Source: Candidatus Paracaedibacteraceae bacterium (GTDB taxonomy: Bacteria; Pseudomonadota; Alphaproteobacteria; Paracaedibacterales; CAIOTO01). Taken from it: a stretch of 64,000 nucleotides of DNA. This document shows positions 1 to 64,000 of this stretch, one piece after another (the stretch's first letter is position 1; each line of letters opens with the position of its first letter). Made by a program: the position numbers and the translations under genes. The notes below the pieces were generated by a model, which saw only the letters and a program-made list of their open reading frames with translations, had not been told where the DNA came from and did not search any database. The stretch covers positions 62,001-126,000 of the forward strand of contig JAUYTZ010000006.1 of the NCBI GenBank assembly GCA_030694965.1, read 5' to 3'.

Positions 1-818
1 ACCTGAGATTTCATCGTAATGCACGAAATGATAGGGCTTCCTTCGCCTGTTGGCTTATGTCCATACAAAGAACCGCCAGGGCGCACAACATCGTAATGAT
101 ACGCTTGCCCTAAAAATATCCCTGGTGAATTTGCAAGTGAAAATTTTGTTGTCGGAAAATACTTATGCAATGCTTCAAAATTTAAACGCTGTTTTTCATT
201 CATCTCATGCGAAAAATCATCAGCGCATGCCAAATGACTCATCACAAGCACCCAATTAATGTAAGGAAAATCAACCGCTAAAAAGTGCTTTAATTCCTGC
301 GCGGACAACCCTAAGCGGCGCATTCCAGTATCAATGTGCAATGCAGCTCTTAAGGGTAATCCTTGTGATTTAGCAAATGCATGCCAATCTTTTATTGTCT
401 CATATGTATTTAAAACAGGTATCACATTGTATTCGAAACAAACTTTTTCCCAACCCGTTGTGTAGGGGCCATTTAGCAAATACAAATCAACCTCTGTCAA
501 ATGCTGACGCAAGGCAAGGGCTTCACCAATATAGGCAATGAAAAATGATTTTGCTCCCGCACGTTCTAAGGCAGCTCCTATAGGAATTGCACCTAAACCA
601 TATGCGTTTGCTTTTAAAACAGGGTAAACATCAGCAGAAGGACATAAAGATTGTAACGTTTTAAAATTTTTTACAATGTTTGTTAAATTAATTTCAAGCA
701 TGCTGCACCCTAATGCGTTCGTAGCCATTTGTTTTTGCTCAAAGCATAATGCAGACATTTTAAACGCATCACTATATATTTGATTTTCATTTACACTGTT
801 TAAGCTACATGGCTTCAT
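1..818 (-). CDS. alr: Alanine racemase (3' end outside window)
   Basis: PLP-dependent racemase that makes D-alanine for peptidoglycan in the cytoplasm. The minus strand is open from the ATG at 816-818 to the left edge, giving about 272 residues. The PLP-lysine motif VLKANAYGLG is clear near residue 65, followed by HIDTGMRRLG and the conserved RPGGSLYG segment. The family is about 350-380 residues, so the C-terminal barrel/beta domain lies outside the window. The roughly 37 residues before MLEINLTNIVKNF exceed the usual N-terminus, so an internal Met start is possible; a GAAGAA sequence 8 nt upstream favours the ATG at 818. It lies downstream of the dsbA-like gene but is separated from it by an intrinsic terminator, so it probably has its own promoter. 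Confidence 0.93.
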   Translation of the reverse strand, partial: MKPCSLNSVNENQIYSDAFKMSALCFEQKQMATNALGCSMLEINLTNIVKNFKTLQSLCPSADVYPVLKANAYGLGAIPIGAALERAGAKSFFIAYIGEALALRQHLTEVDLYLLNGPYTTGWEKVCFEYNVIPVLNTYETIKDWHAFAKSQGLPLRAALHIDTGMRRLGLSAQELKHFLAVDFPYINWVLVMSHLACADDFSHEMNEKQRLNFEALHKYFPTTKFSLANSPGIFLGQAYHYDVVRPGGSLYGHKPTGEGSPIISCITMKSQ

Positions 819-910
819 CAATATTATTCTTCAGTGCGCTACAAATGTTCCTTTATTTAATATGGAACGTAGATTGCTGTTTTTCAACCAAAATAACAGG
901 ATTAACTATA

Positions 911-938
911 TAAAAAAGGGAGAGCAAAGCGCTCTCCC
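911..938 (-). terminator. Intrinsic terminator after the DsbA-like gene
   Basis: On the minus strand an 8-bp stem GGGAGAGC/GCTCTCCC with a 5-nt loop is followed directly by a run of six T (complement of 912-917). It lies 26 nt past the stop codon of the thiol oxidoreductase and separates it from alr. Confidence 0.85.
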
Positions 939-963
939 CCGTTTTATTGTCAAAAAAGAAATT

Positions 964-1968
964 TTAGTTTTTCTTTTTATCCTCTGCTTTCTTTTTTGAA
1001 GCAGATTCTTTTTTACTATCTTTCTTAGTTTCCGCAGGCTTTGAAACTTCCTTCTTTGCTTCTTCAGCTTTTGGCGTCTCTTTAACAGGTTCTTCAACTT
1101 TTGGTGCCTCTTTAGCAGGCTCTTCAGCTTTATCGTCACCTGGCTTTGAAATATCTTCGCCAGCTTTTATACGCTTTACTAACTTTAAATAAGCATCTGT
1201 TTTAAGTGGAGGAGCTGCAAACAATGAACCATCCTTATTTTGAATAAAGACTGTTGGAACACCAGGAATCTTTAATTTTTCAATAAGCACTACATTTTCT
1301 TCTAATTTCTTTTGGATAGCAGCTGACTCTTCATCTTTAATGAATTGTGCAACATCAATACCAGCTTCTTTAATAAGAGCTATTAACTTTTCACGTGTTA
1401 AATCATTAACCTTATCGACAAACTTACGCATCAACGTTTTTGTCTTATCAGCACTTTGAGTTGCAGATGCAAGCATTACTTTTGAAACAGCAACAGAATT
1501 TGGTCCAAGGATTGGCGCAACGACTAGCGTAAATGAAACATCTGATGATTTTTCAACTGTTTCAATTGCCGTCCTCATAAAGTCATGGCAATGTGGGCAC
1601 ATTGGATCAATCATCACGTACACTTGAAGTGCAGCTTTAGCATTCCCCCAAACAATTGCATTTTTCGCAAAGGTATCTTTTTCTGCTGTTGCATTCTTTT
1701 CTAAATCACGTGCTGACTTTTCTTGTTGCATTTGCATGCCATCATTAATTGCTTTCATAAATACATCTGTCTTTTCACGTGCAACCTTAACAACAATCTC
1801 TTCAATTGCCTTTGTTTGCTCGTCAGAGAAAACGGCATGCGTATCTGACGTATTTTTTTTATTACTAGACGAACTGCCTGAGGTAAAATAAATTCCCAAC
1901 GCAATGCCTATCACAGCAATCACACCAATAACCAGCTTAATTGTTGAGTTATTTTCTTTGTTTTCCAT
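964..1968 (-). CDS. DsbA/Com1-family thiol:disulfide oxidoreductase with charged C-terminal tail
   Basis: A periplasmic thioredoxin-fold protein expected to form or shuffle disulfides in exported proteins. The 334 residues contain one N-terminal membrane segment (about residues 10-30), a Gln/Glu-rich helical linker, a thioredoxin-like domain with active site DPMCPHCHD near residue 123, and the cis-proline segment GVPTVFI near residue 238. The domain layout matches the anchored DsbA-like (Com1/BdbD) proteins common in alphaproteobacteria. Unusual is a tail of about 55 residues built from K/E/P/A repeats (EEPAKEAP, EEPVKETP, then poly-Lys/Asp). It is transcribed alone and ends at a strong terminator. 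Which substrates it serves is not visible; the Cys-rich giant protein at the other end of the window is an obvious but unproven candidate. Confidence 0.9.
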   Translation of the reverse strand: MENKENNSTIKLVIGVIAVIGIALGIYFTSGSSSSNKKNTSDTHAVFSDEQTKAIEEIVVKVAREKTDVFMKAINDGMQMQQEKSARDLEKNATAEKDTFAKNAIVWGNAKAALQVYVMIDPMCPHCHDFMRTAIETVEKSSDVSFTLVVAPILGPNSVAVSKVMLASATQSADKTKTLMRKFVDKVNDLTREKLIALIKEAGIDVAQFIKDEESAAIQKKLEENVVLIEKLKIPGVPTVFIQNKDGSLFAAPPLKTDAYLKLVKRIKAGEDISKPGDDKAEEPAKEAPKVEEPVKETPKAEEAKKEVSKPAETKKDSKKESASKKKAEDKKKN

Positions 1969-2373
1969 TTCACACCTTAAAATGACTTAATTTAACTAAA
2001 TTCATTTTAAATGCATATATTTTTTATGCAAGATCTTTCTGGTATACAAAATGCATCTGATGCAAAAAGATGAATGCTCTATACAATACATGATACCCAT
2101 ACTTTTTAATAAGTCATCATTTACGTCACCGAAACATCACATGTTAAACGCAATGGTTTTGGGATTAAATCTAACAACTTGGATAAAAGCATTCTAGCAT
2201 GATAAAGACTCCTGCCATTACACACACCAGAACCAGTTTGTTGAGTCACAAGAAAAAATGGAAAAAATAAACAAAAACAAACAATGCTTAATCGCTTATT
2301 AAACAAATGGCATTACCATAAAAATCACGGAAACTTTAATTTCCATGTTTTTTTATTTAAAGAGTACAGCAAA
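1969..2373. other. Non-coding gap between divergent dsbA-like and kup genes
   Basis: AT-rich spacer expected to carry the two divergent promoters. I see no convincing gene. An open frame on the minus strand at 2121-2306 begins at TTG, has no ribosome-binding site and looks fortuitous. The first 90 nt of the longer kup frame (from 2284) fall here. Confidence 0.5.
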
Positions 2374-4245
2374 GTGAAAAATAGCAATTCATTCAACCAC
2401 AAACGAACGCTTTTTGTTGGTGCAATTGGCGTTGTTTATGGAGATATTGGCACAAGCCCGCTTTATGCCCTTAAAAGTTGCTTATCAATCGGTGGGCTTC
2501 CCTTTAATGAAGTAAATTTAATTGGACTGATCTCCCTTCTAATATGGGCGCTTCTTTTTGTTGTCTCATTCAAATACATTACGCTTGTGATGCCTGTTGA
2601 TCATGATAATGAAGGTGGAATACTTGTTCTTTCAGCGCGATGCATGCTCCTTAAAATAAAACATCTAGCAAAACCAACTTTATTACTTGGCATCTTAGGC
2701 ATGTCTCTTTTCTTTGGAGACTGTATTATCACACCCGCCATATCCGTTTTAAGTGCCATCGAAGGCATTAAGCTAATATCACCCTCTTTTACACCTTATA
2801 TTTTACCGTTATCAATTTTTATAATCACCTGTCTTTTTCTTATACAAAAAAATGGCAGTGGTCAAATTGGGAAATATTTCGGGGCAATCATGATTGTTTG
2901 GTTTATGGTTATTGGCGTCATGGGTCTTGCAAGCATTATACAAAATCCAATTATTTTAAAATCCCTTAATCCCTATTATGCTGCACACTTTCTAGCAACA
3001 AATGGCCATATCGGATTCTTGGCTGTTGGAGGGGTGATCTTGGTCTTAACAGGAGCAGAAGCTCTTTATGCAGATATGGGACATTTCGGTCGGGATTCTA
3101 TTCGTATTTGTTGGACTTATTTTGTGTTTCCATCACTCATACTTAATTATTTAGGACAAGGGGCGCTTCTAATTAGCCATCCTGAAGCAATTTCAAATCC
3201 ATTTTATCTGATGGCACCAAGTATTGCGCTTTATCCTCTTGTTATTCTATCCACGCTTGCAACAGTGATTGCATCACAGGCCGTTATTTCAGGTATTTTT
3301 TCGCTCAGCTGGCAAGGCATCATGCTCAATTACTTACCTCGCATGAAAGTTATCCATACATCCAACAAGCATTTTGGCCAAGTCTATGTTCCAGCCATTA
3401 ATTTTATTCTATTTAGTATGACAGTTTCAATGGTGCTACTTTTTAAAACATCTGAAAATTTAGCCTCAGCCTACGGACTTAGCGTCTCTGGTATCATGCT
3501 TATCACAACATTTCTTATTTTCGTTCATGCAAAGCATGAAAAAAAATGGAGCACTTTTAAATTATCACTTATCTTTATTCCATTAAGCTTACTAGATTTA
3601 TCTTTCTTTTTATGCAGTTTAAGCAAACTTATAGATGGCGCATGGTGCACAATTTTAATTACATCCATCGTCTTTTTTGTTATCCATACATGGATTAAAG
3701 GAAACAATGCTCTTGCTACAAAAAGAAATAAACCAATCAAAAGTATTGAGCAATACTTAGACACCCACATTTTACACAAAGAAACGCATATACCAGGTTC
3801 AGCAATGTTTCTTAGTCGCTTACCAGACACTATCCCCAAAACACTTTCAACATTGATACAGCTTAATAAATTTTTACATGAAAAAATTTTTATTGTCTCA
3901 ATTGTGACCAAAGAAATTTCCCGTGTTCCTGAGTCAAAACGGTTTAAAATAAAAGAAATTTATCCAAATATTTTTCAAATCACAGCTGATTTTGGCTTCA
4001 ACGAAATTCCAAGCATCCAAAAAGTCACGCACTGGGCAATAAAAAACAACTACATTTTATCAGATGAAGAGATTTTCTACTTTATGAGTCGCAGCATAAT
4101 TATCATCTTGAATGAGCGCGCTTTCTTAAAATCCATTCAATCGCGCATCTTTCAGCTCTTATGTCATACATCGCAAAACGGAACAGAGTTTTACAAAATT
4201 CCACACGATAAAGTCATTGAATTAGGGCTACATTATAAGATTTAA
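2374..4245 (+). CDS. kup: Kup-family low-affinity potassium transporter
   Basis: Inner-membrane K+ uptake protein (K+:H+ symport). The diagnostic N-terminal motif GVVYGDIGTSPLYALK is present, followed by about 12 hydrophobic segments and a hydrophilic C-terminal domain of roughly 150 residues, as in the family. I chose the GTG at 2374: it has AAAGAG nine nt upstream and gives 623 residues, the family norm of about 620-630. The frame is open back to an ATG at 2284 (653 residues), but those 30 extra residues are not Kup-like. It converges with the peptide-binding protein gene downstream, with only 3 nt between the two stop codons, so no separate terminator fits between them. Confidence 0.93.
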   Translation: MKNSNSFNHKRTLFVGAIGVVYGDIGTSPLYALKSCLSIGGLPFNEVNLIGLISLLIWALLFVVSFKYITLVMPVDHDNEGGILVLSARCMLLKIKHLAKPTLLLGILGMSLFFGDCIITPAISVLSAIEGIKLISPSFTPYILPLSIFIITCLFLIQKNGSGQIGKYFGAIMIVWFMVIGVMGLASIIQNPIILKSLNPYYAAHFLATNGHIGFLAVGGVILVLTGAEALYADMGHFGRDSIRICWTYFVFPSLILNYLGQGALLISHPEAISNPFYLMAPSIALYPLVILSTLATVIASQAVISGIFSLSWQGIMLNYLPRMKVIHTSNKHFGQVYVPAINFILFSMTVSMVLLFKTSENLASAYGLSVSGIMLITTFLIFVHAKHEKKWSTFKLSLIFIPLSLLDLSFFLCSLSKLIDGAWCTILITSIVFFVIHTWIKGNNALATKRNKPIKSIEQYLDTHILHKETHIPGSAMFLSRLPDTIPKTLSTLIQLNKFLHEKIFIVSIVTKEISRVPESKRFKIKEIYPNIFQITADFGFNEIPSIQKVTHWAIKNNYILSDEEIFYFMSRSIIIILNERAFLKSIQSRIFQLLCHTSQNGTEFYKIPHDKVIELGLHYKI

Positions 4246-4248
4246 GCT

Positions 4249-6159
4249 TTATCCTTTCGAAGGAAATAGTCCTTTTACCCAGGCAAGAAAACGCGTACAT
4301 GCGCCTGTACTTTTTTGTGCTGAATCATGCCCCACAAGTGATCCACGAAGCGTTTGAATCACCTTATCTTTCGTGGAATCAACCCACCAAGCCATTGTAT
4401 ACGGCAACGGATAATAAATAGGATTATCATTCATTTTTCCAAAACGGTTCCAATACGCACAAGGTATTTTATCACGATACCAATGTGGAATCATAATATA
4501 TGATCCCATCAACACACGATCCAAAGCTTTAGCTGCTGTCGTCAACGTTTGAAAATCAGGTGCTTCCGCAATTTTTTCACATAAATTATCAACAACAGGA
4601 TCTTTCAACCCTGAATAGTTTTGACCACCTTTAAGATCAGCAGCTTTTGACCCCCAGTAAGCACGCTGTTCATTACCAAGCGAAATTGACTGACCAAGAA
4701 TTATTGACACAAGATCATAATCATATTCATGCACACGTTCGATATAACTACCAACGTCTAATGTGCGCACATTTAGTTCAATACCAAGTTCAGCTAAATT
4801 ACGCTTAAAGCCTAAAATTACTTTTTCCATTGCAGGATCTGCGCCTATAAAATTAATGACAAAGTGCTGCTTCGTTTCAGCATGTGTCAATTTACCATTA
4901 ATAAGATGCCATCCCGCATCAGCAAGAAGTGCGAGCGACTTTTTGCGAATGTCACGCGTCTCTGCCCCATTTGCATGAATAGGTGGAACAATTCGTTTTG
5001 TTAAAATATCATTACGAATTTGCCCTGCATATGATTGTAGCAATGTGAGCTCAGCACCGTCAGGTAAACCTGTTTGTGCGAACGGAGAGTTAGGAAAAAA
5101 GCTTTCATTTCGATTATATTGGCCACTAAATAAATTTTTGTTAATCCAAGAAAAATCAAACATATTTGAGATAGCTTTACGAACACGCCAATCTTTAAAG
5201 ATAGGACGACGCAAATTAAATGCAAATCCTTGCGTTGGTTGTGGATTACCATGCGCAATTAATTCCTTTTTAACATGACCTTTTGTGAATGCATCAAAAT
5301 CATAACCTGAAACCCATTGCTTGGCACTATTTTCCACTCGAAAATCTGATTTCCCAGCTTTAAAAGCTTCAAACATAGCTGTTCCATCACGGTAATAATC
5401 AACGTTGATTTTATCAAAATTATATTGGCCTTTTTGAGACGGTATATTTTCGCCCCACCATTTTTTCACACGCTCTAAAACAATACGTCTGCCGAAATCA
5501 GTTTTTACAATGCGATACGGCCCACTTGATGGTGCAGGTGTTACAAGTGTTTTTGAAAAATCATGCACGTTAAAAAACTTTTTAGACAAGACAGGAAGCT
5601 GCCCTAAAATAGATGGAAGTTCTTTATTTTCAATATCAGATATGTGAAATTTTACGCAATGACTACCTAGCTTTTCAACTCGACTTACACTTTTATAATA
5701 TCCGCGGAATAAAGGATTCCCTTTATCACGAAGTGTCTCAAAAGAAAACACGACATCATCTGCTGTAATTGCCTCACCGTTATCAAATGCTGCCTTTGGA
5801 TTTAAATTAAAAATAACAAAAGACTTATCTTCTGCAACATCAACAGATTCCGCAACATAAGCGTAATGTCCAGAAACTTCGTCAAAGGCTGGTGCTAACA
5901 ATGTTGCAAAGGTCACCATGACAGATGCTGCAGGAGTCCCAATGACAATAAATGGATTTAAGCTATCAAATGTCCCCATATCCGCAGTATTAAAATCACC
6001 ACCTTTTGGCGCTAGCGGATTTACATAATCAAAATTTTTAAAATTAGCAGCGTATTTTATTGTGCCATACGTTCCTATACCATGCTGAGGTGCAGCATGC
6101 GTAGATATAGTTCCTAAAGATATAATGGTTGCTAATACAGTTAAATAGTATAATTTCAT
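4249..6159 (-). CDS. YejA-like family 5 extracellular solute-binding protein
   Basis: Periplasmic peptide-binding component of an ABC importer. The protein has a signal peptide (MKLYYLTVLATIISLG, cleavage near THA/APQ) followed by a family 5 SBP domain. The FDYVNPLAPKGG and FDSLNPF segments are typical of the YejA (microcin C/oligopeptide) branch. I start at the ATG at 6159 because AAAGAAG lies just upstream; in-frame Met codons at 6180 and 6192 would only lengthen the n-region. About 636 residues, a normal length. No permease or ATPase genes lie beside it, so its transport partners must be elsewhere or lost. The gene stands alone, convergent with kup, and a palindromic repeat lies in its upstream spacer. 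Confidence 0.88.
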   Translation of the reverse strand: MKLYYLTVLATIISLGTISTHAAPQHGIGTYGTIKYAANFKNFDYVNPLAPKGGDFNTADMGTFDSLNPFIVIGTPAASVMVTFATLLAPAFDEVSGHYAYVAESVDVAEDKSFVIFNLNPKAAFDNGEAITADDVVFSFETLRDKGNPLFRGYYKSVSRVEKLGSHCVKFHISDIENKELPSILGQLPVLSKKFFNVHDFSKTLVTPAPSSGPYRIVKTDFGRRIVLERVKKWWGENIPSQKGQYNFDKINVDYYRDGTAMFEAFKAGKSDFRVENSAKQWVSGYDFDAFTKGHVKKELIAHGNPQPTQGFAFNLRRPIFKDWRVRKAISNMFDFSWINKNLFSGQYNRNESFFPNSPFAQTGLPDGAELTLLQSYAGQIRNDILTKRIVPPIHANGAETRDIRKKSLALLADAGWHLINGKLTHAETKQHFVINFIGADPAMEKVILGFKRNLAELGIELNVRTLDVGSYIERVHEYDYDLVSIILGQSISLGNEQRAYWGSKAADLKGGQNYSGLKDPVVDNLCEKIAEAPDFQTLTTAAKALDRVLMGSYIMIPHWYRDKIPCAYWNRFGKMNDNPIYYPLPYTMAWWVDSTKDKVIQTLRGSLVGHDSAQKSTGACTRFLAWVKGLFPSKG

Positions 6160-6205
6160 AAGCTTCTTTCTTGGTTGCATGTGCACAATCAATATTCCAT
6201 TTTAA

Positions 6206-6330
6206 TGTCATCTTCGGACTTGATCCAAAGTCCTATACAGCTTGGCGCACATATAGATTTTAGTTTATATCCTGATTAATATTTGCCTTTTCATTCTTAT
6301 GGATTCTCGGACCAAGTCCGAAAATGACGT
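6206..6330. repeat. Palindromic intergenic repeat, copy 1 (about 125 bp)
   Basis: Two inverted arms of about 28 bp (6206-6233 and 6301-6330), both reading TCATNTTCGGACTTGNTCC when oriented alike, enclose about 67 bp. The same arms and a partly similar core (ATTTGCCTT...) recur at 20316-20432. The element can fold as one long hairpin and lies between two minus-strand genes. It resembles the small palindromic or MITE-like repeats dispersed in alphaproteobacterial genomes. Confidence 0.75.
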
Positions 6331-6356
6331 AAAAGAACCTAAATACACAAACACAC

Positions 6357-7913
6357 CTATGGCTGAATAATCTTCATTTCCCATACATGTTTTTCATCGT
6401 TAAATGTATACAGTTCAGGTAATCCATCTGTATCACGATAAGGTATATAACGGATTTGTTCATTCTGGACAAAATAAGCTTCATTGTTATAGCCAAAATC
6501 TGCGCCATAATTACAAATATGAATATAGAAATCTTTTTTCTTCATTAATTTAGGCAATAACTTTATAAAATCATCCAACGTTTCAATCGGTGTACCGTCG
6601 ATGTTTGTAATTGACACCAAGCTTACTGTACCAGAGCCTCTTGAAATCGCTGGGATTTGATCATAAAAACCACCACCAGGTTTTCTATTCGTCACAAATA
6701 CACCACGTTTTGCGTTTGTTCTACGGATAATAAAATCATCCAATTCATAAAAAACGGCTTTACCAAAATTTAGCATACGCTTTAACATATTGGTGTTTAG
6801 ATCATACAAACCAACGTCAACAGTTAATGGGTTTCCGTGACGAACAACTTCGAATACAACTTTTTTTGAACCTTTGGCGCCCTCTTCATTTATGATTTTA
6901 TCAAGCTCATATAATGAAGGTCCAACATCTTTACCATTCACCTTCATAAGGGTATCGCCAGCCATCAAAATACCTTCAGCAGGTGTTCCCTTAAGTGCTG
7001 TCTTTATAGTTAATACACGGCTAAATGCTTGCGGGAACTTTTGTTTAATTTCATCAGCCTTAACACTGTTAAAACCATCATAACGAACAAGATCTTCAAG
7101 TGGGGTAAACTTAATAATAGCCCCCGTACCATAACGTGCTGGCTTTTTATTATTTTTCAATGCTTCAAGTGCATCAAGCGCATAATCAATGGGTATAGCA
7201 AACGCGCTTGTCAAACCATTTGATGCATATAAGAAGCCAATAACGACACCATCACTGTTAAAAATAGGTGACCCGCTAGCTCCACCTTGTGCATTCAAAC
7301 TAATACGAAATACTTGCCCAGGCAAAACCTCAGATGTTTCGTAGACACTTGCCACGGTACCTGTTTGCGATGAGAAATGATTATTTTCATTCTTACCAAT
7401 AATCAAGATTGATTCACCCAAACGAACAGCACTGCGCTTTGTTGGCATTGATTTTGGAAGGTTTTTTAAATTCTTAGGATCTGTTTTTAAAATTGCAAAG
7501 TCATGCCATGGATCAGCGTAATATAGTCGCGCTTCAATAACGGTTCCATCGTGCAATGTCACGTCATAATGATCAATAACGCCATCCGGTTTTGCAACAT
7601 GTTGATTCGTTAAAATATATCCTTGATCCTTATCAAGAATAGCGCCCGTGCCGTAGGTTGTTCCTTCTTCGGAATAACCAGCAAGTGTTGTTCGAATTTC
7701 AATGCTTACAATGTACGGCTGTGACGAAATATAAAGATTCGACACCAAATCTTTTGAATGAACTGCTTCGGCTAAAATAGATTCAGGTGCAGGTATTTTT
7801 GTTACTTTTTCATCACTACGCGGGGCCGCAGGTTTGCCAGCAAAAAGCGCAGATGGCATGCAACACGATAGCGCAATTGCAACAGAAGATAAAACAAACA
7901 AACGATAGTGCAT
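6357..7913 (-). CDS. Trypsin-like (S1C/HtrA-type) serine protease with PDZ domain
   Basis: Exported protease, probably periplasmic. A signal peptide (MHYRLFVLSSVAIALSCCMP, cleavage near LFA) precedes a chymotrypsin fold with a complete triad: His in ILTNQHVA, Asp in WHDFAIL, and Ser in GGASGSPIF. A PDZ domain follows (GTPAEGILMAGDTLMKVNGKDV) at about residues 290-370, and then about 140 further residues with a second, weaker PDZ-like segment. At 518 residues it is similar in size to DegP-family proteases but differs in sequence, so I do not assign degP. A likely role is envelope protein quality control. It lies downstream of rpmG but is cut off from it by a terminator. Confidence 0.85.
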   Translation of the reverse strand: MHYRLFVLSSVAIALSCCMPSALFAGKPAAPRSDEKVTKIPAPESILAEAVHSKDLVSNLYISSQPYIVSIEIRTTLAGYSEEGTTYGTGAILDKDQGYILTNQHVAKPDGVIDHYDVTLHDGTVIEARLYYADPWHDFAILKTDPKNLKNLPKSMPTKRSAVRLGESILIIGKNENNHFSSQTGTVASVYETSEVLPGQVFRISLNAQGGASGSPIFNSDGVVIGFLYASNGLTSAFAIPIDYALDALEALKNNKKPARYGTGAIIKFTPLEDLVRYDGFNSVKADEIKQKFPQAFSRVLTIKTALKGTPAEGILMAGDTLMKVNGKDVGPSLYELDKIINEEGAKGSKKVVFEVVRHGNPLTVDVGLYDLNTNMLKRMLNFGKAVFYELDDFIIRRTNAKRGVFVTNRKPGGGFYDQIPAISRGSGTVSLVSITNIDGTPIETLDDFIKLLPKLMKKKDFYIHICNYGADFGYNNEAYFVQNEQIRYIPYRDTDGLPELYTFNDEKHVWEMKIIQP

Positions 7914-7917
7914 AAAT

Positions 7918-7952
7918 AAAAAAATCCTGGGACATGTTAATGTGTCTCAGGA
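7918..7952 (-). terminator. Intrinsic terminator downstream of rpmG
   Basis: On the minus strand ATCCTGAGACACAT pairs with ATGTCCCAGGAT around a short loop and is followed by seven T. It lies 38 nt past the rpmG stop and just before the protease start codon. Confidence 0.85.
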
Positions 7953-7989
7953 TAATGAAAAAGAATAAAAAATAAAAGAGTTAAAAAAA

Positions 7990-8160
7990 TTATTTTATTT
8001 TTGCTTCGCGAAATACAACATGCTTACGAACAACAGGGTCATACTTGCGGAATTCTAACTTTTCAGGCTTCTTGCGTGGGTTCTTACGCGCTACGTAAAA
8101 GAAACCAGTTTCTGCACTACTTAATAACTTAATGGTTATTGTTGCTGATTTTTTAGCCAT
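7990..8160 (-). CDS. rpmG: 50S ribosomal protein L33
   Basis: Small basic protein of the large ribosomal subunit. The 56 residues start [19 protein letters not shown] and contain the L33 signature [22 protein letters not shown], ending REAKIK. It lacks the zinc-binding Cys pairs, so it is the zinc-independent form, usual in alphaproteobacteria. It is monocistronic: tRNA-Gly lies about 80 nt upstream on the same strand and an intrinsic terminator follows. Confidence 0.97.
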
Positions 8161-8240
8161 GACTTTTCTCTAATTACAAAATTTTCTCGAATGATACAAC
8201 ATAAGTGTATATGAGAAAATACAAAATTTCAATTTAAAAT

Positions 8241-8315
8241 TGGAGCGGGCGAAGGGATTTGAACCCTCGACCCCAACCTTGGCAAGGTTGTGCTCTACCC
8301 CTGAGCTACGCCCGC
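8241..8315 (-). tRNA. tRNA-Gly (GCC)
   Basis: The minus strand folds as a complete cloverleaf: acceptor GCGGGCG/CGCCCGC, anticodon loop CTTGCCAA with anticodon GCC, T arm GAGGGTTCAAATCCCTT, discriminator T and an encoded CCA. Confidence 0.97.
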
Positions 8316-8333
8316 ACTCCGTTTATGAAATGT

Positions 8334-8361
8334 ATAATAGCGCTTTATGAATTTTTTGCAA
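8334..8361 (-). promoter_or_regulatory. Candidate promoter of tRNA-Gly
   Basis: On the minus strand TTGCAA (8356-8361) and TATTAT (8334-8339) are separated by 16 nt, about 19 nt upstream of the tRNA 5' end. Both fit a housekeeping-sigma promoter. This is a pattern match only. Confidence 0.5.
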
Positions 8362-8685
8362 GTGTTTTTTTATAAAGAATATCATTTTTTTTGAGATAAA
8401 ATAACAGCAAGCAAAAGAATAACTCATACCCTGCACATAATTAACTTTATCGCCATCATCACCTCATAAACACCACTATCAAAGAAATCCTATAACAGCA
8501 TTTTGATAATTTTACACCTCGTGAATAATATCTTATAAGTTATTTTACAGCTTACCTATAAGCAAAAGCAGTAGTAATTATTTTTTAACAAATCAGCACA
8601 CACGCCATAATAAAAATGGCAATAACTTAAGAAATTTTTTTGTTGCTTTTTAATTTTGCACCTGATAATTTCACAAATGTAATGT
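8362..8685. other. Intergenic spacer between tRNA-Gly and tRNA-Leu
   Basis: AT-rich DNA with no open frame that looks coding, no recognisable structured RNA and no repeat shared with the rest of the window. It should contain the tRNA-Leu promoter on the plus strand, but I could not single out a convincing -35/-10 pair. Confidence 0.5.
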
Positions 8686-8770
8686 GCCCTTGTGGCGGAA
8701 TCGGTAGACGCGGTAGACTCAAAATCTATTATCTTCGGATGTGGGAGTTCGAGTCTCCCCGAGGGCACCA
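8686..8770 (+). tRNA. tRNA-Leu (CAA)
   Basis: Class II tRNA of 85 nt with acceptor GCCCTTG/CGAGGGC, D-arm GGCGGAATCGGTAGACGC, anticodon loop CTCAAAA (anticodon CAA), a variable arm, T arm GAGTTCGAGTCTC and an encoded CCA. Confidence 0.96.
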
Positions 8771-8890
8771 TACATTTTTATTAGATATAAAAATTTCTAT
8801 TATTTTTCAAAACACATCAATCACATTGCAACCATTGTTAACACTTTTTTATTATCTTTTTGCTATCTTGATTAGTGAATAAATCAAAAA

Positions 8891-10024
8891 ATGAGTATAA
8901 ATATGCCCTTTTATCATTTTTGGGCACTTAATGAGAACAAAACAACAACGTCTGGCATCATTGCTGGAAAATCAAAAAATGATGTTTTTATTACCCTTAA
9001 AAAATTCAATCAAACACCTTTAAAAATCAAACGATACTTTTTTGCTTCAACTGATCGTTTTTCAGACATGGATCGGCACGAAATATGTCTTGCATTATCA
9101 CAACTTTTAAAAGCTGGTGTAACACTTACAGACGCTCTCACAACTCTTTCAATTGACCAAGCAACGCTGTCTCGGCGCGTAATTTGCTACACCTTTGCTG
9201 AATTTATTCGATTTGGCTACGGCATACAATCCTTCAGTGAAACCAACTTCTTTGATGACACAGGCTTCCAAACATTGCTTCGCGCCGAAAAAACAAGCAA
9301 TCTAACGCTCACTTTTCAAACACTCTCTGAATATTACAAAGATAAACACGAATATACGGCTGAATGGAAAAGCATTGTGCGGTACCCGATATTTCTAATG
9401 GGTATGCTCTGCGCGCTCATCGGAATTCTTTCATGCTTTGTTTTACCAAGTCTTGAATCATTCATTCCAGAAGCATCAAAAGGGACGGCCTACACAAGCT
9501 TTAAATGGCTATCGAATAATTTAGAATTTATTGGCATTTCCGTCGCTATTTTTGCAGCAATCGGATTTTTTTGTAAACCACTGCTCTACCGCATTCCCGT
9601 TATACGCCGCATCAAAATGAGTCCTTTTTGGTGCAACCTTAGTTTTTGCCTTAATCATAACATTCCACTGATTGAATCCATCGATCTTTCAGCGCGATCG
9701 CTACCAACTTTTTTGCAACCTTTAATTGCATTGGTTAAAAATGACATTGAAGCTGGCGCCACTATCTTTGATAGTTTTCAAAAGCTCCCTGCTCCATCAC
9801 AAACACGCGCTTCACTTATCTTAATCGCACAAAAAACAGGAAATGTGACAGAAATGATTCAACATTTCGCCAATATCGAGAGAAAGTATATAAATAATTT
9901 AATAAAAATATTTATATCCTGGACTCAGCCTGCACTAATACTTATTATGGGGTTAGTAGTTTTATGGATACTACAGGCAACGATTGTACCCCTTTATGAC
10001 AGCTTGGCAGAATTTAAAGATTAA
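8891..10024 (+). CDS. gspF: Type II secretion / type IV pilus inner-membrane platform protein (GspF/PilC family)
   Basis: Polytopic platform protein that couples the assembly ATPase to pseudopilus growth. Residues about 60-180 and 250-370 form the two T2SSF domains (CLALSQLLKAGVTLTDAL and NLSFCLNHNIPLIESID). Membrane segments fall near residues 165-185 (FLMGMLCALIGILSCFVLP), 205-225 and 350-370 (PALILIMGLVVLWILQ). The family usually has about 400 residues; this has 377 with a short N-terminal domain. A second in-frame ATG at 8903 (MPFYHFWALNENK) matches PilC N-termini better. It is the first gene of a four-gene operon lacking the ATPase, secretin and pseudopilins. Confidence 0.88.
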   Translation: MSINMPFYHFWALNENKTTTSGIIAGKSKNDVFITLKKFNQTPLKIKRYFFASTDRFSDMDRHEICLALSQLLKAGVTLTDALTTLSIDQATLSRRVICYTFAEFIRFGYGIQSFSETNFFDDTGFQTLLRAEKTSNLTLTFQTLSEYYKDKHEYTAEWKSIVRYPIFLMGMLCALIGILSCFVLPSLESFIPEASKGTAYTSFKWLSNNLEFIGISVAIFAAIGFFCKPLLYRIPVIRRIKMSPFWCNLSFCLNHNIPLIESIDLSARSLPTFLQPLIALVKNDIEAGATIFDSFQKLPAPSQTRASLILIAQKTGNVTEMIQHFANIERKYINNLIKIFISWTQPALILIMGLVVLWILQATIVPLYDSLAEFKD

Positions 10025-10040
10025 TTCACTTTCGCATCTT

Positions 10041-11552
10041 ATGGATAGCATGCATGAATTTAAAAAAAATATACCGAAGGTGATTCATTATTTGAATAAA
10101 AACATCACAAATATTCTTCAAAAAAACGAAGATGATTTTATACGCGTTTCTATTCAAAAAAATCAAATCATTTTTAATCATATAAAGGGTGAATCTATAA
10201 CCAACCAAGCATCGGTGAATATAGAAGAGCTTAGCGCCACACAAGTCCCTTCATTCCTATTAAGCAACAGCTTTTTACCGTTACAGATTTCAATTGACTG
10301 CGAAGATGTTACTTATAAAATAATCTCTTTAAACCAGACAAAATGGTGGAACAGGTATGGCCTTTTCAATCAAATAAGCATCGCTGAATTTGAAGAAGAA
10401 GACTGGACTTATTCAGAATATGTCCCAAGCCCCTATGATCGATTCAGGCACTTATTTATAGGATTTAGGCCAACGCAGCATACACTTGATGCGTTTTCGT
10501 TTATTAAAACGCTTAAAAATCCTGTTGCTAAAATCCAATTAAGCTCAATCAATCAAACGATGACCGCAAATACCTATTTGCAAAAACATAACTACTTACA
10601 AACATCTTATCAATGGGTTCTTTTCATTCGCAAAGTGTCATCAACAGAGTGGCTTTTATCCGCGCAACAATATGGCGCCATTTTACTTACACGTCGAGGA
10701 CTTTTTCATGCTGACAAAACAGAAGAAGAATCCATTGACGCTGAAATAAACACAACTCTTCGCTATCTTCACCGAGCAGGGTATGAACAAAACAATGAAT
10801 TGGCCCTCATGTCTTCAGGTTTTTCGGACGTATTTAACAATTACCATTTTAAATCTGCCAATATTTCAAATCTTATAGCAGTCCCTACGCAGGTAATAGA
10901 CAAGCACCTGTACTCAACCACACCACTAAACACCTTTGTGCACCGTAACTTTTATGTGATTACTAAATTTTTGTCATTTTTTAAATTTAAAGTTCAACCA
11001 TACAAAAAAGAATTTAAACCATCATCGATGACAAACCAACGCCTTGCATACTGGCTGCCCATTTGGGCACGTCAATTGATTATCCCAAGCTTTATTTTAT
11101 GCGCAATAACAATTACAAACACATATAAAATATACGATTTAAACGCTAAAATCAGCGAGAACACATTAAAGGCCAAGACTATTCAACCTCGAATCGGCAA
11201 TACAGCAAGGCAACAAGAAGTTGCTAACTACAATGTAATTAATGAACTTCCATCTGAAAACCCCATCATGTTTTTAAAAACCCTATCATCATCTCTTTCA
11301 AAAAATATGCATATTACTGATTTTTCATGGAGCGCGTCTACAACCACCCCGAATCAACCCTTTTTTGAAGCAACCGTTCACTACACAGATACAAATCATA
11401 CCAATAATCGCAAACATAAAAAGACTAAGAAAGTTCCAGACAAAACAAAAGTTATCACATCTAAGCTGAAGTACCACTATCCAAATATTGTAGTCAAAAT
11501 CGAACCAAAAGAAAATAAATCAACGTATAAGGTGGGGATATCATGGGAGTAA
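10041..11552 (+). CDS. GspL/PilMN-like type II secretion assembly protein (putative)
   Basis: No strong family motif is recognised. The architecture fits GspL or a PilM-PilN fusion: about 340 cytoplasmic residues, one membrane segment (LIIPSFILCAITITNTYKIY, about residue 345), then a coiled segment and a small periplasmic domain. The gene lies between GspF and a GspM-like gene, as expected. The frame is open from a TTG at 9984 inside gspF; I use the first ATG, at 10041, 16 nt after the gspF stop (503 residues), because the upstream part overlaps gspF and has no ribosome-binding site. The 3' end overlaps the next gene by 10 nt, indicating translational coupling. The function is inferred mainly from context. 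Confidence 0.6.
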   Translation: MDSMHEFKKNIPKVIHYLNKNITNILQKNEDDFIRVSIQKNQIIFNHIKGESITNQASVNIEELSATQVPSFLLSNSFLPLQISIDCEDVTYKIISLNQTKWWNRYGLFNQISIAEFEEEDWTYSEYVPSPYDRFRHLFIGFRPTQHTLDAFSFIKTLKNPVAKIQLSSINQTMTANTYLQKHNYLQTSYQWVLFIRKVSSTEWLLSAQQYGAILLTRRGLFHADKTEEESIDAEINTTLRYLHRAGYEQNNELALMSSGFSDVFNNYHFKSANISNLIAVPTQVIDKHLYSTTPLNTFVHRNFYVITKFLSFFKFKVQPYKKEFKPSSMTNQRLAYWLPIWARQLIIPSFILCAITITNTYKIYDLNAKISENTLKAKTIQPRIGNTARQQEVANYNVINELPSENPIMFLKTLSSSLSKNMHITDFSWSASTTTPNQPFFEATVHYTDTNHTNNRKHKKTKKVPDKTKVITSKLKYHYPNIVVKIEPKENKSTYKVGISWE

Positions 11553-12196
11553 AATTTGAATATAAGAACTTCTCAAAAACCACACAATTATTCAAGGAAT
11601 TAACCCTACCTTGGCTAAGCAAAGAAACTGGCGGCTTTGTTGCTCTTACTAGCTTTGTTGCTATTGCGTTAATTCTTTCAATGATAAAAACACAAAAAAC
11701 GTTAATTAAAAAAGAGTCTGTTTTAGCTATATCCAATTCAGAACTAAGACAAACTGAAAAATTATTTTTTTTAGATGAACAATACCAAAGTGAATTAGAT
11801 AATCATTTAAATACTAAAAATATTCACAAGTTTCATAAGTTCAATCAACCTACGACAGTTGAGATACTAAAAGATTATTTAAAAAAATGGCAAACAGCTT
11901 TGCGAATCAAAGCCCTTAACGTTGAGATTGGAAACGCAGAAGTTTATAATCAAGGACAAGGTATCATGACAGCTTCAATAAAGCTGAAAGCCCATGTTCT
12001 GAATGATAAAATGCTTTATCAATTAATTGAAAAACTGCAAACAGAGGCACCTGGCGTAATCATTATTCGCAATGTTGATTTCAAACGTACGTCAGCAGCA
12101 TCAACTGAAACACTTAACCAATTGATTTCAGGAAAAGCAACCCCGCTTATCGAAGGAACAATTATCTGCAACTGGTTTTTTCTAGGTGCGCAGTAA
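11543..12196 (+). CDS. GspM/PilO-like inner-membrane protein (putative)
   Basis: A 217-residue bitopic protein: a short cytoplasmic N-terminus, one membrane segment (GFVALTSFVAIALILSMI, about residues 30-47), a helical/coiled stretch, then a periplasmic domain (residues about 100-217) with the small alpha/beta pattern of GspM/PilO. AAGGTGGGG 6 nt before the ATG is a strong ribosome-binding site. The start lies inside the end of the GspL-like gene and its own 3' end abuts the next gene. The call rests on size, topology and operon position rather than clear sequence identity. Confidence 0.6.
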   Translation: MGVKFEYKNFSKTTQLFKELTLPWLSKETGGFVALTSFVAIALILSMIKTQKTLIKKESVLAISNSELRQTEKLFFLDEQYQSELDNHLNTKNIHKFHKFNQPTTVEILKDYLKKWQTALRIKALNVEIGNAEVYNQGQGIMTASIKLKAHVLNDKMLYQLIEKLQTEAPGVIIIRNVDFKRTSAASTETLNQLISGKATPLIEGTIICNWFFLGAQ

Positions 12197-12200
12197 TAAG

Positions 12201-12698
12201 ATGTCTTGGTTTCTCACTATTCATTTAAGCCTATTCATAACAGTGATGCCTTTATCATGTTTAATGGCAGGGAGCGCGCAGCAGCAATCATCAACCACAC
12301 TTAAGACAACGATACCTGCAAAAGCATCATCAACAATGACAACCGTTCCTACATCAACAAAACCAGGCGAAACATTTTCACTTATGCTAAGCGATGCGGA
12401 AGAAAAAATCATTTCAGATGCACTCGCGCACGACAAGCGCATTAATGACGATGCAACGACTTGCTTTTATTTAGGGGGTATTGTCTTTTCAACGCCAGCA
12501 AATTGGACTCTTTGGTTAAATGACAAAGCTTACACGAATGAATCAGACATCTCTGATATAAAAATCTTAAATGTATCGAAAGACAGCGTAAACATTAAAA
12601 GCAAAGTAGCGAAGAACAAGCATGGCGCTCTTATAAAAACAAATCAGACTTTTTGTAATGATACTGGCAACGTTTCTGATGGCGATCATAGGCGGTAA
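12201..12698 (+). CDS. Exported protein of the Gsp-like operon (GspB/PilP-like C-terminus)
   Basis: A 165-residue protein with a signal peptide (MSWFLTIHLSLFITVMPLSCLMAG), a Ser/Thr-rich linker and a C-terminal small beta domain. The segment YLGGIVFSTPANWTLWLNDK followed by DIKILNVSKDSVNIKSK resembles the domain that follows GspM in many alphaproteobacterial and T4P assembly clusters, where it links the platform to the outer-membrane pore. I place the start at the ATG at 12201. The frame is also open from a GTG at 12186 that overlaps the upstream gene. The function is inferred from position. Confidence 0.55.
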   Translation: MSWFLTIHLSLFITVMPLSCLMAGSAQQQSSTTLKTTIPAKASSTMTTVPTSTKPGETFSLMLSDAEEKIISDALAHDKRINDDATTCFYLGGIVFSTPANWTLWLNDKAYTNESDISDIKILNVSKDSVNIKSKVAKNKHGALIKTNQTFCNDTGNVSDGDHRR

Positions 12699-12764
12699 AA
12701 TTTATTTACTTCTATCCATATTTTCCCTTTTTAAGCAAAATACATCTCACTAACAATAGATAAT

Positions 12765-12797
12765 AAAAAACTTAAGCTCATGTCATGAAAGCTTAGG
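12765..12797 (-). terminator. Terminator-like hairpin facing the smpB side
   Basis: On the minus strand CCTAAGCT and AGCTTAAG form a 7-8 bp stem followed by six T. It could end transcription of the smpB-dapA unit, including the small open frame at 12818-13150. It also lies past the convergent Gsp-like operon, but the plus strand has no T-run. Confidence 0.5.
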
Positions 12798-12817
12798 TTT
12801 AGAAAAAAATCTATTAT

Positions 12818-13150
12818 CTATCTTACTTGCTCTATTTTTTTTAATAGAGCGCAAAGGAAAAGTGCGTAACACATATTTGCACAGTCTATTATCACATTTT
12901 TACCCATATCTGCGAATGAAGCATTTTGCACAAAAGACATTGTTAAAGATGATAATAACGTAGAGATAGCTACCTTAGCACAAGGTCCATAAGGTGGTAA
13001 TGCGTCCCCTATTAGTGAAAGAGTCATATAGGAATAAAATAATCCTATTACATTTCTTCCTATATGATGGAGTGTAATATAAACTCCATCGCTGGGACTG
13101 AAAGTAATAAGAGCCCTAGATAAAGAAGAGCCTATAACGGAAAAAATCAA
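12818..13150 (-). CDS. Possible small membrane protein, unrecognised
   Basis: A 110-residue open frame with several hydrophobic stretches (HIGRNVIGLFYSYMTLSLIG, ALFLCALL) and scattered Cys. It begins at TTG with only a weak purine stretch upstream, and I recognise no family. Supporting points are its position downstream of smpB on the same strand and a terminator-like hairpin right after it. It may equally be noncoding 3' sequence. Confidence 0.25.
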   Translation of the reverse strand: MIFSVIGSSLSRALITFSPSDGVYITLHHIGRNVIGLFYSYMTLSLIGDALPPYGPCAKVAISTLLSSLTMSFVQNASFADMGKNVIIDCANMCYALFLCALLKKIEQVR

Positions 13151-13299
13151 TTTTCTATATTTTAAATGCTAAGGGCTTATGTATTATTATACAACCAGGC
13201 ATTGGAGTTTTTAACTGTTTTGAAATCAGCCATCGGTACACATTTCATTCCTGCCAGTACTGCCTACCTAAAAACTGCATCCCACTTCTTTTCCTTCTT

Positions 13300-13791
13300 T
13301 TACTCGCCCTTCATAACGCGTGCTTTTTCACGGTTCCAATCCCTATCTTTAATTGCTGCCCGTTTATCATGGGTCTGCTTACCTTTCGCAAGCGCAATAT
13401 CCATCTTAGCCAGTCCCTTAGCATTAAAATAAAGCTTTAATGGCACAATGGTCATACCCTTTTTACGAATAGCCCCTAAGAACTTATTCATCTGTCTTTT
13501 TCGAACCAATAAACGCCGTGGGCGCTTTTCAGTGTGGCCAAAAGAATGTGCCTGCGGGTATTCTGAAATAGTTGCATTGATTAGGTACAACGCACAGTGA
13601 TCAGCACCTTCTTCGGTCATTTCGCCAATGTAAGCTTCATTAATACTTGTCTTGCCCAGGCGCAATGATTTCACTTCGCTGCCCATCAACATAATACCAG
13701 CCTCAAGGGTTTCAATAAGTTCATAGTCAAACCGTGCTCGCTTATTGTGCGCAACAACTTTGTAATTATCTTTTTCTTTATCTTTGCTCAT
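13300..13791 (-). CDS. smpB: SsrA-binding protein SmpB
   Basis: Binds tmRNA and brings it to stalled ribosomes for trans-translation. The 163 residues show the whole family: VVAHNKRARFDYELIETLEAG, then MGSEVKSLR, the EAYI segment, HEKRPR-type basic patch (HTEKRPRRLL), GMTIVPLKLYF and the basic C-terminal tail ending ARVMKGE. Normal length. It follows dapA by 32 nt on the same strand, a common alphaproteobacterial arrangement. The tmRNA gene itself is not in the window. Confidence 0.97.
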   Translation of the reverse strand: MSKDKEKDNYKVVAHNKRARFDYELIETLEAGIMLMGSEVKSLRLGKTSINEAYIGEMTEEGADHCALYLINATISEYPQAHSFGHTEKRPRRLLVRKRQMNKFLGAIRKKGMTIVPLKLYFNAKGLAKMDIALAKGKQTHDKRAAIKDRDWNREKARVMKGE

Positions 13792-13823
13792 TTATGTTTC
13801 TCTAAAAATTAAGCTGCTATTTT

Positions 13824-14693
13824 TTATTTATGCAATTTTGCAAATGCTGCATCAATGCGTTGTTTTGTTTCTTCACGAATTCCCATTAATGGTAATCGCA
13901 CATCAGCTGTGCAATACCCAAGCTTTGACACAGCATATTTAATCGTACATGGATTAGATTCAAGACAAAGCGCTGTGCATAACGGATAAAGCACATGTGT
14001 AATATGAGTAAAAGTTTGAATATCATTCAAAGTCCATGCATCCATCATACACTTAAATAGCTCTGGCACAACATTCCCTAGCACTGAAATAGCACCATCA
14101 GCACCATATAACATATGCGCTGCAACAACTGTGTCTTCTCCTGAAAAAAGTGACATTCCATGGCCAACTTGTTGACGAAGCGCGACCATACGCGTTGCAT
14201 CATTATGGGAATCTTTGAATCCTAAAACGCGTGGCAATGCACACAAACGAATAACCGTTTCAATTTCAATATTAACGCCAACACGTCCAGGGTTATTATA
14301 CACAATAATGGGAAGACGGGTATTATCATGCAGTAATTTGAAATGCTGAATAATTCCTTCTTGCGACGGCTTTACATAATAAGGCGCAACAACTAATGTT
14401 GCGTCTGCACCTAAGATTTCAGCTTCTTGCATAAAAGCAAGCGTTTGCATCGTTGACGCCGTTCCACATCCAACGATCACAGGCACTTTACCTTTTAGTA
14501 CAGATACAGCTATGCTTATAATAAGGTTACGTTCTTCTGTGGTTAACATCGCTGCTTCACCAGTTGTTCCACAGACAACAATACCGTTGGTGCCTGCAGA
14601 TATATGCCATTCTAACAACTGTTTCAATGCCTCAACGTCAATGATGTTTGACCTAAAAGGCGTTATTAACGCTACTATTGAACCTTTTAACAT
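13824..14693 (-). CDS. dapA: 4-hydroxy-tetrahydrodipicolinate synthase
   Basis: Condenses pyruvate with aspartate semialdehyde, the first committed step to diaminopimelate and lysine. The TIM-barrel residues are present: GTTGE near residue 45, the catalytic Tyr in VYNNPGRVG, and the Schiff-base Lys in GFKDSHND. I start at the ATG at 14693 (MLKGSIVALITPF), preceded by AAGGAG at 8-nt spacing. The frame runs 12 codons further upstream, but those residues are not DapA-like. 289 residues, the family norm. Its partner asd is also in the window (38.2 kb). The start lies 13 nt from the divergent slt start, so its promoter must sit within slt. Confidence 0.96.
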   Translation of the reverse strand: MLKGSIVALITPFRSNIIDVEALKQLLEWHISAGTNGIVVCGTTGEAAMLTTEERNLIISIAVSVLKGKVPVIVGCGTASTMQTLAFMQEAEILGADATLVVAPYYVKPSQEGIIQHFKLLHDNTRLPIIVYNNPGRVGVNIEIETVIRLCALPRVLGFKDSHNDATRMVALRQQVGHGMSLFSGEDTVVAAHMLYGADGAISVLGNVVPELFKCMMDAWTLNDIQTFTHITHVLYPLCTALCLESNPCTIKYAVSKLGYCTADVRLPLMGIREETKQRIDAAFAKLHK

Positions 14694-14709
14694 AAGGGAG
14701 AGCTCCTTG
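14691..14709. promoter_or_regulatory. Overlapping divergent ribosome-binding sites of dapA and slt
   Basis: The 13 nt between the ATG of dapA (minus) and the proposed TTG of slt (plus) carry both Shine-Dalgarno sequences. AAGGGAG reads on the plus strand and AAGGAG on the minus strand, around a central GAGCTC palindrome. The two mRNAs must therefore overlap at their 5' ends. Confidence 0.65.
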
Positions 14710-16989
14710 AAAGACGTGATTATTCGCACTTGTTATATCGCATTTATTATTCACTGGCTCAGTGTAGATGCAAAAAGTAATATAGCTTTTATTCCCGCAA
14801 TGGCGCCAAGAGCACAAATAACCATACCTGCTGCAGCAACAAAAAAAATATCAGCATCTACAGCGCTCACTATATCACAAATAGCAACAACTGCCATAGC
14901 TCCAAATAGAGCTCCACTTTTAGTGCGATCCATGCCAATATTAGCTTCAACAACCCCGCCTCAACGAATGCCTATGCCTCCAGTTGCAGCAGCTGCACCT
15001 ACAGCCACACAACAACCTAAACAAATTCTAGCCGCAGCGCAAATGATAAGATCAACACCAAAGCCCACTATAAAAGTTGACGCAAATGCTCTTTATATGA
15101 AGTGGAAGCACCTTTTAAAAAATCCAACATCGTTTATTGAAATCACAACATTTATCGCAGAGCACCCAACACTTCCTAAACAAATTACATTGCGTGAAAA
15201 AGCTGAAAGAATCATGTCTGACCCAGGGACAGATCCCATTGCGATTAATCAAATCATTAATTTTTTTGATCGTTATAATCCGCAAACCGGTCGTGGCCAA
15301 TTTTATTATGCAAAAGCGCTTCTTACAAAAGGAAAGATTGATCAGGCAAAACAAGAATTTTATAAGTTACTTGAATCTTTTTCTATTCCTGTTGATATTA
15401 TTGCGCAATTGCCAAATTACAAAGACTACCTACCTTTTTTATGGGCTTATCTACATGCAAGTAATTTGCTCTATACAAAAAAGACACAGGAAGCATTAGC
15501 ACTTCTACACTATCTGTCCCCTGCAGAAAAAGAACGCATACTACTGCGTATTGATCTTATTAATAACAAAACAGACGCACCTTCCCGCGCAGCAAAACTA
15601 ATCCTAACTCCTGGAAATAATGAAGCTATTGTTTTTGATTTAATTCGATATAACAGGCGCTTGGAAACCAAAGAAGGCACAGAAACAGCTATCCAACTTT
15701 TTACAACGCACACCTTTTTGGATGAAGAGCAACATGCAAGCTCTTTTTGGAAAGAACGTAATATTCTTGCGCGTCGCATGCTCGATGACAAGCGCCCAGA
15801 AGATGCTTACAAACTAATTAAAAATCATGGATTTAAAATAAAAAAAGAAACACACCCTGGTCAAATACTCTGCGATGAAGAATGCGCACATGCTCACTGC
15901 ATGACAGGTTGGCTTGCGCTCAAACATTCCAAAAGACCAGAAAAGGCACTTGGTATTTTCCAAGGAATTAAGCTCGTTGTTAAAGAAGCTATCAGCAAAG
16001 CGCGTGTACTCTATTGGATTGGAGAATCTTATTTACAAATCAAGCAGTTCAGCGAAGCCAAAAAAGCATTTCTTGAAGCAAGCACTTATTCCACAACATT
16101 TTATGGGCAAATGGCTGCAAGCAAAATAAGCAGTCCACTCCTTAAAGATCAACCCCCAAAGATTAGCACAGTTACCTTTAAAACCGTTTTAGATATTGTA
16201 GTTTCACCAACTGAAAAGCAGGCTTTTGAGAACTTGGAACTAGTTCAAATCATACGATCTGTTCCAGAGGCAACGCGCATTCATAATTGTGATTCTTTCT
16301 TTTTTGCTTTACTCAAAGTTAATCCAACGCTTCAATTTCAACGTCAAGTGTTTGATTTAGCTGAAAGTGTAAAAAATAGAAGCTATGCGGTACTGCTTGC
16401 GAAAAAAAAGCATATGACCTTTCGAGTTGCCTACCCGTTGCTTAACAAAAAAACACGACAAAACACTGTTAATTTGATCGCACCTAAAAGTCAATTCAAT
16501 CCAATTTTAATGCCTTTAGTGCATGCGATCATTCGTCGTGAAAGCGGCTTTGATGAGTCTGCGCTTAGCGGCGCAAATGCACAAGGTATGATGCAACTCG
16601 TTCCAGCTACAGCAAAACAAGAAGTGAAAGAAATCAAGCGCTTTGGTATTCACTTTCCATCTAGCATAAATTTATATGAAAAGATAAAAAACATTATTTT
16701 AGGCACATCACATATCGAAGGACGATTAGCTAAATACAATGGTAGCCTTATTTTAAGTCTTGCTGATTATAATGCAGGCCCAAAGCCCATCCAAGAATGG
16801 ATTAATAATTATGGTGATCCGCGAAACCCGGATGTAGATATAGTCAATTGGATTGAATGCATTCCCTATTACGAGACACGAAATTACGTTCAGCGCGTCC
16901 TTGAAAATTTTATGGTCTACCAACAATTTTTAAACGAGGAAGCGGGAAAACCAACAGCAAAAACGCTACTAAGTTATTTGAAAAGGTAA
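14707..16989 (+). CDS. slt: Soluble lytic murein transglycosylase
   Basis: Periplasmic enzyme that cleaves peptidoglycan glycan strands to 1,6-anhydro products. The proposed start is TTG at 14707, with AAGGGAG 7 nt upstream; it yields a signal peptide (IIRTCYIAFIIHWLSVDA). An Ala/Pro-rich linker, a long helical superhelix of TPR-like repeats (residues about 130-560) and a C-terminal SLT domain follow. The SLT domain has the catalytic Glu in IIRRESGFD, the signature GANAQGMMQLVPATA and the ADYNAGP motif. About 760 residues, somewhat longer than E. coli Slt70 because of the linker. The frame is open upstream into dapA, but that part is antisense to dapA. Confidence 0.9.
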   Translation: MKDVIIRTCYIAFIIHWLSVDAKSNIAFIPAMAPRAQITIPAAATKKISASTALTISQIATTAIAPNRAPLLVRSMPILASTTPPQRMPMPPVAAAAPTATQQPKQILAAAQMIRSTPKPTIKVDANALYMKWKHLLKNPTSFIEITTFIAEHPTLPKQITLREKAERIMSDPGTDPIAINQIINFFDRYNPQTGRGQFYYAKALLTKGKIDQAKQEFYKLLESFSIPVDIIAQLPNYKDYLPFLWAYLHASNLLYTKKTQEALALLHYLSPAEKERILLRIDLINNKTDAPSRAAKLILTPGNNEAIVFDLIRYNRRLETKEGTETAIQLFTTHTFLDEEQHASSFWKERNILARRMLDDKRPEDAYKLIKNHGFKIKKETHPGQILCDEECAHAHCMTGWLALKHSKRPEKALGIFQGIKLVVKEAISKARVLYWIGESYLQIKQFSEAKKAFLEASTYSTTFYGQMAASKISSPLLKDQPPKISTVTFKTVLDIVVSPTEKQAFENLELVQIIRSVPEATRIHNCDSFFFALLKVNPTLQFQRQVFDLAESVKNRSYAVLLAKKKHMTFRVAYPLLNKKTRQNTVNLIAPKSQFNPILMPLVHAIIRRESGFDESALSGANAQGMMQLVPATAKQEVKEIKRFGIHFPSSINLYEKIKNIILGTSHIEGRLAKYNGSLILSLADYNAGPKPIQEWINNYGDPRNPDVDIVNWIECIPYYETRNYVQRVLENFMVYQQFLNEEAGKPTAKTLLSYLKR

Positions 16990-17010
16990 TATGCGTAAAA
17001 GCAAATAAAA

Positions 17011-17084
17011 TGGAGGCCGGTACCGGAATCGAACCGATATACAAGGATTTGCAATCCTCTGCATGACCATTCTGCCAACCGGCC
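17011..17084 (-). tRNA. tRNA-Cys (GCA)
   Basis: The minus strand folds as a cloverleaf with acceptor GGCCGGT/ACCGGCC, anticodon loop TTGCAAA (anticodon GCA), T arm TCGGTTCGATTCCGG, discriminator T and an encoded CCA. Confidence 0.97.
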
Positions 17085-17229
17085 TATTTAAAAAATGATG
17101 TTAATTTACATCAAAGTTGTTAGATGTTTGCGATACAAACACGATATATCACTAGAATTTACCGCATATAATAATTTATAGTCGTTTTAATGGGCCTTGG
17201 TCAAGCAATTTAAAAAGGAAAATTCAGAA

Positions 17230-17898
17230 ATGAATATGTTCAATCACGAACATGACATCGAATCTATTTTATTTCATCAAGTGCGACCAAACATCGCGCT
17301 CTCACCGCGTATTGAACGTGCTCTGTGTCATATCAACCGTGTACCCTTCCTACCTCCATCATCACAAGATGTTGCTTATAGTGATGCTCCTATTAACTTA
17401 AAGCACCGCTGCGAAATGCCATTTTTTGTTATTGCTCAAATTTTAGAAAGCCTAAGTGTGCAAGCAAACGAGTCAGCATGTGTTGTAAGCGCAGGCACAG
17501 GCTATACAGCAACACTACTTTCTGAACTATGCAATTCAGTTGAGGCTTGTGAAAGTATTAGCTCTCTATTTGCACGCCTACTTGACACAGCACGCAGCAA
17601 TAAAAAGCTTACTCCTGTTTCTGTGTTAAGTGATGCTCCCGTTCATATTATTTTAATGGATGGCGGATCCATAGACACCATTTCAGAACAAGTTCTTACA
17701 AAGCTTTTGCCCGCCGGCAGGCTTGCATATATCCGCCCTATTTCAATGCACAATGAAACATTAGACATCCCCCTGTGCGAAGTCATTATTTTAGAAAAAA
17801 CGCTAGATGGCTCATTTAAAAATCCGCACGTTTTAACACAAGTGCATTTACCGCGATTGAATAATAGAAAAGCGTCAAATCAATCATTTCTTTTTTAG
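17230..17898 (+). CDS. Protein-L-isoaspartate O-methyltransferase-like protein
   Basis: A Rossmann-type methyltransferase relative of PCMT, 222 residues. RPNIALSPRIERAL and NRVPFLPP match the PCMT N-terminus; the SAM-binding glycine motif appears as VVSAGTGYTATLLSEL; then IILMDGGS and LLPAGRLAYI. The usual acidic residue after motif I and some catalytic-loop residues are not obvious, so activity is uncertain. The start at 17230 follows AAGGAA; the frame is open from a TTG at 17197. It lies 51 nt before tolC, an arrangement often seen in alphaproteobacteria (pcm-like, tolC, popZ). Confidence 0.8.
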   Translation: MNMFNHEHDIESILFHQVRPNIALSPRIERALCHINRVPFLPPSSQDVAYSDAPINLKHRCEMPFFVIAQILESLSVQANESACVVSAGTGYTATLLSELCNSVEACESISSLFARLLDTARSNKKLTPVSVLSDAPVHIILMDGGSIDTISEQVLTKLLPAGRLAYIRPISMHNETLDIPLCEVIILEKTLDGSFKNPHVLTQVHLPRLNNRKASNQSFLF

Positions 17899-17949
17899 TA
17901 AAAACGATTAGAATAGAAAATACATTTCAAAAAATAATATGGATACACT

Positions 17950-19437
17950 ATGAAAAAAATTAATTTAGTACTAGGTCTTAGCTGCGCATTATCTACCTTT
18001 CACGCATTTGCAGAGTTAAATACGACACCACAAAGCACAGGTGTAATTGTTACAGCGCCCTTAACGGAACAATCAGATGTTTTACAAATTGCGCCAGCAA
18101 AAGCAGCTATATCAACATTAGCAGATGCGCTTGCTGCAGCATATATAAACAATCCTGATTTACAGCAAGCACGTCAAGAACTAATGGCAAAGCATGAAAA
18201 AATTGCACAAGCAAAAGCAGAGTACTTGCCTCAAATTAAATCGCAAGTAAGTATTGCAGGCAGTAAAATGCAAGGTTCAGGATCGGCTAAAGACACATCA
18301 ACCAGCTACCCAAGCTCACAACGCACAAGCACACGTTCAGGACAAGTTACATTTTCACAAAATCTATTTGCTGGTGGATCAACAGCTGCCAACATTCTTT
18401 CAGTTGATCAATCTATTCGAGCCACATGGGCTGATTTACTTTCTAAAGAACAGAAAGTATTTTCTGATGTGATTAAAGGGTATCTTGATTTAATTAGCAA
18501 AACATTGAAGGTTGAGGTTCATAAGGCGAACAATGCAGCTATGAAAAAAAGTTATGAGACTGCTTTTGAAAAACATAAAATCGGCGAAGAACCACTGACA
18601 CAGGTTGCAAACGCTGAATCAAAACTTGCAAAAGCAGAGGCAGATCTTCGTTCAGCTGAAGCAGATGTGATTGGTGCCAAAGCAAGTTTATTTGCCATTA
18701 TTGGCGCTGAACCAAGCAATAACTTAAAAAAACCTGAAGTACCTGAAAATTTACCAAAAACGCTTGACCAAACCATTTTACTTGCTATTGAAAACAACCC
18801 AGATGTAATTAAAGCACAATTTGATCACAAAAGCGCACAAGCAAACATTGATAAAATTAATGGAAAATATTTACCAAGTCTCGATTTGCGTGCACAAACA
18901 AAACGTGACGAAGCGAGTCAACGCTCTATCAATGCAACTCCATATGTAACTAATACAAAACTTTCAAATAATTCAACAAACAATCAAGTTGTGCTTGAAA
19001 TGTCGTATGATCTTTATGCTGGCGGCACTTATTCATCACAAAAACGAGAAGCACATGAAACAGCTGTCGCAAAGCGCATTGCAATTGAAGGTGCAAAGAC
19101 ATCTGTAACAGGTAATGTAAAATCCGCATTTGAAACATACATGGCAGCAAAGATTAACGTTGGTAATTTTAATAGACAAGTAAAAGCGGCAAAAATAGCC
19201 CTTGAATCAACACGTCAAGAAGTTGAAGTTGGCACAAAAGTACTACTTGACTACCTAACAAGCCAAAGCCAACTTGTAGAAGCGCAGCTTAATCTTATTG
19301 ACTCTGAAAAAGCATACTTTCAATCTGCGTACCAAATGCTTAGCTTGCTTGGTGGCTTGCACGCAAAAGCAATGAAGCTATCTGTGCAATATTTTGATCC
19401 TGCAGCACATTATGATAATATTACAGTTGGATTTTAA
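17950..19437 (+). CDS. tolC: TolC-family outer-membrane efflux/type I secretion channel
   Basis: Trimeric outer-membrane channel for type I secretion and multidrug efflux. A signal peptide (MKKINLVLGLSCALSTFHAFA) is followed by two OEP repeats: LAAAYINNPDLQQARQELMA then QVTFSQNLFAGG in the first half, and AIENNPDVIKAQFD then LEMSYDLYAGG in the second. The duplicated aromatic-rich beta segments and helical hairpins are as expected. 495 residues, the normal length. The TolC partner pumps are not in the window. Confidence 0.95.
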   Translation: MKKINLVLGLSCALSTFHAFAELNTTPQSTGVIVTAPLTEQSDVLQIAPAKAAISTLADALAAAYINNPDLQQARQELMAKHEKIAQAKAEYLPQIKSQVSIAGSKMQGSGSAKDTSTSYPSSQRTSTRSGQVTFSQNLFAGGSTAANILSVDQSIRATWADLLSKEQKVFSDVIKGYLDLISKTLKVEVHKANNAAMKKSYETAFEKHKIGEEPLTQVANAESKLAKAEADLRSAEADVIGAKASLFAIIGAEPSNNLKKPEVPENLPKTLDQTILLAIENNPDVIKAQFDHKSAQANIDKINGKYLPSLDLRAQTKRDEASQRSINATPYVTNTKLSNNSTNNQVVLEMSYDLYAGGTYSSQKREAHETAVAKRIAIEGAKTSVTGNVKSAFETYMAAKINVGNFNRQVKAAKIALESTRQEVEVGTKVLLDYLTSQSQLVEAQLNLIDSEKAYFQSAYQMLSLLGGLHAKAMKLSVQYFDPAAHYDNITVGF

Positions 19438-19582
19438 ATAGCATTTTGAGAGAATAAGTACAGGCTCTCTTGAAATACGCATTATAATCACTTACACTTG
19501 AGTTTAATAATTCATGATTTATTATTCCCGCATAAACGGAAATTTAGAGCAAACATGGATTAATAATAGCAAATTAAAAGCC

Positions 19583-19607
19583 AGGTCTCTCGCTTTTGCG
19601 AGGGCCT
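19583..19607 (+). other. Hairpin in the 5' leader of popZ
   Basis: AGGTCTCTCGC and GCGAGGGCCT can pair around a TTTT loop, about 45 nt before the popZ start. There is no U-tract, so it is not an ordinary terminator. It could be a leader structure or a weak end signal for tolC. Confidence 0.3.
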
Positions 19608-19650
19608 AGCTTGAAACAAAACGCAATAAATTAAGAAAAGGCACCATCAT

Positions 19651-20283
19651 ATGACAACATCCAATCACTCAGATGATGATCAAGAAATGTCAATGGATGA
19701 AATCCTAGCTTCCATCAGAAGGTATGTATCATCTGATGAGCCAGACCCAAAAGAAACGGTAAAAACTTCTGAGCGCACACCAAGTTTGAATATAAATCGC
19801 AATGAAGATATTGTGCGTTTAGATGAATCAAAAAAAGCAGAGCCCCTTCGCCCATCATCCGTTAACAATGACGCTTTTATGCGCAAAGGATTTAATGAAT
19901 CACGTGTTGAGGCAAAAATAGAACAACGTGCCGAACTAAAAGCAGAACCACGAGATTTTCGTCCTGAGCCATGGTTTGCTGCATCAAAGCAAACGCAACC
20001 ACAACAAGCGACTGCAACAAAAGAAAAAGCTGCTACAGAAGAGCTCATTTCAGATAACGTACTTGCATCAACAATGGAATCTTTTTCAAAATTACGTGAT
20101 GCTTCTTTGCAAAAAACTACACCAGAAATACAGCCAACGGCAACGGCGCCAACACTGGATCAATTATTTGAAAACCTTGCACGGCCTATGATTCGCGAGT
20201 GGCTCAATACCAATTTACCGCCAATGGTTGAGCGTATGGTGTTAAAAGAAATACAGCGCATTACAAACTCGCTAACGAACTAA
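19651..20283 (+). CDS. popZ: PopZ-type polar organising protein (DUF2497)
   Basis: In Caulobacter, PopZ forms a polar matrix that anchors the centromere complex and polar proteins. This 210-residue protein has the two conserved ends of the family: an N-terminal helix (MSMDEILASIRRYVSSDE) and a C-terminal oligomerisation region (LDQLFENLARPMIREWLNTN, then LPPMVERMVLKEIQRI). About 120 disordered Glu/Pro/Ala-rich residues lie between. It sits directly downstream of tolC as in related genomes, although valS, the usual next gene, is absent and a palindromic repeat and rluC follow. Confidence 0.88.
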   Translation: MTTSNHSDDDQEMSMDEILASIRRYVSSDEPDPKETVKTSERTPSLNINRNEDIVRLDESKKAEPLRPSSVNNDAFMRKGFNESRVEAKIEQRAELKAEPRDFRPEPWFAASKQTQPQQATATKEKAATEELISDNVLASTMESFSKLRDASLQKTTPEIQPTATAPTLDQLFENLARPMIREWLNTNLPPMVERMVLKEIQRITNSLTN

Positions 20284-20315
20284 TAGCGAAATCCAGCATA
20301 AGCTCCACAACCAAT

Positions 20316-20432
20316 TTCATCCTCGGACTTGATCCGAGGATATCTACTATTAAAATTGCAGATAACATTAAAACAATACCTATCATTTGCCTTCTGATCT
20401 TCATAGATCTTCCGGTCAAGTCCGAAAACGAC
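20316..20432. repeat. Palindromic intergenic repeat, copy 2 (about 117 bp)
   Basis: Inverted arms at about 20316-20342 and 20403-20432 read TCCTCGGACTTGATCC and TTTTCGGACTTGACCGG in the same orientation. They match the arms of the element at 6206-6330, including part of the core (CATTTGCCTTNTGATCTTCAT). It fills the popZ-rluC spacer. Confidence 0.75.
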
Positions 20433-20503
20433 ACAAACAACAAAAGCAAATAAAACCCGAATGTGACAAATTGGGGCTAAAAAGATAAACAAGGAACTAC
20501 CCC

Positions 20504-21472
20504 GTGTACAAATCATATATTGTAGAAAACACCCCAACCACGCGGCTTGACCGGTGGATTAAACGCGAATTCCCTAATGTAACCCAAGGGCAAATTGAAA
20601 AGTGGTTACGTAGTAAAGACATTACTGTTGGCGGCAAAAAAGTTGAATCATCCTTTAGAATCAGCGAATTTGACACCGTTCAAATAAAAACGATCATTGC
20701 TGATATTATGTCAAAACAAGACAAGTCACCTTTAAACTTACCGCACCACATGCCAACGCGCGCGGATGCTGATGAGATTGCATCCTATATTATATGGGAA
20801 GATGACGAGCTACTTATCTTGAATAAGCCATCAGGCCTTGCAACACAAGGCGGCACAAAGACACACCACCATGTGGATCAATTGCTAAAAGCATACCAAT
20901 ATCATTATTGCAAAAAAATCCCTCTTCGCCTTGTACATCGTCTTGACCGTGACACAAGCGGCATCTTAGTCATTGCAAAAACACTAAAAGCGGCGAATAA
21001 TTTAGCGGATCAATTTAAAAATAACCTGATGAGTAAGACATATTGGGCTATTGCCCACGGCAGAGTAACCCCCTTGCACGGCATTATCGACGCACCAATT
21101 GCAAAAACCGAACGCCCTGGGAAAGGCGGCGAAATGATGGCAGTTGACTTTAAAGAAGGCAAAAAGGCGCAAACAACATATCGCGTTATAAAATCATTTG
21201 GATCATTCAGCTGGTTTGAATTAAGGCCGCATACAGGGCGTACACACCAATTACGCGTACATTTAGCATGGCTTGGCAATCCAATTCGTGGCGACGGTAA
21301 ATATGGCCTGCGTGACGACGGTTTTCATGATGATGAACGCCTGCACCTTCATGCACGTTCTATTAAGCTTAAAAACATTGATGGAGATGTCATGACGTTT
21401 ACAGCGCCGCCGCCAGAACATATTGTAGACACACTATGCCGTAACAGCATTAACTGGGAACAGTATGCTTAA
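20504..21472 (+). CDS. rluC: RluC/RluD-family 23S rRNA pseudouridine synthase
   Basis: Converts uridines of 23S rRNA to pseudouridine. The 322 residues comprise an N-terminal S4 RNA-binding domain (about residues 12-60, TRLDRWIKREFPNVTQGQIE) and a catalytic domain with the RluA-family active-site motif LVHRLDRDTSGILVIAKT. The downstream TGRTHQLRVHLAWLGNPIRGD segment is also present. The start is GTG at 20504 with AAGGAA 9-10 nt upstream. The S4 domain points to RluC or RluD; RluC fits slightly better but the position specificity is inferred. It is transcribed after the palindromic repeat and ends at a good terminator. Confidence 0.9.
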   Translation: MYKSYIVENTPTTRLDRWIKREFPNVTQGQIEKWLRSKDITVGGKKVESSFRISEFDTVQIKTIIADIMSKQDKSPLNLPHHMPTRADADEIASYIIWEDDELLILNKPSGLATQGGTKTHHHVDQLLKAYQYHYCKKIPLRLVHRLDRDTSGILVIAKTLKAANNLADQFKNNLMSKTYWAIAHGRVTPLHGIIDAPIAKTERPGKGGEMMAVDFKEGKKAQTTYRVIKSFGSFSWFELRPHTGRTHQLRVHLAWLGNPIRGDGKYGLRDDGFHDDERLHLHARSIKLKNIDGDVMTFTAPPPEHIVDTLCRNSINWEQYA

Positions 21473-21498
21473 AGCACGTAAATTTATTAGGACCAACA

Positions 21499-21532
21499 AA
21501 ACGCTTTAGACATATGTTTAAAGTGTTTTTTT
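21499..21532 (+). terminator. Intrinsic terminator after rluC
   Basis: AACGCTTTA and TAAAGTGTT form a stem around GACATATGTT and are followed by a run of T, 27 nt past the rluC stop. Confidence 0.85.
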
Positions 21533-21567
21533 ATGACCTTAATTTCTTTTTCATTACAACATCTTTT

Positions 21568-21596
21568 GTCATTCTAGCGAAGGCAGGAATCCATGG
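21568..21596. repeat. Remnant of a GTCATTC...GGAATCC dispersed repeat
   Basis: GTCATTCTAGCGAAGGCAGG followed by AATCCATGG is a degenerate form of the short GTCATTCCCGCGAAAGCGGG repeat that is widespread between genes of alphaproteobacteria. It lies in the spacer between rluC and the outer-membrane protein gene. Only one clear copy is visible here. Confidence 0.5.
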
Positions 21597-21703
21597 CTGC
21601 TTGCATGTTTTCCTCATACATAACCACAACTTTTAAATATATTTCCGTATACCCCGATGGTGCTCGTGTTCGTCACGACAAAAAAGAAACAATGCACACA
21701 CAA

Positions 21704-21738
21704 GAAAAAACCCATGACTTTTATCATGGGTTTTTTTA
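21704..21738 (-). terminator. Bidirectional intrinsic terminator of the beta-barrel gene
   Basis: CCCATGA and TCATGGG pair around CTTTTA, flanked by A7 on one side and T7 on the other, so the hairpin can act in both directions. It lies 29 nt past the minus-strand stop codon. Confidence 0.88.
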
Positions 21739-21766
21739 GATTGATTAATTAGAAGTTCTGGTGGAA

Positions 21767-22528
21767 CTAGAACTTGTAAGCAGCACCAATTACAAAACGG
21801 TGGCTTTTATAAGATGTTTGGCTGTAACCAGTCTTAATCTTTTTACCCAAGTTATATGTATATTCAGCGCGAACAAGAACGTTACCAAAAGCTCTTTCAT
21901 AACCAAATGCTGGAGCAAATGCCATTTCAATTTTTTGTTTGCTTGATTTTGAACCAGTGTAAGCTGTGTTATTTGCAGTTGCCACTGACGTTATCGCACC
22001 AGCATCATCAATCACATCTTCACGTGTAGTTCTTGTAGCAACTTGAGATCCATCAACAGATACTTTGTCTCTGCTAATTTCAATGCCTGGCTTTACATAT
22101 ACCAAGTTTTCACCAAAAACAACACCCATGCGTGGTGCAAAACCAAATACTAAACCACGCTTATATTTTGATGTTATTGTACCAACCAAGTCAGCATCAG
22201 AGTTGCCACCTGAAATCGTTACAGATTTCTTTGCTGAATCAGCAAGAATTGACATTTCCGCACCAAGGTAAAAACCATTTAAATTTTGACCATAACCAAA
22301 ATATGTTCCAACTAAAAAGCCATTTGATTTTTTAGTTTTATTTGGGTACACAGCATCAATATCTTCTAATTTATTAAAGATAACATGTGCATTATCTAAC
22401 TTTGTTGTATGCTTTGCGAAACCAGCTTGAGCTCCAAGGTAAAAACCGTTAAATGATTTTGAACCTTCAGCGCTTGCTGAGAATGCTGTTGCTGCCAATA
22501 AAGCAGACGCTAATATTATTTTTTTCAT
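21767..22528 (-). CDS. Outer-membrane beta-barrel protein (OmpA-like/Omp25 type)
   Basis: A 253-residue predicted eight-stranded barrel. A signal peptide (MKKIILASALLAATAFSASA) precedes FNGFYLGAQAGFAKH; alternating-residue strands with aromatic girdles follow, and the protein ends HRFVIGAAYKF, the C-terminal Phe signal read by the Bam complex. There is no periplasmic OmpA peptidoglycan-binding domain. The expected role is a major surface porin-like or structural protein. It is monocistronic with a strong terminator. I cannot assign a specific ligand. Confidence 0.85.
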   Translation of the reverse strand: MKKIILASALLAATAFSASAEGSKSFNGFYLGAQAGFAKHTTKLDNAHVIFNKLEDIDAVYPNKTKKSNGFLVGTYFGYGQNLNGFYLGAEMSILADSAKKSVTISGGNSDADLVGTITSKYKRGLVFGFAPRMGVVFGENLVYVKPGIEISRDKVSVDGSQVATRTTREDVIDDAGAITSVATANNTAYTGSKSSKQKIEMAFAPAFGYERAFGNVLVRAEYTYNLGKKIKTGYSQTSYKSHRFVIGAAYKF

Positions 22529-22790
22529 GTATTAATTCCTTTCTTGAATACAAATTGATATTACAATAAAAATTCAAGTATTCCTCATTAAAACACTTAA
22601 AAGAACAGGTCCATCATTCAATCTGTGACACCAAAAACACACTTTTTTACAAAAATATTCAGGTTAATTATATAAATTTGTTGCTCTATTTTTGCAGCAT
22701 TACATTAATTCAGCAGCAAAATAAGTCACCAGCAAAAATGCCATCTCTCACTCCTTTTTTTACAATCTAAAAGCTGAATTTTCGCCGCAC
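22529..22790. other. Intergenic spacer upstream of the beta-barrel gene
   Basis: AT-rich DNA with no plausible gene. It should contain the minus-strand promoter of the outer-membrane protein gene. No repeat or structured RNA was recognised. Confidence 0.4.
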
Positions 22791-22829
22791 AAAAAATAAA
22801 AAATGGACAGTTCCATAACAGAGCTGCCC
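22791..22829 (-). terminator. Intrinsic terminator downstream of hpf
   Basis: On the minus strand GGGCAGCTC and GAACTGTCC form an imperfect stem around TGTTATG, followed by ATTTTTTATTTTTT. It lies about 95 nt past the hpf stop. Confidence 0.7.
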
Positions 22830-22847
22830 ACAAAAATTTTAAAATAA

Positions 22848-22879
22848 CTAAGTTGCTTTTATGTTAAGTTGCTTTTATG
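22848..22879. repeat. Tandem 16-bp duplication
   Basis: Two adjacent copies of TAAGTTGCTTTTATG (15 of 16 positions identical) lie between the hpf stop codon and its terminator. Probably a recent slippage duplication. Confidence 0.6.
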
Positions 22880-22923
22880 CATTGCAACGCTAACGTAACA
22901 TTAACTAGCAAACTAGTTATCAA

Positions 22924-23496
22924 TTAAGCCAATTTAAGACTTGGGTCCACCCAACCAATATGACCATCAGGGCGCTTAAACACAACATTCACTTCACCAT
23001 TTGCCGCATTTCTAAAAATCATAACCGGCGACACAGATAAATCCATTTGCATAACAGCATCCCCTACACTTAACGTGTGAATTTCACTAACTGTTTCAGC
23101 AATGATCAGTGGATTATCATCTTGCGTATCTTCTTCTTGTGCTTTAATCACAAATTTTTGCACGCGTTCTGCACGATGCTCATGATCGTCATGGTTGCGT
23201 TTTTTACTGCGCAAACGTGATCGATAACGACGCACCTGAGATTCTATTTTCCCCAATGCATGCCCAATACACTGGTATGCGTCAACTTCAATGCTTTCTG
23301 CATGAATTAAAAGACCGTGTCCTAAGTTCAACGTGATATCTACTTTGAAATGATGGTGAGCATCTTTCGTAAATGTCACTGTCACATCATGAACATCAAG
23401 CATATACCGGGTTAAAACAGTCTGAACTTCAGCAATAGCAAATTCTTTCAAGCTATCACCAACCTCGATTTGTTTTCCTGTAACTATTATTGACAT
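22924..23496 (-). CDS. hpf: Long-form ribosome hibernation promoting factor
   Basis: Binds the 30S subunit and pairs ribosomes into inactive 100S dimers in starvation. The 190 residues have an N-terminal S30AE/YfiA domain (MSIIVTGKQIEVGDSLKEFA; DVTVTFTKDAHHHFKVDITL), a charged linker and a C-terminal dimerisation domain (PVMIFRNAANGEVNVVFKRP and DGHIGWVDP). This is the long form typical of alphaproteobacteria. It is monocistronic; in many relatives the gene follows rpoN, which is absent here. Confidence 0.93.
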   Translation of the reverse strand: MSIIVTGKQIEVGDSLKEFAIAEVQTVLTRYMLDVHDVTVTFTKDAHHHFKVDITLNLGHGLLIHAESIEVDAYQCIGHALGKIESQVRRYRSRLRSKKRNHDDHEHRAERVQKFVIKAQEEDTQDDNPLIIAETVSEIHTLSVGDAVMQMDLSVSPVMIFRNAANGEVNVVFKRPDGHIGWVDPSLKLA

Positions 23497-23689
23497 AAGT
23501 ACGTACCTCGTTAAGTGCTTCTTGATAATTTAAGATAGTTCTCTACCCCTCCAGAGTCAAGCGACAGACATCAATTATCATCAATTTTTCGCTATTAAAT
23601 CCTCAAATCAGCAAAATAGTCTTTCATACTTAAAAAAAGATGCTTATAAATAAGATAATGCCTATTAAATTTGAAATACCGTTTATAAA

Positions 23690-24145
23690 ATGAAACACCT
23701 TATACACATAGCCCTTACAGGCTGTCTCATAACAGCATGCGATCCTTTTATTGATAATCATGGATTCAACCATGAAACATTAGATCTTCAAAAAATTACG
23801 ATAGGCCTAGACACAAAGGACACCGTACGCGAAAAATTTGGATCCCCTTCATCGGAACCATTCTTTCCAACGCACGCCGGGACAAAAGAAACGCAATGGC
23901 TCTACATCACAAAACGCACATCAACAAACGCGTTTTTTGAACCAAAAACCCTACTGCAACAAACAATTGTCGTTTCCTTCAGCGAAAAAGATATTGTAAC
24001 GAATGTCAAAAAAATAGAGGGTGAACATGTTGTTGAAATGAATAAAAACCAAACAGAAAGCAGTGGCTATGAATCAAGCGTGGCACGCGATATCTTTGGC
24101 AACTTTGGTCGCTATAGTGTCAAAGCACCAACAACATCACGCTAA
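23690..24145 (+). CDS. bamE: Outer-membrane assembly lipoprotein BamE (SmpA/OmlA)
   Basis: Small lipoprotein of the BAM complex that inserts beta-barrel proteins. The 151 residues begin with a lipoprotein signal and lipobox LITAC at about residue 17, followed by the SmpA/OmlA fold: ITIGLDTKDTVREKFGSPSS and ETQWLYITKR. The C-terminal 40 residues are polar and variable. Three nt separate it from holC, so the two are probably cotranscribed with hemD. Confidence 0.9.
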   Translation: MKHLIHIALTGCLITACDPFIDNHGFNHETLDLQKITIGLDTKDTVREKFGSPSSEPFFPTHAGTKETQWLYITKRTSTNAFFEPKTLLQQTIVVSFSEKDIVTNVKKIEGEHVVEMNKNQTESSGYESSVARDIFGNFGRYSVKAPTTSR

Positions 24146-24148
24146 ATA

Positions 24149-24619
24149 ATGGCATTAACCGTATCTTTTTACCACTTAACGTTAACTCCCATTGAAAAAG
24201 TGGTACCACGGCTTGTTGATAAAATTTACGCATCTAATATGCGTGCTTTTATTTGGGTCAAAAACGACGAAACTTTAAGCACGCTAAACACATCTCTATG
24301 GACATACTCTACCCTTGCGTTTCTTCCTCATGGATGCAAACTCGATCATGATGATGCTAAAGACGAGCAACCTATTTGGCTATCAACAACGCTTGAAAAT
24401 GTAAACAAGTCGACTGTTTGCGTTGTCACTAATGAAAAAGTTATCCCAAAAGCTGATTCGCTTAAATTTGATCGTATTTTAGATATATTCGATGCCACAT
24501 CTAAAACAATAGACGCAGAAGCAGTCCTCCTTACCGAACGCATTCGTTTTTATGAAAAGCAAAATGCCACAATAACACACTGGCAACAAACGAAAGAAGG
24601 TTGGCAAAAACTGACATGA
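24149..24619 (+). CDS. holC: DNA polymerase III subunit chi
   Basis: Clamp-loader accessory subunit that contacts SSB. The 156 residues show the chi pattern: VSFYHLTLTPIEKVVPRLVDK at the N-terminus, LWTYSTLAFLPHG, DEQPIWLSTT and FDRILDIFD in the second half. Length and motifs are normal. The 3' end overlaps the start of hemD in an ATGA arrangement, so translation is coupled. Confidence 0.92.
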   Translation: MALTVSFYHLTLTPIEKVVPRLVDKIYASNMRAFIWVKNDETLSTLNTSLWTYSTLAFLPHGCKLDHDDAKDEQPIWLSTTLENVNKSTVCVVTNEKVIPKADSLKFDRILDIFDATSKTIDAEAVLLTERIRFYEKQNATITHWQQTKEGWQKLT

Positions 24620-25311
24620 CAGTGCTTATTACACGTCCTTTCACTGCAGCAAAACGAACAGAACTGCTTTTTAAGTTAGCAGGCCTTTCAACGTGGATTG
24701 ATCCCGTATTAACCATTACCCAACTTCCCCAAATTATTCATTTTGATGATTATGATGCATTAATTACCACATCAGCGAATGGCGTAGAATCACTCGCCAC
24801 ATACACAGAAAACAGGCATTTTCCTCTCTTTTGTGTAGGCTCAGCGTCTCGTTATGTTGCTCATGATCTTGGTTTTAAAAATATTTTCTACCCTGAAAAT
24901 CCTGGGGCAAGAGAGCTCATTCAGCTCATCAGCATGTCTCATTACAGGCGTTTCGCCTACATACACGGCGAAACAATCAAAATAGACATTGCACGCGCAT
25001 TATCTGCTTTAGGAAATAAAGTTGAAGCTTATCGCACCTACACAACACATCCAACACTCGCGTTTGCAGATGAAACGCTTTCCTTATTTTACAGTGAGAA
25101 AATAACGGCCATTACTTTTTATTCAGAACAAAGCGCACTCCTCATACTCAAATTAATAGAAAAGCATAAACTATCGAAATACACAAAATCCATACAGGCA
25201 CTTTGTTTAAGCCAATCAATTTCAAAAAGGATTTCCTCTTATTTTTGGAAAGATGTAAACATAAGATCGACAACAGCAGAATTAGTCGCTACCCTAACAA
25301 GAAAAGAGTAA
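24616..25311 (+). CDS. hemD: Uroporphyrinogen-III synthase
   Basis: Closes hydroxymethylbilane to uroporphyrinogen III in haem synthesis. The 231 residues form the two-lobe HemD fold: MTVLITRPFTAAKRTELL, DALITTSANGVESL, FCVGSASRYVAHDLGF, then AITFYSEQSALLIL in the second half. The start at 24616 overlaps the holC stop; the frame is open from a TTG at 24601, which I reject. It is followed by the mitofilin-like gene and hemY, the classic alphaproteobacterial hem cluster without hemC. Confidence 0.9.
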   Translation: MTVLITRPFTAAKRTELLFKLAGLSTWIDPVLTITQLPQIIHFDDYDALITTSANGVESLATYTENRHFPLFCVGSASRYVAHDLGFKNIFYPENPGARELIQLISMSHYRRFAYIHGETIKIDIARALSALGNKVEAYRTYTTHPTLAFADETLSLFYSEKITAITFYSEQSALLILKLIEKHKLSKYTKSIQALCLSQSISKRISSYFWKDVNIRSTTAELVATLTRKE

Positions 25312-25327
25312 CAATGAAGCACACATA

Positions 25328-26278
25328 ATGACTACAGACGAAGAAGAAAAAAAAACAGGTATTTATAAATTCTTAGATTTTAAAAACTGGTTTTTTTCTC
25401 AATTTTGCAAAACATTTCTCATCACCTGTGTTTTAAATATTATAATCTGGGGAGGATTTATTGCAGCATTGCCCTTCTTTGGTCCAGAGCTTGAACACTT
25501 TTTATTCCCATCAGTCAAGCATATTCAAAGAATACGCACAGAAATTGATCGTATTCACTTGCTTCAAGAGGAAAAAAATAAAGATTACGAACAAAACACA
25601 TCAAAAATACAACAAGATCTTACAGAACTGCGTAATGACGTTAAAAAACTTTCTGAACAACTAAAAAGAACGCATGAACAGCCATCTCTTGGGATTCCCA
25701 CAAATTCCACATCTAATGAACTTGAAAAACACTGGAACTGCTTATTAATGAATTTTGCAAAAGGGGAATCCTTCGAAAAGGAACTTCACGCCCTTGATCC
25801 ATATGTAAAAGAACACAAAGACGTCTTAGTCGCAATCCATGAACTTGTTAATATCGCGTCAAAAGAAACACGCCCATTTAATAAATTAGCTGTTGACTTA
25901 ATAGCCATTAAAGTTCAAATAGAAAATAAGCAAACAAATGACAAAAAGGGAAAACCGATATCTAAACATTCATGGATTAACGATCTCTGGGAAAAGTTAA
26001 AAAGCCACATTTCATTTGAGCGCACAAATCAACCTCCTGTCATCCTTAAGGATCAATCTCAAAAAGAATTTCTTATAAAAACGATTGATCATGCCCTTAC
26101 CCACATTCAAAAGCACAACTACAAAGACGCTATTGATACAATTACTCCCCACAAAATCATAGCACAACCTGCTTTTGATCAATGGCTTATTGATGCAGAA
26201 GAACGCTTGTCAGTAGAACTAAAAATCGAAACACTACGCCAACATATAAACCCATTTTTGACTGCTAAGGTGAACTAA
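25328..26278 (+). CDS. Mitofilin-like inner-membrane protein (COG4223 type)
   Basis: A 316-residue bitopic protein: a cytoplasmic N-terminus, one membrane segment (about residues 32-58, FLITCVLNIIIWGGFIAALP), a coiled coil (residues about 75-120, IDRIHLLQEEKNKDYEQNTS) and a helical C-terminal domain. This layout and its position between hemD and hemY match the bacterial homologues of mitochondrial Mic60, which help shape the inner membrane in alphaproteobacteria. The conserved mitofilin signature near the C-terminus is weak here. It overlaps hemY by one nt. Confidence 0.75.
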   Translation: MTTDEEEKKTGIYKFLDFKNWFFSQFCKTFLITCVLNIIIWGGFIAALPFFGPELEHFLFPSVKHIQRIRTEIDRIHLLQEEKNKDYEQNTSKIQQDLTELRNDVKKLSEQLKRTHEQPSLGIPTNSTSNELEKHWNCLLMNFAKGESFEKELHALDPYVKEHKDVLVAIHELVNIASKETRPFNKLAVDLIAIKVQIENKQTNDKKGKPISKHSWINDLWEKLKSHISFERTNQPPVILKDQSQKEFLIKTIDHALTHIQKHNYKDAIDTITPHKIIAQPAFDQWLIDAEERLSVELKIETLRQHINPFLTAKVN

Positions 26279-27633
26279 TGCGCATTCTTCACGGATCTCG
26301 TTTTTTCTTTAAACTTTCATTTATTTTTATTGTATCGGCATTTTTAATACTTTATCCTGGTCAATTTAGTATTGAATGGTTTGGCTATAAATCAACAATG
26401 CCCGTTGCATTACTACTTGCCATCCTATTTATTGTGATAGGCGTCCTTCTTTTTGCACATCATTGCTGGTGTTGGTTTAAAAATATCCCTAATCAAACAA
26501 AAAGCTTTTTCGCCAAAAGACGCATTAAAAAATTTGAAGACGTTGTAATTGAAGGTTTAACAGCTATAGCAGCCCAACAACCCGAAGAAGCGCAAAGCTA
26601 CGCAGATCTTGCCCGAGGTCTGTCTCCAAACCATCCACTCGCACTCTTTTTAACAGGGCAAACATCATACCTCACAAAAGATTATGCGCTCGCGCAAAGT
26701 ACTTTTGCGTTAATGACTGAGCAGCCTGCTCTTAAGTTTTTAGGTCTTCGCGGATCCGTTTTACTCGCTCTTGAGCGCCAAGACTGGGGACGTGCCCATT
26801 CCTATCTAGAACAACTTTATCTCATCAGACCAGACTCTCCGTGGGTTTTAAAACAACTTGAGCTTAATTCACTTAAACTTGCATTGATTGATTCGCATAA
26901 TACAGCTATTGATATGTTGCCATTTTATCGACACATGACAAAACGTGATGCAACATTACATCAAGGTTTATTGCTTTGGATTAAACTTAAACACAACAAA
27001 CAGGTAAAATTAAATGAATTGCAGCAAGAGGAGCTTTTACGAGATTTGTATGCACTTGTACCTGAAAACCCAGTCATCGCATCAGAGCTTGCCATTTCAT
27101 ACCACAAACATAGCCACAAATACAAAGCATTGCGTATTTTACAACGTAGTTATAAAATGGCGCCACATCGATTGCTTGCTGAAGCAATCCTTAATTTACA
27201 ACAATTATCTGATCCAATTGAAATTTATAAAAGAATTCAAAAAATAACGGCTTACTCTCCTCATCATGAAGAAAGTGAGTGGTTGCTTACAAAAGCAGCT
27301 CTTAATGCAAAGTTATGGGGGCAAGCACGTCACCATATTCAACCGTTATTGCAAAATGCTCCGACAAAGAGTGTCTACCAGCTTATGACTGAAATTGAAA
27401 TAAGTGAGCATCCAGACCAAGAACACAAAGCTGATTTTTGGAACAGCAAAATGATAGAAACGCATAATGAATGGGAATGGAGCTGCGCATGTTGCGGCAC
27501 AATAACATCAACATGGGATGCATACTGCTCCACATGCGGTCAATTTGGTGAAATCAACTGGAGCAAAGTGTCGGGAAAAGATCCTGCCCCATTAAATCAA
27601 AACGTCATGTTAACGCACTCTCGAATCATATAA
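26278..27633 (+). CDS. hemY: HemY-type TPR membrane protein
   Basis: An inner-membrane protein of the HemY family, 451 residues, with two N-terminal membrane segments (FFKLSFIFIVSAFLILYP and VALLLAILFIVIGVLLFAHH) and a TPR-rich soluble region. The C-terminal zinc ribbon CACCGTITSTWDAYCSTCG is typical of alphaproteobacterial members. The biochemical role is unclear; it is not protoporphyrinogen oxidase. It is last in the bamE-holC-hemD-mitofilin-hemY run. Confidence 0.9.
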   Translation: MRILHGSRFFFKLSFIFIVSAFLILYPGQFSIEWFGYKSTMPVALLLAILFIVIGVLLFAHHCWCWFKNIPNQTKSFFAKRRIKKFEDVVIEGLTAIAAQQPEEAQSYADLARGLSPNHPLALFLTGQTSYLTKDYALAQSTFALMTEQPALKFLGLRGSVLLALERQDWGRAHSYLEQLYLIRPDSPWVLKQLELNSLKLALIDSHNTAIDMLPFYRHMTKRDATLHQGLLLWIKLKHNKQVKLNELQQEELLRDLYALVPENPVIASELAISYHKHSHKYKALRILQRSYKMAPHRLLAEAILNLQQLSDPIEIYKRIQKITAYSPHHEESEWLLTKAALNAKLWGQARHHIQPLLQNAPTKSVYQLMTEIEISEHPDQEHKADFWNSKMIETHNEWEWSCACCGTITSTWDAYCSTCGQFGEINWSKVSGKDPAPLNQNVMLTHSRII

Positions 27634-27669
27634 ATTACAAATAAAAAAAACTGGGAAAAACACATTAAT

Positions 27670-27891
27670 ATGCAACTTTCAATCATGTCTTGCATTGTCA
27701 TGTTTTTTGCCACCTGGTGGATTGTATTTTTTATGATACTGCCAATTGGCATAAAGCAAGAAGACGACCACATCATTGGATGTGACGTTGGGGCGCCTAA
27801 AAATCCAAACATAAAAAAGAAACTACTCATTGTAACAACGATAACAATCATTTTTCTTTTTATATATATCTTTTATATGATCTTTGGATAA
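27670..27891 (+). CDS. DUF1467 small membrane protein
   Basis: A 73-residue protein with two membrane segments (SIMSCIVMFFATWWIVFFMI and IVTTITIIFLFIYIFYMI) flanking a short loop with GCDVGAPKNPNIKKK. The WWIVFF, LPIG and GAPxNP features are hallmarks of DUF1467, a family found in alphaproteobacteria. Function unknown. It lies 36 nt after hemY and may be cotranscribed. Confidence 0.85.
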   Translation: MQLSIMSCIVMFFATWWIVFFMILPIGIKQEDDHIIGCDVGAPKNPNIKKKLLIVTTITIIFLFIYIFYMIFG

Positions 27892-28030
27892 CGTAAGAAT
27901 TATTAAAACATCACTTTCAGTTGAAGTGTCTGAATAAAACGCGTATTCTAAAGATTATATGTTATTAATGCATTTTATGCGTTAATAACATATACAAAAC
28001 GTAATTAAATCCGTTGAAAGGTTATCGTAT

Positions 28031-29152
28031 ATGTCCTGGGTTATATCCAATATAGTTCCATTTATTCTTGTGTTAAGCATTCTTGTATTTGTACATGAAT
28101 ATGGTCATTTTTGGGTAGGGCGTCGAAATGGCGTTCGTGTAAGCACCTTTTCAATTGGCTTTGGTCCAGAACTTTTTGGTTGGACAGATGCACAACAAAC
28201 ACGCTGGCGTGTTAGTCTTATACCACTTGGTGGCTATGTTAAATTCTTTGGTGATCAAGATGTCAGCAGTACAACTATTGACAAATCATTGACAAGCACT
28301 TTATCAGATGATGAAAAAAATACAATGCTGCACAATAAAACACCATTACAGCGCATTGCTGTTGCTGTTGCAGGCCCTGCGGCAAACTACTTATTTGCGA
28401 TTCTTATATTAATAGCACTTATTGCAATCAAAGGAATGCCCGTTCAAATAGCAACTATTGGCCATGTAGAACCAGGATCACTTGCAGAACGCATTGGTAT
28501 TAAAGTCAATGATAAAATCGTTCAATTGGGCAGCCATGAGATCAAACGTTTTATTGACATTCGCACAGCAATTCATGATTTAGCTGGAAAAGAAATAAAT
28601 ATCAACGTCGATCGCAACAATACCCCTGTTGTCTTACAAGCAAAACTCTATACTGAAGAAAACGGCATACACACACCTGTAAAGGTGTTAGGAATAGCAC
28701 CTGGTAAACCTATTTACGAAAAAGCATCTCCTATTACAGCGCTTATGCAATCAACAAAATACTGTTATGAAGTTTCCATTGGTATGCTGCAAGGATTGTG
28801 GCAAATGGCAACAGGACAAGCAAAGGGCGAAGTTGGCGGACTCATCACCATTGGTGACATGGCAAAACGCAGCATGGAAGGCGGCATTGCAACTCTTGCT
28901 CTCTTTATGGCGATGCTTTCTATTAACCTAGGTCTTATTAATCTACTTCCTGTTCCTGTGCTTGATGGTGGACACATTCTACTTTGTTCAATTGAAGCAA
29001 TCCGCGGACGCGCTCTTTCTGAAAAATTGCAAGAACGCATTTTTATTGTTGGCGGTATTTTGGTTCTTAGCTTAATGATTTACTCGACAGGTGCAGACTT
29101 AATGCGCTACAAAGTATTTTCATTCCTTGGAAACCTTATCGGCATTAAATAA
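28031..29152 (+). CDS. rseP: Site-2 intramembrane zinc protease RseP
   Basis: Cleaves anti-sigma factors and signal-peptide remnants within the membrane. The 373 residues have the metal site HEYGHF in the first membrane helix (about residue 23), a PDZ domain in the middle (GHVEPGSLAERIGIKVNDKI) and the third ligand in NLLPVPVLDGGHI. The second PDZ domain of E. coli RseP is missing, as in many alphaproteobacteria. In many relatives it is followed by bamA; here argS follows. Confidence 0.95.
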   Translation: MSWVISNIVPFILVLSILVFVHEYGHFWVGRRNGVRVSTFSIGFGPELFGWTDAQQTRWRVSLIPLGGYVKFFGDQDVSSTTIDKSLTSTLSDDEKNTMLHNKTPLQRIAVAVAGPAANYLFAILILIALIAIKGMPVQIATIGHVEPGSLAERIGIKVNDKIVQLGSHEIKRFIDIRTAIHDLAGKEININVDRNNTPVVLQAKLYTEENGIHTPVKVLGIAPGKPIYEKASPITALMQSTKYCYEVSIGMLQGLWQMATGQAKGEVGGLITIGDMAKRSMEGGIATLALFMAMLSINLGLINLLPVPVLDGGHILLCSIEAIRGRALSEKLQERIFIVGGILVLSLMIYSTGADLMRYKVFSFLGNLIGIK

Positions 29153-29220
29153 TGCAGCTGTGTGTCATTCTTGCAAATCACAAGAGTGACAAAAAAAATA
29201 AATAAGAAAGAAAATGAAAC

Positions 29221-30972
29221 ATGAACTTTTTTCACAACATCCTCGATCACATAAAAGGATTTGTAACTGATATTGCTACGACACAAGGCATATCTGTGCC
29301 TGACATGACAAAACTTGTTGTTGAACCAACGAAAGAAACATCACATGGTGATGTGGCAACAAACGCAGCCCTTATCCTTGCTAAATCAATGGGAATGAAT
29401 CCACGCCAATTAGCGGAACTTTTAAGTGCAAAATTAGCAGAACTTCCTGAAGTTAGCACAGCAACTCTTGCAGGGCCAGGATTTGTGAATATCACATTTA
29501 CAAATCCATTTTGGATAAAACAATTACAAACAATTCTGCACGAAGGCGAAAGATACGGCCGTTCTGGTTTGGGAGCAGGTAAAGCTATTAATATTGAGTT
29601 TGTTTCAACAAATCCCACAGGGCCTTTGCATGCTGGTCACGGGCGTAACGCTATTTTAGGCGATGCAATTGCATCCTTGCTTCAATATGTAGGATATGAA
29701 GTTACTCGTGAATACTACATTAATGACGCAGGCGGGCAAGTAAATGCTTTGGCACGTTCTGTTTACTTGCGTTATGTTGAAACCCTAGGTGATAGTGTTT
29801 CTGCAGATGATTTTAAAGAAGGTATGTATGGCGGCGACTATCTGGTTCCTGTCGGCAAAGCGCTTGTCGAACAATTTGATGACCGTTATCGTGGGCAACC
29901 CGAAGAAATTTGGCTAGAACCATTTAAAGAAGCTACTGTTACCATCATGATGGCTGATATAAAAAAAGATCTAGCGACTGCGGGCGTTACGATGGATGTC
30001 TATACATCTGAAAAAGCACTCGTAAAAGCGGGCCTTGTCGATGCAACGCTTAAAACACTCGAATCAACAGATGATGTCTATGTTGGTGTACTTGATGCCC
30101 CCAAAGGCATGGTAATTGACGATTGGGAAGAACGCCCGCAAACACTTTTTCGTGCAACAAAGTACGGCGATGACGTTGATCGTGCTCTTAAAAAATCAGA
30201 TAATAGCTGGACCTACTTCGCAGGAGATATCGCATACCATTTTGACAAATATCAGCGTGGTTTTTCAAATATGATCAACATCTTTGGTGCAGATCACGCA
30301 GGATATTTAAAACGCTTAACTGCAGCTGTTTGTGCAATAACCCAATCAAAAGCGGCCTTTGAAATTAAAGTTAGCCAAATGGTCAATTTTATGGATAATG
30401 GCGCACCTGTTCGTATGTCGAAACGCGCTGGTACATTTATAACATTCAAAGAGGTTATAGAACGCGTTGGAAAAGATGCCACACGGTATATGATGGTATC
30501 GCGTCATCAAGATATGAGTATAGATTTTGACTTTGCAAAAGTCATTGAACAAACAAAAGAAAATCCAATTTTCTACATTCAATATGCTCATGCACGCATT
30601 CATTCTGTCATTCGACATATGGCAACTCTAGACGCTTTGTTTTCAACAACAATGCTTGCCAATGTTGACCTCAGCCTTTTAAAAGATGATGCTGAGTTGC
30701 ATGTCATAAAAACACTTGCAAATTGGCCTCGCCTCATTGAAACAGCAGCACTTGCGCGAGAGCCACATCGCATTGCCAATAGTTTATACGATATTGCAGG
30801 TGTATTTCACGCACTATGGAATAAAGGTAAAGATAATACACGTTTGCGTTTTATTGATCCAGATCATTTAGAAGTAACAAAAGCACGCCTTGCTCTCATA
30901 TGGGGGGTTGCAAATATACTCAAGTCAGGGTTATCTTTGCTAGGCATAACAGCTGTTGAAGAAATGCGCTAA
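29221..30972 (+). CDS. argS: Arginyl-tRNA synthetase
   Basis: Charges tRNA-Arg. A class Ia synthetase of 583 residues with an N-terminal Add-1 domain, the HIGH-type motif in NPTGPLHAGHGRNAILGD (about residue 137), a KMSK-like site in VRMSKRAGTF (about residue 400) and a DALR C-terminal anticodon-binding domain. Complete and of normal length. It is followed after 12 nt by the SPOR protein gene, a frequent alphaproteobacterial pair. Confidence 0.97.
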   Translation: MNFFHNILDHIKGFVTDIATTQGISVPDMTKLVVEPTKETSHGDVATNAALILAKSMGMNPRQLAELLSAKLAELPEVSTATLAGPGFVNITFTNPFWIKQLQTILHEGERYGRSGLGAGKAINIEFVSTNPTGPLHAGHGRNAILGDAIASLLQYVGYEVTREYYINDAGGQVNALARSVYLRYVETLGDSVSADDFKEGMYGGDYLVPVGKALVEQFDDRYRGQPEEIWLEPFKEATVTIMMADIKKDLATAGVTMDVYTSEKALVKAGLVDATLKTLESTDDVYVGVLDAPKGMVIDDWEERPQTLFRATKYGDDVDRALKKSDNSWTYFAGDIAYHFDKYQRGFSNMINIFGADHAGYLKRLTAAVCAITQSKAAFEIKVSQMVNFMDNGAPVRMSKRAGTFITFKEVIERVGKDATRYMMVSRHQDMSIDFDFAKVIEQTKENPIFYIQYAHARIHSVIRHMATLDALFSTTMLANVDLSLLKDDAELHVIKTLANWPRLIETAALAREPHRIANSLYDIAGVFHALWNKGKDNTRLRFIDPDHLEVTKARLALIWGVANILKSGLSLLGITAVEEMR

Positions 30973-30984
30973 GGGGTTACGAAG

Positions 30985-32448
30985 ATGTCTCGTTTTAGAT
31001 TTAATTTTGGTCAAGATGATAAGAAAAAAACACGCCGTGATATGGATGATATTGTATTAAGCAATGATCGTCGCTCACGATATGATGCATACCCTCACGA
31101 ACATGAAGAAGATGTTTCTTTTGATCGCCCAGTCTCAATAAATACACATCGTGCAGATGATGTACACATGGGTAGATCTGCGCCAAGGTCACGTACATCA
31201 GATCAAGATTCGTATCAATCACCTAATTCTCATACATTCAAACGCGCACATGTAAGCCGTGAAGATTTACAAAACGATTATACAGAACAAGATAGCTTCT
31301 TATCGATGCCATTGCGCCACCCGCAAAGGCAAGAAGAACCCGGATATGAGCAAAGAAGCTTTACACCCAATAGACAGCAAAGACCACAAAATGATGTTAA
31401 GAACTTACGTTTTTGGAATAACGAAGAAGATGAACCATTTTATGAAGACGCAGAAGCTGATACAGATCGTCCATCGCTTGTCAAAGCAATCGTTGCCGTT
31501 ACTGGCCTTATATTTATTGCTACAGTTGCATGGCTAACATATCGCTGGATTAGCATGCCATCTTACGACACCCCGCCGCTTATAGAAGCGCAAACAGAAC
31601 CTTATCGAATACGCCCTCAAACACCTGGTGGTACTGATTTTCCGCATCAAGACAAACTCATTTACGACCGATTAGCTCCAGCAACAGCGCAACCTGTGGA
31701 GCGACTGTTGCCGCAGCCAGAGCAGGCACCAATCATGTCACCAACTTACCCACATGCTCAAGGTGTAGAGCCTCAAATGAGGGTAGCAGAAACGCATCCA
31801 CAACAACAGCAGACTTATTATCAACCTGCGCAGCAACAAATGCAGCCACACCAGGCGCAACAACAAGCCAATATTCCTGTTTATCGACCACAGCACCATC
31901 AAGGCGCAGCTCCTTCGGCGCAGCAGCCTGATCCTTATTATCCACAACAAGCACCTGTAAACCCAAGGTATACCCCACAAGCTGTACAACAGTATGTGCC
32001 TAATCAACAAAGCATGGATGAATATGATGCGCCAGAACAGGCACCTCAATATCAACCAAAAATGGCACAAAATCCTGCAACACTAATGGAGTCACCCCAA
32101 GAAATTGCAACGCAGCATCCCCAAAGCCAACTTAATGCTTTTGTGAATCCAGAACCAAAAGCGCAACAATTAGAACAGCAATCACCAATAGCAGCAGCTG
32201 ATGCAAACTATTATTTTTTGCAACTAGGAACGCTTATTAATGAAGATTTAGCAAAAAAAGAGAGAGATCGTTTACAAAAGCGCTATTCAAAAGAATTAAC
32301 GAACATAAACATTCTTATAAAACCATTCATAGCAACAGATGGTACTAAAAAATACCGCCTTGTAACAAAGTCTGTTATTCAATCACGCGCTGCAGCACTT
32401 GATAAGTGCAGCAGGCTTGGTTCTATTTGCAAGCCTGTCAAAAATTAA
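30985..32448 (+). CDS. SPOR-domain membrane protein
   Basis: A septal-peptidoglycan-binding protein of 487 residues. It has a long charged cytoplasmic region (about residues 1-165), one membrane segment (VKAIVAVTGLIFIATVAWLT), a periplasmic Gln/Pro-rich linker of about 200 residues and a C-terminal SPOR domain (YYFLQLGTLINEDLAKKERD, ending CSRLGSICKPVKN). The linker is low-complexity with many CAA/CAG codons, which creates open frames on the opposite strand. Likely role: cell division or envelope remodelling together with other SPOR proteins. Confidence 0.85.
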   Translation: MSRFRFNFGQDDKKKTRRDMDDIVLSNDRRSRYDAYPHEHEEDVSFDRPVSINTHRADDVHMGRSAPRSRTSDQDSYQSPNSHTFKRAHVSREDLQNDYTEQDSFLSMPLRHPQRQEEPGYEQRSFTPNRQQRPQNDVKNLRFWNNEEDEPFYEDAEADTDRPSLVKAIVAVTGLIFIATVAWLTYRWISMPSYDTPPLIEAQTEPYRIRPQTPGGTDFPHQDKLIYDRLAPATAQPVERLLPQPEQAPIMSPTYPHAQGVEPQMRVAETHPQQQQTYYQPAQQQMQPHQAQQQANIPVYRPQHHQGAAPSAQQPDPYYPQQAPVNPRYTPQAVQQYVPNQQSMDEYDAPEQAPQYQPKMAQNPATLMESPQEIATQHPQSQLNAFVNPEPKAQQLEQQSPIAAADANYYFLQLGTLINEDLAKKERDRLQKRYSKELTNINILIKPFIATDGTKKYRLVTKSVIQSRAAALDKCSRLGSICKPVKN

Positions 32449-32472
32449 ATAAGCGTATAAAAAGCGGCAAGA

Positions 32473-33717
32473 ATGGTAAAAATAAAAGCACAATTGGCGC
32501 AAACGTTTCGTATGAGTCCTGACCCTATTAGCAACCGTAGCCTTTGGGCTATTTCGTGGGTTAGTTTTTTTGGAGGAATGGCCAGCCTTATGGTCTTTTC
32601 TATTTTATCGCTTTTCATGCGTGACGAACTTCACCTTACATATCGTGAACTTGGCCACATTGAAGGCTTTGCCATTTTCATGGCTTTCATGGCAAAAGTT
32701 TTTTCAGGAATCCTTAGTGATTACATGAAGTCTAGAAAATCCCTCATTTTATTGGGAACATTTGCAAGCATCTTGATCAAGCCAATGTTTGCGCTTGCAG
32801 GTGGCATGTTTTGGATTTTCTTTGCTAGAACAGTTGATCGCTTTAGCAAAGGCATACGCGCAGCCCCCACCGATGCTTTAATTGCAGATTTATCCCCTAG
32901 CAAGGGCGAAGGTACAAGCTTTGGTATTCGTTATACTCTTTACGCACTTGGTTTTATGTGCGGTGGTAGTCTTTCATCATTGCTTATGCATCTTTCATCT
33001 AATAACTATCGCCTTGTCTTTTGGCTAGCCCTCATTCCCGCCACACTATCATTTATTATTCTCTACATTTACGTTGCAGAACCAAGGGTCGACATAATGA
33101 AAAACACGTCTCGTAATAGGGAATGGAAATGGCGTGACATAAGGCATTTACCAAATACATTTTGGCATCTTTTAGTTGTCACATTTATCTTAATGAACGC
33201 GCGTTTTAGCGAATCATTTTTATCACTGCGAGCAAAAGACCTTGGCTTTGCAATCGCAGCTATTCCGCTTACAATGATACTTTATAATTTAGTAGAAGCT
33301 TTTGCTGCTATGCCAACGGGTAAGCTTGCAGACAAATTTAATCGCAAAAAAATTCTTCTTGCGGGAATCCTTGTTTTAGCATTAACCAACTTCATCATGA
33401 TTTCTGTGCCCTTTAAAGAATCCATATGGATTGGCATGCTATTAGCCGGCCTACACATGGGCATGACACAAGGCCTTCTTGGCACACTTGTTGCAGAATC
33501 CACCCTTCCACACTTACGCGGCACGGCTTTTGCCTTGTATTACTTTGTTGTTGGCATCGCTGTTTTAACCGGCAATCACGTTGCTGGCTATTTATCTGAT
33601 TTCATGAATGGAGCTATCGGTGCCTTTTGGGGTGGGCTATTCTTTACAGTTCTAGCGTCCTTATATTTAATTGCGATACTAAGAAAAAATATTAGTATTG
33701 GCAACCAAGCGTTCTAA
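32473..33717 (+). CDS. Major facilitator superfamily transporter
   Basis: A 414-residue protein with about 12 membrane segments and the MFS loop motif GKLADKFNRKKILLAG between helices 8 and 9. Its first-half equivalent is FSGILSDYMKSRKSLILLG. FARTVDRFSKGIRAAPTDAL is characteristic of a subfamily common in proteobacteria with unknown substrate. The stop overlaps the stop of the convergent aminotransferase remnant by 2-3 nt. Confidence 0.85.
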   Translation: MVKIKAQLAQTFRMSPDPISNRSLWAISWVSFFGGMASLMVFSILSLFMRDELHLTYRELGHIEGFAIFMAFMAKVFSGILSDYMKSRKSLILLGTFASILIKPMFALAGGMFWIFFARTVDRFSKGIRAAPTDALIADLSPSKGEGTSFGIRYTLYALGFMCGGSLSSLLMHLSSNNYRLVFWLALIPATLSFIILYIYVAEPRVDIMKNTSRNREWKWRDIRHLPNTFWHLLVVTFILMNARFSESFLSLRAKDLGFAIAAIPLTMILYNLVEAFAAMPTGKLADKFNRKKILLAGILVLALTNFIMISVPFKESIWIGMLLAGLHMGMTQGLLGTLVAESTLPHLRGTAFALYYFVVGIAVLTGNHVAGYLSDFMNGAIGAFWGGLFFTVLASLYLIAILRKNISIGNQAF

Positions 33718-34090
33718 GCAGCAACACAGGAAGCCATATTCTTATACTTACTAATAACACGTTCAAGCGCATCTAGTCCCTGCTTTAACTCGCTTATTTT
33801 AAGACCAAAACTAATACGAACGTGATTTTGGAAACGCATGCATGAACGACGTTTTTCAGGATTCACATCAAAGAACACACCTGGCACAGTGATCACTTTT
33901 TCATCAAGTCCTGCTTCAAAAAACTTCATACCATCCGTAATTTCTTCAGGCAACTGGAACAAATTAGCCCATATATAAAATGTTGAATCAGGGAAGTCTC
34001 AACTATAATTCCCATACTTGAAAGCCGATCTAACGTATAGTCTCTCTTTTATTTAAAATGCTTTTGCAGCATAGCCGCTTCCTGACACAG
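33714..34090 (-). pseudogene. Class I/II aminotransferase, C-terminal remnant
   Basis: The minus strand still encodes the C-terminal third of a PLP-dependent aminotransferase. DSTFYIWANLFQLPEEI, EAGLDEKVITVPGVFFD and CMRFQNHVRISFG lie in one frame (33714 to about 34003). LCQEAAMLQKHFK and KRDYTLDRLSSMGIIVET continue upstream in the next frame, interrupted by an in-frame TAA. So there is a frameshift near 34003 and a stop near 34046, and the N-terminal two thirds, including the PLP lysine, are missing. The homology ends at the left terminus of the IS6-like element. No remnant of the 5' part was found beyond the element, so a deletion accompanied or followed insertion. Confidence 0.8.
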
Positions 34091-34134
34091 TTCCGTCGCA
34101 TCTGTGAAAAACGAATAAGTATCTTAACAAAACA
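34090..34134 (+). repeat. Left terminal inverted repeat of the IS6-like element
   Basis: Matches the reverse complement of 34947-34991 over 45 nt with about four substitutions. It contains GAATAAGTATCTTNACAAAACA at its inner end. Confidence 0.8.
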
Positions 34135-34200
34135 GGTTCCGTCGCATCTATTGAAATCAAGGATATCCTCCTTTATTCTGTGAGAAAATAGGAGTGATTT

Positions 34201-34930
34201 ATGCCTGAAGTTTCTCGTGACCTACTCAAATATTTTAAAGGATTTTGCTCATCACCCGGTATCATTCTGTTATTTGTCTACATGAAATGTCGTTTTTCAT
34301 TAAGCTACCGTGAACTTGAATAAATGATGAGCATCCGTGGTGCAAATGTTGATCATTCAACATTACAACGTTGGGTTAAACGCTTTGCTCGGCTCATTGA
34401 TAAAAGATTTTGTGCACGCAAGAAGCCCGTTAATGGGAGTTGGCGCATGGACGACCCGAAGGGCAGCGCGTAGCAGCAAAACTTATATCAAACTGAACGG
34501 AAAACGGGTATATCTCTACCGTTCTGTTGATAAAGAAGGACAAAATGTTGACTTTCTATTGCGTGCCAAACGTGATGCAATTGCAACAAAAGCCTTTTTA
34601 ACAAAAGAATTTAAGCAGCATGGAATACCGAAAAAAGTAACGATTGATAAAAGTGGAAGCGATAAATCAGCGTTAGATTCATGCAATCGTGATCTTGGAA
34701 AAGATAACCAAATGGAAATAAGGCAGGTCAAATACCTCAATAACATCGTGGAACAAGATCATTGTTTTATCAAAAAACGTACACGCCCAACGTTAGGTTT
34801 CAAAAACTTTTACTCAGCTGCAGCAACAATAAAGGGCGTTGAAAACATTCGCATAATTCAGAAAGGACAAATCTTTGGATGTGATTCAACTCGTTCTGTA
34901 TTTCATAATTTTTGCGCACTAATGGCGTAA
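34201..34930 (+). pseudogene. IS6-family transposase, broken
   Basis: The reading starts MPEVSRDLLKYFKGFCSSPG and continues SLSYRELE, which matches the IS6 N-terminal zinc-finger/HTH region (normally SYRDLEEMM). A TAA at 34321-34323 replaces a Glu codon. After VDHSTLQRWV and GSWRMD an extra 25 nt (34455-34479) shift the frame. The rest is intact: TYIKLNGKRVYLYRSVD, TIDKSGSDKSAL and RQVKYLNNIVEQDH, carrying the DDE residues (D of RMD, D of TIDKSG, E of IVEQDH). Neither lesion allows a full-length protein, so this copy cannot transpose by itself. Confidence 0.85.
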
Positions 34931-34946
34931 TACGCCGGAACAACGC

Positions 34947-34991
34947 ATGTTTTGTGAAGATACTTATTCGTCTTTCACAGGTGCGGCGGAA
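34947..34991 (-). repeat. Right terminal inverted repeat of the IS6-like element
   Basis: Partner of the left repeat at 34090-34134. Just outside it, on the minus strand, lies a short frame starting at 35019 (MSHIAILAFAMG) that runs into the element and stops, possibly the beginning of a gene lost on insertion. Confidence 0.8.
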
Positions 34992-35308
34992 CCCATTGCG
35001 AAAGCCAGAATTGCGATATGAGACATCTTAATATACTTTTAAAAACAGTATTAATTATATGTCTATTATAAACAAAAAATTTTCATTTTTTAAAAAATTA
35101 ACTAAATTTATCGTATATTTTTTGGAAAAATGAACACATTAACTAAACGAATGCAATTCTACAAATTGCCATTTTCTCGTTGACAGAAAAGCCTTTCAGC
35201 TATTAGGTTAACGTTATGGCAATGCCCCAACAACAAAATTGCTTAAAGCCGTCATTTCCCCGCTAGCATTTTTCTTGAGACACCAAAATTTTATCCGATA
35301 GGACGCTT
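34992..35308. other. AT-rich spacer between the IS element and rnd
   Basis: No gene is visible apart from a possible 5' stub on the minus strand (35019 downward). It contains a candidate promoter for rnd at 35180-35209. Confidence 0.4.
35180..35209 (+). promoter_or_regulatory. Candidate promoter of rnd
   Basis: A perfect TTGACA (35180-35185) is followed at 18-nt spacing by TAGGTT, a weak -10 element. The start codon is about 100 nt downstream. Confidence 0.35.
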
Positions 35309-35932
35309 ATGCACATTCACTTTCACCAATACGACCTGCCTGAATCATTTATTCCAAATGATATTGTTGCTATAGATACCGAAGCCATGGGTCTTTGTTA
35401 CCATCGTGATCGCTTATGTCTTGTTCAGCTATCTAATGGGGATGGGCATTGCCACCTTGTGCATTTTCCAACTGCTGATTTTTCAAAATCTCCACGTTTA
35501 GTGAGTCTTCTTACACGCGATGATGTTACAAAAGTATTTCACTACGCCCGTTTTGATGTCGGTATTTTGCAGTACAGCTTTGGTATAGAACTCAAGAATT
35601 TATTTTGCACAAAAATTGCATCACGTCTTTCACGTACCTATACTGGAAAGCATGGCTTAAAAGACCTTTGCAAAGATCTTCTTAAAATTGAGATTTCAAA
35701 ACAAGAACAAACATCAGATTGGGGTGCAGAAACGCTTAGCCCTGAACAACGCAACTATGCTGCAACAGATGTTTTACATTTGCATAAACTCAAAGAAATT
35801 CTTGAAGGATTACTCAAACGAGAAGGTCGCCTAGAGCTTGCAAAAGCCTGTTTTAACTTTTTACCGCACCGCGGGCACCTTGATCGCTTAGCTGGCGATA
35901 CATTCGATATATTTAGCTATGCAACAAATTGA
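35309..35932 (+). CDS. rnd: Ribonuclease D (short form)
   Basis: DEDDy 3'-5' exoribonuclease for tRNA 3'-end trimming. The 207 residues have Exo I (VAIDTEAMGL), Exo II (FHYARFDVGIL) and Exo III (NYAATDVLHLHKL), with the four acidic residues and the Tyr present. The C-terminal HRDC domains of E. coli RNase D are missing, which is the usual alphaproteobacterial short form. It stands alone and is followed by a small perfect hairpin. Confidence 0.92.
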   Translation: MHIHFHQYDLPESFIPNDIVAIDTEAMGLCYHRDRLCLVQLSNGDGHCHLVHFPTADFSKSPRLVSLLTRDDVTKVFHYARFDVGILQYSFGIELKNLFCTKIASRLSRTYTGKHGLKDLCKDLLKIEISKQEQTSDWGAETLSPEQRNYAATDVLHLHKLKEILEGLLKREGRLELAKACFNFLPHRGHLDRLAGDTFDIFSYATN

Positions 35933-35937
35933 TTTGG

Positions 35938-35957
35938 TTAGTGATAAAAATCACTAA
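35938..35957. other. Perfect hairpin between convergent rnd and ydfG-like genes
   Basis: TTAGTGA and TCACTAA pair around TAAAAA. It overlaps the end of the rnd region and has no clear T-run on either strand, so it is at best a weak terminator. Confidence 0.35.
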
Positions 35958-35989
35958 TAACAAAAATGCCAGTCATCAAATGTGTGGGG

Positions 35990-36772
35990 CTATTTTCCTA
36001 GCAACGAACGGTTAATAGCAAACATACTAAAAGCCTGACAAGTTGGCATTACCTCGATTCGATTTATATTGATATGCGCTGGACGGCTTATACACCAAAG
36101 CACAGTTTCAGCGATATCCTCCGCTAAGATAGGTTCTGTACCGGCATAAATGCTTTTAGCTTTTTCTTCATCCCCTTTAAACCTAACAACTGAAAACTCT
36201 GTTTCCGCAAGTCCTGGTTCTATATTAGTAACACGTATAGGCGTTCCAAAAAGATCTGCCCGTAGGTTAAGGGAAAACTGCTTCACAAACGCTTTAGTTC
36301 CACCATACACATTACCGCCCGGGTAAGGATAAGTTCCAGCAATGGAGCCAATATTGATAACATAGCCACTCTTATTGGCAACCATTGTCGGCAAAATAGC
36401 ATGCGTGCAACGCAAAATGCCTTTAATATTTGTATCAACGACATGCTCCCAATCATCAAGGGAACAATTGGGCACAAGTTCAAGCCCCAAAGCAAGTCCT
36501 GCATTATTGATAAGTACGGTTATGGGACTGAATGCGCTAGGCAAGTCAGCCACTATTTTTTCAACTGCCCCTTTTTGCGTTACATCAAGCTCAGCGATAT
36601 GCACTCTATCAGCACCAAGTTCAACCTGCAATTCACGCAGTTTCTCGCCTCTTCTACCTGTTAGGATAAGCTTTGCACCATGTGCATATAATAAACGCGC
36701 ACATGCTTTACCAAAACCAGATGTGGCTCCAGTAATAAAAATAATATGATTTTTTAAAGAGAATTTAGTCAT
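35990..36772 (-). CDS. ydfG: YdfG-like short-chain dehydrogenase/reductase
   Basis: An NADP-dependent SDR similar to E. coli YdfG, which oxidises serine and 3-hydroxy acids and reduces malonic semialdehyde. The 260 residues have the cofactor motif GATSGFGKACARLL, NNAGLALGLE, the active site INIGSIAGTYPYPGGNVYGG with the YxxxK pair in YGGTK, and VTNIEPGLAETEFSVVRFKG. The whole length aligns with the YdfG pattern. It is convergent with rnd. Confidence 0.88.
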   Translation of the reverse strand: MTKFSLKNHIIFITGATSGFGKACARLLYAHGAKLILTGRRGEKLRELQVELGADRVHIAELDVTQKGAVEKIVADLPSAFSPITVLINNAGLALGLELVPNCSLDDWEHVVDTNIKGILRCTHAILPTMVANKSGYVINIGSIAGTYPYPGGNVYGGTKAFVKQFSLNLRADLFGTPIRVTNIEPGLAETEFSVVRFKGDEEKAKSIYAGTEPILAEDIAETVLWCISRPAHININRIEVMPTCQAFSMFAINRSLLGK

Positions 36773-37033
36773 ATATCACCCTACTATAAAATACATTTAT
36801 ACAAAAAATATATATTCGTATAATGTAAAACGTTACTTAACATTTCTATAGAGATTCTTATTGCTCTGCAATAGGTATTTTTATTATTATGTTATGTGGT
36901 TTAGAGACAAAAGAGCGAGCACAAAAACAGACAACTCTGGCATTTTAAGACTAAATGAGCTATAGTCTAGCAGTAAGAAATAAAGCCGTATCCTATTTTT
37001 TAAAAACTTAATTCTAACCTGAATATTGAAGCC

Positions 37034-37489
37034 ATGACGGAAAAAAAATCGAATAAATCAGCGCGACACAGCGCACGCATTGCCATTGTTCAGGCATTGT
37101 ATCAATATGAACAAAATCAGCAAAACACAACATCTATCGCACGTGAATTCATTAATTTTCGATTTGATCAGCAAGATGCCGAGGTTGATTACTTCTCCCC
37201 AGACCAATCTTATTTCCAAAAATTAATTGAAGCTATCCCATTAAAAATGGAAAATGTTGACACAGAAATTCAAAAATATCTTCAAGATAACTGGAAAATG
37301 GAACGTTTATCCGCCATTATCAGGCCGCTTTTAAGATCTGCATGTTACGAACTTATGTTTGAACCCTTAGTGCCAACACCTGTTGTTTTAAATGAATATA
37401 TTGAAGTTGCGCGTAATTTTTTAGATGAGCGAGAAGTGAAATTTGTAAATGGCATTCTAGATAACATTGCAAAGAACGTTAGAGCATAA
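37034..37489 (+). CDS. nusB: Transcription antitermination factor NusB
   Basis: Partner of NusE (S10) in rRNA antitermination. The 151 residues have ARIAIVQALYQYEQNQQ at the N-terminus and the C-terminal signature LRSACYELMFE, NEYIEVARNFLDEREVKFVN (split here) and GILDNIAKN. Normal length. Its usual neighbour ribH is absent; the next gene is petA. Confidence 0.95.
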   Translation: MTEKKSNKSARHSARIAIVQALYQYEQNQQNTTSIAREFINFRFDQQDAEVDYFSPDQSYFQKLIEAIPLKMENVDTEIQKYLQDNWKMERLSAIIRPLLRSACYELMFEPLVPTPVVLNEYIEVARNFLDEREVKFVNGILDNIAKNVRA

Positions 37490-37612
37490 TTACAAGCGCA
37501 ATGCTAACTTACACCTAAACGTACAAGCACAAAAAGCAAGCCATAAAATCTTGCTTTTACCCTCTTCCCACTTCAAAATAAATATTATCACATTTCAACA
37601 TTAGGCCAGCTC

Positions 37613-38179
37613 ATGACAGGCGATATCGAAAACAAACAAACACCAAACTCCCCTGAAGAAGGTAAAACCCGTCGTGACTTTCTAACATTAACTGCTTCTG
37701 CTGTTGGAGCTATTGGCGTTGGCGCCGTTGCAATCCCTTTTATCAACAGCATGAACCCAGCGGCAGATATCTTAGCGCAAGCATCCATTGACGTCAATTT
37801 GACTGAAATCTCACCAGGCACAAGTAAAGTCGTCATGTGGCGGGGCAAACCTGTGTTCATTCGTCATCGCACGCCTGCTGAAATTACTGCTGCGCAAAAA
37901 GCATCACTGCGCACATTACCAGATCCTCAAACAGACCAAGAACGCTTTTCAAAAAACCCTGCATGGCTTGTTGTTATAGGCGTTTGCACCCATTTAGGAT
38001 GCGTACCAAATGAACGTCGCGGTCTTCAATCAGATGGCATTGAGGGCGGCTGGCTATGCGCGTGCCATGGCTCTGTTTATGATGGTTCTGGAAGAATTGT
38101 AAAAGGTCCCGCACCAAAAAATTTAGAAGTCCCGCCCTATCAGTTTATAAATGATAATAAAGTCCTTAAAATCGGCTAA
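37613..38179 (+). CDS. petA: Ubiquinol-cytochrome c reductase, Rieske iron-sulfur subunit
   Basis: Rieske protein of the cytochrome bc1 complex. The 188 residues have a Tat signal (KTRRDFLTLTA) leading into a membrane anchor, and a C-terminal [2Fe-2S] domain with both ligand boxes, CTHLGC and CACHGS, plus the Gly/Pro loop GPAPKNLEVPPY. Complete. Cytochrome b and c1 genes normally follow it (petABC), but here the next gene is asd. TatC, needed for its export, is encoded at 47 kb. Confidence 0.96.
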   Translation: MTGDIENKQTPNSPEEGKTRRDFLTLTASAVGAIGVGAVAIPFINSMNPAADILAQASIDVNLTEISPGTSKVVMWRGKPVFIRHRTPAEITAAQKASLRTLPDPQTDQERFSKNPAWLVVIGVCTHLGCVPNERRGLQSDGIEGGWLCACHGSVYDGSGRIVKGPAPKNLEVPPYQFINDNKVLKIG

Positions 38180-38248
38180 GTTGAATCTACTTCCTTATCT
38201 CTTTTCGTGTTATGCTGCATCAACAAATCGTAACAATAAGGCAATATA

Positions 38249-39286
38249 ATGGCTTTTATTAACCTCAAATTCGCAGTTGTTGGCGCAACTGGCGCTGTTG
38301 GTCGCACACTTTTATCCATTTTAGCGGAGCGCGGCGTACCAACCGAAAATGTCTGTGCGATCGCATCTGAACATTCAATTGGCGTCACTGTATCTTATGG
38401 CGAACATTCTGATCTTAAAATCAAAGCGCTTCCCCTGTTTGATTTTAATCATACTGATATTGCTTTTTTCGCTGTTGAAAGCGACATTGCCAAGCTGTAT
38501 ATTCCAAAAGCAACAGAACAAGGTGCAATTGTCATTGATAAGTCATCTTTGTTTAGGATGGATAAAGACGTACCCCTTGTTGTGCCTGAAGTAAATGCTG
38601 ATGCCATTGCCTTAGCAGCTAAACGCCGTGTCATAGCAAACCCTAACTGTTCAACTATACAGCTTGTTGCAGCATTAAAACCAATCCACGATGTTTCCCC
38701 AATTAAACGTATTGTTGTTTCGACATATCAAGCTGTGTCAGGCGCAGGTCAAAAAGCAATGGATATTTTATTTAACGAAACAAAAACAGTTTTAATGAAT
38801 CAACCTTCTACAAAAAATGATCTTTTCCCAAAACCAATTGCTTTTAACGTTATTCCAAAGATTGATGACTTTTTACCAAATGGCTATACAAAAGAAGAGA
38901 TGAAGGTGATTGATGAAACTAAAAAGATTTTATCAGCTGACATAGATGTGACAGCAACGTGTGTGCGTGTGCCGGTCTTTATAGGGCACTCAATATCAGC
39001 AACAGTTGAATGCACGCATGCATTTGATATGAAAGTGATAGCAACGTCTCTCAAAGCATCAAAAGCATTGAAAATTGCAAAAACGTCTGATCAATTTTTT
39101 GGCCCCGTTGAAGCAGCCCAAGAAGATGAAATTTTCATTAGCCGCCTTCGCATGGATCCGTCTGTTCCTTTTGGTCTATCAATGTGGATTGTTGCAGACA
39201 ATATTCGAAAAGGCGCAGCACTCAACGGCATTCAAATTGCAGAAGCATTGTATAGAAATCATCGCGGCTTGCTGCGTAAAAAATAA
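38249..39286 (+). CDS. asd: Aspartate-semialdehyde dehydrogenase
   Basis: Reduces aspartyl phosphate to the semialdehyde, which feeds DapA and the threonine/methionine branch. The 345 residues have the NADP motif GATGAVGRTLLSIL, the catalytic Cys in ANPNCSTIQ, the SGAGQKAM segment and VPVFIGHS. Complete. Together with dapA and alr it shows that peptidoglycan precursor synthesis is retained. Confidence 0.97.
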   Translation: MAFINLKFAVVGATGAVGRTLLSILAERGVPTENVCAIASEHSIGVTVSYGEHSDLKIKALPLFDFNHTDIAFFAVESDIAKLYIPKATEQGAIVIDKSSLFRMDKDVPLVVPEVNADAIALAAKRRVIANPNCSTIQLVAALKPIHDVSPIKRIVVSTYQAVSGAGQKAMDILFNETKTVLMNQPSTKNDLFPKPIAFNVIPKIDDFLPNGYTKEEMKVIDETKKILSADIDVTATCVRVPVFIGHSISATVECTHAFDMKVIATSLKASKALKIAKTSDQFFGPVEAAQEDEIFISRLRMDPSVPFGLSMWIVADNIRKGAALNGIQIAEALYRNHRGLLRKK

Positions 39287-39299
39287 AAGAAAAAATTAA

Positions 39300-39350
39300 T
39301 TGTTTGTCATTTTCTCTCAATGTATAAACGTTTAGAAAAATGATAAACAA
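39300..39350. terminator. Shared terminator-like hairpin between asd and the ABC operon
   Basis: GTTTGTCATTTTCT and AGAAAAATGATAAAC can pair over 12-13 bp between two convergent genes. The stem is AT-rich with T/A stretches on both sides, so it could work in both directions. Confidence 0.45.
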
Positions 39351-39361
39351 ATAATTACGAT

Positions 39362-40084
39362 TTAACTTAAATTGCTTAAAAATATCTTCGCACGCCCAGA
39401 TAAACCATCACCTGATTCATTAAAAAAGACAGCGTTAGTCACATTATCTAAGATCATACCATTGTTCATAAATAAAATCTGATCTGCAACATGACGCGCT
39501 AAACGAACTTCATGAGTCACTACTAAAATAACCCGATTTGGCTGACGAAGCGCCTTTATAATATCAGAAACTTCATTAATCAACTCTGGATCAAGCGCTG
39601 ATGTTGGTTCATCAAATAACAACACAGGTGGATCCATCATCAATGCGCGAGCTATCGCTACACGTTGCTTTTGACCGCCTGAAAGACTATGTGGGTAGAC
39701 ATGTATTTGTGATTCCAAACCAAACTGACACAACAATTTTTTTGCTTTATCATTGAGCGCTTGACTTGTATCTTTTTTATGGCATTTTGGCGCCAATAAT
39801 AAATTTTCAAGCACAGTTAAATGCGGGAATAAGTTAAAGCCTTGAAAAACAATACCAACTTTTCCAGGCGCTAATGTATCAATAGGCGCGCCATTAAAGG
39901 TAATTCTTCCTGCCGTTTGCTTATGCAATAAAGCAAGACATCGAAGCAATGTCGTTTTTCCCGCGCCTGAAGGCCCTAAAATTGCAAGGATTTCACCATC
40001 ATTTACATCAAAGCTAAGATGATCAAGAATTGATCGTTCTGCATTCTGCTGCATACGAACTGTTAGCGCGCTTACATTAAGCAT
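39362..40084 (-). CDS. Polar amino-acid ABC transporter, ATP-binding protein
   Basis: ATPase of a GlnQ/ArtP-type importer. The 240 residues have Walker A GPSGAGKTT, Q-loop FQGFNLFPHLTV, signature LSGGQKQRVAIARAL, Walker B VLLFDEPTSALDPE and the switch His in VTHE. The ATG at 40084 overlaps the stop of the permease gene by 8 nt, so translation is coupled; the frame opens at a TTG at 40114. It is third in the binding protein-permease-ATPase operon. Confidence 0.92.
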   Translation of the reverse strand: MLNVSALTVRMQQNAERSILDHLSFDVNDGEILAILGPSGAGKTTLLRCLALLHKQTAGRITFNGAPIDTLAPGKVGIVFQGFNLFPHLTVLENLLLAPKCHKKDTSQALNDKAKKLLCQFGLESQIHVYPHSLSGGQKQRVAIARALMMDPPVLLFDEPTSALDPELINEVSDIIKALRQPNRVILVVTHEVRLARHVADQILFMNNGMILDNVTNAVFFNESGDGLSGRAKIFLSNLS

Positions 40085-40739
40085 AAGACAAACTCTTTTC
40101 AAGTCGTTTTCCAAAGCAAGAAATAATAAGTACCATTACGTAATAAATCGATGCTGCAATAATAAATGGTTCGAAATACATAAATTTTTCTGCAGCAACT
40201 GCTTTTGCACGAAATAATAAATCAGCTTCACCAATAATGGAAACAAGCGCTGATTCTTTCAGTAGATTAATAAACTCATTGACCAAATTCGGTAAAATAT
40301 TACGCACGGCAAGCGGCATAATAATATGATAAAATGTTTGAAAGCGCGACAATCCAAGCGCATGTCCCGCTTCCCATTGACCAATATCTATCGATTGAAT
40401 GCCACCGCGAATGACTTCAGATGCATAAGCCGCAGAATTTAATGAAAATGTGATGATACCCGCCTCAAATGCCGTAATTCGATATTGCGTCAAATGCGGC
40501 ACAGCGGTATAGATCAACATCAACTGAACAAGCAGTGGCGTTCCACGAAAAACAGATGTATAGGCATTTGCAAAGATACGCAATGGACGAATGGTACCCA
40601 CTTTCAAAATAGCAAGCAGAACACCAAGTGGCAATCCACATGAAATTGAAATGAGAGTAAATTTCAAAGTAACCAAAACCCCTGCAAAAATATATGGCAG
40701 TGAAGGAAGTATGGCAGAAAAATTAAGACCTGCGTCCAT
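40077..40739 (-). CDS. Polar amino-acid ABC transporter, permease
   Basis: HisM/GlnP-type membrane subunit of 220 residues with about five membrane segments and the conserved cytoplasmic EAA loop (EAGHALGLSRFQTFYHIIMP). The N-terminal region LPYIFAGVLVTLKFTLIS is typical. Only one permease gene is present, so it probably works as a homodimer. Five nt separate it from the binding protein gene upstream. Confidence 0.92.
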   Translation of the reverse strand: MDAGLNFSAILPSLPYIFAGVLVTLKFTLISISCGLPLGVLLAILKVGTIRPLRIFANAYTSVFRGTPLLVQLMLIYTAVPHLTQYRITAFEAGIITFSLNSAAYASEVIRGGIQSIDIGQWEAGHALGLSRFQTFYHIIMPLAVRNILPNLVNEFINLLKESALVSIIGEADLLFRAKAVAAEKFMYFEPFIIAASIYYVMVLIISCFGKRLEKSLSYA

Positions 40740-40744
40740 TCAAA

Positions 40745-41497
40745 TTATCCTTTAAGCCATTTATCTTGCAGTGTCTTCAACGAACCATCTTTTTTCATTT
40801 TTTCAATAATTTCATTGATTTTAGCGGTAAACTCAGATCCTTTAGGCAATGCAATTGCATACGAAATCTCAGTTTCAGGAACAACAATCATTTTAAAACC
40901 TTTAACTTGCTCCATGATTGCAGTTGCCTCTGTCACACCAAGTACAATACCTACAATACGTTTTACTTTTAAGTTTTGAATAAGGTCAGGCACTTTTGTA
41001 AGGGATTGAACTTGAAGTCCTTGAATCTTTGTCTGCCATTCCTTCATACATGGCTCATAGGTTGATCCCATCTGAACACCAACTGTTTTTTCCTTTAAAT
41101 CATTCATGTCATTAATTGTGAGATCATCTGTGATTAATACTGTTTTTGATTCGTTATAGTGTGTTGAAAAATCAACCACTTTTGCACGCTCTTCAGTGGC
41201 GCTAATAGCAGAAATGGCAAGGTCAACACGTTTTGCTTGCAATGACCCTATAATGCTATCAAACGGTAAATCTTGGAATTTCACTTCACGCTTTAATTCA
41301 AATGCAATCGCCTTTATTAAATCAATTTCAAATCCAACCATTTCACCATTTTTATAAAACTCAAAAGGTGGATAATCAGCTGAGGTTGCAACTACAATCG
41401 GCTCATTCATGCCTGGAGTGTTCTTTTCGCCCTTGCAGCCAACCAGCGCAGTAACAATTGATAACAAACCAAAAAAAGTAGATAAGCAAGAAGTCAT
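40745..41497 (-). CDS. Polar amino-acid ABC transporter, substrate-binding lipoprotein
   Basis: A family 3 SBP with a lipoprotein signal (MTSCLSTFFGLLSIVTALVGC), then ATSADYPPFEFYKNGEMVGF, VDLAISAISATEERAKVVDF and VGVQMGSTYE. The pattern fits arginine/glutamine-type binding proteins; the ligand is not certain. I start at the ATG at 41497 with AAAGGG upstream; an in-frame GTG lies at 41515. It is the first gene of the transporter operon. Confidence 0.9.
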   Translation of the reverse strand: MTSCLSTFFGLLSIVTALVGCKGEKNTPGMNEPIVVATSADYPPFEFYKNGEMVGFEIDLIKAIAFELKREVKFQDLPFDSIIGSLQAKRVDLAISAISATEERAKVVDFSTHYNESKTVLITDDLTINDMNDLKEKTVGVQMGSTYEPCMKEWQTKIQGLQVQSLTKVPDLIQNLKVKRIVGIVLGVTEATAIMEQVKGFKMIVVPETEISYAIALPKGSEFTAKINEIIEKMKKDGSLKTLQDKWLKG

Positions 41498-41651
41498 GAA
41501 AAACCCTTTAAACACAATAGAAAATAAAGTTGATTCTAATCAAATTACACAATGAAGTCCAATCAATTTTTGTCAAGAAATTGTTTTGATTCAATTTCCT
41601 TATAAAAATAAATTAAGAGATTTTTCAGCTATATTTTTCTACAGATGTTAA

Positions 41652-41680
41652 TAAAAAAGGGGGAATTTCACATATCCCCC
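41652..41680 (-). terminator. Intrinsic terminator after the Ala-rich exported protein
   Basis: On the minus strand GGGGGA and TCCCCC pair around TATGTGAAAT and are followed by six T. It lies about 35 nt past the stop codon of the next gene upstream. Confidence 0.85.
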
Positions 41681-41713
41681 TTCTTATTATGCGACTATAA
41701 AATTCGGATAATC

Positions 41714-42211
41714 TTATCCGCCTATTTGCGGTGCTTGCTTGTTCAATTCAGCAGCGAGATTTTTTTTATTATCGCGACCTTTTTCTTCGCGATCACCTTT
41801 ACGTTCCCGCTCCCTGCGACGCTCTTCTTTTAACTTGTCATTAATCAAATCTTCAAGATCTTCCCTAACATCTCTTATCTTTCTTTTTAAGTACTCTTTA
41901 AAATGAAGCTTAACATGTTCAAGAATTTCTTCTTTCATTTGACGAATTTCTGCTTGAAGCGCAGGTGAAACCTTACCTGAATAAGCCTCGTGCTGTGCCT
42001 TATCAGCAGCTGGCACGTGCGGTGCTGATGCTGGTGCAACAACTTGTGCTGATGCTGGTGCGGCAACTTGTGCTGATGCTGGTGCAGCTACTGGCGCCGG
42101 TGCTGATGCAGCTACTGGCGCTGATGCTTCTGAAGTCACCGCACTGCCAGTAGATGCGTTAACGACTGTATTCAACAACAAACCAAGAGCAAAGTATTTT
42201 ACAATATTCAT
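41714..42211 (-). CDS. Exported Ala-rich repeat and coiled-coil protein, unrecognised
   Basis: A 165-residue protein with a probable signal peptide (MNIVKYFALGLLLNTVVNAS), about 45 residues of Ala/Pro/Val/Ser repeats (units like APASAQVA), then a highly charged helical region (residues about 85-140) predicted to be a coiled coil, rich in Arg/Glu/Lys. The repeat is also visible in DNA as repeated GATGCTGGTGC units. I recognise no family. It has its own terminator. A structural or surface-associated role is possible but unproven. Confidence 0.65.
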   Translation of the reverse strand: MNIVKYFALGLLLNTVVNASTGSAVTSEASAPVAASAPAPVAAPASAQVAAPASAQVVAPASAPHVPAADKAQHEAYSGKVSPALQAEIRQMKEEILEHVKLHFKEYLKRKIRDVREDLEDLINDKLKEERRRERERKGDREEKGRDNKKNLAAELNKQAPQIGG

Positions 42212-42307
42212 TTCTTAACAACTTTCTTAAATATCTCAACAATATAAGTAGTATACGATATTAAGACTTAAAAAATGGTTAAGAATAGAAGTCTAAATGA
42301 ACCGCAT

Positions 42308-43828
42308 TTACACGGTAACTGTATGCCTTCTGCGCATAATCAACGCGCCTATCATTGAAATTATTAACAGTCCCCATAGAAAGCTATCTTTAAAACGGCT
42401 ATAAAACGTTCTAGGTAATGCTTTAGGCAATTCAAAATCAATAAAGCCAATATCATTTAAACCAAGTTTATGCAAAATACGGCCACATGGATCAATTACA
42501 GCAGAAACACCATTGTTAGCAACCCGGACAAGCGGCAATCCCTCTTCAATGGCGCGAATTCGCACAAGTGCTAAGTGCTGGTAAGGACCTGCTGATACGC
42601 CATACCAAGCATCATTAGTAATATTTAAAAGCCATTCTGGGCGTTTTACAGAATTTTTACTAACAACTTCACCTGGGAAAAGTGCTTCAAAACAAATCAA
42701 AGGTGAAAATGGCGGCAAAGCAGAAATTTTCAATGTTTTAAGCCCATCACCTTCAGCAAAATCAAGTGCTCCTGGAGTAACCTTCTCAACGGGCAAAATC
42801 TTCTTAAATGGCACGTATTCACCAAATGGCACAAGATGTGATTTCTTATAAGTATGTGTTATTTCTGCTTTTTCATTCAGAACGGAAAGAGTTGTGAAAA
42901 TTTTATCCCCTTCACGGCGTGGCGTCCCAGTAATCAGGTGCCCATTTTGTGGCACAATAGTACTCAAAATTTCTCTAAGCTCAAGCGATTCATTCAAAAT
43001 TCGAGTAACTGCCGCTTCTGGCCAAATAATAGCACTTAAAGAGCGCTCAGCCTTTAAACCAGACAAAGCAAGTTGCAGCTCAATATTATGTTCAAATTTT
43101 TCAGGAAGCCACTTTAAATGCTGGTCAATACTAGGCTGAATCATGCGTAAATTAACAGGCAACAACTCAGTTTTCGCATCATTCATGCGCAAACCACCAA
43201 AAAAGCTACATACAATAATGCCGTTTAAAGCAATAATACTGGCAGTTCTATTTGTTCCTGTAATTAAAACAACCGCAAGCATTGTCAAAAAAGATAACCC
43301 ATACACCCCGACAAAAGACACCATTTGCAAAATAGATAAACCAAGGTCATTCATCCCTGGCAAGGTATAAGCGCCCCAAACAGATCCTATCAAACTCCAA
43401 GGGAACCCCGTGAACATATGGCCACGCAGCCATTCACATAAAGCAAATCCAACAGCAAAGGCAATGCGTCTCTCGACCGATTTTGGTTTAAACGGCTTTA
43501 TAAATAAACCAATAGGTAAAACAAAAACGGCTAGTATAGCTGATAGCATCGCGACGGCAGGAAAACCAAGCCATCCTATATCGATCGTTCGAAATGAAAG
43601 CCCTACCCAATACGTACCAACACCAAAAAAACCAAGACCAAACGCATACAAACGCTCATATAACTGGCGCGTATTTATTGCATCATCGATCAGATGCAAC
43701 AATCCCCAAACACCAAAAAATAAAGCAAATATACAATAAATAGGTGCAAAAGAAAGTGCAGCAACCGCCCCTAGCAACATTGCCCCACCACGTGGATTGT
43801 TTAAAATAAAGTGCAAGATCTTATTCAT
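42308..43828 (-). CDS. lnt: Apolipoprotein N-acyltransferase
   Basis: Adds the third acyl chain to lipoproteins at the outer face of the inner membrane. The 506 residues contain about six N-terminal membrane segments and a periplasmic nitrilase domain with the catalytic Glu in IIWPEAAV, the Lys in YKKSHLVPFGEYVP and the Cys in LICFEALFP. A final membrane segment lies near the C-terminus. Complete. Its substrates include BamE and the ABC-binding lipoprotein in this window. Confidence 0.96.
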   Translation of the reverse strand: MNKILHFILNNPRGGAMLLGAVAALSFAPIYCIFALFFGVWGLLHLIDDAINTRQLYERLYAFGLGFFGVGTYWVGLSFRTIDIGWLGFPAVAMLSAILAVFVLPIGLFIKPFKPKSVERRIAFAVGFALCEWLRGHMFTGFPWSLIGSVWGAYTLPGMNDLGLSILQMVSFVGVYGLSFLTMLAVVLITGTNRTASIIALNGIIVCSFFGGLRMNDAKTELLPVNLRMIQPSIDQHLKWLPEKFEHNIELQLALSGLKAERSLSAIIWPEAAVTRILNESLELREILSTIVPQNGHLITGTPRREGDKIFTTLSVLNEKAEITHTYKKSHLVPFGEYVPFKKILPVEKVTPGALDFAEGDGLKTLKISALPPFSPLICFEALFPGEVVSKNSVKRPEWLLNITNDAWYGVSAGPYQHLALVRIRAIEEGLPLVRVANNGVSAVIDPCGRILHKLGLNDIGFIDFELPKALPRTFYSRFKDSFLWGLLIISMIGALIMRRRHTVTV

Positions 43829-43965
43829 AAAGGCGTGTTCTTAAAAATTTTCATGCTACATGTTGTATCAAATCAAGGGTAAGGGTCAAGTTTGTTCTCA
43901 CCCCACCACCCTTTATGCCTCTTTATTATATTTTATGCTTAGTAATTTTTCTTTGATATTTTTTC

Positions 43966-45516
43966 TTAAATAGCTGCACTAGCTTCTTCATTGCTTACTT
44001 CCTTCATTTCAATCTGCTCATTCACCAGCTCTAATTCATTAATCAAGTCTTCAATTACTAATAAGCTCTGTTCCCAAAATTTTGGTTTTGTTGCATCCAA
44101 ACCAAAAGGCGCCAGTAATTCTTTGTGACATTTCGTCCCGCCTGCGCGCAGCATATCAAGATATTTTTCCTCAAATCCGTGAGGATTTTTTTGATAAACA
44201 GCATAAAGTGAATTCGCAACGCAATCACCAAATGCAAAAGCATATACACAAAATGGATGATGAAAAAAATGATGAATGTAAGACCAAGAATTTCCAACAA
44301 GCGGATCAATTTCAACATAAGACCCTAAGGCTTCGCATTGTGTTTCTATAAAAATGTCATTTAAATCATTAACAGTCAGCTTTCTACGACGACCTTGCTC
44401 ATGCACGTATGTTTCGAAAACATGAAAAGCTGTTTGACGGACAACATTTCCGATCATATCTTCAATTTTATAAGCCAAAATTGCTTGCTTTTCATGCAGT
44501 GTTTTTGCTTTTTTAAGTGAGCTTATAAAAGCTAACATTTCACCAAAAGTAGATGCTACTTCAGAAAGCACAATTGGAATTCCAAGTGAAGAGTCCCCTT
44601 TTGGATTGCTTAGCATATGGTGAGCACCACGCCCTAATTCGTGTGTAAGCATTCTAACACTTTGGCGACTCCCATAAAAATTAAGGACGATAGAAGGTTG
44701 CGCGTTTGAAACATCTCGCTTTGTAAAAGCATTTGCCCGTTTGTCTTCTTTGGGCGCATAATCAATCCACTCTTTATCAAAAAATTCTTGCACTATATTA
44801 CCGATTGTAGGGCTAAATTCTCTGTAGGCACTCAATACAATTTCTTTTGCCTCAAGCCATGTGTATTTATGTTCCACGCTTTGCGGCAGAGGAGCCATTC
44901 GATCCCAATATTTTAACTTCTCAACTCCCATCATCTTGGCTTTTAACTGATAATAACGATGTGATATATTCGGGTAATAATCCTTTCTAATCGTATTAAC
45001 CATCATCTGTACAACATCGTCTTCAATTTTGTTGCTTAAATTGCGCAAATCAATTGGGTTTTTAAACCCGCTTTGCATATCAACGTTTTTTTTATTTTTG
45101 ACAAGAGCATTTAGAATATGTAAAAAATCCTCAACCATATCATTTAAGCCTGAGGAAAGCGATTTAGCTGCTTTTTCACGTACAAAAGGGTCAGAACACG
45201 ACATCATTTCAGCTATTTCTGAAAGTAATAATTCTTCGTCGCCCACAACAAACATCTTATTTGTTAATTTCCCATCATACATCCGACGCAAAGCGATCAC
45301 ATCATCAGTTAGCACTTTGTTTAAAGCACTTTCATCTTCAGCTCTTATCTGACAGGGTTCACTACTTATTTGGCAGGATTTTAATTTTTCTAGATGGTCA
45401 GCATTTTCGACTTCACTAAACTCCTTTGTAGTTGAATGCGTAACATTCACAAAAGATGCGCATAAAAATAAAGCGCTAACAAACTGAACTAATCTCTTTG
45501 TTCTAGACATATTCAT
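43966..45516 (-). CDS. M3-family (oligoendopeptidase F-like) peptidase with altered zinc motif
   Basis: An M3B peptidase relative of 516 residues preceded by a signal peptide (KRLVQFVSALFLCASFVNVTHS), so exported rather than cytosolic. The order of elements is normal: an N-terminal helical domain, the metal motif region, then SEVASTFGEMLAF with the third ligand Glu, and HHPFCVYAFAFGDCVA. But the motif reads THELGRGAHHML instead of HELGH: the second zinc-binding His is Arg (codon CGT, one change from CAT). The enzyme is therefore probably inactive or altered. I use the ATG at 45516, with GAGG nine nt upstream; the frame opens at 45576. Confidence 0.85.
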   Translation of the reverse strand: MNMSRTKRLVQFVSALFLCASFVNVTHSTTKEFSEVENADHLEKLKSCQISSEPCQIRAEDESALNKVLTDDVIALRRMYDGKLTNKMFVVGDEELLLSEIAEMMSCSDPFVREKAAKSLSSGLNDMVEDFLHILNALVKNKKNVDMQSGFKNPIDLRNLSNKIEDDVVQMMVNTIRKDYYPNISHRYYQLKAKMMGVEKLKYWDRMAPLPQSVEHKYTWLEAKEIVLSAYREFSPTIGNIVQEFFDKEWIDYAPKEDKRANAFTKRDVSNAQPSIVLNFYGSRQSVRMLTHELGRGAHHMLSNPKGDSSLGIPIVLSEVASTFGEMLAFISSLKKAKTLHEKQAILAYKIEDMIGNVVRQTAFHVFETYVHEQGRRRKLTVNDLNDIFIETQCEALGSYVEIDPLVGNSWSYIHHFFHHPFCVYAFAFGDCVANSLYAVYQKNPHGFEEKYLDMLRAGGTKCHKELLAPFGLDATKPKFWEQSLLVIEDLINELELVNEQIEMKEVSNEEASAAI

Positions 45517-45686
45517 TATAAAAAGCCTCATCGCTAAAAACTTACGTAATACAAAAAACGTAACACTTATTTTCAAGGATAGTCATTAAAAGTAAAATTT
45601 TAATAAATTTATTTTTAATAAAATTTAAAAAGCACCACAAAGCTAAATATAAGGACTGCCTTCAAGCCAAAAAGAAAATGAAAACA

Positions 45687-45713
45687 GCTCTAAAACCAAT
45701 ATGTTTTTAGGGC
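45687..45713 (-). terminator. Weak terminator-like hairpin at the end of serS
   Basis: On the minus strand GCCCTAAAAA and TTTTAGAGC can pair across the serS stop codon, followed by TGTTTTC. The T-run is poor. Confidence 0.3.
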
Positions 45714-46981
45714 AAAGATATTACCGTAACGCCGCCCATATAGGGAACCAAAACATCAGGAATTGTAATCGAGCCATCTGCTTGCTGATAGTTTTCTAAA
45801 ATAGCAACCATAGTTCGGCCAACAGCAAGACCTGATCCATTCAATGTGTGCACAAAATAATTTTTACCATCTGCTTTTGACTTATAACGTGTATTCATCC
45901 GGCGTGCTTGAAATTCATTGCAACGTGAGCAACTAGAAATCTCGCGGTATGCATTTTGTCCTGGAAGCCACACTTCTAAATCATATGTTTTTTCAGCTGA
46001 AAACCCCATATCCCCGGTGCAAAGTGCCAATGTTCTAAATGGCAATCCAAGTTTTTTTAAAATAGTTTCAGCAGCGTCTGTCATACGTTCATGTTCGATA
46101 GCGGCTTGCTCAGGAAGGATAATACTTACCAATTCAACTTTTGAAAATTGATGTTGACGAATCATACCTCGTGTATCTTTACCTGCTGAACCTGCCTCTG
46201 ATCTAAAGCATTGTGAATAAGATGTAAAACGAAGTGGTAATTCAGATTCAGCTAAAATTTCACCTGACACAAGGTTTGTCAGCGTAACTTCTGATGTTGA
46301 TGTTAGCCAATGTCCTGTTGTTGTTTTAAACATATCCTCAGCAAATTTTGGCAAATGACCAACACCGAAAAGCGCTGCATCATGCACAAGCAAAGGTACA
46401 TAAGTTTCTGTATAACCAAACTCTGTTGTGTGCGTATCAAGCATAAATTGCGCGATTGCACGTTCAAGTCTTGCAAGTTGCCCCGTAAGAACAACAAAGC
46501 GTGAACCTGACATTTTCGCAGCACGCTCAAAGTCCATCATTTTAAGGCTTTCGCCAAGCTCAAAATGTTGCTTTGGTGTAAAATCAAATACACGCGGTAA
46601 ACCATGACGGCGAATTTCTACATTCTCAGATTCATCTTTGCCATCAGGACATTCAGTGGCAGGCAAATTTGGAAGATGCGATAAGACAAAGTGAAGGTCT
46701 TTTTCAAAGACAAACATTTCCGCTTCTAATGTTGCCATTTTTGCTTTGGTGATTTCATTTTCAGATGTTAGATCACTCGTATCTAGACCATTCTTCTTAG
46801 CTATGCCAAACTCTTTGGCTATCTGATTACGTCGCGTCTGCAAATCTTGTAGCTCCGTTTGAATCTGACGAAGCTTTGTATCAATATCTAAAATATGTGC
46901 AGATTGTGGCTCAAGACCACGACGTGCTAGGCTTTCATCAAATTGATCGGGAAGGCTTCGGATAAAACGAATATCATGCAT
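45707..46981 (-). CDS. serS: Seryl-tRNA synthetase
   Basis: Charges tRNA-Ser and tRNA-Sec. The 424 residues have the long N-terminal antiparallel coiled coil (about residues 30-100), class II motif 2 [20 protein letters not shown] and motif 3 in [17 protein letters not shown]. Normal length. Its start overlaps the tatC stop by 8 nt; tatC-serS is a conserved alphaproteobacterial pair. Confidence 0.97.
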
Positions 46982-47741
46982 GTCTTTTATGTTTTTCGAT
47001 AAAGTGAATAATGACTATAGATATAGCATATAAAAGCAATAAAGGCAGTGCCAAAAAAATCATACTTAATGCATCAGGCGGCGTAATAACAGCAGCCAAA
47101 AATGTAACGCCAACAACAGCTAAACGCCATCGCTTAATGAGCGTTTCTTTTGACAAAACACCAAGCCACGCAAGACCAGCCAACACAACTGGTAGTTCAA
47201 AACTAAACCCAAATGCCAGCAATAGCCGCATTACAAGCGATAAATATTCGCTCATCTTTGTTTCAAGCTGCAATGGAATACTACCAATCATTGTTTCAAA
47301 GCTAAGGAAAAATGAAAAAGCAGCAGGCAACACAATGTAGTAAGCGAACAATGCACCAATAACGAAAAAGAAGGGCACTGAAAATAGCAAGCAAAAGAAA
47401 AGCCCACGCTCACGTTTATATAACCCTGGGCTTACAAATAGCCAAGCCTGCAAAGCAATAAAGGGAAATGTAAAGAACAACCCCGCGAACAAAGCTACCT
47501 TAAGATAGGTAACAAAAGCTTCTGTCAGGCTTGTATAAATGAAACGGCGCACTTCCCCTTTAGCTGCAAAAAGCTGCTCTAAAGGAGACACTAAAATATG
47601 AAAAATAGGCTCAGAAAAATAATAGGCGACAAGTGTACAAATCAAAAAGAAACTAAGAGACACAATAACAGCTGTACGTAACTCAATAACGTGTTGCCAA
47701 AAAGGGCGGGGAGAATCGATTGATGTTGATGTGTTAATCAT
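46974..47741 (-). CDS. tatC: Twin-arginine translocase subunit TatC
   Basis: Receptor for Tat signal peptides in the inner membrane. About 255 residues with six membrane segments; [18 protein letters not shown] at the N-terminus corresponds to the conserved HLxELR motif, and [20 protein letters not shown] is present. The start could be 47756 or the ATG at 47741. The usual upstream tatA/tatB genes are not adjacent. PetA (37.6 kb) is a likely Tat client in this window. Confidence 0.93.
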
Positions 47742-48040
47742 GTGCAGGCACTTCATTGATTGACTTGAAACTAATAACTTTAATCTTATCAGGTTTTACT
47801 AAAAGCGTTACTTAAATCATAAATAACTTTTGAGAAACAAAATAACTACGCATCATTTTTTAAAAACAATCTTTTTAAAATAATTTTATTACATCCACAA
47901 AAGAGAAAGTCTCTTTATTAATATGCATTTCTTTTCAACTTGCACAATCCAAAATCGTGTGAAATACTGGCGATGAATTATAAGATTTATCATAATTTTA
48001 TGATATTATTTTACATAAAAACACAAAGAAAGAAGTCATC

Positions 48041-48538
48041 ATGACAATTCAAATTGGACAAAAAATACCAGATATTTCTTTAAAAATAGCAACGCCTGAA
48101 GGGGCAAAAACCATACAAACATCTGAACTTTTTAAAGATAAAAAATCAATTGTATTTGCACTCCCTGGTGCCTTTACCCCTCTTTGTTCTGCGCGTCATT
48201 TGCCAGAGTTTGCAGCAAAAAAAGCAGCCTTAAACGCTGCCGGTATCGATCAAATCATATGCTTATCTGTAAATGATTCATTTGTTATGCAAGCTTGGGC
48301 TGAAAATTTAAATGTCGTAAGATCCATTATAATGCTTTGTGATGGTAATAGCGAATTAACAAATGCACTTGGAATGAGCATTGATTTATCAACACATGGA
48401 TTAGGCATACGATCAAAACGCTATGCAATGATTGTGGAAGACAATGTTGTAACATATTTTGAAGTAGAAGAAACGCCTGGTACGTGCACCGTGTCTTCTG
48501 CAGAACATTTTGAAAATTTTTTGACAAAAAAAAATTAA
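48041..48538 (+). CDS. Prx5-type peroxiredoxin
   Basis: Thiol peroxidase reducing H2O2 and alkyl peroxides. The 165 residues show the Prx5/AhpC-TSA pattern: IGQKIPDISLK, ALPGAFTPLCSARHLPEF with the peroxidatic Cys, and VNDSFVMQAWA. The C-terminal part EVEETPGTCTVSSAEHFENF contains a second Cys that could be the resolving residue. AAAGAAG precedes the ATG. It stands alone. Confidence 0.92.
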   Translation: MTIQIGQKIPDISLKIATPEGAKTIQTSELFKDKKSIVFALPGAFTPLCSARHLPEFAAKKAALNAAGIDQIICLSVNDSFVMQAWAENLNVVRSIIMLCDGNSELTNALGMSIDLSTHGLGIRSKRYAMIVEDNVVTYFEVEETPGTCTVSSAEHFENFLTKKN

Positions 48539-48651
48539 TAATTACAATCAATTGATTTTTTGTGATAGATTATTCTTAATTTGAGTTTTTAAAAAAATTG
48601 CGTACATGAAAAAAAAACCAATTACAATATTTTTAAAAATAGAAAAGTGAT

Positions 48652-49524
48652 ATGGCCTTTACTTTTCAAAAGCACATTAGGACCCCTGTGTTATCAGGTG
48701 ATTTCTCGCAGCTGCTTATGCTGCCAGAAATTGAAAATGGTGCATATAATCCTATTTTTAAAGATGCGCACTATATGCACAAACAAAGCTTTTTTGAATC
48801 AATTATAGAAAACAAACATTTTGCTCTTTTTGGACAACGCCAAAAGAACATGGATCAAGGCCTTTTTCTTGGCACAGAGGTGCTATTACGAGTACCAACC
48901 CCAAGCAACCCAAATATCTATTTATCAACTGCTTATTGGATTGGATTTGCTGAACATATAGATAAAATTGAACACCTATCATTACAAATTTTAGCGCAAC
49001 TTATTGAAAATTCTGATCTTTTAAACGCAGAATATGCACCTTATTATGTAAACATCCCTCCTCCAATTGTTTCTGTTGCACTGGTCGAATATATTAAAAA
49101 TCTACTTGACAAAGCAGATCTTCCCCCTAATTTTATTGGTATTGAATTAACGGAACGTCAACCAGTTACAGATCCAACTTCATTTAGGCGTGGCATTGAT
49201 GCATTTCAGCGCCTGAGCATACCAATCGCGTTGGATGATTATGGCCGCGGATATGCGACGATGCAGTTTTTACGCGATGTTCCTGTCAACCGTGTAAAAA
49301 TAGATCAAGATTTATTACACGTCGCTAAAACCAATAAATCTCAACGACTCACACTCGACTCACTTTTAGACTTTGCAAATGCTTTTGATATTGAAGTCAT
49401 CGCTGAAGGCGTTGAAACAGAAGATGATTATGCCTTTGTACGCAAGCTAGGGTGCGACGGTATGCAAGGCTTTTATATTGATTCGCCCGCCATGCTAATC
49501 CCTATTCCTAGCCATTTAACCTAA
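48652..49524 (+). CDS. EAL-domain cyclic-di-GMP phosphodiesterase
   Basis: A stand-alone EAL domain of 290 residues with no sensor or GGDEF part. The signature motif reads EVLLR rather than EALLR. The other metal and catalytic elements are present: YVNIPP (Asn), IELTER (Glu), ALDDYGRGYATMQFL (the DD pair), VKIDQDLL (Lys) and AEGVET (Glu). It should hydrolyse c-di-GMP unless the variant positions matter. It lies 113 nt upstream of tssK on the same strand, so it may regulate or be regulated with the T6SS genes. No GGDEF protein is visible in the window. Confidence 0.88.
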   Translation: MAFTFQKHIRTPVLSGDFSQLLMLPEIENGAYNPIFKDAHYMHKQSFFESIIENKHFALFGQRQKNMDQGLFLGTEVLLRVPTPSNPNIYLSTAYWIGFAEHIDKIEHLSLQILAQLIENSDLLNAEYAPYYVNIPPPIVSVALVEYIKNLLDKADLPPNFIGIELTERQPVTDPTSFRRGIDAFQRLSIPIALDDYGRGYATMQFLRDVPVNRVKIDQDLLHVAKTNKSQRLTLDSLLDFANAFDIEVIAEGVETEDDYAFVRKLGCDGMQGFYIDSPAMLIPIPSHLT

Positions 49525-49637
49525 CTCGATCACAATCATTAAACTTTATCTTAAATCAATCCAAGGTTGCTCCTTGAATTCGTCTCAATATACATGCATA
49601 ATTAATAAAAATTTAACTATTTTGTGCAGGAGATGTC

Positions 49638-50993
49638 ATGTCAACACACCGTCTTACCATTGTACCTCATATTCACTGGCATGAAGGCATGATGTTAACA
49701 CCTCAACATTTTCAGCAAATGGAATTTAGGCATCACCAGCATTTATCACATCAATTGAATTTATTGTCTCCTCATCATTGGGGAATTCAAATTCTTGAAA
49801 TTGATCCTATTGCACTCAGTGATGGTATCATTCGTATTTTAGAGCTTGAGGCGGTGATGCCTGACGGCCTAATTGTTAATTACAGATCAGACATGAAAGG
49901 TGTTGGTTCTCTTGAGCTTGATATCCGCAATTTCAAACCAGATACCTCGCATGAAGAAACAACTATATTTTTATCAATGCCACGCCGCACATCAGATCGA
50001 TCACCAACAGTTGGTGACTTAACTCGATTTATTTCAATCGAAGGAGAACCTATTAAAGACGAAAATATTCCAGACAACGTCATCGAAATACCACGGCTAT
50101 TTCCAAGGCTTATTTTAAGTATGGACAATAAACCACCGGCCCTTTGTATTGGGTTTCCAATCTTAAAAATAGTTTTTAATGAATCTTATGCACGCGCAAA
50201 CTTTATACCCCCCTGTTTTTATATTACGCACGATAAACACTTATGGAAGCACTGCGCTAATCTAGCTCAACGTATTCGCGAGAAAGCAATGTATTTAAGT
50301 GCACGCTGGCAAAACCAAATTGGCACACCAATGATGATTGAAACAGAGGCACTGCTAAGGCCACTTATCCGCGCGCTACCAGGACTTGAAGCATTGTTGA
50401 ACGTATCATATATAAGCCCATTTTCACTTTATCAAAAAATGTGTGACATCGTGGGTGACTTAACAGCACTACGCTTAACGCAGTTACCACCTATTTTGCA
50501 AGGTTACAATCATGACGATATTATGGGTTCATTTGAACCTTTGATTGAACTTATCGATCAATATCTACATACAATTGAAGAAAGCTACGCTGTTATTCCA
50601 TTCCAACAACGTGAACGTTTATTCTATGTACGAATGCATAAAAGCTACCTCAAAAAAACATTCCTTATTGGATTGCGTGCGGCAAAAGGGGTGACACAAA
50701 CACAAATGGAAGAATGGCTAATGGATGCAGTTATTTGTAGCGATTTTGCCATTGAAACTGTCCGCAACAACCGTATTACTGGGGCAAAACGACAACTTGT
50801 AGAAGGCAGCTTATTGGCTGATTTTATGCCTAATCGTGGCATGACCCTAGTAGAAGTCACTTATGATTCTGAATATATATCTGCAGATCAAAATATAAAT
50901 ATTTTTAACCCATCTGACGCCACAGAACGCCGCCCTGTTGAGATTGTGTGTTATATACCAAAAACAGGCAGTATTGAGAAAGATTCCTATTGA
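49638..50993 (+). CDS. tssK: Type VI secretion baseplate protein TssK
   Basis: Trimeric adaptor connecting the T6SS baseplate to the TssJLM membrane complex. The 451 residues begin with the hallmark VPHIHWHEGMMLTPQHFQQM and continue with the conserved LEALLNVSYISPFSLYQKMC region; the length is typical. AGGAG precedes the ATG. The stop overlaps the tssL start by one nt (TGATG), so the genes form one operon. Confidence 0.95.
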   Translation: MSTHRLTIVPHIHWHEGMMLTPQHFQQMEFRHHQHLSHQLNLLSPHHWGIQILEIDPIALSDGIIRILELEAVMPDGLIVNYRSDMKGVGSLELDIRNFKPDTSHEETTIFLSMPRRTSDRSPTVGDLTRFISIEGEPIKDENIPDNVIEIPRLFPRLILSMDNKPPALCIGFPILKIVFNESYARANFIPPCFYITHDKHLWKHCANLAQRIREKAMYLSARWQNQIGTPMMIETEALLRPLIRALPGLEALLNVSYISPFSLYQKMCDIVGDLTALRLTQLPPILQGYNHDDIMGSFEPLIELIDQYLHTIEESYAVIPFQQRERLFYVRMHKSYLKKTFLIGLRAAKGVTQTQMEEWLMDAVICSDFAIETVRNNRITGAKRQLVEGSLLADFMPNRGMTLVEVTYDSEYISADQNINIFNPSDATERRPVEIVCYIPKTGSIEKDSY

Positions 50994-51814
50994 TGAGCAA
51001 TACACGAAGCTTTCGTTTAAATAACAGCCCTTTGCTGCAATGCTTTCAGACATTTTATTATGAAGTCATTCGCTTAAAGGAAAGAGCTTTACGTTTTACT
51101 GAGGTCAATGTTCCCATTGAACATGATGAATCTCATCGAAAACAATATACGCAGCTCATCGAAGATATTCAAATGCGTCTTAAAATGACACTTGAAGAAC
51201 AAAGTTCTGTATATGCACGTGCAACGGGTGGCATAAATGCTGGTCTTTTCCATGATGCCCAATATATCATGACAGCACTTGCAGATGAAATTTTTTTAAA
51301 CCTTGCTTGGGCTGGTGCAAAGGAATGGCGATTTGCTTTACTTGAAGGACAACTGTTCCAAACACAAGTCGCAGGCGAGCTCATCTTTAAAAAAATTGAT
51401 GGCGTGCTCGAAGGATACGACATAGCACGCTACGAGCTTGCCCAACTTTATTTGATGGCCTTAAGTCTAGGATTTCGCGGCCAATATCGCGCCCATGACT
51501 CAAAAGGGCGCGTCAATTGGTATCAAAGCAAGTTATATCAAGTATGCTGTCATGAACCTTCCCAACTGTATAATCTAAGCTCAACAAAAGCACTATTTGA
51601 AGAATGCTATGCACACACGCTAAGCGAATCACCAGGACGCGGCATGCCCGATCTTCGCACATGGGGCATTTATGGGCTTTGCGTCTTTTTAATTTTTATT
51701 TTTGTCTCTTACGTTGTGTGGTATCGTATTGCCTTTGAAATACACAGCGATTTAAACACAATTTTTGCACAAACAACAAAACGGCATATGCCGCATGAGA
51801 ATCATCATGGGTGA
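50993..51814 (+). CDS. tssL: Type VI secretion protein TssL (DotU/IcmH family)
   Basis: Inner-membrane T6SS protein, 273 residues. The cytoplasmic DotU domain has YIMTALADEIFLNLAW and LEGQLFQTQVAGELIF; one C-terminal membrane segment (IYGLCVFLIFIFVSYVVWY) is followed by a short periplasmic tail. There is no OmpA-like peptidoglycan-binding extension. The start is ATG at 50993, overlapping the tssK stop; the tssM start overlaps its own 3' end. Confidence 0.94.
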   Translation: MSNTRSFRLNNSPLLQCFQTFYYEVIRLKERALRFTEVNVPIEHDESHRKQYTQLIEDIQMRLKMTLEEQSSVYARATGGINAGLFHDAQYIMTALADEIFLNLAWAGAKEWRFALLEGQLFQTQVAGELIFKKIDGVLEGYDIARYELAQLYLMALSLGFRGQYRAHDSKGRVNWYQSKLYQVCCHEPSQLYNLSSTKALFEECYAHTLSESPGRGMPDLRTWGIYGLCVFLIFIFVSYVVWYRIAFEIHSDLNTIFAQTTKRHMPHENHHG

Positions 51815-54800
51815 TGGATTACTTCAATATTTTCAAACATTCATGAATAGCATCCGTCTAGGCTTTCAATCAGTTCCTATGACATTGTGGCTTCTGTTTA
51901 TTTGCATTCTCGTTATTATCGTTATTTTACTGTTTATCATGTATGTATCGAATAAAAAAACAGAGCCAGATAAAAGTGGTGAACCAGCACGTGAAGACAA
52001 AACCAACTATTCAGCTGATGATAAAGCTATTTATGAAGAAATTGAACGCATGCCACCTTTGGGGGGGTGGATAAGTGAATTCTTATCACGCAAAGGCTAC
52101 TTCAGTGTTGGCGAATTGAGCCTATCTTTTTTACGTGCCTTATCGTTTTTAAAAACAACGTTTAACACCTACAACTACAAATATCAAGTTCCATGGTTTT
52201 TGGTCTTAGGCACAGAAGGCTCTGGCAAATCAAGCTTATTTGAATCAGGAGGTCTACATTTACCACTTGGCACACCTGATTTTTCAAAAGGAAAACTAAA
52301 AGCATCATGCCGTTGGTGGTTTTTACAAGGCGGTGTGTATATTGAATTAAAAGGCGATCTTTTCATACAAAAAGATAATGCAAAATCAAAAGAAAAAATG
52401 TGGCGATCATTTATTGTTTTGTTAACACGTTACAGGGCCGCACGTCCAATTAACGGCATTATCCTAACCATTCCAGCCACAGAACTTTATGGCAAGGATA
52501 AAGAGTCCACAGAACGTATTTATCAACGTGCAGAATACATTTCAGCTAAATTAGCAGCAGCTCAATCTTCATTTGGATTACGCATTCCTGTATATATTGC
52601 TGTGACGAAAACAGACATCATCCCAGGCTTTCAAAGCTTTTCAAAACATGTGCCGCAAAACAATAAAAACGATATGTTTGGTTGGTCAAATCCATACAAT
52701 GTAATGGCTGCTTATTCACCTGCATGGCTTGAAGATGCATTTACAACCATTGCAAATAAATTGCATCAATTACGCCTTGATATATTTGCCCATTCCGGGG
52801 CTGTTTTAAATGAGCACCTTGAAACAAATGACGGTGTATTTGTCTTTCCAGGTGAACTGGAAAAACTCAAAGAACCACTTTCAATATACATCAACGCGCT
52901 CTTTAAACCATCGGCATACCAAGATGGCCTCTTGTTTCGCGGCTTCTACTTTACAGGTGATGCAGGTCCTGAGCCCATTTCATCCATCCCCTTAAAACCA
53001 GATACATTTGATCAATTTGGTGGCTATCTCGAAAAATCTGACCCAGATGATATTACACTCATTCCTCACCCCTTTGACCCAGATACGATTCGCCTTGAAT
53101 CAAATGCAAATTCAAAAATCGATTCGATAACAATTGCTAGGCCTATTGTTCCCACAGAATATGCAGATGGCCTAAAGCTTATTTACGTACAAGAGCTTTT
53201 CACAAAGAAAATTTCTTATGAAGCAGGTCTTGCAAAACCATTAAAACAACGTTTAGTGTCGCTCAATCGCGGCATATTTATTGCAAAAGTTGCTACTGGG
53301 TCGTTTATTGTGGTTGGTAGTTTTGGTTTATTTAACGCATACGACACCTTCTCAACAAGCCGTAATAACATCACACCAGTGCTTGCAAACATGAATTTTG
53401 TACTTCACGAAATTCGTATTGATAAAAAAAACCCGCTCAATGCACGCTTTAAATCCGCAGACCAATTTAACCTTTATACTCATCAAATCATCGATATGAT
53501 GATTCAATTACAAAGAACTGATTTATTTTCCATTTTCGTACCTGCTTCATGGTTTAGCCATCTTAACAGAGACCTACACAAATCCCTACAAGTCGCATTT
53601 AAAGAAATTATTATTCGCTCAATTGCAAATGGTTTAGCTGTTCGCGCACAAGAACTTCTTTACCTAAGGCCAAAAACAATAGATGTCACGCAAAATATAA
53701 CGCAGTTATTGCTTCCTCTTAGAAGTCCAGAATTCTTATTATTGCAACGTTTTATAAATGGTTTATCTGATCTTGATCATTACGTTACAATGTTTAATTC
53801 CTTAAAAAAAACAGGTGAACCAACTCATCTAAAAGCATTAATTGCTTATACTTTCAATTGCGAATTACCAGATAGTTTTTGGGATCAATATAAGATTTTC
53901 AGAAAATTGTTAAGCAAAACGAAGCTTAGCGAATTAAACCTTCAAATGTATCAAAGTGTAGCACGTGAAACGTTAGACGTCCTTTTTCAAAACTTTACAA
54001 ATGCTATTTTTTCCAGTCAAATTCAAAACAGTTTGCCTTCGCGTTTAACTACTTTCTTAAATAGCTTAAACCAGCAAACAACGCATACATTGCCTGATTT
54101 GAAAAATTTACGTGATGTTAGCTTGCAACTCGCACAAATACGCCCACTGCTTGGCGAAGTCGGCAAAACGTGGATGGATCAACCTGTGTTTGCGCCTGGT
54201 AAAGATTTAGAGACTCTTTTTGATCGCGTTGACGCATCGCGCTTATTTGGCAAAAACGTCACCCAATACCTAGTCGATAAAGCAGCCATTGGTTTTAATG
54301 AGCTCAAGATGCACCTACTTGCCATTAATAAAATTGTTCTTGCTCCACAAACATCAGCTCCAGTGGCGCCGCTTGTTGAAGCAATGGCTAATACTAATAA
54401 TTATCCATCAAAAGGCCTCTTTGAAATCGAACGCAGCTTGTCTGCATTGTTTTCTGAAAGTTACATGGCAGCGCCCACTCATTTTTCATTCACAACGACA
54501 ACACCCCATGGGAAAATGATTTATTGGGATCCAAAATTAATTGACATCGCTTATGATATGAGTAAAGGATTCGAAAATTTTTCTTCGAAAAATATTTCAA
54601 CCTTTCCAATCATACTTCAAGAAAATATAAAACTCATTGCACGTCAAAGTTTGCAAAGTAATATTATTAGTCTATTAAGCCAAGCCCAAAGTTTTGTAGA
54701 TTTACCAGTAACTTACACGCTAAATAGCGCAGAAGAAGTATTGCGTGCAAAAATTGAAGATTTTAAAGCTGTATCTCCAAAATTTATCAAACTACTCTCT

Positions 54801-56363
54801 ATCGTAAATAAAGAATCCGTTGGCATTGCATTTCTTGACCTGCGCGCTTTACTCGTTGAAAATTCGTTTTGGTTACTCGATAACGTTAAAAAAATGATGA
54901 CAGCGTTTAATCCTTACGCGATAAGAGACTTTTCGTTCTCATGGTGGAACGGCAATGCGGGTGCTGCGCTTCAAGGATTCTCTGTACGCGACAATGCAGA
55001 CTTAGAAGCATATATGACATTACAAAACCAATTGATTCAAAAAATTTCATTAGAATTTGCCAAACCTATTGTTACCTTCTTACAGTCTCCTGTTTTTGTA
55101 GATGGTTCAGGCAACCATGCACTTCTTCGTAAATGGTCACGTATTGTGACCCAAACTGAAAATTATGCCAACCGAATTGCCGGGAATTCCGTTCAAACAT
55201 TACATGATTTTGTAACAAAAGATCTTGCCACAATGGATGCAAAAATGGTCATCACCTCTATCAATCCAGCCGAAATAAATAACGATTCAGGTGACTTCTT
55301 TATCGAAACACTAACTGCCCTTAAAAAGGGCTTTAGATCACGTGCTGAAATATTACAACGCCAACATGCAATTGCTGCGTACTCAAAATTAGCCCTTTAC
55401 TTCAATCAAAATCTAAAAGGTAAATTTCCATTCGTTACATCAAACTTAAGCCTTGTTACAGAAGAAGCTGACCCTGAAAATATTCGTGAATTTTATCGCC
55501 TTTACCAAGATGCGGGCGGCAATACTGAGAACACTCTTGACCAGCTTTATCAGCTTGGTGACGTTATGAAGAACTGTGTTCAATTCTTTAAGGCAATGGA
55601 TTACTTAAAGCAATTTTTTGCAAGTTATCTTGACCCGAATGGTGGTATGCCTATTCCAGCTTTTGATTTCACAGTTGATTTCAGAGCAAATCGTACTAAC
55701 GAACAAGGCGCAGACCTCGTCGTCGACTGGGTATTTAAACCAGATGATGTGACATCTATTGATAAAAATGATAAAGTAAAAAATGGCAGATGGACCTACG
55801 GCAATGAAGTTAAATTTAGTTTCCGCTGGCCAGATGGTGCAAAAATTCCATCATACCCTGTGCGTGATCCAAAACAACCGAACTTATCGATTAGTGATCG
55901 CACAGCAACTTTTGCGTTTAAAGGTAAATGGTCACTACTATGGGCACTGCGAATGCAAGAAGATATAAACGCCTACGCTAAATTAACATCTAAACCAAAC
56001 CCAACATTAATGAAATTCACAATTCCGACCGGGCCAACAACAAGCTCAGTTCTGTTTAATACTATTGCATTGACTGTTCCATCAACATCTGCTCACACAA
56101 AAGGCAAAGATATGAAGTTACCAAACTTCCCTGCCTTTGCGCCTGAATTACCGCCCGCAAATGAACTGCATGCAGATCGTGCGGTGTTAACTGAGCAAGG
56201 TATTGGCGGTATAAAAACTACAACTGGTGAAAAAAATACGCTAAAAAATACTTCACCTATCAGTATGTCTGGACAAGCAAAAACAAATAATCAAGCAAAG
56301 TCCCCTTTAGAAGCGCCAGTTATATCAAACAGGGCACAGCAAAACACAATAAAACGACCTTGA
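51807..56363 (+). CDS. tssM: Type VI secretion protein TssM (IcmF family)
   Basis: The large inner-membrane T6SS protein. Of about 1518 residues, N-terminal membrane segments (TLWLLFICILVIIVILLFIM) precede a cytoplasmic domain with the Walker A motif GTEGSGKSS (about residue 138) and PVYIAVTKTDIIPGF. A third membrane segment near residue 490 (IAKVATGSFIVVGSFGLF) and a large periplasmic region follow. The C-terminal beta domain (DFTVDFRANRTNEQGADLV) is followed by about 110 unusual low-complexity residues. TssM proteins are more often 1100-1300 residues. I start at ATG 51807, overlapping tssL; ATG 51795 is an alternative. No further tss genes follow. Confidence 0.93.
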   Translation: MGDGLLQYFQTFMNSIRLGFQSVPMTLWLLFICILVIIVILLFIMYVSNKKTEPDKSGEPAREDKTNYSADDKAIYEEIERMPPLGGWISEFLSRKGYFSVGELSLSFLRALSFLKTTFNTYNYKYQVPWFLVLGTEGSGKSSLFESGGLHLPLGTPDFSKGKLKASCRWWFLQGGVYIELKGDLFIQKDNAKSKEKMWRSFIVLLTRYRAARPINGIILTIPATELYGKDKESTERIYQRAEYISAKLAAAQSSFGLRIPVYIAVTKTDIIPGFQSFSKHVPQNNKNDMFGWSNPYNVMAAYSPAWLEDAFTTIANKLHQLRLDIFAHSGAVLNEHLETNDGVFVFPGELEKLKEPLSIYINALFKPSAYQDGLLFRGFYFTGDAGPEPISSIPLKPDTFDQFGGYLEKSDPDDITLIPHPFDPDTIRLESNANSKIDSITIARPIVPTEYADGLKLIYVQELFTKKISYEAGLAKPLKQRLVSLNRGIFIAKVATGSFIVVGSFGLFNAYDTFSTSRNNITPVLANMNFVLHEIRIDKKNPLNARFKSADQFNLYTHQIIDMMIQLQRTDLFSIFVPASWFSHLNRDLHKSLQVAFKEIIIRSIANGLAVRAQELLYLRPKTIDVTQNITQLLLPLRSPEFLLLQRFINGLSDLDHYVTMFNSLKKTGEPTHLKALIAYTFNCELPDSFWDQYKIFRKLLSKTKLSELNLQMYQSVARETLDVLFQNFTNAIFSSQIQNSLPSRLTTFLNSLNQQTTHTLPDLKNLRDVSLQLAQIRPLLGEVGKTWMDQPVFAPGKDLETLFDRVDASRLFGKNVTQYLVDKAAIGFNELKMHLLAINKIVLAPQTSAPVAPLVEAMANTNNYPSKGLFEIERSLSALFSESYMAAPTHFSFTTTTPHGKMIYWDPKLIDIAYDMSKGFENFSSKNISTFPIILQENIKLIARQSLQSNIISLLSQAQSFVDLPVTYTLNSAEEVLRAKIEDFKAVSPKFIKLLSIVNKESVGIAFLDLRALLVENSFWLLDNVKKMMTAFNPYAIRDFSFSWWNGNAGAALQGFSVRDNADLEAYMTLQNQLIQKISLEFAKPIVTFLQSPVFVDGSGNHALLRKWSRIVTQTENYANRIAGNSVQTLHDFVTKDLATMDAKMVITSINPAEINNDSGDFFIETLTALKKGFRSRAEILQRQHAIAAYSKLALYFNQNLKGKFPFVTSNLSLVTEEADPENIREFYRLYQDAGGNTENTLDQLYQLGDVMKNCVQFFKAMDYLKQFFASYLDPNGGMPIPAFDFTVDFRANRTNEQGADLVVDWVFKPDDVTSIDKNDKVKNGRWTYGNEVKFSFRWPDGAKIPSYPVRDPKQPNLSISDRTATFAFKGKWSLLWALRMQEDINAYAKLTSKPNPTLMKFTIPTGPTTSSVLFNTIALTVPSTSAHTKGKDMKLPNFPAFAPELPPANELHADRAVLTEQGIGGIKTTTGEKNTLKNTSPISMSGQAKTNNQAKSPLEAPVISNRAQQNTIKRP

Positions 56364-56410
56364 AGGAGCTACAGTCTTCGTAAATAAACATCTAATGAAA
56401 AGATGAACTG

Positions 56411-56487
56411 TGGCGCACCCGAGACGACTCGAACGTCCGACCTTTGCCTTCGGAGGGCAACGCTCTATCCAACTGAGCTACGGGTGC
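56411..56487 (-). tRNA. tRNA-Arg (CCG)
   Basis: The minus strand folds as a cloverleaf: acceptor GCACCCG/CGGGTGC, anticodon loop CTCCGAA (anticodon CCG), T arm ACGTTCGAGTCGT, discriminator G and an encoded CCA. Confidence 0.96.
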
Positions 56488-56576
56488 ATATATCCGTTAT
56501 AGCGCAATAACACAACATTTGAAAGAAGATTGAAGTCAATATTTTAGTGCGTAGGCAAGATAGCGGACCAAAAAAA

Positions 56577-57701
56577 CTAACGACTAATTGAAATCAATAA
56601 TTCAGACAAAATGCCCTCACGAACACCCCGATCTGCAACACGCAAATAGGATGTTGGAATCGCGTCACAAATGCCTTCTAAAATTGCAGAACCAACAACG
56701 ACAAGGTCAGAGCGCCCGCCGCCAATGCATGCATAGTTCGCGCGCACATCTGGGTCCATGTCAAGCAAAAATTTGCTGATTTCATGCACGTCAGTCAGTT
56801 TCAAAAACGCACCATCAACACGCTTTCTTTCATAACGCGGCAGTCCCATTTTAAGTGCAGCTAACGTCGTTACAGTCCCAGATGAACCAACCATTTGAAT
56901 TTTTTCTGCCTTAATTAATGTACGAATATCATGCTGTTTAACAAAACGCGTAATCTCATCACGTACTTGCGTTCGAATGTCATTATGAATTTCTGGCGAT
57001 GATGCAAACTGTGCATACACTTCACTTAACGTCACAACGCCGTAAGGGATAGAAATTGAATCGATCACTTCAAATAAAATTGGATAGCCAGGACGTTGCC
57101 TGCCATCAGGATCAATTCGTAAGAAAATAATTTCTGTGCTACCACCGCCAATATCAAACACAATTCCATATGGAATGCGTGCATTTAAAATGCCGGCGCA
57201 TCCTGTAAGTGCCAGACGTCCCTCTTCAGTCGCTGTTACGATGTCAATTTCAAGGCCAAGTTCGGCTTTTGCGCGTTCAACTAAAATGTGACCATTTGTT
57301 GCCCGCCGGCATGCTTCTGTTGCAACTGCACGCATACGTGAGACATGTCGCATATCAATTTTTTTCTTACAAATAGCAAGCGCTTCAAGTGACCTTTCAA
57401 TCGCATCTTCAGACAATGTATCATCTTTGTGCAAACCTTCACCAAGGCGAACGATTTTAGCAAAGGAATCAATAATTTTCCAACCCAATGGGTTCGGACG
57501 TGTTCGAAAGAATGTCTTTTTAAGAGAGGCTATATTAACAGAAGCCACAAGCAATCGGCATGAATTTGTTCCCAAATCAATTGCAGCAATAACGGGATGG
57601 TGTGCATCACAATGCCCCATTTCAAAAGAATTCCATTCCTTTGAAATGTTTTCATCTTCAGTCAATGTCGTTACTCCCTCAATCTGTTGCGATGATACCA
57701 C
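56577..57701 (-). CDS. ppx: Ppx/GppA-family phosphatase (exopolyphosphatase / pppGpp phosphohydrolase)
   Basis: Hydrolyses polyphosphate or pppGpp. It has the ASKHA-fold motifs AAIDLGTNSCRLLVA, IVFDIGGGSTEIIF and MVGSSGTVTTLAAL, at 374 residues without the HD domain of longer members. The frame begins at a GTG (57701) with no clear ribosome-binding site; an internal ATG at 57620 just before the ATPase-like core is an alternative start. Which activity dominates cannot be told from sequence. It lies between tRNA-Arg and tRNA-Gln. Confidence 0.88.
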   Translation of the reverse strand: MVSSQQIEGVTTLTEDENISKEWNSFEMGHCDAHHPVIAAIDLGTNSCRLLVASVNIASLKKTFFRTRPNPLGWKIIDSFAKIVRLGEGLHKDDTLSEDAIERSLEALAICKKKIDMRHVSRMRAVATEACRRATNGHILVERAKAELGLEIDIVTATEEGRLALTGCAGILNARIPYGIVFDIGGGSTEIIFLRIDPDGRQRPGYPILFEVIDSISIPYGVVTLSEVYAQFASSPEIHNDIRTQVRDEITRFVKQHDIRTLIKAEKIQMVGSSGTVTTLAALKMGLPRYERKRVDGAFLKLTDVHEISKFLLDMDPDVRANYACIGGGRSDLVVVGSAILEGICDAIPTSYLRVADRGVREGILSELLISISR

Positions 57702-57805
57702 AATCGGATTGATAAATCTCTTTTTTATAGCCTTGTCTTTTGCTATTTTAGGGTAAATAGCCGAAATATGATAGTCATATATATTTGCTCTATCAGTTTT
57801 CTTCT

Positions 57806-57879
57806 TGGGGGATAGTTTAGCGGTAGAACTCCCGACTCTGGATCGGGCAACTCTGGTTCGAATCCAGGTCTCCCAGCCA
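57806..57879 (+). tRNA. tRNA-Gln (CTG)
   Basis: Cloverleaf with acceptor TGGGGGA/TCTCCCA, D arm TAGTTTAGCGGTAGAACT, anticodon loop CTCTGGA (anticodon CTG), T arm CTGGTTCGAATCCAG, discriminator G and an encoded CCA. The U1-A72 start is typical of glutamine tRNAs. Confidence 0.95.
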
Positions 57880-57905
57880 CTTTATTAAAACGAAAATTGA
57901 TTTTT

Positions 57906-58955
57906 ATGACATCTTATTACTTATTATTTTCAGCACTTATAGCATCTGTTATTTTCTGTTCTTTGATGGTTCGCCTCAATTTAAGTGCGTCCCCTACGGA
58001 ACGATGCTCACACAACGCCCCAACTCCAACAGCAGGTGGCTTGGTTTTTGCCGGCCTATTTTTAGGCTATCTTGCCTTTTACACATCAACCAATATTATC
58101 CCATTTACGCCCACCGTTTGCTATTATTTTGTTGCAGCCTGCATATTGCTGATCGTTAGCTTTTACGATGATTGCAAGCCTCTTTCCTATCGTGTGCGTT
58201 TAATTACTCAACTCATCTGTGCGCTTTTAATTGTGACAGGTGGCGGGATCATTGAATCACCTGTCATTGACATTCATTCACAAAGTGTTCAATTTTTTTT
58301 AAAAGCTCTGACCATTTTTACATTTTTAAGCCTTATTAATGCGACCAACTTCATTGATGGTCTAAATGGCCTGCTTAGTCTTTCAGTTCTTATAACGCTC
58401 ATTTTTGCTGGCTTTTGGATTAATTTTTATCCACCACTAACAATCTTACATTATACATTAATTGCGACAATCCTTGGTTTTTCCTTTTTCAACTTTCCAA
58501 AAGGTCGCATTTTTATGGGCGACACAGGCAGCACCTTTTTAGGGCTAACACTTGGGTTTCTTGCCTTAATGGCTCAGCCTCATTGCGCTGTTTTCACACA
58601 ACCAGAAACAGCTCTGTTCAACAAAGGGTTTGTTTTCACCCTTTTGCCAATGGCCTTCCTTTGGTTTGATGTAGTATCAACGCTCTGTAAACGCGCTGTC
58701 AGCGGAAAGCGTTTAACAGAAGCACATCGTGAACACATGATTCACATTCTTTTCGATAAAGGGTATAGCCATACATTTGTAACGCTTTTATATGCTGTAT
58801 GTACAACATTCATGGGGTATTTGACGTATCAATGCCACAAAGAACAGATTAGCTTCCTTGTCTTGCTTGGTATTTATGTAATTGCTCAAACAGTTCTCGT
58901 ATTATTTGTGTCGCATGTTCCTCAGCGCGGCAAACTAAAACACACACCGTTATAA
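57906..58955 (+). CDS. WecA/MraY-family undecaprenyl-phosphate sugar-1-phosphate transferase
   Basis: A polytopic enzyme that transfers a sugar-1-phosphate onto undecaprenyl phosphate, starting a surface polysaccharide. The 349 residues have about ten membrane segments and the family motifs DDCKPLSYRVRL (Asp pair), NATNFIDGLNGL, GRIFMGDTGSTFLG and EAHREHMIH. This points to the WecA/WbpL branch rather than MraY. The start is ATG 57906, 26 nt after tRNA-Gln; the frame opens at a TTG at 57897. The donor sugar is unknown. It is followed after 10 nt by recO. Confidence 0.88.
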   Translation: MTSYYLLFSALIASVIFCSLMVRLNLSASPTERCSHNAPTPTAGGLVFAGLFLGYLAFYTSTNIIPFTPTVCYYFVAACILLIVSFYDDCKPLSYRVRLITQLICALLIVTGGGIIESPVIDIHSQSVQFFLKALTIFTFLSLINATNFIDGLNGLLSLSVLITLIFAGFWINFYPPLTILHYTLIATILGFSFFNFPKGRIFMGDTGSTFLGLTLGFLALMAQPHCAVFTQPETALFNKGFVFTLLPMAFLWFDVVSTLCKRAVSGKRLTEAHREHMIHILFDKGYSHTFVTLLYAVCTTFMGYLTYQCHKEQISFLVLLGIYVIAQTVLVLFVSHVPQRGKLKHTPL

Positions 58956-58965
58956 AATATTTCTT

Positions 58966-59703
58966 ATGAAATGGACAGATGAAGGCATTGTCATTGGAAT
59001 AACAACCTTTGCAGAAGATCAAACACGGCTAACTCTATTAACCGCACAATCAGGTCGGCAATCTGGATTGTTTAAATTAAGCAAAAAGCAGCCCACACTA
59101 CAATTAGGTGACCGTGTATCAGCAACTTGGAACGCGCGACTTTCAGAACACCTTGGACGCTTTCAAATCGAACGCCTTAGCAGCCCTGCCCCACGCATGT
59201 TTCAAGACCCATGGCGTTTATGGCTTTTGCAAAACACATGCAGCTTGCTGGCTATCTTACCTGACCGGCACCCCTACCCCACATTATTTGAAGAAGCCTC
59301 ACTTTTCTTTCATGCGCTGGTTTCAACTGACAATCAAATTTCTTTTGCATACATGACTTTGCTTGAAAAACGCATATTAGCTGACCTTGGGTTTGGTATC
59401 GATTTATCAGAGTGCTGCGTCACACACATACAAAGCGATCTAACATTTATTTCACCTAAAACAGGACGCGCCGTTTCTACAATAGCAGCGCAGCCCTATC
59501 TTGATAAATTACTGCCGCTGCCATCGTTTTGGTTAGATGAAGACTTAGCTTCTGAAACGCTCACATGGCATGACATTAGTGCAGCATTTACCGTTACAGG
59601 CTATTTTTGGCAAAAATGGCTTTTCAATGATAAACAAACATTTCCATCTGTTCGAACATCAATTATTGAATATTGTAAAAAACTGCACCGCCAACCAATG
59701 TAA
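58966..59703 (+). CDS. recO: DNA repair protein RecO
   Basis: Loads RecA at gaps with RecR and RecF. The 245 residues start with the OB-fold MKWTDEGIVIGITTFAEDQT and FKLSKKQPTLQLGDRVSATW, followed by the helical domain; the short central segment ECCVTHIQSDLTFISPKTG stands where the zinc site lies in other family members, but lacks most Cys. Complete, and typical for alphaproteobacteria. It ends at a strong terminator. Confidence 0.92.
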   Translation: MKWTDEGIVIGITTFAEDQTRLTLLTAQSGRQSGLFKLSKKQPTLQLGDRVSATWNARLSEHLGRFQIERLSSPAPRMFQDPWRLWLLQNTCSLLAILPDRHPYPTLFEEASLFFHALVSTDNQISFAYMTLLEKRILADLGFGIDLSECCVTHIQSDLTFISPKTGRAVSTIAAQPYLDKLLPLPSFWLDEDLASETLTWHDISAAFTVTGYFWQKWLFNDKQTFPSVRTSIIEYCKKLHRQPM

Positions 59704-59733
59704 AAAGCACCTCATTTCTGGGGTGCTTTTTTT
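59702..59733. terminator. Bidirectional intrinsic terminator between recO and the Cys-rich gene
   Basis: AAAAAGCACC pairs with GGGTGCTTTTTTT around TCATTTCT, directly after the recO stop. The A/T symmetry allows it also to end the convergent giant gene, which stops 31 nt away. Confidence 0.9.
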
Positions 59734-59763
59734 AAATACAGATTCTAGTTGAATGTTGCGCCT

Positions 59764-62700
59764 TTATGCACCACAAGAATTCGTAGCTGGATTATACTGA
59801 CTGGTTCCGTTGCAAATGCAATTACTTGAGAGTGAACCAATACCAACCTTTGAATTCGCTGGGCATGCTGCAACACATGTGGTTCCTATTATAAATGGTG
59901 TTGCACCTTGACAGCTTGCCATGCATTTTGTGCCTACTCCAGAATTAAATGGTGAAGCAAGTGGACATGTCGCCATGCATGTTGTTCCATTTAAGTAAGG
60001 CATATCCGTTGGACATGATGCTGTACACGTTGAGCCAAGTCCTGAGTTATACTGAGCCGTTGCTGGGCACACAGCTGTACACGTTTTCAAGACGGCATCA
60101 AAGTAAGGTGTCGCACCCGAGCATTCTGCTGTACATGTGCTTCCATTTATAAATGGTGCAGCTGTCGGACATTGTGCAGTGCAGGTATTGCCGTAGACAT
60201 ATGGCGCTGTTGATGGACAGTTTGTCACACATGTCTGGCTTGATGGGTTCAAATATGGAGCAAGCAAACTTGAACATGATGCTGCACAAACCCCGTTACT
60301 ACCAACCACCTGATTCCCTGGGCAAGCTGCCACACACGTATGACCATTTAAGTAAGGCGCTGTTGTTGGGCAATTTGCCACACATGATGAACCATTAATG
60401 TTCGGTGCATTCTCTGGACACGATGCTACACACGATGTGCCGCTTAAGTACGTTCCTGTTGGACAACCAGCCACACACACACCATCTACCGCATTCGATG
60501 CAGAGCTTGGACAGGATGAAACACATGTTTTACCATTTAAGAATGTCGATGTAGGGCAAGCTGCCACACACGTTGTTCCATTTGTGTAGGGTGCACTTGT
60601 TGGGCAGGTTGATACACATACGCCATCGTTAACTAACATCCCTACCGGGCATGTCGCCACACAGGTTGAACCATTCAAGTAAGGCGTCGAACCTGAGCAT
60701 GTTGACACACACGTATTGCTATCTTTATCAAGCATAGTCTTCAAAGGGCACGTTGTCACACACGTTTTACCACTAATATAAGGTGCTGATGCAGGGCAGC
60801 CTGTTACGCATTGTGACGCGCTAATTAATGGTGAAGTTGTAGGACATAGTAACACACATGTTTTGTTATTCAAGTAAGGCGTTGTTGACGGACAACCGGC
60901 TACGCACACATTATTACTAACAAAAGGTGTGGCTGCAGGACAGTTTGTCACACATGTCTTGCTTGCGCTATCAAGATATGTCCCTGCTGGGCATGTTGCG
61001 GTACATGCTTTTCCATTCAAATACTGCGCTGATGAAGGACATGTTGCCATACATGTGTTTCCGGATGTGTAAGGCAAGTTTGTTGGACACGTTGCCACGC
61101 ACATCTTACTTGCAGTATCAATAAATGTCCCTGTTGGGCATGTTGCTGTGCATGTATTATCAGTACTTATAAGAGAAGCAGATGACGGGCAATTAATCAC
61201 GCATGATTTTGCTATAGGATCCATATGCGTACCTATTGGGCAGCTTGTAACACATGTTTTTGACGCTGAGTCAAGATACATTGACGATGGGCACGTTGTT
61301 ACACACGCCTTACCATCTGCATAGGGAGCTGAAGAAGGACATGTTGCCGTACACATATTATTGTTTATAAAGGATGCAGTACTTGGGCATGCTGCCACAC
61401 ACGTTGTACCACTTAAGTAGGGTGCACTTAATGGGCATGTTGCTACACATGCTTTATGCACGCTATCTAAGTACATGCCTGCAGGACATGTTGCAACACA
61501 AGTCTTTCCATTTGAATAAGGCGCAGAATCGGGGCATGATCCCACACATACCTTATTATTTATATAAGGTGCTGTCGTTGGGCATTCTGCTGTGCATACA
61601 TTTCCATTTACATATAGTGCAGATGATGGACATGTTTCAACACAACTATTTGTCGCACTATCAAAGAATGTAGAGGCAGGACAAGATGACACACACGTCT
61701 TGTTATTCGAAATAGACGCTGTAATTGGACATGATGCCGAACACACTTTATTGTTTACGAATGGAAGTGTAGTTGGACATGAAGCCACACACATTGATCC
61801 GTTTAGGTAAGGCTCTGTTACAGGGCAGCTACTTACACACGTGTTTGATACTGGATCTGTTTTGAGAGGCGCAGGACAAGATGACACACACGTATTACCA
61901 TTCAAAATAGGCAATGTAGCAGGACAAGCAACCACACAGCTATTGCCATTCAAATTAGGGGCTGTAGTAGGGCATGTGCTTACGCATTTATTACCATCCA
62001 TATAAGGAGCCGTTGCAGGACATGCGTTCACACAACTATTACCATTGATATAAGGTAATTTTGAAGAACATGCAGCCACACAGCTATTACTACTACTATC
62101 AAAATAAGTCGACGCTGGGCAAGAAGTCACACATGTCATGTTATTCGAAATAGGTGCCGCAGCTGGGCAAGACGGTACACATGACTTTGTTACCGTGTCA
62201 ATATAAGACGCTGATGGACATGTTGCCACACATGTTTTAGATAAAACATCAAGATACGTTGATGCAGAACACTTTGACACACAGGTCTTTGAAGTCACAT
62301 CAAGATAGGTTCCAGTTGGACACATTGATACACACGTTTTTGTTAATGTATTCAAATTGGGTGTACTGCCAGAACATGTTGCTGTACATGACGTGCCAGG
62401 ACCTGAGTTATAAATCGCTGTTGTAGGACATGTTGCACCACATGTACCTGCAGCTGCATCAAGATATGTTGCTAATGGACATTTTGACACACAGGTTTTA
62501 TTTCCTGAATCAAGGTATAAAGGTGATGGGCATTTGGATACACACGTCGTTCCATTTAAGTATGGTGATTCTGTGGGGCACTTTGCCACACAAGAGGTCC
62601 CATTCGTATATGGAGAAGTTTCTGAGCAGCTACTCAAGCACACATTTTTTGATTTATCTAAAAGCATACCTGTGGGACAAGAAGCCACGCATGTTTTACC

Positions 62701-64000
62701 ATTTGCATATGGAACAGCTGTTGGGCAATTTGCAACACATGTTTGTGTAAGTGAATTCAAGTAAGACGTTGAACCTGAACATGCTGCTATACATGTTGTG
62801 CCTGGGCCCGAATTATAAGGTGTCGATGTTGGACATGTTGAACTACATGTATTTGATGCTGGATTCAAATATGTTGAACCCGAACATTTTGACACACATG
62901 ATTTAGTTGCTTGATCAAAGTAAGGCAACGCTGATGGGCAGGTTGTGCATGTCTTTGATGTTGGGTTTATATAAGGTGTAGCCGTTGGGCATGTGGACAC
63001 ACATACTTTTAATGCAGGATCATAAACAGGCTTAACAGAAGGACATGCTGAACATGTCTTCGTTGTCGAATTAGCAACAGGCGTATTACCCGTGCAAGAT
63101 GCAACACACGCTGTTCCCGCGCCTGAGTTATACGGTGTTGCTGATGGACATTTAGCAACACATGCTTTAGTCGCAGGATCTAAATGTGTTGAACCTGGGC
63201 ACTTTGACACACACTTTTTACCAACAGGATCATAAGCAGGCGTTGAACCTGAACATGCCGTGCATATCTTAGATTTTGCATTTGCATATGGCGTTGCTGC
63301 AGGACATGCTAACACGCACGTTGAACCACCACCCGAATTATACGGCGTCGCCGCTGGACATGCTGACACACACATCTTACTTGCTGGATCGTAAAAGAAT
63401 GAACCAGGACATGCAGACACACATGACTTACTTGTTTTGTCAAAAATTGGCTTTGTTGATGGACACACAGTACATGCTTTTGTCAAAGGATCTGCATATG
63501 GGACACTAGCAGAACAAGTTGCTGTACATGTTTTTGTTACTGAGTCATATGTAGGTGCGCTTGATGGGCAGGCAATACATGTTTTTGAAGCTGTATCTGC
63601 ATATGGAATTGTTACAGGACACTTAGCCACACATGTCTTAGTCGTTGGATCATATGTAGGCTTATCAGTTGGGCAAGCCTTACATGATTTAGTTGTTGGG
63701 TCAGCAAAAGGAGATGCTGCTGGACAGTTAGACACACATGTTTTTGAAGTCACATCATATGTTGGCGCAGCTACTGGGCATGACGCGCATACACGTGTTA
63801 CTGAATCTAAGAATGGTGATGTCGTTGGACATGATGCCACACATTTCTTTGCTACTGAATCGTACGCAGGCGTTGAAGCCAAGCAAGCTGTACAAGTCTT
63901 TAAAAGCGGATCCGCATATGGAGCTGATGTTGGACATGTTATCACACACGCTTTAGACGTTGGATCATACGTTGGCATTGACGTTGGACATGCTGCACAT
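59764..64000 (-). CDS. Giant cysteine-rich tandem-repeat protein (5' end outside window)
   Basis: The minus strand is open from the right edge to the stop at 59764: at least 1412 residues of one repeat, with the N-terminus missing. I count about 82 units of 16-18 residues, each with two Cys. Consensus: C-P-x-x-x-P-Y-x-(N/D)-x(2-5)-(K/T)-x-C-V-x-x. Three variants occur: one with YDxxxKxC, one with YLNGxTC and one with YNSGxGxxC. The protein is rich in Ser, Thr, Ala and Pro. The gene ends with a divergent unit (GIGSLSSNCICNGTSQYN, ending NSCGA). No membrane anchor or known enzymatic domain is visible. By composition it should be an exported, disulfide-rich fibre. I recognise no named family; a loose likeness to eukaryotic furin-like or protist surface-antigen Cys repeats is only an impression. 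Confidence 0.85.
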   Translation of the reverse strand, partial: CAACPTSMPTYDPTSKACVITCPTSAPYADPLLKTCTACLASTPAYDSVAKKCVASCPTTSPFLDSVTRVCASCPVAAPTYDVTSKTCVSNCPAASPFADPTTKSCKACPTDKPTYDPTTKTCVAKCPVTIPYADTASKTCIACPSSAPTYDSVTKTCTATCSASVPYADPLTKACTVCPSTKPIFDKTSKSCVSACPGSFFYDPASKMCVSACPAATPYNSGGGSTCVLACPAATPYANAKSKICTACSGSTPAYDPVGKKCVSKCPGSTHLDPATKACVAKCPSATPYNSGAGTACVASCTGNTPVANSTTKTCSACPSVKPVYDPALKVCVSTCPTATPYINPTSKTCTTCPSALPYFDQATKSCVSKCSGSTYLNPASNTCSSTCPTSTPYNSGPGTTCIAACSGSTSYLNSLTQTCVANCPTAVPYANGKTCVASCPTGMLLDKSKNVCLSSCSETSPYTNGTSCVAKCPTESPYLNGTTCVSKCPSPLYLDSGNKTCVSKCPLATYLDAAAGTCGATCPTTAIYNSGPGTSCTATCSGSTPNLNTLTKTCVSMCPTGTYLDVTSKTCVSKCSASTYLDVLSKTCVATCPSASYIDTVTKSCVPSCPAAAPISNNMTCVTSCPASTYFDSSSNSCVAACSSKLPYINGNSCVNACPATAPYMDGNKCVSTCPTTAPNLNGNSCVVACPATLPILNGNTCVSSCPAPLKTDPVSNTCVSSCPVTEPYLNGSMCVASCPTTLPFVNNKVCSASCPITASISNNKTCVSSCPASTFFDSATNSCVETCPSSALYVNGNVCTAECPTTAPYINNKVCVGSCPDSAPYSNGKTCVATCPAGMYLDSVHKACVATCPLSAPYLSGTTCVAACPSTASFINNNMCTATCPSSAPYADGKACVTTCPSSMYLDSASKTCVTSCPIGTHMDPIAKSCVINCPSSASLISTDNTCTATCPTGTFIDTASKMCVATCPTNLPYTSGNTCMATCPSSAQYLNGKACTATCPAGTYLDSASKTCVTNCPAATPFVSNNVCVAGCPSTTPYLNNKTCVLLCPTTSPLISASQCVTGCPASAPYISGKTCVTTCPLKTMLDKDSNTCVSTCSGSTPYLNGSTCVATCPVGMLVNDGVCVSTCPTSAPYTNGTTCVAACPTSTFLNGKTCVSSCPSSASNAVDGVCVAGCPTGTYLSGTSCVASCPENAPNINGSSCVANCPTTAPYLNGHTCVAACPGNQVVGSNGVCAASCSSLLAPYLNPSSQTCVTNCPSTAPYVYGNTCTAQCPTAAPFINGSTCTAECSGATPYFDAVLKTCTAVCPATAQYNSGLGSTCTASCPTDMPYLNGTTCMATCPLASPFNSGVGTKCMASCQGATPFIIGTTCVAACPANSKVGIGSLSSNCICNGTSQYNPATNSCGA

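Follow-up and report, generated by a model that had tools for sequence, protein, structure and literature searches.

The window, a stretch of 64,000 nucleotides with a GC content of 38% from a small genome of 1.5 Mb, carries a candidate pseudopeptidase gene of the M3B (PepF-like) type on its minus strand at 43966..45516. The reading frame begins with an ATG at 45516, just 5' of which lies a GAGG ribosome-binding-like motif, ends with a stop codon at 43966-43968 and encodes 516 amino acids. Its upstream neighbour is serS (45707..46981, minus strand) and its downstream neighbour is lnt, encoding apolipoprotein N-acyltransferase (42308..43828, minus strand). In the congener G001, serS (C209:5720-6982) is followed by lnt (7132-8640) with no gene between them, i.e. 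by an empty site, while the region 3' of serS holds ribosomal-protein genes in G003 and another gene in G005 (names assigned by eye). The M3 gene was thus either gained at the serS-lnt site of the window or lost from that of G001. Elsewhere in the window, 41714-42211 (minus strand) encodes a protein that looks exported, in which Ala-Pro-Ala-Ser motifs recur ahead of a charged stretch, and 49638-56363 (plus strand), roughly 4 kb away from the M3 gene, contains matches to the Type VI secretion families T6SS_VasE (TssK), DotU (TssL) and IcmF-related (TssM). A 1404-residue open reading frame at 59767-63978 (minus strand) matches the Furin-like cysteine-rich family (PF00757, E 2.1e-26), which is unexpected in a bacterium and possibly reflects a Cys-rich surface protein.

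The product of the M3 gene is a homologue of family M3, with a significant match to Pfam Peptidase_M3 across the catalytic domain (PF01432, 131.8 bits against a cut-off of 27, E 5.9e-38). Its score against TIGR02290 (M3_fam_3) is 394.3 bits and falls below the curated cut-off of 561.7; the absence of the N-terminal part of the protein lowers the score. Among solved structures, the PepF-like 2qr4 and 3ce2 are the best relatives (phmmer to 2qr4, E 1.2e-38). An AlphaFold model, computed from an input of two rows (the window protein and one distant homologue), was poor, with a mean pLDDT of 48.3 and a pTM of 0.49. The ten PDB entries that match it best are of PepF type (2qr4, E 8.3e-10) at rmsd values above 20, so the model supports the family and not the geometry, and sequence homology is the basis for assuming a retained fold.

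The active site was compared in an alignment of the window protein with 31 homologues, taken from the loci among the matches listed (at most 30) in a search of 58 related genomes, 51 of which matched, together with additional stretches. Shorter duplicate loci (L001-L005, L014) and a Firmicutes locus (L032) were excluded, and two rows (L007, L031) start at an internal Met. In thimet oligopeptidase, as described in PMC7565970, zinc is held by the two His of HEXXH and one further Glu. The second of these His is replaced in the window protein by Arg296 (CGT, 44629..44631, minus strand), one base from a His codon, giving HELGR in place of HELGH. The first-pass annotation had read this replacement correctly, and likewise the presence of the first His, the adjacent Glu and the Glu of SEVAS, all of which appear in the alignment: His292, Glu293, Glu319 and also His416 are kept, Glu319 being the third zinc-ligand position within LSEVAS (44560..44562, minus strand, counted from residue 1 at 45516). 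The Arg itself is not conserved among the homologues, as all 31 have His at this position. Nor is the rest of the protein intact, as had been assumed, since 24 of the 113 positions identical across the 31 homologues are altered and about 150 N-terminal residues are gone. The altered positions include, besides H296R, two Tyr that follow a His-Phe motif and are present in 31 of 31 homologues; these are Cys423 (TGT, 44248..44250) and Phe427 (TTT, 44236..44238) in the window protein, both on the minus strand. Alignments place both Tyr in 2qr4 and 3ce2 as well. In the M3 enzyme K-26-DCP, according to PMC5157764, Tyr 599 and Tyr 606 form hydrogen bonds to a bound inhibitor and may aid substrate binding and stabilise intermediates. 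Judged by spacing to the conserved His, position 423 would be the putative counterpart of Tyr 599. Of the features expected of an active M3 enzyme, the window protein therefore has the third-ligand Glu and lacks both the complete HExxH pair of zinc His and the conserved Tyr.

The N-terminus of the protein (MNMSRTKRLVQFVSALFLCASFVNVTHS) resembles a Sec signal peptide over residues 1-28 (45433..45516, minus strand), based on sequence reading and on a hydropathy maximum of 2.37 over residues 13-23. The only Cys of this segment comes after LFL and by eye does not form a lipobox. A linker of approximately residues 29-85 (45262..45432, minus strand) follows and replaces the roughly 150 residues of the PepF-type N-terminal region, which the alignments show to be absent; there is little homology until about residue 64. 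No detached N-terminal piece was found elsewhere in the genome, where the sole match to this region is the intact M3 copy, which speaks against a split-off domain encoded at another locus. The secretion signal noted in the first-pass annotation is supported as a candidate by sequence features, and it is not unique, as the second M3 copy of G001 also starts with a hydrophobic segment. A signal-peptide-like stretch also lies 5' of the usual start of L012, the sole M3 copy found in G023, and may merely reflect an upstream in-frame Met.

The genome of the window holds a second, intact M3 copy with HELGH (G000:C2). M3 matches were found in 40 of the 42 genomes of the order, with two strong copies only in this genome and in G001. 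Further second M3 matches in the order are weak, namely a distant one in G030 (34% identity), a 35-residue fragment in G035 and pieces on two contigs in G036; incomplete assemblies may conceal M3 copies in the order. No second copy was found in the congeners G002 and G003. That of G001 (C86, locus L033, 2965-4944) is full length, with a hydrophobic N-terminal segment, HELGH and both Tyr, and is altered at 17 of the 130 positions that are invariant in the other 30 rows, keeping the second zinc His among them. It adjoins hpf-like and lexA/umuC-like genes (names assigned by eye). Closer relatives of the window protein were also sought more widely. Among the matches listed from 289 genomes of the class, 190 of which had a match, none outside the genus exceeded 45% identity, and none outside the genus exceeded 47% among the 58 related genomes. 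A scan of genome contigs returned a Firmicutes homologue only, and a scan of viral contigs returned none.

The terminal branch of the window protein is very long: it amounts to 2.7 changes per column, where the second copy of G001 has 0.99. In a tree calculated without the window protein, the second copy of G001 diverges before the split of the four intact copies of the genus (supports 97/89 and 98/89), which makes the duplication appear as old as the genus. Forcing the window protein together with the second copy of G001 made the tree 1.4 log units worse (p-AU 0.255), and forcing it together with the intact copies of both G000 and G001 gave a p-AU of 0.38. Neither grouping is rejected, and the first is not favoured either. 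Grouping with the intact copy of its own genome gave a p-AU of 0.058, and an origin as a recent duplicate of that copy is thus nearly rejected. Ten residues are common to the window protein and the second copy of G001 alone, some of them within a TLHEKQ stretch and some within a C-terminal tail. This is the highest count of any row, although fast-evolving rows score higher anyway (L022 has five and L037 has six such residues). A tally of columns ended in a draw, with 31 favouring the second copy of G001 over the four intact copies of the genus and 31 favouring the reverse. Synteny between the two genes was rejected, as their neighbours differ, and their orthology therefore rests on sequence features. 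The window gene is probably a degenerate relative of the second copy of G001, and a single exported ancestor of the two is likely, although the tree does not place them firmly together.

Selection on the gene was considered by comparing it with the intact copy of G001, from which it differs by 0.389, 0.299 and 0.577 at first, second and third codon positions. The third positions are the most changed, which fits a protein under constraint. The exported-looking copy of G001 differs from the same intact copy by 0.21 at second positions, so that the window gene is about 0.09 more diverged there. Random neutral change was simulated in the 439 homologous codons, with 2000 runs each under uniform or AT-rich substitution. 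At 0.1 changes per site about six stops arose on average, and stop-free runs were rare (0.15% uniform, 0.45% AT-rich), which makes a purely neutral phase a poor explanation for the additional divergence. At 0.05 changes per site 3-5% of runs were stop-free, and a brief neutral phase or recent decay is possible on this account. The open frame despite the divergence, together with the excess of change at third positions, indicates that selection has acted on the gene for the greater part of its history. A close orthologue of the window gene was sought and none was found, so the codon-position signal is not specific to the time after loss of the zinc ligand, and much of it could date from a period when the protein was still active.

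We consider it somewhat more probable than the other readings combined that the window gene codes for an exported M3B oligopeptidase homologue with a shortened N-terminus and without zinc-dependent catalysis, a pseudopeptidase that is probably kept for binding. An ordinary pepF would have been copied near the base of the genus and the copy would have acquired an export signal. In the lineage of the window the exported copy, located between serS and lnt, would then have evolved fast. Without the second zinc His and the two conserved Tyr, hydrolysis is predicted to be abolished, and the remaining part would still fold and, in the periplasm, bind either peptides or a protein partner. A more specific and speculative proposal, which we think unlikely as stated, is that the M3B scaffold has become a periplasmic peptide-binding or peptidase-regulating protein, in which the zinc site and the N-terminal part of the channel wall are gone, so that the normally enclosed peptide channel lies open and holds peptides or a partner protein uncut. 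The first-pass annotation had offered a recently inactivated enzyme and a non-catalytic derivative as two options, and the latter is now the better supported. A lone recent mutation is disfavoured because it would account neither for the very long branch nor for the absence of two Tyr and of the N-terminal part. Inactivation through several losses is thus the most likely course.

Ranked second behind the pseudopeptidase is decay, in which the exported copy fell out of use, its N-terminal part and active site disappeared, and a stop codon has simply yet to arise. Gene loss is common in small genomes, and the 1.5 Mb genome, the very long branch and the congeners G002 and G003, in which no second copy was detected, would all agree with such a process. 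Against it stand the 516 codons free of stops and frameshifts, the bias of changes towards third positions combined with the rarity of stop-free runs in the neutral simulation, and the persistence of a ribosome-binding-like motif and a signal-peptide-like start. We regard decay as a serious but clearly less probable explanation. An active metallopeptidase of new specificity with a rewired metal site, formed by His292, Glu319 and, for example, Cys423, appears improbable. The first His, the catalytic Glu and the third-ligand Glu are all kept, and a Cys does occur where relatives have the invariant Tyr of the His-Phe...Tyr motif, but two Tyr that are otherwise invariant have gone, an Arg next to the metal would presumably be unfavourable, and no M3 enzyme is known to have such a metal site. 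A sequencing or assembly error confined to a single codon, in an enzyme that is otherwise ordinary, is conceivable in that CGT is one base away from a His codon, yet it is very improbable as it explains neither the missing N-terminal part nor the 23 further changes at invariant positions.

The pseudopeptidase reading implies that the protein probably no longer cuts peptides and that it may bind something beyond the inner membrane. The genus could hold a series that runs from the ordinary enzyme in intact form, through a second intact copy whose N-terminus is hydrophobic in one species, to a copy in another species that bears an export signal and lacks the active site. Provided that the protein is produced and does bind peptides, this would illustrate how an oligopeptidase can become a binding protein outside the cytosol. 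Inactive homologues occur across many peptidase families, and the kind of protein proposed here is thus already known. FtsHi proteins and inactive ADAMs, as covered in the review PMC11266112, are likewise homologues of active metallopeptidases that have lost HExxH residues. The pseudopeptidases examined in the review's table belong to families other than M3, and its main text, in the portion available, mentions neither oligopeptidase, oligoendopeptidase nor family M3. In the open-access literature, a weak basis for a negative, no bacterial M3 pseudopeptidase and no exported or inactive bacterial M3B protein was found. The second copy of G001 resembles the window gene in being an extra M3 copy with a hydrophobic N-terminus, but unlike it is full length, keeps HELGH and both Tyr, and lies at another genome location. 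With oligoendopeptidase F and other M3B proteins (TIGR02290 M3_fam_3, TIGR00181 PepF, 2qr4, 3ce2) the window protein shares homology over approximately residues 65-500, the first His and the Glu of HExxH, the third-ligand Glu and His416. It differs from them in lacking the second zinc His, the two Tyr and about 150 N-terminal residues, and in its signal-like start.

Follow-up and report, generated by a model that had tools for sequence, protein, structure and literature searches.

A giant protein of 132 two-cysteine repeat units, a candidate exported disulfide-braced rod, in a Candidatus Paracaedibacteraceae bacterium

We describe a gene for a protein of 2281 residues, the mature part of which is a pure repeat array of 132 short units with two cysteines each. 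No other domain was found in it with Pfam, NCBIfam, or PHROGs, and the C-terminus is repeat sequence followed directly by the stop codon. On balance, we lean toward the view that the protein forms an exported, disulfide-braced rod at or beyond the cell surface. The window, a stretch of 64,000 nt (C24:62001-126000) from an assembly of 25 contigs and 1.50 Mb, contains 84 of the 132 units (59764..64000, minus strand), and 59764-63999 is a single open frame on that strand. The gene extends past the window to window-equivalent position 66609; in locus L009, where neighboring sequence was added and position x corresponds to window position x + 59499, the complete gene runs from ATG start to stop at L009:265-7110 (−). 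A preliminary description of this DNA had reported more than 4.2 kb of continuous coding sequence running past the window, with at least 82 units, and both statements hold for the complete gene. Frameshifts, which might have indicated an untranslated array, are absent across the whole 6.85 kb. The mature protein would have a mass of ~226 kDa and a pI of 8.1. The bacterium is a small-genome alphaproteobacterium that probably lives inside protists, and a 1.5-Mb genome of alphaproteobacterial type with type VI genes fits the Holosporales as described in PMC11909080.

The units are mostly 16 (39 units), 17 (47), or 18 (40) residues long and together hold 264 cysteines (11.6% of residues), which agrees with the 16-18-residue, two-cysteine units first described. 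The spacing between successive cysteines alternates between 11-15 and 3-4 residues, with two exceptions among 263 intervals (one of 6, one of 2). To our knowledge, few proteins as rich in cysteine have been described from bacteria. Threonine (14.7%), serine (11.9%), alanine (11.7%), and proline (10.9%) are abundant, while glutamate (0.4%), arginine, histidine (0.2%), and tryptophan are nearly absent. A two-unit DNA pattern matched 27 times vs 0 times in 200 shuffles. Units ~9-58 (N-type) follow C-P-x3-P-[YF]-x-D-P-x-[TS]-K-T-C-V, and their C-x3-C and C-x2-C links alternate; units ~72-131 (C-type) follow C-P-x3-P-Y-x-N-G-x-x-C-V-x-x and are always linked by C-x3-C, except for the last. The C-type array (units 72-131) occupies 59767..62727 (−) of the window; units 48-71 at 62728..63990 (−) start as N-type and grade into mixed units with YNSG variants. 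Recurrence of this YNSG variant had been taken as a hint of multi-unit blocks. It does recur, but at irregular positions (units 8, 60, 64, 70, 78, 126, and 128), and the actual higher-order feature is a two-unit (35-aa) superperiod in the N-terminal half, where DNA identity is 0.657 at an offset of two units vs 0.575 at an offset of one. Unit DNA identity by offset revealed no such superperiod in the C-type half.

Identity between units by codon position is 0.65/0.74/0.47 in the N-terminal half and 0.60/0.65/0.41 in the C-terminal half. At shared residues, the same codon is used in 51% and 48% of cases, respectively, vs 49% and 46% expected under random synonymous choice, and the cysteines are invariant between units while synonymous sites are saturated. 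Because synonymous sites are saturated and every cysteine is kept, the array appears to be the product of old duplications, translated, with its cysteine grid maintained by selection on the protein. Recent block duplication was ruled out, as codon identity shows no decay with unit distance. An assembly artefact or host contamination was likewise rejected: the gene is intronless, intact under table 11, and flanked by bacterial sequence within a contig of 179 kb. A mean unit DNA identity of only 57% also makes an artefact of assembly unlikely. The GC3 of the gene is typical of the genome, and its codon preferences deviate mildly from the usual (distance 0.16 vs 0.07-0.10 for most other genes longer than 1.7 kb).

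For structure prediction, AlphaFold2 was given alignments built from units of this protein itself (13 blocks for the 8-unit model). Modeling a few units had been suggested as a check, and both segments gave confident models with one short beta-hairpin per unit: a mean pLDDT of 92.3 for an 8-unit C-type block (units 96-103) and 92.9 for a 4-unit N-type block (units 52-55). We infer that the units pair their cysteines in disulfides within the protein. When compared with the PDB using Foldseek, the 8-unit model matched almost entirely furin-like cysteine-rich regions of ErbB, IGF1R, and insulin receptors and Fu1-Fu2 of R-spondin, with a best E of 4.1e-3, none below 0.001, and TMq mostly 0.2-0.4. 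The 4-unit model matched mostly the same furin-like proteins, but with E>2. Foldseek found nothing firm among viral structures for the array models, and phmmer of the protein against PDB sequences returned only ferredoxin-like cysteine coincidences. The Pfam model Furin-like (PF00757) scored 82.7 bits on the whole 2281 aa (cut-off 26.8) but did not match a 200-aa piece (residues 986-1185), although the best stretch lies there, and we rejected the score as proof of membership. Since no Foldseek E fell below 0.001 and the Pfam match was lost on the shorter piece, the likeness is limited to similar architecture, and family membership is unproven. A literature search on furin-like repeats in bacteria found nothing relevant.

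Export was assessed from the complete 5′ end, which the window does not reach. The start codon is preceded by a ribosome-binding-like AAAGGA, and the N-terminus (MNTLLIKKSLISLFRFPMFLFLFLFINVVDTNEVFS, then APNC) looks, by eye, like a signal peptide with n-, h-, and c-regions, which is what a look at the true 5′ end had been meant to reveal. Both features look ordinary for an exported bacterial gene. This is the only hydrophobic stretch of the protein (max KD19 2.15); no hydrophobic segment follows residue 40, including at the C-terminus. It is also possible that it serves as an uncleaved inner-membrane anchor instead. Pfam and NCBIfam detected no autotransporter barrel, RTX/T1SS repeats, sortase signal, or other surface anchor, and there is no C-terminal transmembrane or GPI signal as in Giardia VSPs and ciliate i-antigens. 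Consequently, the earlier suggestion of an exported surface or host-directed fiber is supported by the signal-like N-terminus but not by any autotransporter, T1SS, or anchor domain. N-glycosylation sequons are not enriched. The genome encodes a DsbA-like thioredoxin-fold protein with a CPHC motif (964..1968, −; PF01323, E 1.9e-13, the only match in the genome), a candidate disulfide oxidant, together with DsbB and with DsbD ~9 kb from the array. Periplasmic disulfide formation is therefore feasible, and the disulfide-rich reading has the oxidizing pathway it needs. The genome further encodes a secretin and an MshE-type ATPase, which makes an export apparatus possible; no tie to the array protein was found.

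The convergent neighbor at 58966..59703 (+), which we take to be recO from its recognized protein sequence, served as a synteny anchor. Between it and the array stop lies an inverted repeat with a T run (AAAGCACC-loop-GGTGCTTT, 59704..59729), probably a shared terminator; it was read by eye and was not reported by an inverted-repeat scan with a loop limit of 8. Beside recO, congener G002 carries an unrelated 332-aa secreted cysteine-containing protein without a Pfam match (L110:4629-5627, −), followed by flagellar genes, and congener G001 carries an unrelated ORF. The region beside recO is a variable locus. Divergent to the array, L009:7291-9069 (+) encodes 592 aa with a membrane-anchored-looking N-terminus, a His/Asp-rich C-terminus, and no Pfam family; homologues occur in three congeners, on other contigs. 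A row of type VI secretion genes, TssK/VasE-like, TssL/DotU, and TssM/IcmF-related, lies at window positions 49638-56363 (+).

The whole protein had no match in 37 other genomes of the order, and neither did a 28-block profile, which could miss diverged arrays, in 41 others, including four congeners; the gene was thus found in one of five congeners and one of 42 order genomes. A class sample (385 genomes) gave three weak matches that are not relatives, a 4Fe-4S protein (G156) and different cysteine-rich proteins (G240 and G271), and a phylum sample (398 genomes) gave one marginal match. Two giant frames of G271, L033 and L035, encode 5413 and 5936 aa, and L033 contains a subtilase-like stretch and then a cysteine-rich repeat of a different kind. 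A phage or plasmid origin was rejected, as tblastn found no match in either collection. A literature search on cysteine-rich proteins in Holosporales found nothing relevant.

Similar units do exist elsewhere. A DNA pattern of three consecutive C-x3-C-P units occurred in 43 stretches among 84,980 prokaryote species (our own genome not shown), many by chance, and in 5 stretches in viral contigs. Arrays were found in a Burkholderiaceae PilY1 (L052), alphaproteobacterial MAGs (L051, L073, and L082), Absconditabacterales (L054/L068, code 25), Bacillota/Tenericutes-type surface proteins (L087/L090), and a viral-contig protein (L094); L087 and L094 have C-terminal membrane segments. In the PilY1 (L052:133-6393, −), ~20 units lie N-terminal to the beta-propeller, apparently as a disulfide-rich stalk of the pilus tip, and a literature search on such PilY1 stalks found nothing relevant. 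The arrays of gut Alphaproteobacteria belong to giant cysteine-rich proteins; in one of these, of at least 1672 aa and from a MAG (L051:2-5017, −), the N-terminus (RSMVEMLGVLAIIGILSIGG) resembles a type IV pilin and is fused to several kinds of cysteine-rich repeat. Similarity was controlled with cysteine-preserving shuffles and expressed as excess in bits (mean per 3-unit block); the excess was positive in every bacterial, viral-contig, and ciliate array compared. For the C-type profile, it was 44.7 bits for the alphaproteobacterial L082, 34.7 for L077, 30.8 for L054, 18-22 for L087/L090/L094, and 13-17 for ciliates. Bacterial and viral-contig arrays ranged over 13-45 bits, with L073 and L051 at 10-13 when averaged over their mixed arrays. 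For the N-type profile, L082 reached 16.8 bits, ciliates 11-16, and others 3-9, leaving the N-terminal half equally close to ciliates and to L082.

The highest total profile scores belonged to two contigs, DYPS01000017.1 and JAJTHX010000131.1, with 50+ units. Both read TAA and TAG as sense, and no TGA falls inside the DYPS01000017.1 array frame; for these reasons, we assign them to ciliates, misbinned as bacterial MAGs. Their loci (L072 and L071; L063 and L057) are filed under Desulfosporosinus and Betaproteobacteria MAGs and represent eukaryotic contamination.

If the protein is a surface rod, it would be Sec-exported and consist of nothing but repeat. Each 16-18-residue unit would form a small beta-hairpin with enough cysteines for one disulfide to brace it. 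Stacked end to end, the 132 units could form a stiff, protease-resistant rod; rough extrapolation puts its length in the region of 100 nm. Such a rod would be oxidized in the periplasm via DsbA/DsbB and act at the outer membrane or beyond it, as a host-facing fiber or coat, either on the surface or extracellular. Shorter arrays of the same unit may offer a parallel in the stalks that they form in surface proteins, including those of pilus tips. We infer its passage through the outer membrane, its attachment, and its role.

As a minority possibility, the protein might never reach the surface but remain periplasmic, or attached to the inner membrane by a tether, where it could act as a scaffold, buffer thiols, or be a filler that binds metal. 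The hydrophobic signal-like N-terminus on its own, with no outer-membrane or anchor domain, is consistent with this. However, all inspected relatives of the units belong to proteins with surface or secreted features, and a rod so long would need to run along the periplasm. A metal store would also be expected to have more acidic residues and histidine beside its cysteines than the 0.4% E and 0.2% H seen here. An unlikely alternative origin is capture from a protist host such as a ciliate, with the array now a mimic of host surface antigens. The top total scores of the ciliate contigs, the absence of the gene from other members of the order searched, and the mildly atypical codon usage would suit capture, but bacterial arrays match better per block, the GC3 is normal, sequons are not enriched, and there is no ciliate-like transmembrane tail. 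Saturated synonymous sites exclude recent multiplication of the units, not capture of an array that was already old. The preliminary description considered the repeats protist-like and exchange conceivable. The long ciliate arrays bear out the likeness; recent transfer from ciliate to symbiont is not supported, because at the level of single units the closest arrays among those compared are bacterial, led by an alphaproteobacterial one, and the C-terminal half is nearer to bacterial arrays. Judged by these comparisons, the simpler account is extreme expansion of a module of bacterial, perhaps alphaproteobacterial, origin.

Restriction to one of five congeners and one of 42 order genomes, together with the different genes beside recO in G002 and G001, could point to an accessory gene that is mobile or varies between strains and serves a niche outside the core symbiosis, for example, as a coat against phages or host digestion. 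We consider this quite unlikely, as no mobile-element marker was seen adjoining the array and the congener assemblies are fragmentary; it is compatible with a surface rod. Similarly improbable, if more far-reaching, is the idea that a receptor-ectodomain-like giant rod, built from the stalk module, coats the cell or is shed into the protist host and mimics or engages host cysteine-array surface proteins, with the N-terminal half as its host-derived or host-matched part.

With up to 132 disulfides per chain, the array would put bacterial Sec export and Dsb oxidation to an extreme test. If surface-exposed, it would be a candidate for a structure that contacts the host; interaction in this group of symbionts has been discussed mainly in terms of the type VI system (PMC11909080). 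Among known systems, rusticalin (PMC6339383, PMC7379824) resembles the array in its named cysteine-rich repeats and claims of horizontal gene transfer, but its spacing, Cx6Cx6-7Cx8Cx7CC (PMC6339383), differs from the alternating 11-15 / 3-4 seen here. The furin-like region (PF00757; ErbB, IGF1R/insulin receptor, and R-spondin Fu repeats) is an extracellular rod of disulfide-held beta-hairpin modules, similar to the predicted hairpin models. In contrast, the array has strict two-cysteine units, 132 of them, and no ligand-binding L domains, kinase, or other receptor parts. Ciliate giant arrays share dozens of tandem units (C-P-x-YAD-x2-T-[KR]-x-C-V-x2-C-P), while differing in their UAR-sense code, a C-terminal multi-pass membrane region, and the lack of a two-unit superperiod; for C-type units, their per-block similarity is below that of the closest bacterial arrays. 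Bacterial C-x3-C-P stalks share the unit C-P-x(8-11)-C-V-x2-C-P beyond the cysteine frame. There, however, arrays of ~4-20 units form part of proteins that also have other domains, membrane anchors, or pilin-like ends, whereas the mature protein described here consists of the array alone, with no attached head, pilin, or membrane-anchor domain. The array also links three uses of one small module: the stalks of bacterial pili and adhesins, the giant membrane proteins of ciliates, and the furin-like rod architecture.
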